From Collimonas silvisoli (lineage in GTDB: Bacteria > Pseudomonadota > Gammaproteobacteria > Burkholderiales > Burkholderiaceae_D), in contig NZ_JAGQEG010000060.1 in NCBI RefSeq assembly GCF_018305005.1, positions 1 through 37,043 of the forward strand: DNA of 37,043 bases, read 5' to 3'. The position numbers and the translations under genes are program-made. Of the stretch, positions 1 through 37,043 are shown piece by piece. Below the pieces are notes generated by a model, which saw only the letters and a program-made list of their open reading frames with translations, was not told the origin of the DNA and made no database searches. How positions within the stretch are numbered: position 1 is the stretch's first letter; every line of letters starts with the position of its first letter.

Positions 1-59
1 CAGCGGGGGAGTTTGGCTGGCCACGCGAGTGTGGTGTACGATCCAGTCAGGCAGCAACC

Positions 60-76
60 GCAACACCAGGTGTTGC
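60..76. promoter_or_regulatory. 17-bp perfect palindrome upstream of the ECF sigma factor gene
   Basis: GCAACACC-A-GGTGTTGC is a perfect inverted repeat with 8-bp arms and one central base. It ends 41 bases before the chosen ATG of the sigma factor. The position fits a dimeric regulator operator or a 5' leader hairpin. No T-run follows, so it is not an obvious terminator. The binding protein is unknown. Confidence 0.4.
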
Positions 77-117
77 ACCGCGCAAAAGAACTATCACCAG
101 ATACCTTGCTAGACACG

Positions 118-1353
118 ATGCCAATAAGCGACACGATTGAAGCTATTTACCGCAGCGAATCGCGACGCGTATTCGCCACCCTGATTCGCCTGCTGGGCGA
201 CTTCGACCTGGCGGAAGAAGCCTTGCAAGAGGCGTTCAAGGCGGCGATGGAACAATGGCCGCGCGACGGCGTTCCCGATAAACCGGTGCCGTGGCTGGTA
301 TCGGCAGGGCGCTTCAAAGCGATCGACGGCATCCGGCGCCAAGCCAGATTTACCGCCTATGACGAGGTGGCCGAGACGATCGAGGCGATTGCCGACGATA
401 CACAGGCCCTGGATGAGCGTGAGCATGTCGAAGACGATCGCTTGCGCCTGATCTTCACTTGCTGCCATCCCTCGCTGGCGCCGGATGCGCAGATTGCGCT
501 CACCTTGCGCGAGGTCTGCGGCCTCACCACGGAGGAGATCGCACATGCTTTCCTGATTCCTGCGCCTACGCTGGCGCAACGTATCGTGCGCGCCAAAGCC
601 AAGATCCGCGACGCCCGCATCCCGTACCAGGTTCCCGGCCGCGACGAATTGCCGGCGCGCCTTGAGTCGGTCCTGCGCGTCATCTACCTGGTTTTTAACG
701 AGGGCTATTCCGCATCTTCGGGGGCGACGCTGACACGCCATGATTTATCGCAAGAAGCGATCCGGCTGGCGCGCCTGTTACTGGAGTTGCTGCCGGAGCC
801 CGAGGTCATGAGTTTGCTGGCCTTGATGCTGCTGCATGAATCGCGCCGCACCGCACGCACCACTGCCGGGGGCGACCTGGTGCCGCTGGATGAGCAGGAT
901 AGGAGTTTGTGGAACGCGGAGCACATCGCCGAGGGTTCGGCACTGGTGGCGCGCGCCTTGTCATCGGGACACTTCGGGGTATATGCGCTGCAAGCCGCGA
1001 TTTCAGCGGTCCATGCCGAAGCGCGCCATGCCGAAGCCACCGACTGGGAGCAAATCGTCGGCCTGTATGACGCTTTGCTGCGTCTGGAGCCGACGCCGGT
1101 AGTCGAGTTGAACCGGGCGGTGGCAATCGCCATGCATCAGGGGCCGGATGCCGGACTGGTCTTGGTGGATCGTTTGATTGTCGGCGGCCAGTTGCAAAAT
1201 TATCATCTGGCGCACGCAGCGCAAGCCGATTTGCACCGGCGCCTGGGCCATGTGACAGAAGCACGCGCTGCTTACGGGCGGGCGCTGGCGCTGACCCAGC
1301 AAGAACCGGAACGGCGCTTTCTTCATCGGCGTCTGGCCGCTTTGCCGGATTAG
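118..1353 (+). CDS. ECF-type RNA polymerase sigma factor with C-terminal TPR-like extension (ECF42-like)
   Basis: An extracytoplasmic-function sigma factor expected to direct RNA polymerase to a small regulon. Region 2 lies at about residues 8-75 (LIRLLGDFDLAEEALQEAF) and region 4 at about 105-162, with the helix-turn-helix around CGLTTEEIAHAF. The protein is 411 residues, about twice a normal ECF factor. The remaining roughly 240 residues form a helical DUF6596/TPR-like extension, as known for the ECF42 group. ECF42 genes typically neighbour DGPF/YCII-domain genes, and one follows here at 1533. I chose ATG 118 because the family begins just before the IEAIYR segment; an in-frame TTG at 13 would add 35 residues that do not look family-like. 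No anti-sigma gene is adjacent, so the C-terminal extension may control activity (known for the family, inferred here). Confidence 0.9.
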   Translation: MPISDTIEAIYRSESRRVFATLIRLLGDFDLAEEALQEAFKAAMEQWPRDGVPDKPVPWLVSAGRFKAIDGIRRQARFTAYDEVAETIEAIADDTQALDEREHVEDDRLRLIFTCCHPSLAPDAQIALTLREVCGLTTEEIAHAFLIPAPTLAQRIVRAKAKIRDARIPYQVPGRDELPARLESVLRVIYLVFNEGYSASSGATLTRHDLSQEAIRLARLLLELLPEPEVMSLLALMLLHESRRTARTTAGGDLVPLDEQDRSLWNAEHIAEGSALVARALSSGHFGVYALQAAISAVHAEARHAEATDWEQIVGLYDALLRLEPTPVVELNRAVAIAMHQGPDAGLVLVDRLIVGGQLQNYHLAHAAQADLHRRLGHVTEARAAYGRALALTQQEPERRFLHRRLAALPD

Positions 1354-1532
1354 TAGTTCCTGCAGCCCTGGTTGGCGGCAGAAAAATAAAAATATTCGAC
1401 TAGCTGTCGATTCCGCCGTTTGCGGTTCGACTATCTAGTGCAGGCGTATATAAATGCATATAGGCAGACGCCGGCCAGGCACTGCGCCGCCGGCCGTCAT
1501 CCATCAATCCTCGCCATCTACTGGAGACCAAC

Positions 1533-1895
1533 ATGAACTATTTGTGCCTCGTCTATCTTGCGCAGGACAAGCTGCACGCCTGCCCCGACAGCGTTTGTTT
1601 TGCCTATGGGCAGGAACTGCGCGAGAGCGGCCACTACGTCGCCGGACAAGCGCTGCAACCGATCGACACCGCGACCACGGTGCGCGTACGTAACGGCCAG
1701 TTGTCCTTGACCGACGGCCCGTTTGCCGAAACCAAGGAGCAACTGGCGGGTTTCTACATGATTCAAGCCAAGGATCTCAACGAGGCGATCCACTGGGCTT
1801 CGAAAATCCCGCCGGCGCGTTTTGGCAGCATCGAAGTACGCCCCGTGCGGGAGCTTGACGTCAGCAGCATAGCAGCTACTCAGGAAGCCATTTAA
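1533..1895 (+). CDS. YCII-related DGPF-domain protein
   Basis: A 120-residue alpha/beta-barrel-like protein of the YCII/DGPF family. The diagnostic DGPFAETKEQLAGFY segment lies at about residues 62-76. The biochemical role of the family is not established. Members sit beside ECF42-type sigma factors and are thought to be part of the regulon. A good ribosome-binding site (TGGAGACC) precedes the ATG. The gene lies 179 bases after the sigma factor gene and 87 before a VOC-family gene, and all three are co-oriented. The 179-base gap contains two copies of TTCGACTA and could hold a separate promoter recognised by the neighbouring sigma factor; that is inference. Confidence 0.88.
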   Translation: MNYLCLVYLAQDKLHACPDSVCFAYGQELRESGHYVAGQALQPIDTATTVRVRNGQLSLTDGPFAETKEQLAGFYMIQAKDLNEAIHWASKIPPARFGSIEVRPVRELDVSSIAATQEAI

Positions 1896-1982
1896 GTATG
1901 GGAATTCATGTACATGGAACCGCAAGCGGCGAGCGCCTGATGTATTTCCTGTGTTGAGAAGTAAATTGAGGAGTAAACCAAA

Positions 1983-2456
1983 ATGCAGAAAATTTCTCCA
2001 TTCCTATGGTTTGACGGTAAAGCCGAAGAGGCAATGAATTTTTATACGTCGATTTTCAAAGATGCGAAAGTCGGCAACATCATGCGTTACGGCGATGCCG
2101 GACCAGGCCCTAAAGGCAGCGTGATGTCGGCGACATTCCAGCTGCATGGACAGGATTTCATCGCCCTGAACGGCGGACCGCAATTCAGCTTCACGCCCGC
2201 CATCTCGTTCTTCGTGAACTGCGAGACACAGGAGGAAGTCGATGAACTATGGGGCAGGTTCTCCGAAGGCGGCGAGCCGCAGGGATGCGGCTGGATCAAA
2301 GACAAGTTTGGACTCTGCTGGCAAATCATCCCGACGATTTTGGACGAATTGTTGCAAGACAAGGATGCCCAAAAAGCGCAAAGAGTGATGCAGGCAATGA
2401 TGAAGATGAACAAGATCGACATCAAACTCTTGAAGCAAGCCTACGGGCAGCAATAA
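1983..2456 (+). CDS. VOC superfamily protein, PhnB/3-demethylubiquinone-methyltransferase-like
   Basis: A 157-residue protein that begins with the family signature [18 protein letters not shown] and contains [19 protein letters not shown] and [21 protein letters not shown]. These match the PhnB-like vicinal-oxygen-chelate family, whose exact substrates are mostly unknown. A strong ribosome-binding site (TTGAGGAGTAAACC) precedes ATG 1983. DGPF and PhnB-like genes frequently co-occur behind ECF41/ECF42 sigma factors, so this is probably the last gene of that module. A metal-dependent lyase, dioxygenase or resistance role is possible but not shown. Confidence 0.88.
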
Positions 2457-2533
2457 CGATGCAAGCCGCCGCCCGCGACGGTTATTTTTCATGCAAGCCC
2501 GTCAGGGGCAAGCGTGTCGGCTCTAGCGCGCTG

Positions 2534-2752
2534 TTAGCGTTTCCCGGCCTGGTTACCGATGACGCCGCCAACTGCGGCGCCGCCGACTGTACCAAGGGCG
2601 CTGCCGTTGGTTAATACCGCACCGCCGACCGCACCTATACCGGCGCCGATAGCCGTGTTCTGGCCACGGCGCGACATGTTGTCGCATGCGCCCAGGCCTA
2701 GCAGCATGACCACAGTCATCGCAGTGGCAGTAAATTTTTGCATGGTTTTCAT
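2534..2752 (-). CDS. Small glycine-zipper lipoprotein (OsmB-like)
   Basis: A 72-residue exported lipoprotein. It has an N-terminal basic and hydrophobic signal, a lipobox LGAC with the lipidated Cys at residue 23, and a glycine-zipper segment (AIGAGIGAVGGAVL and VGGAAVGGVIGNQAG) filling the rest. Its layout resembles OsmB and other YMGG-like Gly-zipper envelope proteins, which are often stress-induced; the exact role is unknown. The ATG at 2752 has an AAAGAGG ribosome-binding site seven bases upstream; a second Met four codons in is also possible. It is convergent with the VOC gene and divergent from the aldolase gene. Confidence 0.85.
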   Translation of the reverse strand: MKTMQKFTATAMTVVMLLGLGACDNMSRRGQNTAIGAGIGAVGGAVLTNGSALGTVGGAAVGGVIGNQAGKR

Positions 2753-2980
2753 AAGATGCCTCTTTGTTAATATCCGGTCGCAGGAAAATGCCCTGGGCCT
2801 GTCTTTACGCTAGCCGCAAAACCTGTCGCGGTCGGTGCGGTGGCGCACCTAAGCCTGTTTTTAGAATTCAGCTCCTCCTTTTATATTCAGAGTAATCTTG
2901 GCATTCGGTAGTTCCGAAACCGGGTAACATGTTGTGGAGAGTTTTTCGCAGTTTGCAGTCATCTCTGGGAGTAACCAGCT

Positions 2981-4006
2981 ATGAACATCGACGAACTAAG
3001 CGCGGTGGCAAAGGCCATCGTCGCAGAGCAGAAGGGCATACTGGCGGCGGATGAAAGCGGGCCGACCATTAAGAAGCGGTTTGACGCCATCAAACTGGAA
3101 TGCAGCGAAGAAAACCGCCGCCGCTATCGCGAAATCCTGTTTACCACCGCCTGTGTCGAAGCTCATCTGGGCGGTGTCATCCTGTACGACGAAACGCTGC
3201 GTCAGAGCAGTACCGACGGCAAACCGTTTGCGGAGCTGCTGGCGCAGCGCGGCATTATCCCCGGCATCAAGGTAGACGGCGGCGCCAAGCCGCTGGCGCT
3301 GCATGCGGGCGAGAAGATCACGGAAGGGCTGGACGGTTTGCGCGAACGCCTGCTGGAGTATCGGCAACTGGGCGCCAGGTTTGCGAAGTGGCGCGCTGTG
3401 ATCGAGATCGACCAGCTCGACCTTCCAAGCACGTACGGCATACGCGCCAATGCCCACGCTTTGGCGCGTTACGCTGCGCTGTGCCAGGAAGCCGGGATTG
3501 TGCCTATCGTTGAGCCGGAAGTGCTGATGGACGGTTCTCATAGCCTCGAACGTTGCGAGGCGGTGACCTCACAGGTGTTGGAAATCGTGTTTGCCGAACT
3601 CGATGCACACCGTGTCGCATTCGAGGGCATGCTGCTCAAGCCGAATATGGTGATTGCCGGCTTGAAGTGCGCGCAGCAAGCCGATATGCAGCAAGTTGCC
3701 GCAGCCACCATGCGCTGCCTGGCGCGCTATGTGCCGGCGGCGGTGCCTGGCATCGTCTTCCTGTCCGGCGGACAAAGCGCGCAAGATGCGACCGCCCATC
3801 TGAATGCGATGAACCAGCTCGGGTCACATCCCTGGCAAGTGAGTTTCTCTTACGGACGGGCGTTGCAGGCGCCGGTGCTGGCGGCGTGGAAAGGGCTGGA
3901 GCAGAACGTCGCCGAAGCGCAAAAAACCTTCTTTCGCCGTTGCCATCTGAACGGTCTGGCGCGCATCGGGAAGTACCACAGCGCCATGGAAGTTACGCCG
4001 CCATAA
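2981..4006 (+). CDS. Class I fructose-bisphosphate aldolase
   Basis: Cytoplasmic Schiff-base aldolase that interconverts fructose 1,6-bisphosphate with dihydroxyacetone phosphate and glyceraldehyde 3-phosphate. The 341-residue protein has the class I N-terminal motif ILAADES (about residues 20-26) and the LLKPNMV segment whose Lys220 is the expected Schiff-base lysine. The C-terminal region contains FLSGGQS and SFSYGRALQ, also typical. The start is ATG 2981, with GGGAG upstream. The gene is convergent with a probable PPi-dependent phosphofructokinase 32 bases away, so two consecutive glycolytic/gluconeogenic steps are encoded back to back. Class I aldolases of this eukaryote-like type are widespread in proteobacteria. 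Confidence 0.95.
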   Translation: MNIDELSAVAKAIVAEQKGILAADESGPTIKKRFDAIKLECSEENRRRYREILFTTACVEAHLGGVILYDETLRQSSTDGKPFAELLAQRGIIPGIKVDGGAKPLALHAGEKITEGLDGLRERLLEYRQLGARFAKWRAVIEIDQLDLPSTYGIRANAHALARYAALCQEAGIVPIVEPEVLMDGSHSLERCEAVTSQVLEIVFAELDAHRVAFEGMLLKPNMVIAGLKCAQQADMQQVAAATMRCLARYVPAAVPGIVFLSGGQSAQDATAHLNAMNQLGSHPWQVSFSYGRALQAPVLAAWKGLEQNVAEAQKTFFRRCHLNGLARIGKYHSAMEVTPP

Positions 4007-4038
4007 GTGGGCAAAGGCTGGCGGTCAGCCGGAAGTAT

Positions 4039-5259
4039 TCAGCCCGAACTATTGCGTATCTTGGCTACCGCAGGGGAGTGCAGACGGAAGCCATCCGCCA
4101 TGCCCGATCCCAGCAGCGGCTGCAGATAGAGCCGGAAAGCATCGGTGACATCCGTGCCGCTGGCGGCGATCAACTCGTCTTCCATGACGCGGGTTTTGCC
4201 CGCCACCACGTCCAGCGGCAGTAATTCATAGTTGACCGAGTAATTCCCATTGCGCTTGATCGCCACCGTACCGTTGCGGTCATCGTGCACGGCAAATTGC
4301 AGCGCTTTTTCGCCGACTTCGCGTGCCTCGCGCTGGTCCACATCCGACACGCAACCCATGAACGAGCGCTGCAGATAACCAAAGGTGTCGCCGCGCACGC
4401 GCTTGATGTTCAATTTCGACTTAATCTCTTCGCACAGTAAATCAGCCAGGGCGCCGGTGCCGGACAATTGCACGTTGCCATGCGCATCGCGTTCCACCGT
4501 CTTCGCCAGCAGGCTGGCGATAGGCGTGCCCGATGCATCGTGTATGCCTTCGGAGACGGCAATCACGCAACGGCCGAAGCGTTGGTAGGCTTGTTTCACA
4601 TCGGCCAGGAATTTTTCCAGCACAAAGATGCGTTCCGGCAGATAAATCAGATGCGGGCCGTCATCGGCAAATTTCCTGCCTAGCGCCGCCGCCGCCGTCA
4701 AAAAGCCGGCGTGGCGGCCCATCACCACGCCGACATAGACGCCGGGCAGGGCCGCGTTATCCAGGTTGGCGCCGGCAAAAGCCTGCGCTACGAAACGTGC
4801 GGCCGATGGAAACCCTGGGGTGTGATCGTTGCTGACCAGATCGTTGTCTATGGTTTTAGGGATATGGATGCAGCGTAGCGGGAAGGCCAGCTTGTCGGCT
4901 TCAAGGCTGAGGATGCGCAAGGTGTCGGATGAATCGTTGCCGCCGATGTAGAAGAAATGATTGATCTGGTGCGCTTGCAATACCTGGATAATTTCCTGGC
5001 AATATTTGAGGTCCGGCTTGTCGCGAGTGGATCCCAGCGCGGAAGACGGGGTGTTCGCCACCAGTTCCAGGTTGTGGCTGGTTTCCTGGCATAGATCGAG
5101 GAAATCTTCATTGACTATGCCGCGCACGCCGTTGCGGGCGCCATATACCCGGTCGACATTGCGCACGCCGCGCGCCGCCAGGACTACGCCCACCAAGGAT
5201 TGATTGATGACGGCGGTGGGGCCGCCGCCTTGCGCGATAAGGATTCTTCTGGCATGCAT
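4039..5259 (-). CDS. pfp: 6-phosphofructokinase, probably pyrophosphate-dependent
   Basis: Phosphorylates fructose 6-phosphate at C1. The sequence suggests pyrophosphate rather than ATP as donor. The phosphate-donor loop reads YIGGNDS (about residues 104-110), with Asp where ATP enzymes keep Gly. The catalytic motif reads PKTIDND (about 134-140), with the Lys typical of PPi-dependent enzymes in place of the Gly of GTIDND. The protein is about 406 residues, longer than the 320-residue bacterial ATP enzyme. ATG 5259 is preferred to ATG 5265 because AAGGAG (complement of 5267-5272) is seven bases from 5259 and only one from 5265. A PPi enzyme is reversible and would pair naturally with the convergent aldolase. 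Donor specificity is inferred from motifs. Confidence 0.88.
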   Translation of the reverse strand: MHARRILIAQGGGPTAVINQSLVGVVLAARGVRNVDRVYGARNGVRGIVNEDFLDLCQETSHNLELVANTPSSALGSTRDKPDLKYCQEIIQVLQAHQINHFFYIGGNDSSDTLRILSLEADKLAFPLRCIHIPKTIDNDLVSNDHTPGFPSAARFVAQAFAGANLDNAALPGVYVGVVMGRHAGFLTAAAALGRKFADDGPHLIYLPERIFVLEKFLADVKQAYQRFGRCVIAVSEGIHDASGTPIASLLAKTVERDAHGNVQLSGTGALADLLCEEIKSKLNIKRVRGDTFGYLQRSFMGCVSDVDQREAREVGEKALQFAVHDDRNGTVAIKRNGNYSVNYELLPLDVVAGKTRVMEDELIAASGTDVTDAFRLYLQPLLGSGMADGFRLHSPAVAKIRNSSG

Positions 5260-5347
5260 TTGCATTCTCCTTGAGCCATCGTTGAACGGAGCCGTCTGCT
5301 GCCGATTCTACCCCCATCGCGCAAGTACAGCTTCTCGGCCGCCGGCT

Positions 5348-6454
5348 TTATTTCCCCCAGATTTTCCTGTACTCGGCACGGTAGCCGTTATTCGGCTCGA
5401 AGGTGTTTTGCCGGCCGCCGTGAAACGCAATGTTCTGCTCCGTGAGCAGATACACCGGAGTGGCATAGGCGCTGGCTTTTTCACCGGCAAACGAGCGGTT
5501 CAATTCGTCGATGATTTGCCAGCCTTGCTGGCTGAACGGTTCCGGCACGGTGGCCAGCTGCACCGTCTTGCTGCGGATCCGTTGATAAGCCGCCTCGGAA
5601 CCTTCGCCGGCGGCCAGCGCCTGGACTTTGCTGCTGGCGATAATCGCCGCCGCGGCCGGTGTCGCCAGCAGGTCAAGGTAGTTGTCATTGACGCCGATGA
5701 TGTGCGTCCATTTCTTACCGAAACGCTGCGCCAGCGACGTCAGCAGAGCGGGCATCTTGTCGGCAGAGGTGGTGGCCGGCAAAGCTTCCACGCTGAGCAG
5801 GCTGCAAGTCCGGCACTGCTTGACGACCGCGACTATTTCATTCGATTTCGACTGCGCATACAGGCTGTTCGGATCGGTCAGGACCACCACGCCAGCCTTG
5901 CCGTTGGAGTCGACCACGCTCAACAAGGTCGCGATCAAAGCCTCTTCCTTAGGGTCTGCCGTGACATTGGTAAACAAGCCATCGCTGGGGCCGATTCTGG
6001 TGGAAGCATGCCAGCCGACCACCGGCACGTTCTGGCTGTTGGCGGCGTTCATTTCCTTGGGTTGTTCGTTGGCGTCGATCCCGGCCAGAACGATGCCGTT
6101 CGGCTTCAGGGCCAGTGCTCTGCTGAAAGCTTCCGCATGCTTGCTGTTGACGCCCCAGCAATCGATCACGAAGACATCCCAGCCGGCCACCGCCGCCGCT
6201 TCTTTGACGCCGTTGGCAACCCGCGCGACACTGTTGTTCTTGAGACTGGAGGCGATCAGCACAATCGATTTTTTCTGTGCTGCGATTTTCGGCCCGCTGG
6301 TAGGGCCGTCCCAACTGGTTTTGAAGGCCATCGCCTTGGCGATTTTTGCGTTGGCCCGGTTCAGGAACAAGGTTGGATCTTCCTGTGCGAATGCGGAACT
6401 GATGAGGCCGAAGACAAGTGCTACCGTTACGAAATTAAAATGTGTCAATTTCAT
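5348..6454 (-). CDS. Periplasmic sugar-type substrate-binding protein (Peripla_BP_4), orphan
   Basis: A 368-residue secreted protein with a clear Sec signal peptide (hydrophobic stretch ending SSAFA, cleavage near residue 23). It is followed by a type 1 periplasmic-binding fold related to ribose/autoinducer-2 binding proteins, including SIVLIASSLKNNSVARV, NGIVLAGIDANEQP and HIIGVNDNYLDLL. It would bind a small ligand in the periplasm. No ABC permease or ATPase and no chemoreceptor gene lies beside it, so it either shares a transporter encoded elsewhere or feeds a sensor. ATG 6454 is chosen since the signal peptide starts there; upstream in-frame codons would add nine residues. The ligand cannot be read from sequence. 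Confidence 0.82.
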   Translation of the reverse strand: MKLTHFNFVTVALVFGLISSAFAQEDPTLFLNRANAKIAKAMAFKTSWDGPTSGPKIAAQKKSIVLIASSLKNNSVARVANGVKEAAAVAGWDVFVIDCWGVNSKHAEAFSRALALKPNGIVLAGIDANEQPKEMNAANSQNVPVVGWHASTRIGPSDGLFTNVTADPKEEALIATLLSVVDSNGKAGVVVLTDPNSLYAQSKSNEIVAVVKQCRTCSLLSVEALPATTSADKMPALLTSLAQRFGKKWTHIIGVNDNYLDLLATPAAAAIIASSKVQALAAGEGSEAAYQRIRSKTVQLATVPEPFSQQGWQIIDELNRSFAGEKASAYATPVYLLTEQNIAFHGGRQNTFEPNNGYRAEYRKIWGK

Positions 6455-6786
6455 TATTTTTATCCGGATTTGACTGCGCATGGTCGGAGCGGATTTCCCG
6501 CCTGTTTTTTTTATTGCAAACTAATCGCTGCTGACTACTCCCTTTTACTCCCCGTATTGCAAAATACACAAATCTCCATGAGCCAGTGCCGGAGCCGCTT
6601 TCAAGCAAATCAGCAAGCATGGGAAACGGCCCAGGCCACAGGGTGCCTTAGCTTACGCAAAGGTTAAATAATTGTCTATTGGAAATCAATTGGAGCGCTG
6701 TCGCGGAGGCGAAAAATGAAAAAAGGCTACCCGCCGCGACGGCAGGTAGCCCTTGGTTGTTGCTTCGATCCCGGCAGCTTGCCGCT
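6455..6786. other. Intergenic region between the binding-protein and GspE-like genes
   Basis: About 330 bases without a convincing gene. It contains the minus-strand terminator of the GspE-like gene near 6718-6752 and, at its left side, the presumed promoter region of the binding-protein gene. I see no RNA gene, repeat array or conserved small protein in the rest. Confidence 0.6.
6718..6752 (-). terminator. Rho-independent terminator of the GspE-like gene
   Basis: Read on the minus strand, an 11-bp stem (GGCTACCTGCC / GGCGGGTAGCC, one wobble position, complement of 6725-6751) encloses a 5-base loop and runs straight into a T-tract (complement of 6719-6724). It lies 35 bases past the stop of the upstream minus-strand gene. 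Confidence 0.8.
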
Positions 6787-8568
6787 TCAGGTCAGCGCCG
6801 AGGTAACCTTCAAGACTTCTTCCACCGTGGTGGCGCCTTCCAGCACCTTCAACGCGCCAGCCAGGCGCAAAGGTTTCATGCCGTCGCTGATGCTTTGCTG
6901 TTTCAGCGCATGGATGTCGGTTTCAGCCAGGATCAGCTTCGAGAACGGCTGGCTGACGGTCAGCAACTCGTACAGGCCGGTGCGTCCGCGGTAGCCGGTC
7001 TGGCGGCATTCCGGGCAGCCGACCGGGTGGTAGACATTGGCAGGCTTGGGCAGGTTCCAGCTTTCAACCAGCGTGGCCCAGACTTCGTCGGCGACATAGC
7101 CGTCGGCGCTTTTGCAATGGCTGCAGAGGGTACGCACCAGGCGTTGCGCCATGATGCCGATCAAGGTGGTTTCCAGCAGGTAGTAAGGCACGCCCAGTTC
7201 CAGCAAGCGCATCACTGCCGACGGCGCATCGTTGGTGTGCAAGGTCGATAGCACCAGATGGCCGGTGAGGGCGGCCTGGATTGCCATTTCGGCGGTTTCC
7301 AGATCGCGGATTTCGCCCACCATGATGATGTCCGGATCCTGCCGCATCAAAGCTCGCACACCGTCGGCAAAGGTGAGGTCGATGCCATGGTTGACCTGCA
7401 TCTGGTTGAACGAGGCTTCTACCATTTCGATCGGATCTTCCACCGAGCAGACGTTGACTTCGGAAGTGGCTAGCGCCTTGAGCGTGGTGTACAGCGTCGT
7501 GGTTTTGCCGGAGCCGGTGGGGCCGGTGACCAGGATAATGCCGTGCGGGCGTGTGGTCAGGGCGTCCCAGCGAAGGGCGTCGTCGACCGGGAACCCGAGT
7601 TCCGGCAAGGTTTTCACCACTACTTCAGGATCGAAAATCCGCATCACCAGTTTCTCGCCGAAGGCGGTCGGCAGGGTAGACAAACGCAGTTCAATCTCCT
7701 GGCCGCCGGCGGTGCGGGTCTTGATCCGGCCGTCTTGCGGCCGGCGCTTTTCGATGACGTCCATCCGCCCCAGCAATTTGATGCGTGCCGTCATCGCAAT
7801 CATGACCACCGCCGGCACCTGGTACACCTGGTGCAAGACGCCATCGATACGGAAGCGGATGGCGCTGAAATCGCGCTTCGGCTCCATGTGGATGTCGGAG
7901 GCGCGTTGTTCGAATGCGTATTGCCACAGCCAGTCGACGATGTTGACGATGTGCTGGTCGTTGGCGTCGACCTGCTTGTTGGACTTGCCCAGCTCGACCA
8001 GCTGCTCGAAGTTGTTGCGCAGCGCCAGCTCCTGGCCGCCGGATTTATGCGCGCTCTTGATCGATTTCGCCAGCGTGAAAAACTGCGTGATGTATTGCGT
8101 GATATCGAGCGGATTAGCAATCACCAGGCGGATATTGCGGCGTGAGATCTTGGCGATTTCCGCCTGCCATTCGGTGCGGAACGGCTCGGCGGTGGCAATC
8201 ACCAGATCGGTCAGGCTCAGTTCGACCGGCAGGATATTGAAACGGGTGGCGTAGCTGGCGGACATGACGTCGGCCACCTTGGCGAAATCGATCTTGAGCG
8301 GATCGATCCGGTAGAACGGCATCTGCACCTGGCGCGCCAGCCATTCGGTGAGCCATTCCAGCGTGATGGCGCGATGCGGCGGCAGCGCCGACTGGCGCTT
8401 GCACTGGGCTACGGCGTGCAGCGGATGGATCGCAATCGGGGCGTTGCGGAAAATCCCCTGTGCCTGGGTGTAGAAGGCTTTGACCTCATTCTTGTCGACC
8501 GTGCCGTCGTTCAGCAGCCAGGTGAAAATTTGCTGCAGGTCCAGTGTTTTTTGCGATGCAGTGTTCAT
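6787..8568 (-). CDS. GspE/PulE/PilB-family secretion or pilus-assembly ATPase
   Basis: Cytoplasmic hexameric ATPase of the type II secretion / type IV pilus class, 593 residues. The N-terminal third resembles an MshEN-like domain. The ATPase core follows with SDIHMEPKRD, Walker A GPTGSGKTTT near residues 346-355, an Asp box, Walker B-like IIMVGEIRDLETAEMA and a His box (LVLSTLHTNDA). A zinc-binding tetracysteine loop (CSHC ... CPEC) is present in the C-terminal third. All catalytic elements look intact. No pilin, GspF or secretin gene is adjacent, so its machine must be encoded elsewhere. ATG 8568 gives the expected N-terminus, though its ribosome-binding site is weak. It lies 74 bases downstream of a co-oriented methyltransferase-like gene. 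Confidence 0.92.
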   Translation of the reverse strand: MNTASQKTLDLQQIFTWLLNDGTVDKNEVKAFYTQAQGIFRNAPIAIHPLHAVAQCKRQSALPPHRAITLEWLTEWLARQVQMPFYRIDPLKIDFAKVADVMSASYATRFNILPVELSLTDLVIATAEPFRTEWQAEIAKISRRNIRLVIANPLDITQYITQFFTLAKSIKSAHKSGGQELALRNNFEQLVELGKSNKQVDANDQHIVNIVDWLWQYAFEQRASDIHMEPKRDFSAIRFRIDGVLHQVYQVPAVVMIAMTARIKLLGRMDVIEKRRPQDGRIKTRTAGGQEIELRLSTLPTAFGEKLVMRIFDPEVVVKTLPELGFPVDDALRWDALTTRPHGIILVTGPTGSGKTTTLYTTLKALATSEVNVCSVEDPIEMVEASFNQMQVNHGIDLTFADGVRALMRQDPDIIMVGEIRDLETAEMAIQAALTGHLVLSTLHTNDAPSAVMRLLELGVPYYLLETTLIGIMAQRLVRTLCSHCKSADGYVADEVWATLVESWNLPKPANVYHPVGCPECRQTGYRGRTGLYELLTVSQPFSKLILAETDIHALKQQSISDGMKPLRLAGALKVLEGATTVEEVLKVTSALT

Positions 8569-8642
8569 TGCAGTGGAGTGTCGATTGGTTGAGCTGCGTT
8601 GGTCTTGTCTGTCTGTTGTGGCATGGCTTCCAGCCTAGTCCC

Positions 8643-9479
8643 TTAGTGTGGCGAATGCCAGGCTTTCAAGCCGTTGACCCAGGATTTGGCGGGCAGCTTG
8701 GTGGCTGCGGTAATTTCGGCGGCGCGTTCGTAGAGAGCGCTGAAATCGGCTGGCGGCGCCTGTTTGAAAGCGATGGCGATGACATTGCCTTCGTGGACTT
8801 CGGGCAGGCACCAGACATCGTCGAAGGCATACATCATGGCCTTCAGATTTTTGGCATAACTGGGATGGTCGCCAAACAGGTTGACGGTCATGACGCCGTC
8901 GTCCGTCAGGCAAGCTGCGCAAGCGCTGTAGAACTCGGGAGTGTCCAGCACCGGGCCGCGTGCGGTGGCGTCGTACAGGTCGACTTGCAGGGCGTCGATG
9001 CTGTGATGGTTGAGCGGGTCCAGCACGAAATCCATGGCGTCCATTTCGATCACCGACAGCCGTTCGTCGTCGGCCGGCAGCTTGAACATGGATGCGCAAA
9101 TCGTCAGCACCGAAGGGTTCAGTTCAATCGCGGTGACACGCGCGGCGGGGAACTGGCGATAACTGAATTTGGTCAGCGCCGCGGTGCCCAGGCCCAATTG
9201 CACGATGTGTTGCGGTTCGCGGTTGAACAGCATCCAGGCCATCATTTGCTGCGCATATTCGAGTTCCGGCCAGTCCGGCTTGCGGATCCGCATCGCGCCT
9301 TGCACCCACTCGGTGCCGAAATGCAGGTAGCGCACGCCGTCTTGTTCGGACAGCGTGACGGGGGCGAACTTGGGTTTGCGAGCGGGTTTTATTGTGTCTT
9401 TTTTTGCAATTTCGGAACGTTTGCCGGGGCCTGCTTTACGGTTAGCGTCGGCTTCTATGGATTTACGTTTGATCAACAT
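8643..9479 (-). CDS. Spermidine synthase-like protein (SAM-dependent methyltransferase fold)
   Basis: A 278-residue protein of the polyamine-synthase-like Rossmann family. A basic N-terminus is followed by the SAM-type nucleotide loop LGLGTAALTKF (around residues 80-90), the acidic strand end VTAIELNPS, an acidic motif VIEMDAMDFV, and LQVDLYDATARGP near the usual catalytic region. The small N-terminal beta domain of true spermidine synthases is reduced. Such proteins are often annotated spermidine synthase without proof, and a different methyl- or aminopropyl-transfer role is possible. ATG 9479 was chosen; the longer frame would need TTG and adds 13 residues. It forms a minus-strand run with the glycosylase gene upstream and the GspE-like gene downstream. 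Confidence 0.75.
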   Translation of the reverse strand: MLIKRKSIEADANRKAGPGKRSEIAKKDTIKPARKPKFAPVTLSEQDGVRYLHFGTEWVQGAMRIRKPDWPELEYAQQMMAWMLFNREPQHIVQLGLGTAALTKFSYRQFPAARVTAIELNPSVLTICASMFKLPADDERLSVIEMDAMDFVLDPLNHHSIDALQVDLYDATARGPVLDTPEFYSACAACLTDDGVMTVNLFGDHPSYAKNLKAMMYAFDDVWCLPEVHEGNVIAIAFKQAPPADFSALYERAAEITAATKLPAKSWVNGLKAWHSPH

Positions 9480-9605
9480 GAGGCGAAATGGGTGGCGTCG
9501 AATGGAAATGTAGGGCAATGATACCGCGCCGCAGCAACGGCTAGGGCAGTGTTCTGCAAATAATGAAATTTCATGGGCGGCATCTTTTTGCAGCAGGCGC
9601 TGTGC

Positions 9606-10100
9606 TCAGGCCAGGCAATCCTGCAGCGCCAGCCAGGCGGCGAGTTTCTCCGCATACGGCCGGGTGTAGGCGGGGCTGCTGGACGGCAGCTGGATGATGC
9701 GATAACGCTCCGCCTGTTGGCCCAGCGCCTTGAGCCCGAGCTTGGCGGCGGTGCCGCCGTTGAAGGCGATGGCGATCAGCTGCGGCAGGCTGGCGGCCAG
9801 GCTGGGCAGATCGTTATGGATGTGGTCGCGGATATTGCTGTCCAGGCTGCCATCGCGCCGCGCTTCGGCCACCACATCCCACAAACCGATGTGCTTGGCC
9901 AGCAGCGTCTGCAGCCGCTCTGGATAGGGCTGGGCCGGTAAATCGGCGCCGATCACTTCCGATACTAATTTCCAGAATCGGTTTTGCGGATGCGCATAAT
10001 ACTGGCTGTGGGCGAGGGACACATTGCCCGGCAGGCTGCCCAATATCAGGACGCGGACCTGTTGATCCACCACCGGCGGAAAGCTGCGTTTGCGGGTCAT
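9606..10100 (-). CDS. DNA-deoxyinosine (hypoxanthine) glycosylase, UDG superfamily
   Basis: Base-excision-repair enzyme predicted to remove hypoxanthine (deaminated adenine) from DNA. The 164-residue protein has the UDG-fold motif 1 region LILGSLPGNVSLAHSQYYA (about residues 19-37), then HPQNRFWKLVSEVIG, and the motif 2 region LPSSSPAYT near residue 140. These are hallmarks of UDG family 6/HDG. Length fits the family. The gene begins 18 bases after the Crp-family gene ends, so the two are probably co-transcribed. Whether uracil is also a substrate cannot be told from sequence. Confidence 0.85.
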   Translation of the reverse strand: MTRKRSFPPVVDQQVRVLILGSLPGNVSLAHSQYYAHPQNRFWKLVSEVIGADLPAQPYPERLQTLLAKHIGLWDVVAEARRDGSLDSNIRDHIHNDLPSLAASLPQLIAIAFNGGTAAKLGLKALGQQAERYRIIQLPSSSPAYTRPYAEKLAAWLALQDCLA

Positions 10101-10118
10101 CGTTGCAGATTCGGCGGG

Positions 10119-10802
10119 TCAGGAATGGAATTGGCGCAAGCCGTCCAGGTCAAGGATGGTGATGCTGCCGTAATCGACTCGCAGCAGACCCGCCTTTTCC
10201 AATACTTGCAGCGCCTGGTTGGCGCGCTGGCGCGAGGCGCCGGAAAGATTGCCGACTTCTTCCTGGGAAATCTGCAATTCGCGGCCTATGCCTGGATTCA
10301 AATAGGGATTGAACAACGCCGCCAGACAGCGCGCAACCCTGGCATCCGGTTCCAGCATGCGATCGTACTCCACCAGCGAAATAAACAGCGCCAGCCGTTC
10401 ATTGAGTTGCGTGATCAGGAAACGGTTGAATTGAATGCTGTTGTCAAGCAGCCATAGATAAGTCGCTTTCGGCATGTACAGCAGTTCGCTGTCGCGCAGC
10501 GCTACCACATCGTATTTGCGCGGCTCGCTCTTGAGCAAGGAGCCTTCGCCCAGCCAGCCGCCGTTCGCCATGCCGGCAAACGATACCGGTTTGCCCTCGG
10601 GAGAAACGCTGCTCATCTTCAGCAGCCCTTCATGCACGCCTATCCAATGGCTGACCGGATCGCCTTTGTGGCAAACAAAGGCGCCAGCGGCAAATTTGCG
10701 GCTGAACACCTCTGCTTCAACTCGCGCCAGCTGTGCGCCGGTAAGCGAACGCGCCCACATGGTTTTGGCCAGCATGTCTTTAATCGAAGTCTCTTGGATC
10801 AT
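10119..10802 (-). CDS. Crp/Fnr-family transcriptional regulator
   Basis: A 227-residue regulator with an N-terminal cyclic-nucleotide-binding-like beta barrel (about residues 15-125; FVCHKGDPVSHWIGVHEG and GGWLGEGSLL are typical) and a C-terminal winged helix (about 165-205; ISQEEVGNLSGASRQRANQ, then LEKAGLL). There is no N-terminal Cys cluster, so it is not an Fnr-type oxygen sensor. ATG 10802 is preferred over an upstream TTG at 10817. The gene is divergent from the ligase/ABC-transporter operon starting at 11074, and the shared 271-base interval holds a TTGTC-N8-GACAA site. Control of that operon is plausible but inferred. Confidence 0.9.
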   Translation of the reverse strand: MIQETSIKDMLAKTMWARSLTGAQLARVEAEVFSRKFAAGAFVCHKGDPVSHWIGVHEGLLKMSSVSPEGKPVSFAGMANGGWLGEGSLLKSEPRKYDVVALRDSELLYMPKATYLWLLDNSIQFNRFLITQLNERLALFISLVEYDRMLEPDARVARCLAALFNPYLNPGIGRELQISQEEVGNLSGASRQRANQALQVLEKAGLLRVDYGSITILDLDGLRQFHS

Positions 10803-10843
10803 TATGGTGCGTTGCAATATCGGGTTTTAAAATTTATTGGCAA

Positions 10844-10861
10844 TTGTCTGCCGGATGACAA
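10844..10861. promoter_or_regulatory. Candidate Crp-type operator (TTGTC-N8-GACAA)
   Basis: A perfect 5-bp inverted repeat with eight-base spacing, plus an inner CCGG, in the interval between the Crp-family gene and the divergent operon. Overall length (18 bases) and symmetry suit a Crp/Fnr dimer, though it is not the E. coli TGTGA-N6-TCACA consensus. It lies 41 bases upstream of the regulator ATG. Confidence 0.4.
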
Positions 10862-10909
10862 CCCCATCTCTCGGCTGACACTACTATCATCGCATAAAGC
10901 AGCAGATAA

Positions 10910-10977
10910 CCGGCATGCCAAGCATGCAATAAGTAAGTGTAAATACGTTGCAAGTAAGTGCGACGTAAGCATGCCGG
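10910..10977. repeat. Spaced inverted repeat CCGGCATGC / GCATGCCGG in the divergent promoter region
   Basis: CCGGCATGC (10910-10918) and its exact reverse complement GCATGCCGG (10969-10977) flank 50 bases. That interval includes a further GCATGC copy and two AAGTAAGTG direct repeats. It could be a looping operator pair or a leader-RNA structure for the ligase/transporter operon. Function unknown. Confidence 0.45.
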
Positions 10978-11073
10978 CAGAGACTGACTAGAACTCATTT
11001 CATCAATATCCGCGAGGCCGCATGGCGTCGATATCGAATCGATCTCATGGGCCACTATAAAAAAGGTGGGGCG

Positions 11074-13041
11074 ATGGTGGAGACAACACAACGTCCGGGA
11101 GCGGAGACATTTCCAAGCCTGCTCCTGAAGCATGCCCAGGAACGCCCGCAGCAGCCGGCGTTCCGGGAAAAAGATCTCGGCATCTGGCAGGCGACCAGCT
11201 GGACCCAGGTTGCCGAGGAAGTCAGGGCCTTTGCCTGCGGCCTGGCGGTGCTCGGTTTCCGGCGCGGCATGCGGCTGGCGATTGTCGGCAATAACTGTCC
11301 GCGGCTGTATTGGGCGATGTCGGCGGCCCAATGCCTGGGCGGGATGCCGGTGCCGCTGTATCAGGATGCGCCTGCGGCCGACATGGCCTATGTCCTGGAC
11401 GATGCTGAAATCGACTTCGTGGTGGTCGAAGACCAGGAGCAGGTCGATAAGGTATTCGAGATCAAGCAGACCTTGCCGCTGTCACGGATAGGCTGCATCA
11501 TCGTCGACGATGAACGCGGCCTGCGCAATTATCATCAACCGGAGTTGACATCGTTTGCCAAGGTGGCGGAGATGGGGCGTGCTTACGACCAGATGCATCC
11601 GGCATTCTTCATGGCTGAAGTGAATGCCGGCCAAGCCGACGATATCGCCATCATCCTGTACACCTCCGGCACCACCGGCAAACCGAAAGGCGTTTGCCAT
11701 TCGCACGCAGCGATGATCACTACCGCCCAGACGCTGGTCGAATTCGATCAACTGAATGAATATGACGATCTGCTGTGCTATCTGCCGCTGGCCTGGGTCG
11801 GCGATTTCCTGTATTCGTTTGCGCAAGCGCATGTTGCCGGCTTCTGCCTGAATTGCCCGGAATCGCCGCATACCGTGATGACGGACTTGCGCGAGATCGG
11901 GCCGACTTACTATTTCGCGCCGCCGCGTATCTACGAAAATATCCTGACGCAAGTCATGATCAGGATTGAGGACGCCGGCTGGATCAAGCGCAAGCTGTTC
12001 CATGGTTTCATGGGCATCGCACGGCGCGTCGGCATCCGCATACTCGATAAGAAGCCCGATGTAGCGCTGGCCGACCGCCTGCTGTATGGGCTCGGTCAAC
12101 TGCTGATCTACGGCCCGCTGAAGAATGTGCTGGGCATGTCGCGGATTCGCGTGGCCTATACCGGCGGCGAAGCGATCGGTCCCGACTTGTTCGATTTTTA
12201 TCGCTCGCTGGGGATCAACCTGAAGCAGTTGTACGGCATGACGGAAACCTGCGTCACCGTCTGCATGCAGCCTTCCGGCGACGTCAAGCTGGATACGGTG
12301 GGGCGGCCGATGAAGGGGGTCGAGGTGCACATCGACGGCAAGGGCGAGGTGCTGGTGCGTTCGCCGGGGTTGATGAAGGCGTACTTCAAGCGGCCGGAGG
12401 CAACTGCCGAGGCGATTGACGCCAACGGTTATTTTCATACCGGCGACGCCGGATTTTTCGACAGCGACGGCCATTTGAAAATCATCGACCGCGCCAAGGA
12501 CGTCGGCAAGATGGCTTGCGGCGCCTTGTTTGCGCCGAAGTATATCGAAAACAAGCTGAAGTTTTTCCCTTTCATTAAAGAAGCGGTGGTGTTTGGCAAC
12601 CAGCGCCAGCAATGCACCGCTTTCATCAATATCGACATGGATGCGGTCGGCAACTGGGCCGAGCGGCGCAACCTGGCTTACAGCAGTTATACCGACCTCG
12701 CCGCGCAGCAAGCGGTGTACGCGCTGGTCGCCGGCTGCGTCGAAAAGGTCAATGCCGACCTGGTGCAAGATCCCTTGCTGGCGGCGTCGCAGATTCACCG
12801 CTTTTTGATTTTGCACAAGGAGCTGGACGCCGATGACGACGAGCTGACGCGGACCCGCAAGGTGCGGCGCGATTTCATCGCCAAAAAATATGCAGTGCTG
12901 ATCGATGCGCTGTATGGCGGCAAACAGTCGCAGTACATAGAAACCCAGGTCAAGTTCGAAGACGGCCGGCAAGGCGTGATCGCTGCCGATTTGCAGATCG
13001 TCGACGCCAAGACTTTCGCCACCATTGATAAAGCAGCCTGA
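11074..13041 (+). CDS. Long-chain-type acyl-CoA synthetase (AMP-binding, ANL superfamily)
   Basis: Activates a carboxylic acid to its acyl-AMP and then acyl-CoA. About 655 residues with the full ANL set: the P-loop LYTSGTTGKPKGVCHSH (about residues 195-211), the substrate-region motif YGMTET, the hinge motif GYFHTGDAGFFDSDGHLKIIDR, and a C-terminal lid. The Lys expected in the lid region is present in DRAKDVGK. ATG 11074 is preferred to ATG 11047 because AAAGGTGG lies just upstream of it and nothing resembling a ribosome-binding site precedes 11047. It is the first gene of an eight-gene plus-strand cluster including a LIV-type ABC importer. The substrate (fatty, aromatic or branched acid) cannot be read off. 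Confidence 0.93.
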   Translation: MVETTQRPGAETFPSLLLKHAQERPQQPAFREKDLGIWQATSWTQVAEEVRAFACGLAVLGFRRGMRLAIVGNNCPRLYWAMSAAQCLGGMPVPLYQDAPAADMAYVLDDAEIDFVVVEDQEQVDKVFEIKQTLPLSRIGCIIVDDERGLRNYHQPELTSFAKVAEMGRAYDQMHPAFFMAEVNAGQADDIAIILYTSGTTGKPKGVCHSHAAMITTAQTLVEFDQLNEYDDLLCYLPLAWVGDFLYSFAQAHVAGFCLNCPESPHTVMTDLREIGPTYYFAPPRIYENILTQVMIRIEDAGWIKRKLFHGFMGIARRVGIRILDKKPDVALADRLLYGLGQLLIYGPLKNVLGMSRIRVAYTGGEAIGPDLFDFYRSLGINLKQLYGMTETCVTVCMQPSGDVKLDTVGRPMKGVEVHIDGKGEVLVRSPGLMKAYFKRPEATAEAIDANGYFHTGDAGFFDSDGHLKIIDRAKDVGKMACGALFAPKYIENKLKFFPFIKEAVVFGNQRQQCTAFINIDMDAVGNWAERRNLAYSSYTDLAAQQAVYALVAGCVEKVNADLVQDPLLAASQIHRFLILHKELDADDDELTRTRKVRRDFIAKKYAVLIDALYGGKQSQYIETQVKFEDGRQGVIAADLQIVDAKTFATIDKAA

Positions 13042-13047
13042 GCCACT

Positions 13048-13947
13048 ATGAGCGCGATCATGAAAAGAGATGTCACGGCAGGAGATGCCACGACGGAAGT
13101 CCTTCCGCTGGAACCGGCGCCGTTAGCTGCAGTGCTGCACGATCCGCGGCCGCAGGCAACCGGCAGAGGCCGCAATATCGGCGAAGTGGTGCTGGATCTG
13201 CAAAATATCTCGCTCTCCTTCGGCGGCGTCAAGGCGCTTACCGATATCTCGTTCAATGTGAAAGAGCATGAGATCCGCGCCATCATCGGCCCCAACGGCG
13301 CCGGCAAAAGCTCGATGATCAATGTCATCAACGGCGTCTATCATCCGCAACAAGGCAGCATCGTATTTCACGGCGTACCACGCCACAGCATGCAGCCGAG
13401 CAAAGTGGCGCGGCAGGGGATTGCACGTACTTTCCAGAATATCGCCCTGTTCAAGGGCATGACCGTGCTCGACAACATCATGACCGGCCGCAATACCAAG
13501 ATGCACTCCGGTTTCCTGGCCAATGCCATCTGGTGGGGGCGGGCGCGTAATGAAGAGATGCAGCATAGGCGCAAGGTCGAGGAAGTGATCGACTTCCTGG
13601 AAATCCAGCACATCCGCAAAACCCCGGTCGGGCGTTTGCCTTACGGTTTGCAAAAAAGGGTGGAGCTGGCGCGTGCACTGGCGGCCGAGCCCAGCATGTT
13701 GCTGCTGGACGAGCCGATGGCCGGCATGAATGTCGAAGAAAAACAGGACATGTGCCGCTTCATCCTGGATGTCAACGATCAGTTCGGCAGCACCATTGTG
13801 CTGATCGAGCATGACATGGGCGTGGTGATGGATATATCGGACCGGGTGGTGGTGCTCGACTACGGCAAGAAAATCGGCGACGGCACGCCCGATGAAGTCA
13901 TGAACAATCCGGAAGTCATCAAGGCTTACCTTGGCAGCTCTCATTAG
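13048..13947 (+). CDS. ABC transporter ATP-binding protein, LivG type
   Basis: One of two ATPases of a branched-chain-amino-acid-type (HAAT family) importer. It has Walker A GPNGAGKSS near residue 80, the LivG-type signature LPYGLQKRVELARAL, Walker B MLLLDEPMAGMN, and the switch His in VLIEHDMG. At 299 residues it carries an extra N-terminal stretch of about 46 residues before the ABC domain (rich in Ala, Pro and Thr), which standard LivG lacks. It begins six bases after the acyl-CoA synthetase stop, consistent with one operon. An alternative Met four codons in would shorten the extension only slightly. Confidence 0.93.
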   Translation: MSAIMKRDVTAGDATTEVLPLEPAPLAAVLHDPRPQATGRGRNIGEVVLDLQNISLSFGGVKALTDISFNVKEHEIRAIIGPNGAGKSSMINVINGVYHPQQGSIVFHGVPRHSMQPSKVARQGIARTFQNIALFKGMTVLDNIMTGRNTKMHSGFLANAIWWGRARNEEMQHRRKVEEVIDFLEIQHIRKTPVGRLPYGLQKRVELARALAAEPSMLLLDEPMAGMNVEEKQDMCRFILDVNDQFGSTIVLIEHDMGVVMDISDRVVVLDYGKKIGDGTPDEVMNNPEVIKAYLGSSH

Positions 13948-13969
13948 CTCTACTGAGTGGAGGCGGTAA

Positions 13970-14884
13970 ATGCAATTTTTCTTTGAGGTGGCGCTCAGCG
14001 GCTTGCTTTCGGGCCTGATGTATTCGCTGGTGGCGCTCGGTTTCGTACTGATCTACAAGGCTTCCGGGGTGTTCAATTTCGCCCAGGGTGCAATGGTCTA
14101 TTTTGCGGCGCTGGCGGTGGTCGGCCTGATGGATAAAGGATGGCCCATGTGGGCGGCGATTATCGGCGCCTTCCTGGTGATGCTGGCGGTCGCTGTCGCG
14201 ACCGAACGCCTGGTGCTGCGCAAGCTGGTCAACCAGCCGCCGATCACCTTATTCATGGCGACCATCGGCCTGGCCTTTTTCCTGGAAGGATTGGGGCCGA
14301 TGCTGTTCGGCAGCGAAGTGCGGGCGATCAACCTGGGTATCGTGGACGAGCCGATTGCGTCGGTCATGGATAGCTTGGGCATCGGCATTTCGAAATTCGA
14401 TCTGTTCGCCTCGGGCATGGTGATCGGGCTGGTGTTGCTGCTGGCCCTGTTTTTCCAGAGAACCAAGGTCGGCCGCGCCTTGCGGGCGGTGGCCGACGAT
14501 CATCAGGCGGCGCTCTCGCTGGGGATTCCCTTGCGCCACATCTGGGTCATCGTCTGGGGCGTGGCCGGGTTTGTGGCCCTGGTGGCCGGTTTGCTGTGGG
14601 GCTCGCGCAACGGCGTCCAGTTTGCCTTGACGATGACCGCCTTGAAAGCCTTGCCGGTTCTGATCCTCGGCGGCTTTACCTCGATTCCGGGGGCGATTGC
14701 CGGCGGCTTGATTATCGGCGTATCGGAAAAACTGGCCGAGATCTACATCCCGCCGGTGATGCAAGACATGTTCGGCGGTAATTTCGGCGGCATAGAAGGA
14801 TGGTTCCCCTATGTGTTCGCATTGCTGTTTTTATTGGTGCGGCCGGAAGGTTTGTTCGGTGAGCGGCATATCGATCGCGTGTAG
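13970..14884 (+). CDS. ABC transporter permease, LivH type
   Basis: Integral inner-membrane permease, 304 residues with about eight hydrophobic segments. It shows the LivH-typical start (LSGLLSGLMYSLVALGFVLIYKASGVFNFAQG) spread over residues 9-41, the cytoplasmic coupling region TKVGRALRAVADD, and the C-terminal ending VRPEGLFGER. A good GGAGG ribosome-binding site precedes the ATG. It would pair with the LivM-type permease encoded next. The imported compound is unknown; LIV-type systems also carry aromatic acids, amides and urea. Confidence 0.93.
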   Translation: MQFFFEVALSGLLSGLMYSLVALGFVLIYKASGVFNFAQGAMVYFAALAVVGLMDKGWPMWAAIIGAFLVMLAVAVATERLVLRKLVNQPPITLFMATIGLAFFLEGLGPMLFGSEVRAINLGIVDEPIASVMDSLGIGISKFDLFASGMVIGLVLLLALFFQRTKVGRALRAVADDHQAALSLGIPLRHIWVIVWGVAGFVALVAGLLWGSRNGVQFALTMTALKALPVLILGGFTSIPGAIAGGLIIGVSEKLAEIYIPPVMQDMFGGNFGGIEGWFPYVFALLFLLVRPEGLFGERHIDRV

Positions 14885-14942
14885 CGCTTTGACCGCTAAC
14901 AGAACTCTAAGAGAACTCTAAGAATGCGAACGGAGAAATAGC

Positions 14943-16019
14943 ATGCTTTATCGTGAAGCCGGACAGTTTAAAACCTCCTACATCGCGGATAGCCAGATAT
15001 TCCCGATCCGGCAGGATCGCATCGGCATGGCGATCTTGCTGGCCATCGCCTTTGTCGGCATCCCCGTGATCGGCAGCGAATACTGGTTTTCCGCGATCCT
15101 GATTCCCTTCCTGGTATTTGCGCTGGCGGCGCTGGGCTTGAACATATTGACCGGTTACGCCGGCCAGCTGTCGCTGGGCTCGGCGGCCTTCATGGCGGTG
15201 GGCGCCTACGCTGCCTATAATTTCCAGCTGCGGGTGGAAGGCATTCCGATCCTGCTGTCCTTCATCCTGGCCGGCTGTTGCGCGGCTGCGGTCGGCGTGG
15301 TGTTCGGCTTGCCGTCGTTGCGGATCAAGGGTTTTTACCTGGCGGTGGCGACGCTGGCTGCGCAATTTTTCGTGGTCTGGGTGTTGACCAAATTTCCCTG
15401 GTTTTCCAACGAAAGTTCTTCCGGCGTGATCAGTGCGCAAAAAATCGATCTGTTCGGTATCGCCATCAACACCCCGGTCAGGAAATACCTTTTCGTACTG
15501 GCAATTGTCTGTGTGATGGCGCTACTGGCGAAAAACCTGGTGCGTTCTTCCACCGGCCGTGCCTGGATGGCGGTGCGCGATATGGACGTCGCAGCGGAAG
15601 TCATCGGCATCCGCCTGATGCCGACCAAGCTGCTGGCGTTTGCCGTCAGTTCTTTTTTCTGCGGTGTGGCCGGCGCCCTGTATGCCTTCTGTTATCTGGG
15701 CTCGGTGGAGCCGGACGGTTTTTCGCTGGATCTGTCGTTCCGTATCCTGTTCATGATCATCGTCGGCGGCGTCGGCAGCATTCTGGGCGCATTTCTCGGC
15801 TCCGCCTTTATCCTGCTGCTGCCGATTTTCCTGGATAACGTGTTGCCGCCTTTGGCGGCCTGGCTGCATCTGCCATTTACCAACGCCACGGTGTCGCATA
15901 TCCAGATGATGCTGTTTGGCGGTCTGATCATTTTCTTCCTGATTGTAGAGCCGCACGGGTTGGCGCGCCTGTGGCAAATCACCAAGGAAAAACTGCGCTT
16001 GTGGCCGTTCCCGCATTAA
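14943..16019 (+). CDS. ABC transporter permease, LivM type
   Basis: Second inner-membrane permease of the importer, 358 residues. It has a 25-residue polar N-terminus before the first membrane segment, the LivM motif LNILTGYAGQLSLGSAAFM near residues 60-78, the coupling region SSTGRAWMAVRDMDVAAEV, and the ending VEPHGLARLW. The start ATG has an ACGGAGA ribosome-binding site. It follows the LivH-type gene by 58 bases and precedes the binding-protein gene by 25. Confidence 0.93.
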   Translation: MLYREAGQFKTSYIADSQIFPIRQDRIGMAILLAIAFVGIPVIGSEYWFSAILIPFLVFALAALGLNILTGYAGQLSLGSAAFMAVGAYAAYNFQLRVEGIPILLSFILAGCCAAAVGVVFGLPSLRIKGFYLAVATLAAQFFVVWVLTKFPWFSNESSSGVISAQKIDLFGIAINTPVRKYLFVLAIVCVMALLAKNLVRSSTGRAWMAVRDMDVAAEVIGIRLMPTKLLAFAVSSFFCGVAGALYAFCYLGSVEPDGFSLDLSFRILFMIIVGGVGSILGAFLGSAFILLLPIFLDNVLPPLAAWLHLPFTNATVSHIQMMLFGGLIIFFLIVEPHGLARLWQITKEKLRLWPFPH

Positions 16020-16044
16020 ATAACCAGTATTAGGAGACAAGATA

Positions 16045-17367
16045 ATGAAAAACCTTCAACAGATCATGCTTGCTGCCGCAGCTGCTGTCTGCATGCTGGC
16101 GCCAGCCTTGCCGGCGATGGCGCAAGCGACTGATCAATTCATTGCGATTCCCAGTTACCGGGTCGGCCCTTACGGCAATAATGGCCAGTCTTATTACGGC
16201 GGCTATATCGATTATCTGAGCTATGTCAATCTGAAGGAGAGCGGCATCAACGGCGTCAAGCTGTCCTGGGAAGAATGCGAAACCGAGTACAACAATGCCA
16301 AGGGCGTCGAGTGCTATGAACGGCTGAAAGGCAAGAATCCGACTACCAAAGGCACGGCGATCAACGCCATGGCGACCGGCATCGCCTATGCCCTGATCGA
16401 CAAGACCGCGGAAGACAAGGTGCCGCTGCTGATGGTGGGTTACGGCCGCACCGATGCAGTCGACGGTTCGGTGTTCCCGTATGCCTTCCCGCTGGTGACT
16501 ACCTACCAGATGCAGGTGTCGGCCATCGTGAAATACCTGGCAAGTAAAAACGGCGGTTCGCTGGCCGGCAAGAAAATCGTGTTCCTGTACCACGACTCAG
16601 CCTACGGCAAGGAACCGATCGTGGCGCTGGAAGCCGAGGCGACGCTGGGCAAGTTCAAGCTGGTGCAGATCCCGGTCGCCCATCCCGGCAACGAACAGGG
16701 CGCGCAATGGCTGAAAATCCGCCAGGAAAATCCGGATTACGTCATCTTCTGGGGCTGGGGCGTGATGAACCAGACGGCCTTGAAAGCGGCGCAGAAAGTC
16801 GGCTTCGCGCGTGACAAGATCATCGGTTCCTGGTGGGCCGGCTCTGAGGAGGACACCATCCCGGCCGGCGACGCCGCCAAAGGGTATCTGAGCGCGACCT
16901 GGAATGTTTCCGGCAAAACCGTGCCGCTGATTGCCGATATCGAAAAGGTGGTATATGGCGCCGGCAAAGGCAATATGCAGGACAGGGCCAAGATCGGTTC
17001 GATCTTATATAACCGTGGCGTATCGGCGGCAGTGGCCACGGTGGAAGCGATACGCACCGCGCAAACCAAGTATGGCAAAGGCAAGGTGATGAGCGGCGAA
17101 GACGTGCGCTGGGGATTGGAGAATCTGAACATCACCAACGCCCGCCTGCAGCAACTGGGCGCTGCCGGCCTGCTGCCTGAAATCAAGACTGCCTGCGACA
17201 ACCATGAAGGTTCCGGCAAGATCAAGATCCAGCAATGGGATGGCGGCAAGTGGGTATTGGTATCCGACTGGATCGAAGGCAACAAGAACCTGATCCATCC
17301 GCTGTTCAAGGCTTCTGCCGCCAGGTACGCGAAGGAAAAGGGCATTACTCCGGCTTGCATGAAGTAA
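16045..17367 (+). CDS. ABC transporter periplasmic substrate-binding protein, LivK-like
   Basis: A secreted 440-residue binding protein with a clear signal peptide (hydrophobic core, then LPAMAQA, cleavage near residue 26) and a type 1 periplasmic fold (Peripla_BP_6 type). Segments such as GKKIVFLYHDSAYGKEP and WLKIRQENPDYVIFWGWGV are typical. It is longer than the roughly 345-residue amino-acid-binding LivK, matching a subfamily found with acyl-CoA ligase genes, which argues for an organic acid rather than leucine. The TAGGAGAC ribosome-binding site is strong. Its stop codon is embedded in an 11-bp tandem duplication, followed by a hairpin that may limit read-through to the next gene. Confidence 0.9.
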   Translation: MKNLQQIMLAAAAAVCMLAPALPAMAQATDQFIAIPSYRVGPYGNNGQSYYGGYIDYLSYVNLKESGINGVKLSWEECETEYNNAKGVECYERLKGKNPTTKGTAINAMATGIAYALIDKTAEDKVPLLMVGYGRTDAVDGSVFPYAFPLVTTYQMQVSAIVKYLASKNGGSLAGKKIVFLYHDSAYGKEPIVALEAEATLGKFKLVQIPVAHPGNEQGAQWLKIRQENPDYVIFWGWGVMNQTALKAAQKVGFARDKIIGSWWAGSEEDTIPAGDAAKGYLSATWNVSGKTVPLIADIEKVVYGAGKGNMQDRAKIGSILYNRGVSAAVATVEAIRTAQTKYGKGKVMSGEDVRWGLENLNITNARLQQLGAAGLLPEIKTACDNHEGSGKIKIQQWDGGKWVLVSDWIEGNKNLIHPLFKASAARYAKEKGITPACMK

Positions 17368-17378
17368 GCATGAAGTAA
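17357..17378 (+). repeat. 11-bp tandem duplication covering the stop codon of the binding-protein gene
   Basis: GCATGAAGTAA occurs twice head to tail (17357-17367 and 17368-17378). The first copy supplies the last codons Met-Lys-stop. The second copy repeats them outside the reading frame. It looks like a small replication-slippage event. Confidence 0.85.
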
Positions 17379-17384
17379 TTCAGG

Positions 17385-17415
17385 CGTCGGCGCTCGACCG
17401 GGTTGCCGACGTTTT
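17385..17415 (+). terminator. Intra-operon terminator or attenuator hairpin after the binding-protein gene
   Basis: CGTCGGC (17385-17391) pairs perfectly with GCCGACG (17405-17411), followed by TTTT. It sits 18 bases after the binding-protein stop and about 50 before the next start. A partial terminator here would give more binding protein than downstream ATPase, a common arrangement in ABC operons. The T-run is short, so termination is probably incomplete. Confidence 0.55.
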
Positions 17416-17465
17416 CATCACCGGATTTTAGCCACCATATATAGCCAGGCATGATAGAGGGAAGC

Positions 17466-18269
17466 ATGGGTACAGCGCTCAACATCAACAATGTCGAAGT
17501 GATTTACGATCACGTCATCCTGGTGCTCAAAGGCGTGTCGCTGGCGGTGCCGGAAGGGAAGATCGTCGCCCTGCTGGGCGCCAACGGCGCCGGCAAAAGC
17601 ACGACGCTGAAGGCGATTTCCAATTTGCTGTCGGCGGAACGCGGCGATGTCACCAAAGGCAGCATCGAATACAAGGGCGAGCGGGTTGATCGCCTGACGC
17701 CGAACGACCTGGTCAAGCGTGGCGTGATCCAGGTGATGGAAGGGCGTCATTGTTTCGGCCATCTGACGGTGGAGGAAAATCTCTTGACCGGCGCTTATAC
17801 CCGCAACATCAGCAGTGGCCAGGTCAAGCGCGACCTGGAAAAAATCTACGATTATTTTCCGCGCCTGAAAGTAAGGCGCAAATCGCAATCCGGCTATACC
17901 TCCGGCGGCGAACAGCAGATGACGGCGATCGGCAGGGCGATGATGGCCAAGCCATCCATGATTTTGCTGGACGAACCGTCGATGGGCCTGGCGCCGCAAG
18001 TGGTCGAGGAAATTTTCGAGATCGTCAAGGATTTGAATCGCAGGGAAAACGTATCTTTCCTGCTGGCTGAGCAAAACACCATGGTGGCGCTGCGTTACGC
18101 CGATTTCGGCTACATCCTGGAAAACGGCCGGGTAGTGATGGAAGGCGCCGCCAGCGAACTGGCCAGCAATGAAGACGTGAAGGAATTTTATTTAGGCGTG
18201 TCGGCGGCCGGGCGCAAGAATTTCCGCGACATGAAGTTCTACCGGCGCCGCAAGCGCTGGCTGGCCTGA
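17466..18269 (+). CDS. ABC transporter ATP-binding protein, LivF type
   Basis: Second ATPase of the LIV-type importer, about 267 residues. It has Walker A GANGAGKST near residue 41, Q-loop region, signature SGGEQQMTAIGRAMM, Walker B MILLDEPSMGLAP and the switch region LLAEQNTMVAL. ATG 17466 is preferred over the in-frame ATG 17451 because AGAGGGA lies just upstream of it. The C-terminus ends in a basic tail (YRRRKRW) of about 20 residues beyond the usual end, also seen in ligase-linked members of this family as far as I recall. The gene completes the transporter and is followed 61 bases later by the PaaK-like gene. Confidence 0.92.
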   Translation: MGTALNINNVEVIYDHVILVLKGVSLAVPEGKIVALLGANGAGKSTTLKAISNLLSAERGDVTKGSIEYKGERVDRLTPNDLVKRGVIQVMEGRHCFGHLTVEENLLTGAYTRNISSGQVKRDLEKIYDYFPRLKVRRKSQSGYTSGGEQQMTAIGRAMMAKPSMILLDEPSMGLAPQVVEEIFEIVKDLNRRENVSFLLAEQNTMVALRYADFGYILENGRVVMEGAASELASNEDVKEFYLGVSAAGRKNFRDMKFYRRRKRWLA

Positions 18270-18330
18270 CGCTTTCATCTGACGTTCGTATTTCTTATCC
18301 GCTGCTTCCCGCCACGCATACAGGCCCACC

Positions 18331-19578
18331 ATGTCTGACATTCTCGATCCCCTTGAACAACGCCAGCCGCAACAACGCGAGGCGGAGCTGATGGCAAATC
18401 TGCCGCAGCTGATCGCACGGGCGCAAGGCACAGCGGGCTGGGCGCGCATTCTGCACGGGGTGTCAGCCGGCGAGATTCGGGACCGTGGCGCGCTGGCGCA
18501 ATTGCCGCTTACGCGCAAATCGGATCTACATGGTTTGCAGACGCAACAGCCGCCGTTCGGCGGCTTGACGACAACGCCGCACCGGCAACTGCGGCGCTTG
18601 TACGTTTCACCCGGGCCGATTTTCGATCCCGAAGGATATAGCCAGGACTGGTGGCGCTTCGCACGGCCGATGCGGGCCTTGGGATTGCGCGCCGGTCATC
18701 TGATACAGAATTGCTTCGCCTATCATTTCACGCCGGCGGCTTTCATGGTCGAAGGGGCGGCCAGCAAGCTCGGCTGCACCGTGATTCCGGCCGGCATTGG
18801 CCAGACCGAATTGCAGGTGCAGGCGATGTCGGCATTGCGTCCCGACGCCTATGTCGGCACGCCGTCCTTCCTCAAGATCATTATCGAAAAAGCGCGTGAA
18901 ATGGGCGCCGACATCACCACCCTGCAGCGGGCGCTGCTCAGCGCCGAAGCCTTGCCGCCGTCGCTGCGCCAGTGGCTCCAGGACAACGGCGTGCCGCATG
19001 TGCTGCAATTGTATGCCTCGGCCGACATCGGCAATATCGCTTATGAGTCGCTGAGCGACGGCCGGCTCAATCCGGGTATGATCCTGGATGAGGATCTGAT
19101 CCTGGAAATTGTGCGGCCGGGCAGCGGCGATCCGGTGGCCGTGGGCGAGGTCGGCGAGGTGGTGCTGACTTCTTTCAATCCGGATTATCCTTTGATACGT
19201 TTCGCCACCGGCGATTTGTCTGCGGTGCTGGAAGGCGTCTCGCCATGCGGCCGCACCAATACCCGTATCAAGGGCTGGATGGGACGCGCCGACCAGGTGA
19301 CCAAGGTGCGGGGCATGTTTGTCCATCCATCGCAGCTGGCGGAGGTGTTGAAACGCCATCCGCAGATTCTGAAAGCGCGGCTGGTGGTGAGCGGTGCAAT
19401 GGCGAACGATGTGATGACGTTGCGTTGCGAGGCGCCAGTAACGGCGGACCTCGTGGCAGAGCGGATAGCCGACAGTCTGCGCGAAGTGACTAAACTACGC
19501 GGCGAGGTTGTGTTTGTCGCGCCGGGCAGCTTGCCGAATGACGGGAAAGTCATTGAGGATGCCCGTAAATACGAATGA
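18331..19578 (+). CDS. PaaK-like AMP-dependent ligase family protein with altered P-loop
   Basis: A 415-residue protein of the phenylacetate-CoA ligase (PaaK) family by overall layout: the GIGQTELQVQAM and YVGTPSFLKIIIEKA segments, LLSAEALPPSLRQWL, RFATGDLSAVL, and a C-terminal domain with VFVAPGSLPNDGKV. The canonical glycine/serine-rich P-loop (SSGTTG) is not present. The equivalent place reads LYVSPGPIFDPEG (residues 90-102), and the YGxxE motif is YASADIG. It may use a different nucleotide contact, or act as a CoA-binding partner rather than an independent ligase. It sits between the transporter and an SDR gene, implying a role in the same pathway. Family membership is fairly secure, activity is not. 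Confidence 0.82.
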   Translation: MSDILDPLEQRQPQQREAELMANLPQLIARAQGTAGWARILHGVSAGEIRDRGALAQLPLTRKSDLHGLQTQQPPFGGLTTTPHRQLRRLYVSPGPIFDPEGYSQDWWRFARPMRALGLRAGHLIQNCFAYHFTPAAFMVEGAASKLGCTVIPAGIGQTELQVQAMSALRPDAYVGTPSFLKIIIEKAREMGADITTLQRALLSAEALPPSLRQWLQDNGVPHVLQLYASADIGNIAYESLSDGRLNPGMILDEDLILEIVRPGSGDPVAVGEVGEVVLTSFNPDYPLIRFATGDLSAVLEGVSPCGRTNTRIKGWMGRADQVTKVRGMFVHPSQLAEVLKRHPQILKARLVVSGAMANDVMTLRCEAPVTADLVAERIADSLREVTKLRGEVVFVAPGSLPNDGKVIEDARKYE

Positions 19579-19590
19579 GGGAGCGAGGGC

Positions 19591-20340
19591 ATGTCGAAAC
19601 AAGTGATTGTCATTACCGGCGCCAGTCGCGGGATCGGCGCGGCCACTGCGCATCTGGCGGCCATGCGCGGTTACGCCGTGTGCGTCAATTATGTCCACAA
19701 CCGCGGCGCTGCAGAGCTGGTGGTGGAGGCGATCCGCAAGGCCGGCGGCGAAGCTCTTGCGGTAGCCGCCGATGTTGCTGTCGAGGCCGGCGTGCTGAAC
19801 CTGTTTCAAACGGTGGATGCGCAACTCGGCACAGTAACCGCCTTGGTCAACAACGCCGGGGTGCTGGAGCGGCAGATGCGTGTCGACGAGATGGACGCAG
19901 CGCGTTTGCAACGCGTGTTCGCCACCAATATCGTCGGCAGTTTCCTGTGCGCCCGTGAGGCCGTCCGGCGCATGTCTACCCGCTTTGGCGGCCAGGGCGG
20001 CGCCATCGTCAACCTGTCGTCGATGGCGGCAAAACTCGGCGGCCCGGGCGAATACGTCGATTACGCGGCATCCAAGGGAGCTATCGACGCCATGACGATC
20101 GGCCTGGCGAAGGAAGTTGCCGATCAGGGTATCCGCGTCAATGCGGTCAGGCCCGGTGTCATTTATACCGATATACATGCCAGCGGCGGTGAGCCAGGGC
20201 GAGTGGATCGTGTCAAAGACTCGGTGCCGATGCGGCGCGGCGGCAGCGCCGAGGAAGTGGCGCGCGCGATCATGTGGCTGATATCGGACGAGGCATCGTA
20301 TTCGACCGGCACATTTATCGATGTCGCCGGCGGCCGTTGA
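19591..20340 (+). CDS. SDR-family NAD(P)-dependent oxidoreductase
   Basis: A 249-residue classical short-chain dehydrogenase. It has the cofactor motif TGASRGIG (residues 9-16), NNAG (about 88-91), the catalytic Ser in NLSSMAAKLGG, and the catalytic YxxxK in DYAASKGA. A strong GGGAGCGAGGG ribosome-binding site precedes ATG 19591, 12 bases after the PaaK-like gene, so it is the last gene of the cluster. The substrate is unknown; a 3-hydroxyacyl-CoA or alcohol intermediate of the imported acid is a reasonable guess. Gln or Asn at the end of beta strand 2 (VNYVHN) suggests NADP rather than strict NAD use, weakly. Confidence 0.9.
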   Translation: MSKQVIVITGASRGIGAATAHLAAMRGYAVCVNYVHNRGAAELVVEAIRKAGGEALAVAADVAVEAGVLNLFQTVDAQLGTVTALVNNAGVLERQMRVDEMDAARLQRVFATNIVGSFLCAREAVRRMSTRFGGQGGAIVNLSSMAAKLGGPGEYVDYAASKGAIDAMTIGLAKEVADQGIRVNAVRPGVIYTDIHASGGEPGRVDRVKDSVPMRRGGSAEEVARAIMWLISDEASYSTGTFIDVAGGR

Positions 20341-20423
20341 TCAGGCGGCGGACCAGACGGTAGAAACGATGATTTGAGGTGAAGGCGTCCCGACCCAGTT
20401 GTGTTGCCGGAATATTTCAACAG

Positions 20424-21887
20424 CTACAACAGCTTGATTGGAATGCGGCTGGGATCACGTCTGCTGGTGGTTTGTTGCGCAATGCTTTTGCGGATGGCCG
20501 TTAGTCGTTTGTCGTCGCGATAGAGCAGGTTGTAACTTTCAAATGGAATCATTTTTCCATCAGCTTGGGCAAAATGTATGCAGGATTTTTTCAAGGCGCG
20601 AACATCCAAAGAATATGCATCCATAAATTGCACAATCAAAACCCGAAACACGTTGTCGTAACGCAGCGTCTGCGGCGCAGAAATTAAAGGCAGGCAACAC
20701 ATTAATTCAGAAAGACAGTTGGCTTGTGATTCCGGGGAATGGTTAGTCGAAAACAGCTTAAATATCTGGTCTTTCATATTCTTCTTGAGCGCTTCGTCGC
20801 GCTCAAAAACTATCGTGTTGCCGCTGCCTTCCACTAAAGATTGTGGATCAAGATATCGTGTCAGCGGGACAGTTTTTTCGTCGGTTTTGAGAGCGTAAGC
20901 CATTGCCAGCGTATCGGGATTGCAAGGCACCGGGACGATATCTTGCAAGGTGAATACACTGGTTTGCTCTGCGATCTTACGACGTATTTCTGAAACGGTC
21001 AGGCGATGCAGGCGAGGATCGTAACTTTCTACACGGCCAGCATCTTGAATCGGCTGCAAGGTGACGCCGCGGACACACGGTTGCGTCAAGGCGAAGTCGA
21101 TAATGGCGCCAATTTCATCGTCATTCAAACCTTTTTTCAGCGTCACAACCAAAGTGGTGGACAAGCCAGCCGCATTCAGATTTTTCAGTGCTTGCAGTCG
21201 GATACGGCTTAAATCGGCGCCGCGTAATACCTTATGTACTTCTGCGCGCATGGAGTCGAATTGCAAATACACTTCTATTCCTGGCGCATAGCTTGCCAGA
21301 CGTTGCACAAACTCAGGATCTTGCGCCAATACGATGCCGTTGGTGTTGACCATCACATGTTTGATCGGGCGCGCTTTGGCAGCATCGAGAATTTCCCAGA
21401 ATTGCGGATGTAAGGTGGGCTCGCCGCCGGACAATTGCATGACATCGGCCTCGCCTTCATTGGCCACAACCGCATCAAGCATCTTAATGACGTCAGCCAG
21501 GGGTTTATGCTGTTCCCGATGAGTGCCGCTTTCCGCATAACAAACGGGGCAATTTAAATTGCAGTTGTCAGTAATCTCAACGATGGATAAGCAAGAGTGC
21601 TGCATATGATCTGGACACAGGCCGCAATCATAGGGGCAGCCGTATTCCATTTTAGTGTTAAACGTTTGCGGCATTTCCGGATGTTTGACGAACACCTCGC
21701 GGCACAAACGGTAATACTCGATATCATCGCTGACCAGCACACGCTCGCTGCCGTGCGCAGTACACCACTTATCCATGTAGACATGCTCATCTTTAAAGAT
21801 GATCTTGGCTTCAACCGGATGCAGGCAGGTTGAACAGACCGAAGTGGTCGTGTCGTAAAAAAGGTAAGGGCGGATTTTACGCGTCAT
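20424..21887 (-). CDS. Radical SAM protein of the tetraether / membrane-spanning lipid synthase-like (Tes/MJ0619) family
   Basis: A 487-residue radical SAM enzyme. The N-terminus has Cys18-x2-Cys21 and Cys42, resembling a rubredoxin-like iron site. A second cluster motif CPYDCGLC (Cys84, 88, 91) is followed by HSCL (Cys99), then the radical SAM motif CNLNCPVC (Cys109, 113, 116) and the GGEP motif (154-157). The layout GCPYDCGLC, then HMQHSCL, EITDNCNLNCPVC is characteristic of the archaeal Tes/MJ0619 family and of bacterial membrane-spanning-lipid synthases, which couple or modify unactivated lipid carbons. A CCLP segment lies near residue 397. The start overlaps the stop of the upstream gene by four bases (ATGA). 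Base composition is more AT-rich than the flanking genes. Family assignment is strong, the actual reaction is unknown. Confidence 0.85.
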   Translation of the reverse strand: MTRKIRPYLFYDTTTSVCSTCLHPVEAKIIFKDEHVYMDKWCTAHGSERVLVSDDIEYYRLCREVFVKHPEMPQTFNTKMEYGCPYDCGLCPDHMQHSCLSIVEITDNCNLNCPVCYAESGTHREQHKPLADVIKMLDAVVANEGEADVMQLSGGEPTLHPQFWEILDAAKARPIKHVMVNTNGIVLAQDPEFVQRLASYAPGIEVYLQFDSMRAEVHKVLRGADLSRIRLQALKNLNAAGLSTTLVVTLKKGLNDDEIGAIIDFALTQPCVRGVTLQPIQDAGRVESYDPRLHRLTVSEIRRKIAEQTSVFTLQDIVPVPCNPDTLAMAYALKTDEKTVPLTRYLDPQSLVEGSGNTIVFERDEALKKNMKDQIFKLFSTNHSPESQANCLSELMCCLPLISAPQTLRYDNVFRVLIVQFMDAYSLDVRALKKSCIHFAQADGKMIPFESYNLLYRDDKRLTAIRKSIAQQTTSRRDPSRIPIKLL

Positions 21888-22702
21888 CGTTGGCTCGGGT
21901 TAGGCGGTGCGGGATATTGTTGTTTTGATTCGATGACAGCTTGGCGTAGCATTGCCATTCTTTCTTGTGCCGCTTGCATGTCTGCTGGAGACATAGATGC
22001 TTGTAGTTTGGTGAGGCTGTCGCTGACCGGCAGCATCAAGAGGAAAGCTGACGTTTTAATTTTAGCTGCTGTATCAATTTCTTTTGAGACTTGAAATCTG
22101 TATCTAATCACGGTGTGGAATGGATATCTGCAGTCCAGGATACTGCGCGCAAGCCAAAGGTCGGCTTGTTGTATGTCTTGCCTGATAATCCCGCTGTTGC
22201 GATATATTTCACTGACGTCAAGCGCAGGAAAGCGATTGAAAAACACAGGTGAAGGGCTGCAAGAACGTGTGGATGATCGTTTTAATAATTCTATTCCGCG
22301 CGGGGGATCTGGAAGTAATTGTTCTGCGCTGAGATCTCTCCCATAATACTGTCGATTGGAGCCATTGAGTAAAAGCCAGCCTAAGCCATATTCCGCGGGA
22401 CCATATTGTTTGGCTGCCGCTTGTTCAAGTAAAGAGATGCCTCTTGGGATGTCTCTTTCCAGGCTTGGCGAACCATTTACATATTCCATGCCAAGTTGTG
22501 TCATAGCCTCCAGATCACCGCGACTGGCCGCTACTTTATATCCTTCAATTTTTGTTCTCTGCATTTCTGCATTCGCACGTTGTGCATTTTTTTGTTGCAC
22601 GCTGTTGACGATGGAGGCAGTAATACAACCCGTACCACCAATCAAACTCAAACTCACTATCAGTAATGCCGCACGTGATCGATCACGGGAAAAGAGGCGC
22701 AT
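21884..22702 (-). CDS. Exported Sel1-repeat-like protein, putative lipoprotein
   Basis: A 272-residue protein with a basic N-terminus and hydrophobic signal ending GGTGC (Cys26). The lipobox is imperfect (Gly at -3), so lipidation is possible rather than certain. Residues about 50-145 contain one or two Sel1/TPR-like helical pairs (ASRGDLEAMTQLGMEYVNG, then ISLLEQAAAKQYGPAEYGLG). The second is interrupted by an insertion before GIELLKRSS. The rest is not recognised. Its start lies inside the 3' end of the Lgt-like gene (20-base overlap), and its stop overlaps the radical SAM start, so the three are translationally linked. A scaffold or partner role in the envelope is inferred from context only. 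Confidence 0.7.
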   Translation of the reverse strand: MRLFSRDRSRAALLIVSLSLIGGTGCITASIVNSVQQKNAQRANAEMQRTKIEGYKVAASRGDLEAMTQLGMEYVNGSPSLERDIPRGISLLEQAAAKQYGPAEYGLGWLLLNGSNRQYYGRDLSAEQLLPDPPRGIELLKRSSTRSCSPSPVFFNRFPALDVSEIYRNSGIIRQDIQQADLWLARSILDCRYPFHTVIRYRFQVSKEIDTAAKIKTSAFLLMLPVSDSLTKLQASMSPADMQAAQERMAMLRQAVIESKQQYPAPPNPSQR

Positions 22703-23450
22703 TTTTTTTATAATTTAAAAATTGTTTGATTACAAACGGGAGATAGCACAGTAAGGCCAATAGACACATGATCTGTATGCCGCTAAGACCACCGGCATAT
22801 TCATAGGGAACCGGTTTGATGCCATCGATCAGTAAGCGCCACAGTAAATAGCCCGATAGATAAAATTTGAAAAGAAGGCCAGGACTTTCGCGCCAGCGTT
22901 TTTGAAAAAGCAAAATGACGCCGCCCCAAATTAATACAAAGAGAATGTCGTACAGTTGAGTGGGGTGGCGAAAGATGCCGTCACCAAAGTCGACGCCCCA
23001 GGGCATGCGGGTGGGTACGCCATAAGTGCCGTCGTGCAGCCCCGCCAGAAAACAACCGATGCGCCCGATGGCAGTGCCCAACATCAATGGCAAGACAAAG
23101 TTGTCGCCCGTTGAGCGTTGGGCGCCGATCAGTTTCTTGGCAATCTCTACGCCACACAGCCCACCCAGCAAACCACCGACGATAGATTGTCCGGACATCC
23201 AGAGATTGATGTCTAAGGAAGATGACGCCCATAACTGAGGAAACTCCATCCAGAACACTAACTTGTTTCCGATCGCTGCACCGAGTATGCAGCCGATGAT
23301 GACCGCGTATTGTCCTGGTTCCAAGATGCCAGAGAGGCCTTGATGGGCACGTTGCCAACGATATAGTTGGACGCCGGATGCGATGGCTGCCCATTCAAAA
23401 AACAGATGGATGAGATGCGCAGTCGTGCTGGAAAAGGCGACCGCTTTCAT
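22683..23450 (-). CDS. Lgt-like (prolipoprotein diacylglyceryl transferase family) membrane protein lacking canonical active-site residues
   Basis: A polytopic membrane protein of 255 residues with about seven hydrophobic segments. The Lgt-family core is visible: GQSIVGGLLGG (87-97), AIGRIGCF (127-134), RHPTQLYD (161-168) and LLWRLLIDGIKP (202-213). Arg130 and Arg205 correspond to E. coli Lgt Arg143 and Arg239. The HGG histidine (His103 in E. coli) is replaced by Val91, and the GRLGN asparagine by Cys133, so this is unlikely to be the housekeeping enzyme. ATG 23450 shares its A with the TAA stop of the preceding gene (TAATG), the hallmark of translational coupling. A longer frame upstream overlaps that gene and is not credible. 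It probably handles a glycerolipid substrate for the same pathway as the radical SAM enzyme (inference). Confidence 0.8.
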   Translation of the reverse strand: MKAVAFSSTTAHLIHLFFEWAAIASGVQLYRWQRAHQGLSGILEPGQYAVIIGCILGAAIGNKLVFWMEFPQLWASSSLDINLWMSGQSIVGGLLGGLCGVEIAKKLIGAQRSTGDNFVLPLMLGTAIGRIGCFLAGLHDGTYGVPTRMPWGVDFGDGIFRHPTQLYDILFVLIWGGVILLFQKRWRESPGLLFKFYLSGYLLWRLLIDGIKPVPYEYAGGLSGIQIMCLLALLCYLPFVIKQFLNYKKNAPLFP

Positions 23451-23719
23451 TATTTGGATTGGTCTTGATCTGGCTGTGTTGCAAACTCCGGTTTCTTTGC
23501 AATACGAAACACACTGCCATATTTGGCAATGCGGTATATAACGAAGCACAGCGCGATACTGATACCTACTCCTGCGCACCCAAGGAGAAAAATAGGCAGG
23601 CCATCTCCACTGGTTTTGTAGCTACTGCCAGAAGCAATCCCTAGCAAACCACATAAGCCAAAGCCGACCATCAGTACTAAAAAAAACATAATACTAAGTG
23701 CTTTGAACAGCGTTTTCAT
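23450..23719 (-). CDS. Small two-helix membrane protein, unknown function
   Basis: An 89-residue protein with two predicted membrane helices (about residues 5-30 and 40-64) joined by a short polar loop (GSSYKTSGDG), and a charged C-terminal tail (KKPEFATQPDQDQSK). I do not recognise the family. It is the first gene of the minus-strand AT-richer operon, and its stop codon shares a base with the start of the Lgt-like gene. A perfect TATAAT -10 element (complement of 23758-23763) lies 38 bases upstream of its ATG, which supports the operon starting here. It may be an accessory subunit of the Lgt-like protein. Confidence 0.65.
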   Translation of the reverse strand: MKTLFKALSIMFFLVLMVGFGLCGLLGIASGSSYKTSGDGLPIFLLGCAGVGISIALCFVIYRIAKYGSVFRIAKKPEFATQPDQDQSK

Positions 23720-23757
23720 GGGAGCCTTGCTGGAATTGAATTTGGCAGAGAAGATTG

Positions 23758-23794
23758 ATTATATAGCCTTTAGTTGTCATGAAGTAATTTCATG
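23758..23794 (-). promoter_or_regulatory. Promoter with overlapping palindrome for the radical SAM/Lgt-like operon
   Basis: On the minus strand TATAAT (complement of 23758-23763) is a perfect -10. The -35 position is occupied by a perfect inverted repeat CATGAA-N5-TTCATG (23778-23794) instead of a good TTGACA. A weak -35 under a palindrome suggests regulated expression (activation or repression) by an unknown factor. Confidence 0.5.
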
Positions 23795-24109
23795 TACAGG
23801 TTCATCGGCAAGTCTTGAAGACATCCGGATGCACATTGGGGGCGTTTTTTTACGCGTTCCATCGGGATGATTTTGTTAGATGAACCCGAATTAATGCGTT
23901 GCCGGCCTGTATACCAGGCCGGGTATTTTGGGCAAAGTCCCGGCTGCTTATGAAATAGTTGATAAAATGCGCGGTGTTGGCGTTGGCGAAAACGCAATCC
24001 AATGATGCTGCAATAGCCTGGTTCGGCAACCCCTCTGTCGGTGCGTTTCGTGGCTTATTTTTATGCGGCAATTTTAGTGTGAGAACAATTTATGACGGAG
24101 TTAACAAGA
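23795..24109. other. Intergenic region between the AT-rich operon and the SlyB-like gene
   Basis: About 315 bases without a credible gene. It contains a strong hairpin, CCGGCCTG-TATAC-CAGGCCGG at 23902-23922 (perfect 8-bp stem), followed on the plus strand by GTATTTT. That could be a terminator or a boundary structure. The presumed promoter of the SlyB-like lipoprotein lies in the last 100 bases. I see no tRNA or attachment-site duplication. Confidence 0.5.
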
Positions 24110-24565
24110 ATGAAGAAACTGATCGTAGTCGCCGCTATCGTGGCATTGAGCGGTTGCGCCGTGACGCCCAATTCGGCAAATGTGTATACCAGCAGCCAGG
24201 CTCAGGGCGAGCAATCGGTGCGTATGGCGGTGGTTGATTCGATACGCCCGGTCACCATCGACAAGAACCGCGGCGGCAACGGCGCAGGCACCTTGGCCGG
24301 TGGCGCGCTGGGCGGAGTTGCTGCCGGTTCGCTCATCGGTAAGGGCAACGGCTCACTGGCGGCTGGCGTAGTGGGTGCGGTACTCGGCGGGATTGCCGGC
24401 AACCAGGTGGAAAATAATCTGAACCAGCGCCCAGGGCTGGAAATCACCGTGCGCCTGAACAACGGCGAGTTGCGCGCGATTACCCAGGATGCAGACGAAC
24501 GTTTCAACGTCGGCGACCGCGTCCGTTTGCTGTCTTCGGGCGGCGTTACGCGGGTTACGCACTGA
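24110..24565 (+). CDS. Outer-membrane lipoprotein, SlyB/Pcp-like with glycine zipper
   Basis: A 151-residue lipoprotein. The signal ends at a good lipobox LSGC (Cys at residue 17), followed by a short spacer, a Gly-zipper 2TM segment (GTLAGGALGGVAAGSLIG and GVVGAVLGGIAGNQ) and a C-terminal beta-rich domain (LEITVRLNNGELRAITQ, FNVGDRVRLL) typical of SlyB/Pcp proteins. These contribute to outer-membrane integrity. ATG 24110 is chosen over ATG 24092 because GGAG lies eight bases upstream of it and the signal peptide starts there. A strong terminator follows 31 bases after the stop. Confidence 0.9.
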   Translation: MKKLIVVAAIVALSGCAVTPNSANVYTSSQAQGEQSVRMAVVDSIRPVTIDKNRGGNGAGTLAGGALGGVAAGSLIGKGNGSLAAGVVGAVLGGIAGNQVENNLNQRPGLEITVRLNNGELRAITQDADERFNVGDRVRLLSSGGVTRVTH

Positions 24566-24596
24566 TAAGTTGAATCAAGCGCTGGTAAAAGCAAAA

Positions 24597-24629
24597 GGCT
24601 GGAAGACATGATCGTCTTCCAGCCTTTTT
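24597..24629. terminator. Rho-independent terminator, probably bidirectional
   Basis: GGCTGGAAGAC (24597-24607) and GTCTTCCAGCC (24614-24624) form a perfect 11-bp stem with a six-base loop, followed by TTTTTATT on the plus strand. On the minus strand a shorter T-run (complement of AAAA at 24593-24596) follows. It lies between the convergent SlyB-like and XRE-cupin genes. The stem sequence recurs in the htpG terminator. Confidence 0.9.
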
Positions 24630-24652
24630 ATTATCCACGTGCAGCGGCGGAT

Positions 24653-25243
24653 TTACTGCCCGTTATGAATCACCACCAGCAAAGCAGTGGCCGCATTCTT
24701 GCCGACATTTTTGATGTAGTGGGGGCGGTCAGCTGCATATCTTGCGGTTTCGCCGACTTTTATCTTGGTGACGTTGCTGCCGCTCTGGATTTCCAATATA
24801 CCGGACAGCACCGTCAGATGTTCACGCGAAGCCGGCTCGTGCGCTTCCGAGTCGAGGCAGCCGCCAGGTTCCACCGACAGTTCATACCATTCAAACTGGC
24901 CGGCCAGCTCGATCGGCCCGAGGATGCGCAGCACGCAATGGCCGTCTCTTGAGCGCAGCGAAGGCGTGGCGTGGCTGGGCAAGGTTTCGATCGATGCCGG
25001 AGCAGGCTGGTTGCCGTCGACCAGCAGCGAGATCGGCACGCCCAAGGCATTCGCCAGGCGCCAGACCACCGCCACCGTCGGATTGGCCTGGTTGCGCTCG
25101 ATTTGCGATAGCATGGACTTGGAGACGCCGGCGCGTTTCGATAAGGCGTCCAGCGAGAGCCCGTCGGCCTGGCGCAATTTCACCAAGGTATCGCCAACCT
25201 TCGGCGGTGCGTCCTCCAAATTTTTACCTGAATTGCTGCTCAT
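24653..25243 (-). CDS. XRE-family transcriptional regulator with C-terminal cupin domain
   Basis: A regulator of about 196 residues. The N-terminal XRE helix-turn-helix (about residues 15-70; SLDALSKRAGVSKSMLSQIE, then NPTVAVVWRLANALG) is followed by a cupin (about 110-190; EHLTVLSGILEIQSG and GETARYAADRPHYIKN) that probably senses a small molecule. It is divergent from kbl and a threonine dehydrogenase gene, so it likely controls threonine catabolism in response to an amino acid-related ligand (inferred). A perfect palindrome TTCGATATATCGAA lies between the two starts. ATG 25243 is my choice; ATG 25270 would add nine residues, and neither has a clear ribosome-binding site. Confidence 0.88.
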   Translation of the reverse strand: MSSNSGKNLEDAPPKVGDTLVKLRQADGLSLDALSKRAGVSKSMLSQIERNQANPTVAVVWRLANALGVPISLLVDGNQPAPASIETLPSHATPSLRSRDGHCVLRILGPIELAGQFEWYELSVEPGGCLDSEAHEPASREHLTVLSGILEIQSGSNVTKIKVGETARYAADRPHYIKNVGKNAATALLVVIHNGQ

Positions 25244-25286
25244 CTGGTTGACAACCTCGTTTTTGTACATTATCGTGGAATTTATG

Positions 25287-25300
25287 TTCGATATATCGAA
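25287..25300. promoter_or_regulatory. Perfect 14-bp palindrome, candidate operator of the XRE-cupin regulator
   Basis: TTCGATATATCGAA is self-complementary over all 14 bases and sits in the interval between the regulator gene and kbl, 36 bases upstream of the kbl ATG. AT-rich promoter-like sequence (AATATATTATATAAG) follows towards kbl. Position and symmetry suit autoregulation plus control of kbl. Confidence 0.6.
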
Positions 25301-25335
25301 TTAAAACAATATATTATATAAGATTGAGGCTGACA

Positions 25336-26550
25336 ATGACACAAGATGCAAGCACGAATGCCGGGTTTTACACCCACCTGCGCGACGAACTGACTGCGAT
25401 CCAGGCGGCCGGCCTGTTGAAGTCCGAGCGCCTTATCCTCGGCCCGCAAGGCGGCAAGATCAATACCGCAAGCGGTGAGTTGATCAACTTGTGCGCCAAC
25501 AATTACCTCGGATTGTCTTCCCATCCGGCCTTGATCAAAGCCGCGCACGCCGCCTTGGACAGCCACGGTTTCGGCATGAGTTCGGTGCGTTTCATTTGCG
25601 GTACGCAAGACATCCATCGCGAGCTGGAGCAGCGCCTGGCAGCCTTCCTGGGCACCGAAGACTGCATTCTGTACGCCGCTGCGTTCGACGCCAACGGCGG
25701 CCTGTTCGAACCCTTGCTGGGAGAGCAGGACGCCATCATCAGCGACTCGCTGAACCACGCATCGATTATCGACGGCGTGCGTTTGTGCAAGGCCAAGCGC
25801 TACCGTTACGCCCACAACGACATGGAAGATCTGGAGCGCTGTCTGAAGCAAGCGCGAGCCGACAATGCCCGTTTCGCGATGGTGTTTACCGATGGCGTAT
25901 TTTCGATGGACGGCACGGTGGCGCAGCTCGACGTCATCCGCCAGCTATGCGATAAATATGACGCCCTGCTGGGGGTCGACGATTGTCACGCCACCGGTTT
26001 CATGGGAGCACGCGGACGCGGCACGCACGAAGCACGCGGCATCTTCGGCAAGGTCGACGTGATTACCGGCACGCTGGGCAAAGCCCTGGGCGGCGCCAGC
26101 GGCGGCTTTACTGCCGGACGGCGCGAAGTGATCGACTTGTTGCGGCAACGCTCCCGGCCTTACCTGTTTTCGAATACCTTGATGCCGGCGATCGTCGGCG
26201 CTTCTATCGAGGCGCTCAATCTGCTGGAGGCGTCCACCGAATTGCGCGACCGTCTGGAGCGCAACACCGTCTATTTCCGCAAAGCCATCACCGACGCCGG
26301 CTTCGAGATCAAGCCGGGAACTCATCCGATCGTACCGTTGATGGTGTATGACGCCGTGGTCGCACAGAATTTGTCGCGTCGCTTGTATGAACTTGGCGTC
26401 TACGCCGTCGGTTTCTTCTATCCGGTCGTACCGCAAGGGCAGGCGCGGATCCGGGTGCAGATGTCTGCGGTCCACGACGAGGCGACCTTGCAGCGCGCAG
26501 TCAGCATCTTCCGCCAAGCCGGCGAAGAGCTTGGCCTGGTGAAAAACTGA
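25336..26550 (+). CDS. kbl: Glycine C-acetyltransferase (2-amino-3-ketobutyrate CoA ligase)
   Basis: PLP enzyme that cleaves 2-amino-3-ketobutyrate with CoA to glycine and acetyl-CoA, the second step of threonine catabolism. It has 404 residues and is of the alpha-oxoamine synthase family. The PLP lysine is Lys249 in [13 protein letters not shown], and [10 protein letters not shown] holds the PLP-pyridine Asp. The family start [13 protein letters not shown] is present. ATG 25336 is chosen over an upstream TTG because GAGG lies seven bases before it. It is followed after 11 bases by an SDR-type threonine dehydrogenase, giving the complete two-step route. Confidence 0.97.
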
Positions 26551-26561
26551 AGAGACGAACG

Positions 26562-27524
26562 ATGAAAAAAATATTGGTAATCGGCGCCAACGGCCAGATC
26601 GGCACCGAGTTGACGACCGCGCTGGTCAAGCTGCATGGCGCACAGCAGGTGGTTGCGAGCGATATACAAGCCATCGGCCGGCACCAGGAACTGGCATACG
26701 AGAAACTGGATGTGACCGACGCCAGGCGTCTGGCCGAGGTGGTGCTGCAGCATGACATCGGCGAAATCTATCACCTGGCGGCGGCCTTGTCGGCCAAAGG
26801 CGAAGAGCATCCGGAATGGGCCTGGAACCTGAACATGACCGGCCTCCTGAATGTGCTGGAGGTGGCGCGCCAGGCCAAGCTGTCCAAAGTATTCTGGCCG
26901 AGTTCGATTGCAGCGTTCGGCCCCTCGACGCCGCGCGACAATGCGCCGCAGACCGGCGCCATGGATCCCAAGACCGTCTACGGCATCTCGAAGCTGGCCG
27001 GCGAGCACTGGTGTTCCTGGTACGCGGAAAAATACGGCATGGATATTCGCAGCCTGCGCTACCCAGGTTTGATCAGCTATTCCGCTGAGCCGGGCGGCGG
27101 CACCACCGACTACGCGATCCAGGCTTTGTTCGCTGCCGCCGCCGGCCACGACTACACCAGTTTCCTGAGTGCGGACAGCACGCTGCCGATGATGTACATG
27201 CCGGACGCGGTGCGCGCCACTATCGAGCTGATGAGTGCGCCGAGGGAGCAAATCAAGGTCGCCGGTTCATACAATCTGGCGGCATGGAGCTTTTCGCCGC
27301 ACGAATTGGTGGAAATCATCAAGCAGCACTATCCGGCGTTTAAAGTCGCCTACAAACCGGATTTTCGTCAAGCAATTGCCGATGCATGGCCGCGTTCGAT
27401 TGACGATTCCAAGGCGCGGCAAGAGTGGCGTTGGTCGCATGCATACAGCTTGAGCGACATGGTCGACGACATGCTGGCGCATCTGGTCGCACGCAAGCCG
27501 GTTACGCAGGAACAGGCGGCTTGA
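26562..27524 (+). CDS. tdh: L-threonine 3-dehydrogenase, short-chain (epimerase-like) type
   Basis: NAD-dependent oxidation of L-threonine to 2-amino-3-ketobutyrate. The 320-residue protein starts with ILVIGANGQIGTEL (Rossmann motif GxxGxxG) and has the SSIAAFGP serine region and YGISK (catalytic Tyr and Lys). This extended-SDR type is unrelated to the zinc-dependent Tdh of E. coli. Its placement directly after kbl, with a GAAGAGACG ribosome-binding site, supports the assignment over a generic epimerase. A UUCG-loop terminator follows the stop. Confidence 0.93.
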   Translation: MKKILVIGANGQIGTELTTALVKLHGAQQVVASDIQAIGRHQELAYEKLDVTDARRLAEVVLQHDIGEIYHLAAALSAKGEEHPEWAWNLNMTGLLNVLEVARQAKLSKVFWPSSIAAFGPSTPRDNAPQTGAMDPKTVYGISKLAGEHWCSWYAEKYGMDIRSLRYPGLISYSAEPGGGTTDYAIQALFAAAAGHDYTSFLSADSTLPMMYMPDAVRATIELMSAPREQIKVAGSYNLAAWSFSPHELVEIIKQHYPAFKVAYKPDFRQAIADAWPRSIDDSKARQEWRWSHAYSLSDMVDDMLAHLVARKPVTQEQAA

Positions 27525-27550
27525 TGTAGCCTAAGCCGCCCCAGATGGGG

Positions 27551-27575
27551 TAGCGGTTCGCCGCTATCTTATTTT
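27551..27575 (+). terminator. Rho-independent terminator of the kbl-tdh operon
   Basis: TAGCGG (27551-27556) pairs with CCGCTA (27561-27566) around a TTCG tetraloop, then TCTTATTTT. UUCG loops are especially stable. It begins 26 bases after the threonine dehydrogenase stop. Confidence 0.65.
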
Positions 27576-27598
27576 GGGCGGAGGATAGCGCCGCGAAT

Positions 27599-27937
27599 TT
27601 AAGAAACCGATTCTCTGGGCGTACAAGCCGCCAAGGATATCGGCGAGCAAGGATTGCCGCCACAGCAGTTCTCCGCCATGAAAGCCATCAGCGCATTCAT
27701 CGTTTCGAAGTTCACACTGTAAATAACGAAACGCCCCTTTTGAAGGGGCACCACAAGATCTGCGTGACTGAGTTCTTTCAGATGAAAGGACAGGGACGAA
27801 GGTGGAATTTCCAGTTGTTCAGCGATTTTACTTGCGGCCATGCCTGACGGACCCGCCTGCACCAGCAAACGAAAGACCGCAAGCCGCGAGTCTTGCGCGA
27901 GCGCGGCAAATGCAGAAAGCGCGTTTTTAGTTTCCAT
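27599..27937 (-). CDS. arsR: ArsR-family transcriptional repressor
   Basis: A 112-residue winged-helix repressor (ASKIAEQLEIPPSSLSFHLKEL is split over the recognition helices, about residues 35-56; GRFVIYSVNFETMNALM is the wing and last helix). The C-terminal ENCCGGNPC provides vicinal cysteines that could bind As(III), as in the ArsR subtype whose metal site is near the C-terminus. It is the last gene of a minus-strand ars operon, an unusual position since arsR is normally first. Its start overlaps the end of an arsC remnant by 11 bases. Confidence 0.9.
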   Translation of the reverse strand: METKNALSAFAALAQDSRLAVFRLLVQAGPSGMAASKIAEQLEIPPSSLSFHLKELSHADLVVPLQKGRFVIYSVNFETMNALMAFMAENCCGGNPCSPISLAACTPRESVS

Positions 27938-28028
27938 GAATTGAGTTTCGTATTTGTTGGTTGCGTATCAAAGCCAATGTGTTGCGAGAAGTGCCGCAAC
28001 TGGGATTGTGATAAATCGTGATGTTCAT
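27927..28028 (-). pseudogene. arsC: N-terminal remnant of glutaredoxin-type arsenate reductase (arsC)
   Basis: An ATG-initiated frame of 33 codons encodes MNITIYHNPSCGTSRNTLAL plus a few residues. That is the canonical N-terminus of the R773/glutaredoxin-dependent ArsC family, with the catalytic CGTSR loop. The family is about 140 residues, so about 80% is missing. After IRN the sequence departs from the family and runs into the arsR start. This looks like a recombination join that fused the head of arsC to arsR. The leftover peptide may still be translated and could couple arsR translation. Confidence 0.8.
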
Positions 28029-28057
28029 GAAAGTTGTATGGATTCTTGAAGGATTGT

Positions 28058-28714
28058 TTAAGAATTCTTCTTGGCTGCGAAATCGCTTGGAGCCACCGTG
28101 CCGCCGACGGTTGCGTCTTGCGGTGCTGCGGGATACAGCCAACAGAACAGCAACGTCGCCGCCGACGCCCCAAGCAGTTGCGCGACGATGAAACCAGGTG
28201 CATCGATTGGCCGGATGCCGGCGAAGGTATTGCTGGCCGCGCGCGCCAGCGTGACGGCGGGATTAGCGAACGAGGTCGATGAGGTGAACCAGTAGGCCGC
28301 CGTAATATAGGCGGCAACCGCGAACGGTGTCACCGATGGCCGGCTGCGCGAACAACCGATGATCACGGCCAGCAATCCAAACGTGGCGACAAACATCAAG
28401 TGCGCAGCTGCGACGCCAGCAAAGGCGCCGATTACCTGCACCAAGATATACGGCAAGACTTCGGACGCCGGCATGTTTTTTTGCCAGGCTTCCGACATAG
28501 TCACCACCGGATTGAAATGCGCCCCCGAAATGGTGCCAAACATCAAGATCAACGCGACCAGCCCGACGCCGGTTGCGATGGCGTTGGCCAGCAATGCGAT
28601 GGCGACATTACCACCGGCCAGGCGCTCGGCCATGATGCCGGAGCCGACCACTACCGCCAGCAGCAGTGCAGTCCCCAGTCCTTCGGCGACTAGACGACGT
28701 GCTTGCGTGGTCAT
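28058..28714 (-). CDS. Aquaglyceroporin-like MIP channel of the ars operon, with apparent internal deletion
   Basis: A membrane channel of 218 residues, similar to AqpS-type proteins linked to arsenic operons, where the channel passes As(III) or methylated arsenicals. Both half-channel motifs are present: HFNPVVT (first, NPV instead of NPA) and FANPAVTLAR (second). Between AAHLMF and VATFGLLAVI, about 22 residues usual in the family appear to be missing in frame (junction near 28390). This would remove an external loop and the start of a membrane helix. The channel may therefore be inactive. Its start overlaps the stop of the upstream arsC by four bases. Confidence 0.83.
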   Translation of the reverse strand: MTTQARRLVAEGLGTALLLAVVVGSGIMAERLAGGNVAIALLANAIATGVGLVALILMFGTISGAHFNPVVTMSEAWQKNMPASEVLPYILVQVIGAFAGVAAAHLMFVATFGLLAVIIGCSRSRPSVTPFAVAAYITAAYWFTSSTSFANPAVTLARAASNTFAGIRPIDAPGFIVAQLLGASAATLLFCWLYPAAPQDATVGGTVAPSDFAAKKNS

Positions 28715-29217
28715 GCCGGCATCTCGCCGATTTTCCTGATCTCTTCCCGAATCGCATTCTCATCCATCGTCTCGACCGGCAGTGCCAGGAATGCATTCAT
28801 GCTCTTCAGGATTTGGCCGAATATTTCTTGAAATGCGGCACGCTTGTCTTCGTCGGATCCTTCTACCGCTGCCGGATCTTCAAATCCCCAGTGGGCCGTG
28901 GCAGGACGCCCGGGCCAGTACGGGCAGGTTTCTCCGGCCGCGTTGTCGCAGACGGTAATGATGAAATCCATGCACGGCGCATCCGGCAGTGCAAACTCAT
29001 CCCAGCTCTTGCTCCGCATTTCACTTGTTGGGTAGGTAGGATCGAAATTCTTGATTTGTTCAATCGCGAAGGGATTGACTTTACCGCCTGGCTTGCTGCC
29101 CGCGCTGAAACCTTTGAAGCGGCCTTTTCCGAGGATTGTGACCAGTGCTTCGGCCATCACGCTGCGCGCGGAATTGCCGGTGCATAGAAATAGCACGTTG
29201 AATATTTTGTCAGTCAT
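28711..29217 (-). CDS. arsC: Arsenate reductase, low-molecular-weight phosphatase type
   Basis: Reduces arsenate to arsenite. 168 residues with the LMW-PTP P-loop VLFLCTGNSARS (catalytic Cys12 and the following Arg) and further cysteines in VCDNAAGETCPYW that could relay electrons. ATG 29217 is chosen over an upstream TTG. It is the first gene of the minus-strand operon with the MIP channel, arsC remnant and arsR, downstream of a readable promoter and ArsR-like operator. No arsB or acr3 efflux gene lies in the window. Confidence 0.92.
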   Translation of the reverse strand: MTDKIFNVLFLCTGNSARSVMAEALVTILGKGRFKGFSAGSKPGGKVNPFAIEQIKNFDPTYPTSEMRSKSWDEFALPDAPCMDFIITVCDNAAGETCPYWPGRPATAHWGFEDPAAVEGSDEDKRAAFQEIFGQILKSMNAFLALPVETMDENAIREEIRKIGEMPA

Positions 29218-29277
29218 ATTGTTCTCGGCTGTCAATGCGGAAATAGCGGTTTTGTGTTCGTGATGCCCGTTGAATAT

Positions 29278-29295
29278 ATTCTATATTTCTAGAAT
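29278..29295. promoter_or_regulatory. Candidate ArsR operator (ATTCTA-N6-TAGAAT)
   Basis: A perfect 6-bp inverted repeat with six-base spacing, AT-rich as ArsR-family operators are, just downstream (on the minus strand) of a -10 element TATACT. A related copy, ATATTTCTCGAATTA, lies about 58 bases upstream near 29342. It would place the repressor over the transcription start of the ars operon. Confidence 0.6.
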
Positions 29296-29301
29296 AGTTG
29301 A

Positions 29302-29331
29302 AGTATAAAATGGATTCGAGGGTAAGGTCAT
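29302..29331 (-). promoter_or_regulatory. Sigma-70-type promoter of the ars operon
   Basis: Minus strand: -35 ATGACC (complement of 29326-29331), 18-base spacer, -10 TATACT (complement of 29302-29307). It lies 85 bases upstream of the arsC start and directly above the candidate ArsR operator. Confidence 0.5.
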
Positions 29332-29404
29332 CATTAATTTGATATTTCTCGAATTATCGATAATGTTGAAATGCTGCCTTATCGGTAATCCGTGAAGAAT
29401 CTCA

Positions 29405-29440
29405 AAAAAAGGGCTGGAAGACATGTATGTCTTCCAGCCC
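29405..29440 (-). terminator. Rho-independent terminator of htpG
   Basis: Minus strand: GGGCTGGAAGACAT and ATGTCTTCCAGCCC (29411-29424 and 29427-29440) form a perfect stem of about 13 bp with a tight loop. It is followed by a seven-base T-run (complement of 29404-29410), 43 bases after the htpG stop. The stem shares 13 bases with the terminator at 24597. Confidence 0.9.
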
Positions 29441-29483
29441 TTTGTACCTGCCGAGTCCGCGTAATATGGCGGCCCGTCCAGCC

Positions 29484-31397
29484 TTATTTGCCAGTCATGC
29501 CCAACAGCATTTCATTCAGGCGTTTGACGAAACCGGCCGGATCGGCCAGCGCGCCGCCTTCCGCCAGCAACGCTTGATCGAACAATATGTGCGACCAGTC
29601 GCCGAACTTGGCTTCTTCGTACTTCAGGCGTTGCACCAGCGGATGATCCGGATTGATTTCCAGGATCGGCTTGGAGTCCGGCGCTTCCTGGCCGGCGGCC
29701 TTCAGCATGCGCAGCAGATTGCCCGACAATTCATTTTCATCGGCCACCAGGCAGGCCGGCGAATCGGTCAGACGGAAGGTGACGCGCACATCCTTGGCCT
29801 TGTCGGCCAGCGCAGCCTTCATCTTTTCAACCAGGTCCTTGAACTGGGTTTCGGTTTCTTCGTGCTGCTTCTTCTCGGCTGCGTCTTCCAGCGTGCCGAG
29901 ATCGAGGCCGCCCTTGGCCACCGAGGCCAGTTCCTTGCCTTCGAAATCTTGCAGGAAAGACAGCATCCATTCATCGACGCGATCGGTCAGCAACAGGACT
30001 TCGACGCCTTTCTTGCGGAAAATTTCCAGGTGCGGGCTGTTCTTGGCAGCCGCATGGGATTCGCCGGTGGCGTAGTAGATCTTGTCCTGGCCTTCTTTCA
30101 TGCGGCCGATGTAGTCGGCGAAGGACACGGTCTGGGCGTCGCTGTCGTTACTGGTGGAGGCAAAGCGCAACAGCTTGGCGATTCTTTCCTTGTTGGTCGC
30201 ATCTTCGCCTATGCCTTCTTTCAAGACCTGGCCGAATTCTTTCCAGAAGGTGGCGTACTTGTCCTTTTGCGCCTGCTCGTCGCTGTTTGCCAATTCTTCC
30301 AGCAAGCCCAGCACGCGTTTGGTCGAGCCTTCGCGGATCACGCGCACATTGCGCGATTCTTGCAGGATTTCACGCGAGACGTTGAGCGGCAGGTCGCTGG
30401 AATCGATCACGCCCTTGACGAAGCGCAGATAGACCGGCATCAGCTGTTCGGCGTCGTCCATGATGAAGACGCGCTTGATGTACAGCTTGATGCCGCTGCG
30501 CTTGTTGCGATCCCACAGATCGAACGGAGCGTGGCTCGGGATGTACAGCAATTGCGTGTATTCGCTGCGGCCTTCGACCCGGTTGTGGGTGTAGGTCAGC
30601 GGTGCTTCGAAATCGTGCGAAACGTGTTTGTAGAATTCGCTGTATTGCTCTTGCGTGATGTCGGACTTGTTGCGTGCCCACAGAGCGCTGGCCTGATTGA
30701 CGGTTTCGTATTCGTCCTTGACCACGGTTTCTTTTTTCTCTTCGTCCCATTCTTCTTTCTGCATTACGATCGGCAGCGAGATATGGTCGGAATATTTGCG
30801 GATGATGGATTTCAGTTTCCAGGCCGACAGGTATTCATCTTCGCCTTCGCGCAGATGCAGGGTGATGGTGGTGCCGCGCGACGGCTTGTCGATCGCTTCG
30901 ACGCTGAAATCGCCGGCGCCGGCGGATTCCCAGCGCACGCCTTCAGTGGCGGCAGCGCCTGCGCGGCGAGTATCAACCGTGATCTTGTCGGCGATGATGA
31001 AGGCAGAGTAAAAGCCGACGCCGAACTGGCCGATCAGGGCCGCATCTTTTTGCTGGTCGCCGGACAGTTTCGAGAAAAATTCCTTGGTGCCGGACTTGGC
31101 GATAGTGCCCAGGTGCGAGATGGCTTCGTCGCGGCTCATGCCGATGCCGTTGTCCGAGATGGTGATGGTGCGCGCGGCCTTGTCGAAACCGACCTTGATT
31201 TTCAGCTCGGGGTCGTTTTCGAACAGGGCGCCGTTGTTGATCGCTTCAAAGCGCAGCTTGTCGGCGGCGTCGGATGCATTGGAAACCAGCTCGCGCAGGA
31301 AAATTTCCTTGTTGGAATACAGCGAGTGGATCATCAATTGCAGCAGTTGCTTTACTTCTGCCTGAAAACCAAGGGTTTGCTTTTCGGATACGGCCAT
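29484..31397 (-). CDS. htpG: Molecular chaperone HtpG (Hsp90)
   Basis: Bacterial Hsp90, a cytoplasmic ATP-dependent homodimeric chaperone. It is 637 residues and full length. The GHKL ATPase domain shows [29 protein letters not shown] and [11 protein letters not shown]. The middle domain has [18 protein letters not shown], and the C-terminal dimerisation domain ends LNEMLLG. The start has an AGAGGAAAC ribosome-binding site. Upstream lies a sigma-32-like promoter and downstream a strong terminator, so it is probably a single-gene heat-shock unit. Confidence 0.98.
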
Positions 31398-31452
31398 TGT
31401 TTCCTCTGTCCAAATAAAAAGTGAGATTATATAAAAAGCTTAATGCTATTCG

Positions 31453-31480
31453 AAGTGGGGTGCTATCGGGGTTTTTCAAG
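31453..31480 (-). promoter_or_regulatory. Sigma-32-like heat-shock promoter of htpG
   Basis: Minus strand: CTTGAA (complement of 31475-31480), 14-base spacer, CCCCACTT (complement of 31453-31460). This matches the RpoH consensus CTTGAA / CCCCATNT with one deviation and correct spacing. The ATG of htpG follows 55 bases later. A TATAAT (complement of 31426-31431) nearer the gene could add basal expression. Confidence 0.65.
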
Positions 31481-31514
31481 GGCGGCATCGCATCATTGCG
31501 CCTGCAATATTGCC

Positions 31515-32981
31515 TTATTTGCCACATTCGCTTTCGAGAAAGCGCCAGATGCCGGGATCCGACATCGCCGCCACATTGATACGCATGCGCGAGGACGGCA
31601 GTTGCTTGGGCGAGAACAAGCTGCCGGGCGCCAGCAGATAGTCTTGCGCCAGCGCTTTTTCGGTCAGCACATTGGTATCGCAGCCGGCGTCGGCCCAGAC
31701 GAACATGCCGGCCGGCGTGCTGATATCGACCGTCATGCCGATGCGTTCCATCTGCCGGATGGTGCGGTCGCGCACGCCGTCGAGTTTGTTGCGCAAGCGG
31801 TCGACATGCTTGCGGTAATGGCCCTCCGACAGGATCTTGTAGATCACCCGTTCGCCGATTTCGGCGCTGGTCAGGGTCGACAGCATCTTGCGGTCGGCAA
31901 AATGCTGCGCCAGTTCGTGCGAGGTGGCGATGAAGCCCGAGCGCAGATTGGGCGACAGCGTCTTCGAAAAACCGCCCATGTAGATCACGCGATTGAGTTG
32001 GTCCAGGGTGGCGATGCGGGTCGCCGGCTGTACTGCGGAACCCGGATGGAGATCGCAATAGATATCGTCTTCGACGATCATGAAATCGTGTTCCTCGGCC
32101 AGCTTGAGGATCTGGAACGCCTTGGCTGCGGAGAGCGAGGTCGAAGTCGGATTGTGCAATACCGACACCATCACATACAGCTTGGGTTTATGCAGCGCGC
32201 TCAGCTCCGCCAGCTTGGCCATATCCGGGCCGTCCGCCAGGCGCGGTACGCCGACCAGTTTGGCGCCGAGCGCGGCAAACGAGGCGAACATCAAGAACCA
32301 TGAAGGATCGTCGACAAAAATCACATCGCCCGGCTGGGTAAAGTGGCGCGCTACCAGATCCAGTCCCTGGGTGACGCCGGTGGTGGTGACGAATTGTTCC
32401 GGCGTCGCAGCGATTTCCAGCTCGGCCATTTTCAGCTGCAATTGCTGGCGCAGCGGCAGGAAGCCTTGCGGGTTGCCGTAGGAGAGAAGCTGGGCCGGAT
32501 TCTGCCGGCTGATGCTGCGTAAGGCATTGGCGATCAGGTCGGCATCCAGCCAATCAATGGGCAGCATGCCTGAGCCGGGCATTTTTTTGGTCGGCAACTG
32601 GCGAAACATATTCCGCACCAGCCACACCACATCCATCAGCGGCGGCCGCTTGTCGCTGGAGCCGTTGCTGTTGTCGCTGGCGATCAGCGGCGCCCGTTCG
32701 CGCACATAAAAGCCGGAGCCGCGGCGCGATTCCAGGCAGCCTTTCGCTACCAGCCGGTCATAGGCTTCCACCACCGTAAAGCGCGACACGCCGTGAGTAT
32801 CGGCAAACTGGCGGATCGACGGCATGCGGGCGCCGGTGCGCAACAGGCGGTCGTTGATGCGGGCTTCGATGGTGCGCACGATCTGCTCGACCAGCGAGGT
32901 GTCGCTATCGCGTGACAAGAGCTGGGGCGCGGCCGGCGTCTGGCTGCGGTTCAGCTTGCGTGGGGAGAGTGTGTTGGTCAC
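31515..32981 (-). CDS. MocR-type transcriptional regulator (GntR HTH fused to aminotransferase fold)
   Basis: 488 residues. The N-terminal GntR winged helix (about 28-98; RMPSIRQFADTHGVSRFTVVE is split over the helix-turn-helix, then RRGSGFYV) is followed by a fold-type I aminotransferase domain. That domain has the PLP-binding Lys340 in GGFSKTLSPN and the Asp of DDIYCD. MocR proteins use PLP as sensor. The start is GTG 32981, as no ATG is available near the domain start. It is divergent from a DUF2917/LysE/EamA gene set, and TGTATTGG boxes between them are the likely binding sites, so it probably controls amino acid or PLP-related export. Confidence 0.92.
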   Translation of the reverse strand: MTNTLSPRKLNRSQTPAAPQLLSRDSDTSLVEQIVRTIEARINDRLLRTGARMPSIRQFADTHGVSRFTVVEAYDRLVAKGCLESRRGSGFYVRERAPLIASDNSNGSSDKRPPLMDVVWLVRNMFRQLPTKKMPGSGMLPIDWLDADLIANALRSISRQNPAQLLSYGNPQGFLPLRQQLQLKMAELEIAATPEQFVTTTGVTQGLDLVARHFTQPGDVIFVDDPSWFLMFASFAALGAKLVGVPRLADGPDMAKLAELSALHKPKLYVMVSVLHNPTSTSLSAAKAFQILKLAEEHDFMIVEDDIYCDLHPGSAVQPATRIATLDQLNRVIYMGGFSKTLSPNLRSGFIATSHELAQHFADRKMLSTLTSAEIGERVIYKILSEGHYRKHVDRLRNKLDGVRDRTIRQMERIGMTVDISTPAGMFVWADAGCDTNVLTEKALAQDYLLAPGSLFSPKQLPSSRMRINVAAMSDPGIWRFLESECGK

Positions 32982-33047
32982 TGTATTGGTAGTTTTGCCG
33001 GGACAATGTTAGAAATTACTTGATAAAGTGTATTGGTACTGTATTGG
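32982..33047. promoter_or_regulatory. Three TGTATTGG direct repeats, candidate MocR binding sites
   Basis: TGTATTGG occurs at 32982-32989, 33029-33036 and 33040-33047. The last two are 11 bases apart, about one helical turn, and the first abuts the regulator's own start codon. MocR-family regulators commonly bind direct repeats, so this array suits autoregulation plus control of the divergent genes. Confidence 0.65.
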
Positions 33048-33106
33048 ATTTGTCGATTAGCATAGACCTAAATTCCTGAAGTCACAATACCTGAAGCGAC
33101 TTAACC

Positions 33107-33427
33107 ATGCAGACTCTATTTAAACAACAGACGCATACCATGACGGCCGGCAGCACCTTGTCCGGCGTTACCGACAGTCACTTAACCTTGCGCGTAGTCA
33201 GCGGCCGTGTCTGGGTTACCTTTGAAGGACAGCCGGAAGACCATTGGCTGCATGCGGGCCGCTCGCTGAGGCTGCTGCCTGGCCGCATGGTGGTGGTCGA
33301 GGCGGACCCGGGAAATAGCCGGATTACCCTGAACCGCAAGCCGCAACGCGGCGGGATGACTGTGTTGCGTCTGATGCTGGCGCGTCTGCGCGGCCTCGAT
33401 TTCCATCCTGCGACGAGCGTTTCATGA
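33107..33427 (+). CDS. DUF2917-domain protein
   Basis: A 106-residue protein of the DUF2917 family. Its cupin-like beta-rich core is visible as LTLRVVSGRVWVTFEGQPED (residues 25-44) and HAGRSLRLLPGRMVVVEA. No function is established. Family members are recurrently found next to MocR regulators and LysE exporters in Betaproteobacteria, as far as I recall. The next gene starts within its stop codon (ATGA overlap). A second Met at codon 12 (33140) is an alternative start. Confidence 0.82.
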   Translation: MQTLFKQQTHTMTAGSTLSGVTDSHLTLRVVSGRVWVTFEGQPEDHWLHAGRSLRLLPGRMVVVEADPGNSRITLNRKPQRGGMTVLRLMLARLRGLDFHPATSVS

Positions 33428-34020
33428 TGCTGGAGACCTTGCTGCCGCTGGCCGTATTCGCCTTCGTGTCGTCGATCACGCCGGGGCCGAACAACATCAT
33501 GCTGACTTCTTCCGGCATCATGTTCGGCTTCAACCGCACCATCCCGCACATGCTCGGCGTTACCTTCGGTTTCGGCGTGATGCTGGTGCTGTGCGCAGCC
33601 GGCATCGGCGGCCTGGTGCTGGCCTTGCCATCGATTCACGTGATCCTGAAAACCCTGGGCTCGGCCTATTTACTGTATCTGGCCTGGAAGCTGCGCCATA
33701 TGTCTTTCAAATCGGAAGTCGGCAGCAGCCATAGACCGATGACCTTCCTCGGTGCGGCGGCATTTCAAGCGGCCAATCCGAAAGCCTGGATCATGGCGAT
33801 CACCAGCGCTTCGGCATTTATGCCGCCGCTGCAGCCGATCTGGCTGTCGATTGCCATCTATTGCATGGTGTTCTGCGTCATCAACCTGCCGTGCGTGAGC
33901 GTCTGGGCCGGCGCCGGTTCGGTCTTGCGGCGCTACCTGGCGCAGCCTCTGTGGCAGCGCGTGTTTTGTACGGTGATGGTGTTGTTGACGATCTATTCCG
34001 CGGTTTCGATCTGGCTTTGA
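33424..34020 (+). CDS. LysE/RhtB-family amino acid exporter
   Basis: Inner-membrane exporter, 198 residues with about six hydrophobic helices. The family signature SSITPGPNNIMLTSSG lies at residues 16-31, followed by FGFNRTIPHMLGVTFGFG, and AFQAANPKAWIMAITS is the usual central motif. It is translationally coupled to the DUF2917 gene by a four-base overlap. Substrate unknown; RhtB-type members export neutral or basic amino acids. Regulation by the divergent MocR protein is likely. Confidence 0.92.
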   Translation: MMLETLLPLAVFAFVSSITPGPNNIMLTSSGIMFGFNRTIPHMLGVTFGFGVMLVLCAAGIGGLVLALPSIHVILKTLGSAYLLYLAWKLRHMSFKSEVGSSHRPMTFLGAAAFQAANPKAWIMAITSASAFMPPLQPIWLSIAIYCMVFCVINLPCVSVWAGAGSVLRRYLAQPLWQRVFCTVMVLLTIYSAVSIWL

Positions 34021-34067
34021 TTTTGGCTCCGCTTTTTGCTCCGATAACCATTCGAAAGACAAGCGCC

Positions 34068-34946
34068 ATGACGGACGAATCCAAGGGCATGTGGCTGGGG
34101 CTGGTCGGCGTGGCGGTATTCAGCCTGACCCTGCCGTTTACCCGGATGGCGGTGGCCGAACTGAATCCGGTGTTTGTCGCATTCGGCCGGGCCGTGGTGG
34201 CGGCCTTATGTTCCATGCTGCTGCTGTGGAAGCTGAAAGCAACACTGCCAACCGCTGCGCAATGGAAAGCACTGGCGGTGACAGCCTTGGGCGTGGTGAT
34301 CGGCTTTCCTGTGTTTTCCTCGGTGGCGATGCGCTATGTGCCAGCAGCGCACGGCGCCATCGTGCTCGGCATCTTGCCGCTGGCGACCGCCATGGTTGGC
34401 GCCTTGCGGTTTGGCGAACGGCCCTCGGCCGGATTCTGGATTGCCGCCGTAATCGGCAGTGCCATTGTTATCGTTTTCGCACTAAGCCAGGGTGGCGGTG
34501 GTTTACAGCTCGCTGACCTGGCCTTGCTGGCGGCAGTGGCGGCGGCTGCCATGGGCTACGCGGAAGGCGGGCGCTTGTCGCAAACCATGGGCGGGCAGCA
34601 AGTCATCGCCTGGGCGCTGCTATTGGCTTTGCCGATCGTGCTACCGATAACCGTGTGGCTAGGCTGGCGTTACGGGGTTAACGCTTCGCCCAAGGCCTGG
34701 CTCGGATTCGCCTACGTATCGTTGTTCTCGATGTTTATCGGTTTCTTCTTTTGGTACAAGGGCCTGGCGCTGGGCGGGATTGCGCGGGTTGGCCAGGTGC
34801 AATTATTGCAGCCGTTCCTGACCTTGCTGGGTGCGGCGCTGTTGCTGGACGAGGCTCTCGACGGCAGCAATCTGCTGTTTGCGCTGGCAGTGCTGATAGT
34901 GGTGGCGTTTGGCCGCAAGATGGCGGTGCGGCGGCAGGCGGCCTAA
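34068..34946 (+). CDS. EamA/DMT-family transporter
   Basis: A 292-residue membrane protein with ten hydrophobic segments forming two EamA repeats (about residues 8-135 and 145-285). LPFTRMAVAELNPVFVAFGR and LLQPFLTLLGAALLLDEAL are typical of the family. ATG 34068 lies 48 bases after the LysE-family gene, so both are probably in one operon. A longer upstream frame overlapping lysE is not credible. Likely an exporter of an amino acid or metabolite; substrate unknown. Confidence 0.9.
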   Translation: MTDESKGMWLGLVGVAVFSLTLPFTRMAVAELNPVFVAFGRAVVAALCSMLLLWKLKATLPTAAQWKALAVTALGVVIGFPVFSSVAMRYVPAAHGAIVLGILPLATAMVGALRFGERPSAGFWIAAVIGSAIVIVFALSQGGGGLQLADLALLAAVAAAAMGYAEGGRLSQTMGGQQVIAWALLLALPIVLPITVWLGWRYGVNASPKAWLGFAYVSLFSMFIGFFFWYKGLALGGIARVGQVQLLQPFLTLLGAALLLDEALDGSNLLFALAVLIVVAFGRKMAVRRQAA

Positions 34947-35101
34947 ACCCGCATGGCAAAATCTCAAGCCAGGCTTTCGCAAACTTGACGGTAAGTGAGA
35001 TAATCGCTCATTGGCCGTATCAAACCGGCTGTATCTCATTTATCCCGTCATTGTTGCTGGCGCCAAAAGCGTCGACAAATGATCTTTTTTCGGAGTGTCA
35101 G

Positions 35102-35560
35102 ATGTCTGTATATGAAAAGTTGCAAGCCCTGAATATCACATTGCCTGCGGTAGCCGCACCCGCTGCCGCTTACGTGATGTACGCCCAAAGCGGCAATACG
35201 GTTTACCTGTCCGGTCACCTGTCAAAGAAAGACGGCAAGATCTGGGTCGGCCAATTGGGCAAGGACATTACTACCGAAGAAGCCAAGCTGGCCGCGCGCG
35301 GCATTGCGGTTGACCTGATCGCGACCTTGCAAGCAGCTTGCGGCGGCGATCTGAAGCGCGTCAAGCGCGTCGTCAAACTGATGAGCCTGGTCAATTCAAC
35401 ACCTGATTTTATCGAGCAGCATCTGGTCACCAACGGCGCTTCCGAATTGATCGGCGAAGTGTTTGGCGAGCAGGGCAAGCATGCCCGTTCGGCATTTGGC
35501 GTAGCGCAGCTGCCGTTGGGCGCCTGCGTGGAAATTGAAATGATTGCTGAAATAGAGTAG
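35102..35560 (+). CDS. RidA-family (YjgF) protein
   Basis: 152 residues of the longer RidA subfamily typified by TdcF-like proteins. It has VYLSGHLSKKDGKIWVGQLG, EEAKLAARGIAVDLIATLQ, VKLMSLVNSTPDF, and HARSAFGVAQLPLGACVEIEM, where the Arg in HARSAFG is the conserved catalytic/imine-binding arginine. RidA hydrolyses reactive enamine/imine intermediates released by PLP enzymes, which suits the aminotransferase encoded next and the amino acid theme of the region. ATG 35102 has CGGAG upstream. Confidence 0.92.
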   Translation: MSVYEKLQALNITLPAVAAPAAAYVMYAQSGNTVYLSGHLSKKDGKIWVGQLGKDITTEEAKLAARGIAVDLIATLQAACGGDLKRVKRVVKLMSLVNSTPDFIEQHLVTNGASELIGEVFGEQGKHARSAFGVAQLPLGACVEIEMIAEIE

Positions 35561-35658
35561 TCCGCACAACGTAGCGGCATAGTCCTGGTAGCGCTATCCG
35601 CTGCCAGCCCAGGAGACGGCAGATCATAAAAACCGCAGGCTGTTGCAATATGCATCCG

Positions 35659-35672
35659 GCTCCGGCCGGAGC
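35659..35672. promoter_or_regulatory. Perfect 14-bp palindrome upstream of the aminotransferase gene
   Basis: GCTCCGGCCGGAGC is fully self-complementary and lies 45 bases upstream of the aminotransferase ATG, in the 157-base gap after the RidA-family gene. It is a possible operator. High-GC genomes produce such palindromes by chance, so support is modest. Confidence 0.3.
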
Positions 35673-35717
35673 GATTGGCGACAGTCTCTCAGAACAAGAT
35701 CACTTGAAGAGAATAGT

Positions 35718-36911
35718 ATGAAAATCGAAAATCCAACGCCGCTGCAATGGCATTTTTCGCAGCGCGCACAGAAGTTGCAAAGTTCGGCCATCCGCGAAAT
35801 CCTCAAGATCACCATGCGTCCGGAAATCATTTCCTTCGCCGGTGGCCTGCCGTCGCCGGCTACGTTCCCGGTCGAACCGTTGAAAGCGGCGTTTGACAAG
35901 GTGCTGTCGCTGCAAGGCAAGGTAGCCTTGCAATACGGTCCGACCGACGGTTACGGGCCGCTGCGCGAGTGGGTGGCCAATTCCTTGTCGACCAGCGACG
36001 CCAAGATCATGGCGAATCAAGTCATGATGACTTCCGGTTCGCAACAGGGCCTGGATTTGCTGGGTAAGGTATTGATCGACGAAGGCAGCAAGGTGCTGGT
36101 CGAAACCCCTAGTTATCTGGGCGCTTTGCAAGCGTTCTCGCTGTACGGCCCTGAGTTCGTTTCGTTGCCTAGCGACGAAGGCGGTTTGATCCCGGAAACC
36201 GTGGCAACCCTGGGACAGGGCGCGCGCATGTTGTATGCGCTGCCGAATTTTCAGAATCCTACCGGCCGTACTTTGTCGGTAGAACGTCGTCACGCTTTGG
36301 TGGATATCTGTGCGCGGCTCGGTTTGCCGCTGATCGAGGACGATCCTTACGGCGCACTCAGTTATCGCGCTGAACCGCTGCCTAAGATGCTGAGCATGAA
36401 TCCGGGCGGGGTGATTTACATGGGATCGTTCTCCAAGATCCTGACGCCGGGAATCCGCCTGGGCTACGTGGTAGCGCCGCGGCCGCTGATCGAAAAGCTG
36501 GAGCAAGCCAAACAAGCTACCGATCTGCATACCGCCCAGCTGACGCAGATGGTGGTGTACGAGACCATCAAAGACGGCTTCCTCGATCAGCATATTCCAA
36601 CCATCCGCAAATTGTATTCGGATCAATGCGACGCCATGCTGGATGCGCTGAAAACCTATTTTCCAAGCGGTACCAGCTGGACCAAGCCGGAAGGCGGCAT
36701 GTTTATCTGGGTGACCTTGCCCAAGCATATCGACAGCGTCAAGCTGCTGGCGGAAGCGGTGGAACAGCACGTGGCGTTCGTGCCGGGCGGACCGTTCTAT
36801 GGCAATACGCCGGAGCAGCATACCTTGCGCCTGAGTTTCGTTACCGTGCCGCCGGCCAAGATACGCGAAGGAATTGAGCGGCTGGGCAAATTGATTGCGT
36901 CGAAACTTTGA
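35718..36911 (+). CDS. PLP-dependent aminotransferase, LysN / 2-aminoadipate type
   Basis: 397-residue fold-type I aminotransferase. It has FAGGLPSPATFP near residue 42, LQYGPTDGYGPLREWV, TSGSQQGLDLLGKVLI, the Asp in LIEDDPYGALSY, the PLP lysine Lys240 in GSFSKILTPGIRLGYV, and the substrate Arg region HTLRLSFV. The family includes 2-aminoadipate, branched-chain and aromatic aminotransferases, so the substrate is open. ATG 35718 has AAGAGAA upstream. A RidA-family gene precedes it, consistent with imine management of its reaction. Confidence 0.92.
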   Translation: MKIENPTPLQWHFSQRAQKLQSSAIREILKITMRPEIISFAGGLPSPATFPVEPLKAAFDKVLSLQGKVALQYGPTDGYGPLREWVANSLSTSDAKIMANQVMMTSGSQQGLDLLGKVLIDEGSKVLVETPSYLGALQAFSLYGPEFVSLPSDEGGLIPETVATLGQGARMLYALPNFQNPTGRTLSVERRHALVDICARLGLPLIEDDPYGALSYRAEPLPKMLSMNPGGVIYMGSFSKILTPGIRLGYVVAPRPLIEKLEQAKQATDLHTAQLTQMVVYETIKDGFLDQHIPTIRKLYSDQCDAMLDALKTYFPSGTSWTKPEGGMFIWVTLPKHIDSVKLLAEAVEQHVAFVPGGPFYGNTPEQHTLRLSFVTVPPAKIREGIERLGKLIASKL

Positions 36912-36989
36912 TGCCGATGTAAGTATCTTTGCAAGCGCCTATGGCCTATTCATCAGGCGTCAGGCCAGCCGAAAAAAAGCCGACTTGAA

Positions 36990-37043
36990 TGAACTGAACC
37001 CCAAAAGTTGGACACCAACTTTGGGGGTTTTTCATTGGCGAAA
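36990..37043 (+). mobile_element. Probable terminal inverted repeat and leader of an IS3-family insertion sequence, cut by the window edge
   Basis: The last 54 bases begin TGAACTGAACCCC, then hold a stem AACCCCAAAAGTTGG (36997-37011) / CCAACTTTGGGGGTT (37015-37029) with one wobble pair, then TTTTTCATTGGCGAAA. IS3-family ends of the TGAACTG(A)CCCC-AAAGTTGGACA type look like this, and transposase orfA would start just beyond the edge. Alternatively it is simply a plus-strand terminator for the aminotransferase gene, which the hairpin plus T-run would also serve as. Confidence 0.5.

Follow-up and report, generated by a model that had tools for sequence, protein, structure and literature searches.

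We identify a GC-poor, four-gene operon in Collimonas silvisoli encoding a Tes-like radical SAM enzyme, a divergent Lgt-like transferase, a Sel1-like protein and a small two-transmembrane (2-TM) protein, and propose that it belongs to a mobile three-part envelope system in which lipid would be placed on an outward-facing cysteine of the small protein and the radical enzyme would alter the lipid chain. On the basis of sequence and structural models, we put the probability of this proposal at about 45%. The cassette itself is defined by gene linkage, protein folds, conserved residues, a charge-based topology trend and insertion, and its recurring third component is the small 2-TM protein rather than the Sel1-like protein.

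An inserted four-gene operon

Within the window, the whole 37,043-nucleotide stretch of DNA analyzed here, all four open reading frames of the operon were confirmed on the minus strand (Table 1), joined by a TAATG (2-TM/Lgt-like), a 20-base overlap (Lgt-like/Sel1-like) and an ATGA (Sel1-like/radical SAM), exactly as the initial annotation had described. Pfam analysis assigned a radical SAM domain (PF04055) and a Zn ribbon (PF23545) to the radical SAM protein, PF01790 to the Lgt-like protein and one Sel1 repeat (PF08238) to the Sel1-like protein, and the 2-TM protein matched no Pfam family. Between species of the genus, dN/dS is 0.03–0.06 for the radical SAM gene, 0.07–0.09 for the cassette lgt, 0.17–0.25 for sel1 and 0.13–0.38 for the 2-TM gene, low values indicating that the four reading frames are genes under selection and not chance open reading frames. 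Promoter and terminator scans gave no excess over shuffled sequence.

Table 1. Positions of the cassette and its genes in the window
Feature	Coordinates	Strand	Details
Radical SAM enzyme, Tes-like, 487 aa	20424..21887	-	Zn ribbon at the N-terminus; radical SAM site CX3CX2C; additional Cys sites
Sel1-like protein, 272 aa	21884..22702	-	Lipobox-like N-terminus ending GGTGC, Cys codon ~22625-22627
Lgt-like membrane transferase, 255 aa	22683..23450	-	Y26H, H103V, N146C; R143, G154, Y235, R239 kept (E. coli numbering)
Small two-helix membrane protein, 89 aa	23450..23719	-	GFGLCG, outer end of helix 1; Cys23 codon ~23651-23653
Inserted cassette, approximate extent	20345..23925	.	Edges inferred; left edge uncertain by ~10-20 bases

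The proposal that this DNA was horizontally acquired, first made from base counts that proved exact (G+C 24/60 at 22861-22920 and 36/60 at 14641-14700), is borne out by composition and by comparison with relatives. G+C is 48.4% across 20424-23719 and 54.9–60.3% elsewhere in the window (270 overlapping same-size stretches). Among Collimonas relatives the cassette is a GC-poor insert of ~3.57 kb, and an empty site is visible in five of eight genomes without it. In the window it is flanked by an SDR gene on one side and a glycine-zipper lipoprotein gene on the other. A search of the cassette edges for integration repeats found none beyond chance (the longest direct match was 8 bases, against a mean of 7.4 in shuffled sequence), and one scan of viral contigs returned no viral relatives. 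We considered a defense system and rejected it, as PADLOC matches cover the shared radical SAM core only (pVip, 53.7 bits, residues 103-219).

A recurring enzyme pair with a small cysteine protein

The pairing of a Tes-like clade member with a divergent Lgt paralogue occurs in many phyla. An Lgt-like gene lies beside the radical SAM gene on the same strand in 92 of 100 loci and, viewed from the Lgt side, a radical SAM gene adjoins 20 of 21 couplet-type Lgts (9/9, 4/4 and 7/8 in three sets); the surveyed loci are related to one another. The initial annotation had named the constancy of the Lgt-like partner as one test of its own proposal, and the partnership is near-constant. It had also called the host unexpected, a view that is not supported, as the hosts listed include many mesophiles and Tes homologues in Proteobacteria have already been reported (PMC8941075). 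One locus, L205, encodes an Lgt-like protein and a small protein that ends with a Cys-bearing helix beside a fatty acid desaturase, with no radical SAM gene within the 12 kb covered.

Both enzymes of the pair resemble families that handle lipids, as initially annotated. The radical SAM protein exhibits near full-length similarity to the archaeal tetraether lipid synthase Tes (GDGT-MAS, PDB 7tol and 7tom; E 1.5e-63, 30% identity), and its predicted fold (mean pLDDT 78.1, with 76 residues below 50) matches the same Tes structures with a TM-score of 0.76 (E 2e-34). Tes cysteines of the Zn ribbon, the first auxiliary site and the radical SAM site are kept, each of the nine positions being Cys in 99–101 of 101 rows, and counterparts of Methanocaldococcus jannaschii Tes C358, C475 and C490, residues with an inferred ligand role, are cysteine in 23, 0 and 0 rows. 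The cassette proteins form their own group outside Tes and not nested in it, a position that, in the phylogenetic test named by the initial annotation, counts neither for nor against a lipid substrate; the NCBIfam Tes model NF045702 scores this protein at 270.3 bits and two other members at 265 and 295, under the 450-bit cut-off, and radical SAM proteins from two Acidobacteriota loci (L102 and L104) share 32% identity with M. jannaschii Tes.

The Lgt-like protein adopts the fold of E. coli Lgt (PDB 5azb), with the matches ranked below it being unrelated helical proteins, and is the second PF01790 protein of a genome that encodes a normal Lgt elsewhere. R143, G154, Y235 and R239 of E. coli Lgt, among which R143, Y235 and R239 are donor-site residues, are kept in 73 of 73 couplet proteins. 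Three further positions, Y26, H103 and N146 in Lgt, are H in 98%, V in 80% and C in 100% of these proteins, respectively. Our canonical reference (22 of 30 loci kept) was selected for HGG and GRxGN and is thus invariant at H103 and N146 by selection, so only the couplet side of this comparison counts as a result. E. coli Lgt requires Y26, H103 and N146, H103 is not universal among Lgts, and Lgts with N146C/Y26H are presumed to have low activity (PMC13251419); because these residues are changed, the Lgt-like enzyme might lack activity or work in another way. Its score against the Lgt model TIGR00544 is 47.4 bits (cut-off 118.9).

Most pairs are accompanied by a tiny membrane protein in which the outer end of a Gly-rich helix bears a conserved cysteine, and this outward-facing cysteine is the most constant feature of the 2-TM protein. 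With helices called by simple hydropathy, small open reading frames near the pairs with two or more predicted helices contain cysteine in 70 of 70 cases, and in 57 of 70 a rule-based call places it where the helix ends on the outer side, compared with 19 and 10, respectively, of a small control set of 27 reading frames elsewhere in the same loci. Positive charges place the conserved cysteine outside in both types of small protein. Further examples lie beside pairs in Mycobacterium, Nonomuraea and Persicobacter, and criteria preset for new pairs found the protein in six of seven, the motif failing in L201. An automatic pass recovered no small Cys protein in 38 of 100 loci, some having been removed by its own filter, and one small protein, in L043, is without the cysteine. 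Scored against the lipobox consensus [LVI][ASTVI][GAS]C given in PMC4728403, the conserved cysteine conforms in 0 of 25 type-1 rows and 4 of 23 type-2 rows; the FGLC of this operon lies outside the consensus.

A lipidation model and its alternatives

These features suggest a model in which the small protein would sit in the membrane so that one helix presents the conserved cysteine at its periplasmic end, and this residue would receive from the Lgt-like enzyme a diacylglyceryl-type group whose donor is probably phosphatidylglycerol. The acceptor site would be mostly a non-standard, lipobox-like one and presumably uncleaved. We consider it somewhat probable that the outward cysteine is the lipid acceptor, and give about even odds that the substrate of the radical SAM enzyme is a lipid. 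This enzyme would work on the lipid chain either ahead of transfer or following it, in an order we can only infer, by radical C–C bond formation or another chain modification. As the Lgt active site is outside and the radical SAM enzyme presumably inside, the two steps would need a flipped or premodified lipid.

An unlikely alternative is that the radical SAM enzyme works as a peptide maturase on the small protein, for example at or near its cysteine, with the Lgt-like protein then lipidating, anchoring or carrying the matured peptide. The small proteins beside the radical SAM gene resemble maturase substrates in being small, fast-evolving and often tandem, and the peptide maturases SkfB and SuiB are the next fold matches by E-value after Tes. 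However, these matches cover the radical SAM core only (TM 0.34–0.37, against 0.76 for Tes), the conserved cysteine is predicted on the outer face, and searches of Pfam and NCBIfam gave no match over cut-off for either type of small protein (sets of 9, 6 and 6).

We view as improbable that the radical SAM enzyme makes membrane-spanning, brGDGT-like lipids while the Lgt-like protein passes diacylglycerol units from lipid to lipid, with the small protein as a scaffold. The Tes fold is consistent with such activity, a role of this kind has been proposed generally for bacterial Tes homologues (PMC8941075), and Tes can bind ester-bonded phosphatidic acid (PMC13274423), but the separate grouping, different C-terminal cysteine set and sub-threshold Tes score of the cassette enzymes argue against it, as does the action of known Lgt family members on protein cysteines. 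Still more doubtful is a variant of the lipidation model in which the product is a protein anchor that spans the membrane: the outward cysteine would receive a diacylglyceryl group from the Lgt-like enzyme, and the radical SAM enzyme would join one chain of this group tail to tail with an inner-leaflet phospholipid, tying the small protein covalently through both leaflets.

Least credible is the Sel1-like protein as main recipient of the modified lipid: its gene tightly overlaps both enzyme genes, its GGTGC end is kept in Collimonas, Undibacterium and Pseudoduganella relatives, and L058 and L091 carry other lipobox-bearing proteins between the enzyme genes, but those genes touch or lie less than one gene apart in most of 72 same-strand loci and sel1 evolves faster than either. 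With Sel1-like relatives between the enzymes in a few loci only, the initial annotation's view of this protein as the key partner is not supported; it is a lineage-specific accessory and possibly an extra client, and under the lipidation model such lipobox-bearing extras may be further clients of the cassette.

Relation to known lipid and lipoprotein enzymes

Among the CC-licensed PMC papers searched, the one naming of the gene pair we found is as a ~3,500-bp region, without function, missing from one Pseudarthrobacter single-cell genome (PMC12010503), and the main texts of PMC8941075 and PMC11868695 contain no 'Lgt', 'lipoprotein' or 'diacylglyceryl'. If correct, the lipidation model would define a second dedicated bacterial lipidation route beside normal Lgt across many phyla, one that employs radical chemistry and acts on membrane helices at sites other than the usual lipobox, and would explain what Y26H/N146C-type Lgt paralogues and some of the bacterial Tes homologues do. 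The model also urges caution in the brGDGT field, where possible tetraether producers have been listed at 20–30% identity to Tes (PMC8941075), thresholds low enough to include this Lgt-linked group, which may make no tetraethers.

Compared with Tes, the cassette enzyme is bacterial, is partnered by Lgt-like and small Cys proteins, and has C99, C322, C397 and C398 in place of C358, C475 and C490. Its top NCBIfam score is to TrsS (NF045646, a radical SAM (seleno)protein; 329.1 bits), missing the 490-bit cut-off, and the relatives retrieved beside a methyltransferase gene (L148, L149 and L150) have no annotated Lgt gene adjoining. Thermotoga maritima, a source of the bacterial membrane-spanning lipid synthase Mss, gave no match to the PF23545 Zn ribbon (14 controls, of which three matched, all archaea). 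Mss is said to have the same catalytic architecture as Tes (PMC13274423). On the transferase side, the text of PMC13251419 makes no mention of radical SAM proteins and describes a second Lgt, of MSMEG_5408 type, that combines Y26H with N146C as the couplet Lgts do.

Linkage of the radical SAM and Lgt-like genes

The four minus-strand genes of the operon, their overlaps and their low G+C content are as the initial annotation described (Table). Together the genes for a radical SAM enzyme resembling tetraether lipid synthase (Tes), a divergent Lgt paralogue and a small cysteine-bearing membrane protein form a conserved, mobile three-part cassette whose function is a prediction. The closest named loci among the matches listed are Collimonas L049 and L050 (97–99% protein identity). 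We scanned named genomes for radical SAM relatives and kept the best 80 of at least 579 as loci, spanning Pseudomonadota, Acidobacteriota, Bacillota, Myxococcota, Planctomycetota, Verrucomicrobiota, Omnitrophota and Elusimicrobiota. A profile of the couplet Lgt matches 76 of these best 80, upstream on the same strand in 72 and on the opposite strand in four (L079, L080, L098, L119). Among the four loci with no match, L067 and L112 start at a contig edge and L083 stops 0.8 kb past the radical SAM gene, and each of these three genomes holds a further weak match to the Lgt family PF01790 less than 2 kb from another contig's start, so L076 is the clear exception. Across all loci fetched by that point, a same-strand Lgt partner occurs in 92 of 100, a count that includes three places twice (L043/L062, L047/L107, L048/L109) and excludes L113, where the gene runs off the contig; the Lgt-like gene is a near-constant partner.

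In the reverse search, 9 of 300 genomes from the order encode a couplet-type Lgt, each adjoining the radical SAM gene. Four plasmid records also encode one, and all four are among the nine plasmid records with a radical SAM relative. Of eight further genomes of the class that carry it, seven have the radical SAM gene within the fetched 12 kb. The cassette is rare: across the phylum, 10 of 349 genomes have it, counting the genome studied here. The radical SAM profile matches in L134 (G584:C23) and L138 (G407:C60) each hold one in-frame stop, TGA and TAA respectively. A standard Lgt is encoded on a different contig of the same genome (257.6 bits versus 84.3 for the operon copy), and all 37 genomes checked have at least two PF01790 matches. 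Separately, G366 (1.5 Mb, listed completeness 100%), one of 31 phylum-sample genomes, has none, and thus no Lgt by this search.

Coordinates of features
Locus	Position	Feature
Window	20424-21887	radical SAM gene
Window	21884-22702	Sel1-like gene
Window	22683-23450	Lgt-like gene
Window	23450-23719	small two-helix protein gene
Window	23902-23922	8-pair GC-rich palindrome, right edge of inserted cassette
L058	6240-7004	protein with lipobox-like N-terminus (LQAC)
L091	3351-3905	protein with lipobox-like N-terminus (LTAC)
L104	6103-6877	tandem small-protein genes
L090	3429-5073	tandem small-protein genes
L152	3023-3881	tandem small-protein genes
L205	3612-7619	Lgt-like gene and neighbors

The small cysteine-bearing membrane protein

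Reading the ORFs around the pair revealed a recurrent membrane protein, mostly of 60–150 residues. Type 1, found in the window, many Pseudomonadota and some Acidobacteriota, has two helices, and its cysteine follows a Gly-rich stretch where helix 1 ends. In type 2, found in Bacillota, Dyella kin, some Acidobacteriota and Actinomycetota, the cysteine lies close to where the last helix ends, as in NAACFG. In alignments whose rows were chosen by eye, for type 1 partly on the motif, the columns invariant in all 23 type 2 rows are one glycine and the cysteine only. We also took, blind to the motif, every small same-strand ORF with two or more helices within 1.5 kb of the pair, which 54 of 100 loci supplied: 70 of 70 contain cysteine, by rule at an outer helix end in 57, versus 19 and 10 of 27 control ORFs from other parts of those loci (Fisher p = 5e-5, the loci not being independent). 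An automatic pass, which drops genes overlapping over-long lgt ORFs, gave 62 of 100 loci with a helix-cysteine candidate and 33 without any candidate; a number of the latter have type 1 genes visible by hand. Loci fetched after the pattern was noticed encode two small proteins in Mycobacterium branderi and one each in Persicobacter and Nonomuraea. Under criteria fixed in advance, five of seven new pairs passed automatically and a sixth, L198, on re-inspection, having been hidden by the filter; L201, with Cys-Gly at a helix end and no preceding glycine, failed. Tandem copies are frequent, with three in Granulicella, two in M. branderi and several candidates in Psychrobacter.

Lys/Arg residues number 47 of 347 before the type 1 cysteine, 18 of 540 after it and 113 of 532 at the C-terminus, and in type 2, 55 of 276 before the last helix and 5 of 231 after the cysteine; from this charge bias the cysteine of both types is predicted to lie outside. 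Most of the cysteine sites are not lipoboxes. In L205, an Lgt-like gene that scores 126 bits with the couplet profile adjoins a gene for a small protein ending in a cysteine-bearing helix. Its other neighbors encode a fatty acid desaturase (PF00487) and a predicted metal-dependent hydrolase (PF10118), and the fetched 12 kb contained no radical SAM gene. This is perhaps a sister system, and its composition suggests that the Lgt-like enzyme and small protein belong together.

Mobility within the genus

The radical SAM gene occurs in 6 of 15 genus genomes searched, own included, at 97–100% identity, and in the five other carriers all four genes are flanked, like those of the window, by an SDR gene and a glycine-zipper lipoprotein gene. 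The neighboring KBL gene located the region in eight of nine cassette-free genomes (all except G001). Five of the eight (L190, L191, L192, L194, L196), the other three being unresolved by ORF picking, have the SDR and lipoprotein genes about 200–230 bp apart, versus 3,751 bp in the window, where homology resumes at about 23926 and thus gives an insert of about 3.57 kb. Between-species synonymous divergence is 0.12–0.47 for cassette genes (0.14–0.31 for radical SAM alone) and 0.45–0.58 for SDR and KBL on the flanks, the flanks in three comparisons only and the ranges meeting at the small gene; the lower cassette values suggest later spread within the genus. GC-rich palindromes in the cassette region are no more numerous than expected by chance. 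PMC12010503 describes a ~3,500-bp region with radical SAM and Lgt genes that is absent from one Pseudarthrobacter single-cell genome.

Predicted chemistry and comparison with known systems

Two lipid-chemistry enzymes and an outward cysteine in a membrane helix point to a mechanism in which lipid would be transferred onto that cysteine; the Lgt active site faces the periplasm, according to PMC4728403. The Tes fold favors a lipid chain over a peptide as the putative radical SAM target. The Sel1-like protein, whose lipobox-like N-terminus ends in GGTGC, may be an added client. In L058 and L091, unrelated proteins with lipobox-like N-termini occupy its place, flanked by the two enzyme genes.

We found no description of the cassette as a system in the literature searched; each enzyme represents a new variant within a known family, and the small proteins have no assigned family. 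PMC8941075 reports 456 bacterial Tes homologues, Proteobacteria included, and suggests brGDGT synthesis; its text does not mention Lgt. Against NCBIfam, the radical SAM protein scores under the cut-offs of both TrsS (NF045646) and Tes, as do three further proteins. In a quick tree of 50 rows, the Lgt-linked enzymes and close kin make up one group of 46 (SH-aLRT 97) that excludes Tes, L148, L149 and a G023 paralogue; several outside branches are very long, so the placement is unsure. The Tes-like genes of L148, L149 and L150, carried by Mycolicibacterium vanbaalenii and haloarchaeal plasmids, are each followed by a methyltransferase gene rather than lgt.

The radical SAM protein aligns with Methanocaldococcus jannaschii Tes across residues 12–458 of 487, and its predicted fold (mean pLDDT 78.1, 76 residues below 50) matches Tes structure 7tom at TM 0.76, the next hit by E-value being SkfB at 0.37. 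Counterparts of Tes C29/C32/C53, C93/C97/C100 and C118/C122/C125 are present in 99–101 of 101 rows. In contrast, Tes C358, C475 and C490 are retained in 23, 0 and 0 of the 101, and C99, C322, C397 and C398, some of which also occur in the methyltransferase-adjacent enzymes of L148 and L149, are present in 99–101 rows and absent from M. jannaschii Tes. We infer that the C-terminal site has probably been re-wired relative to Tes.
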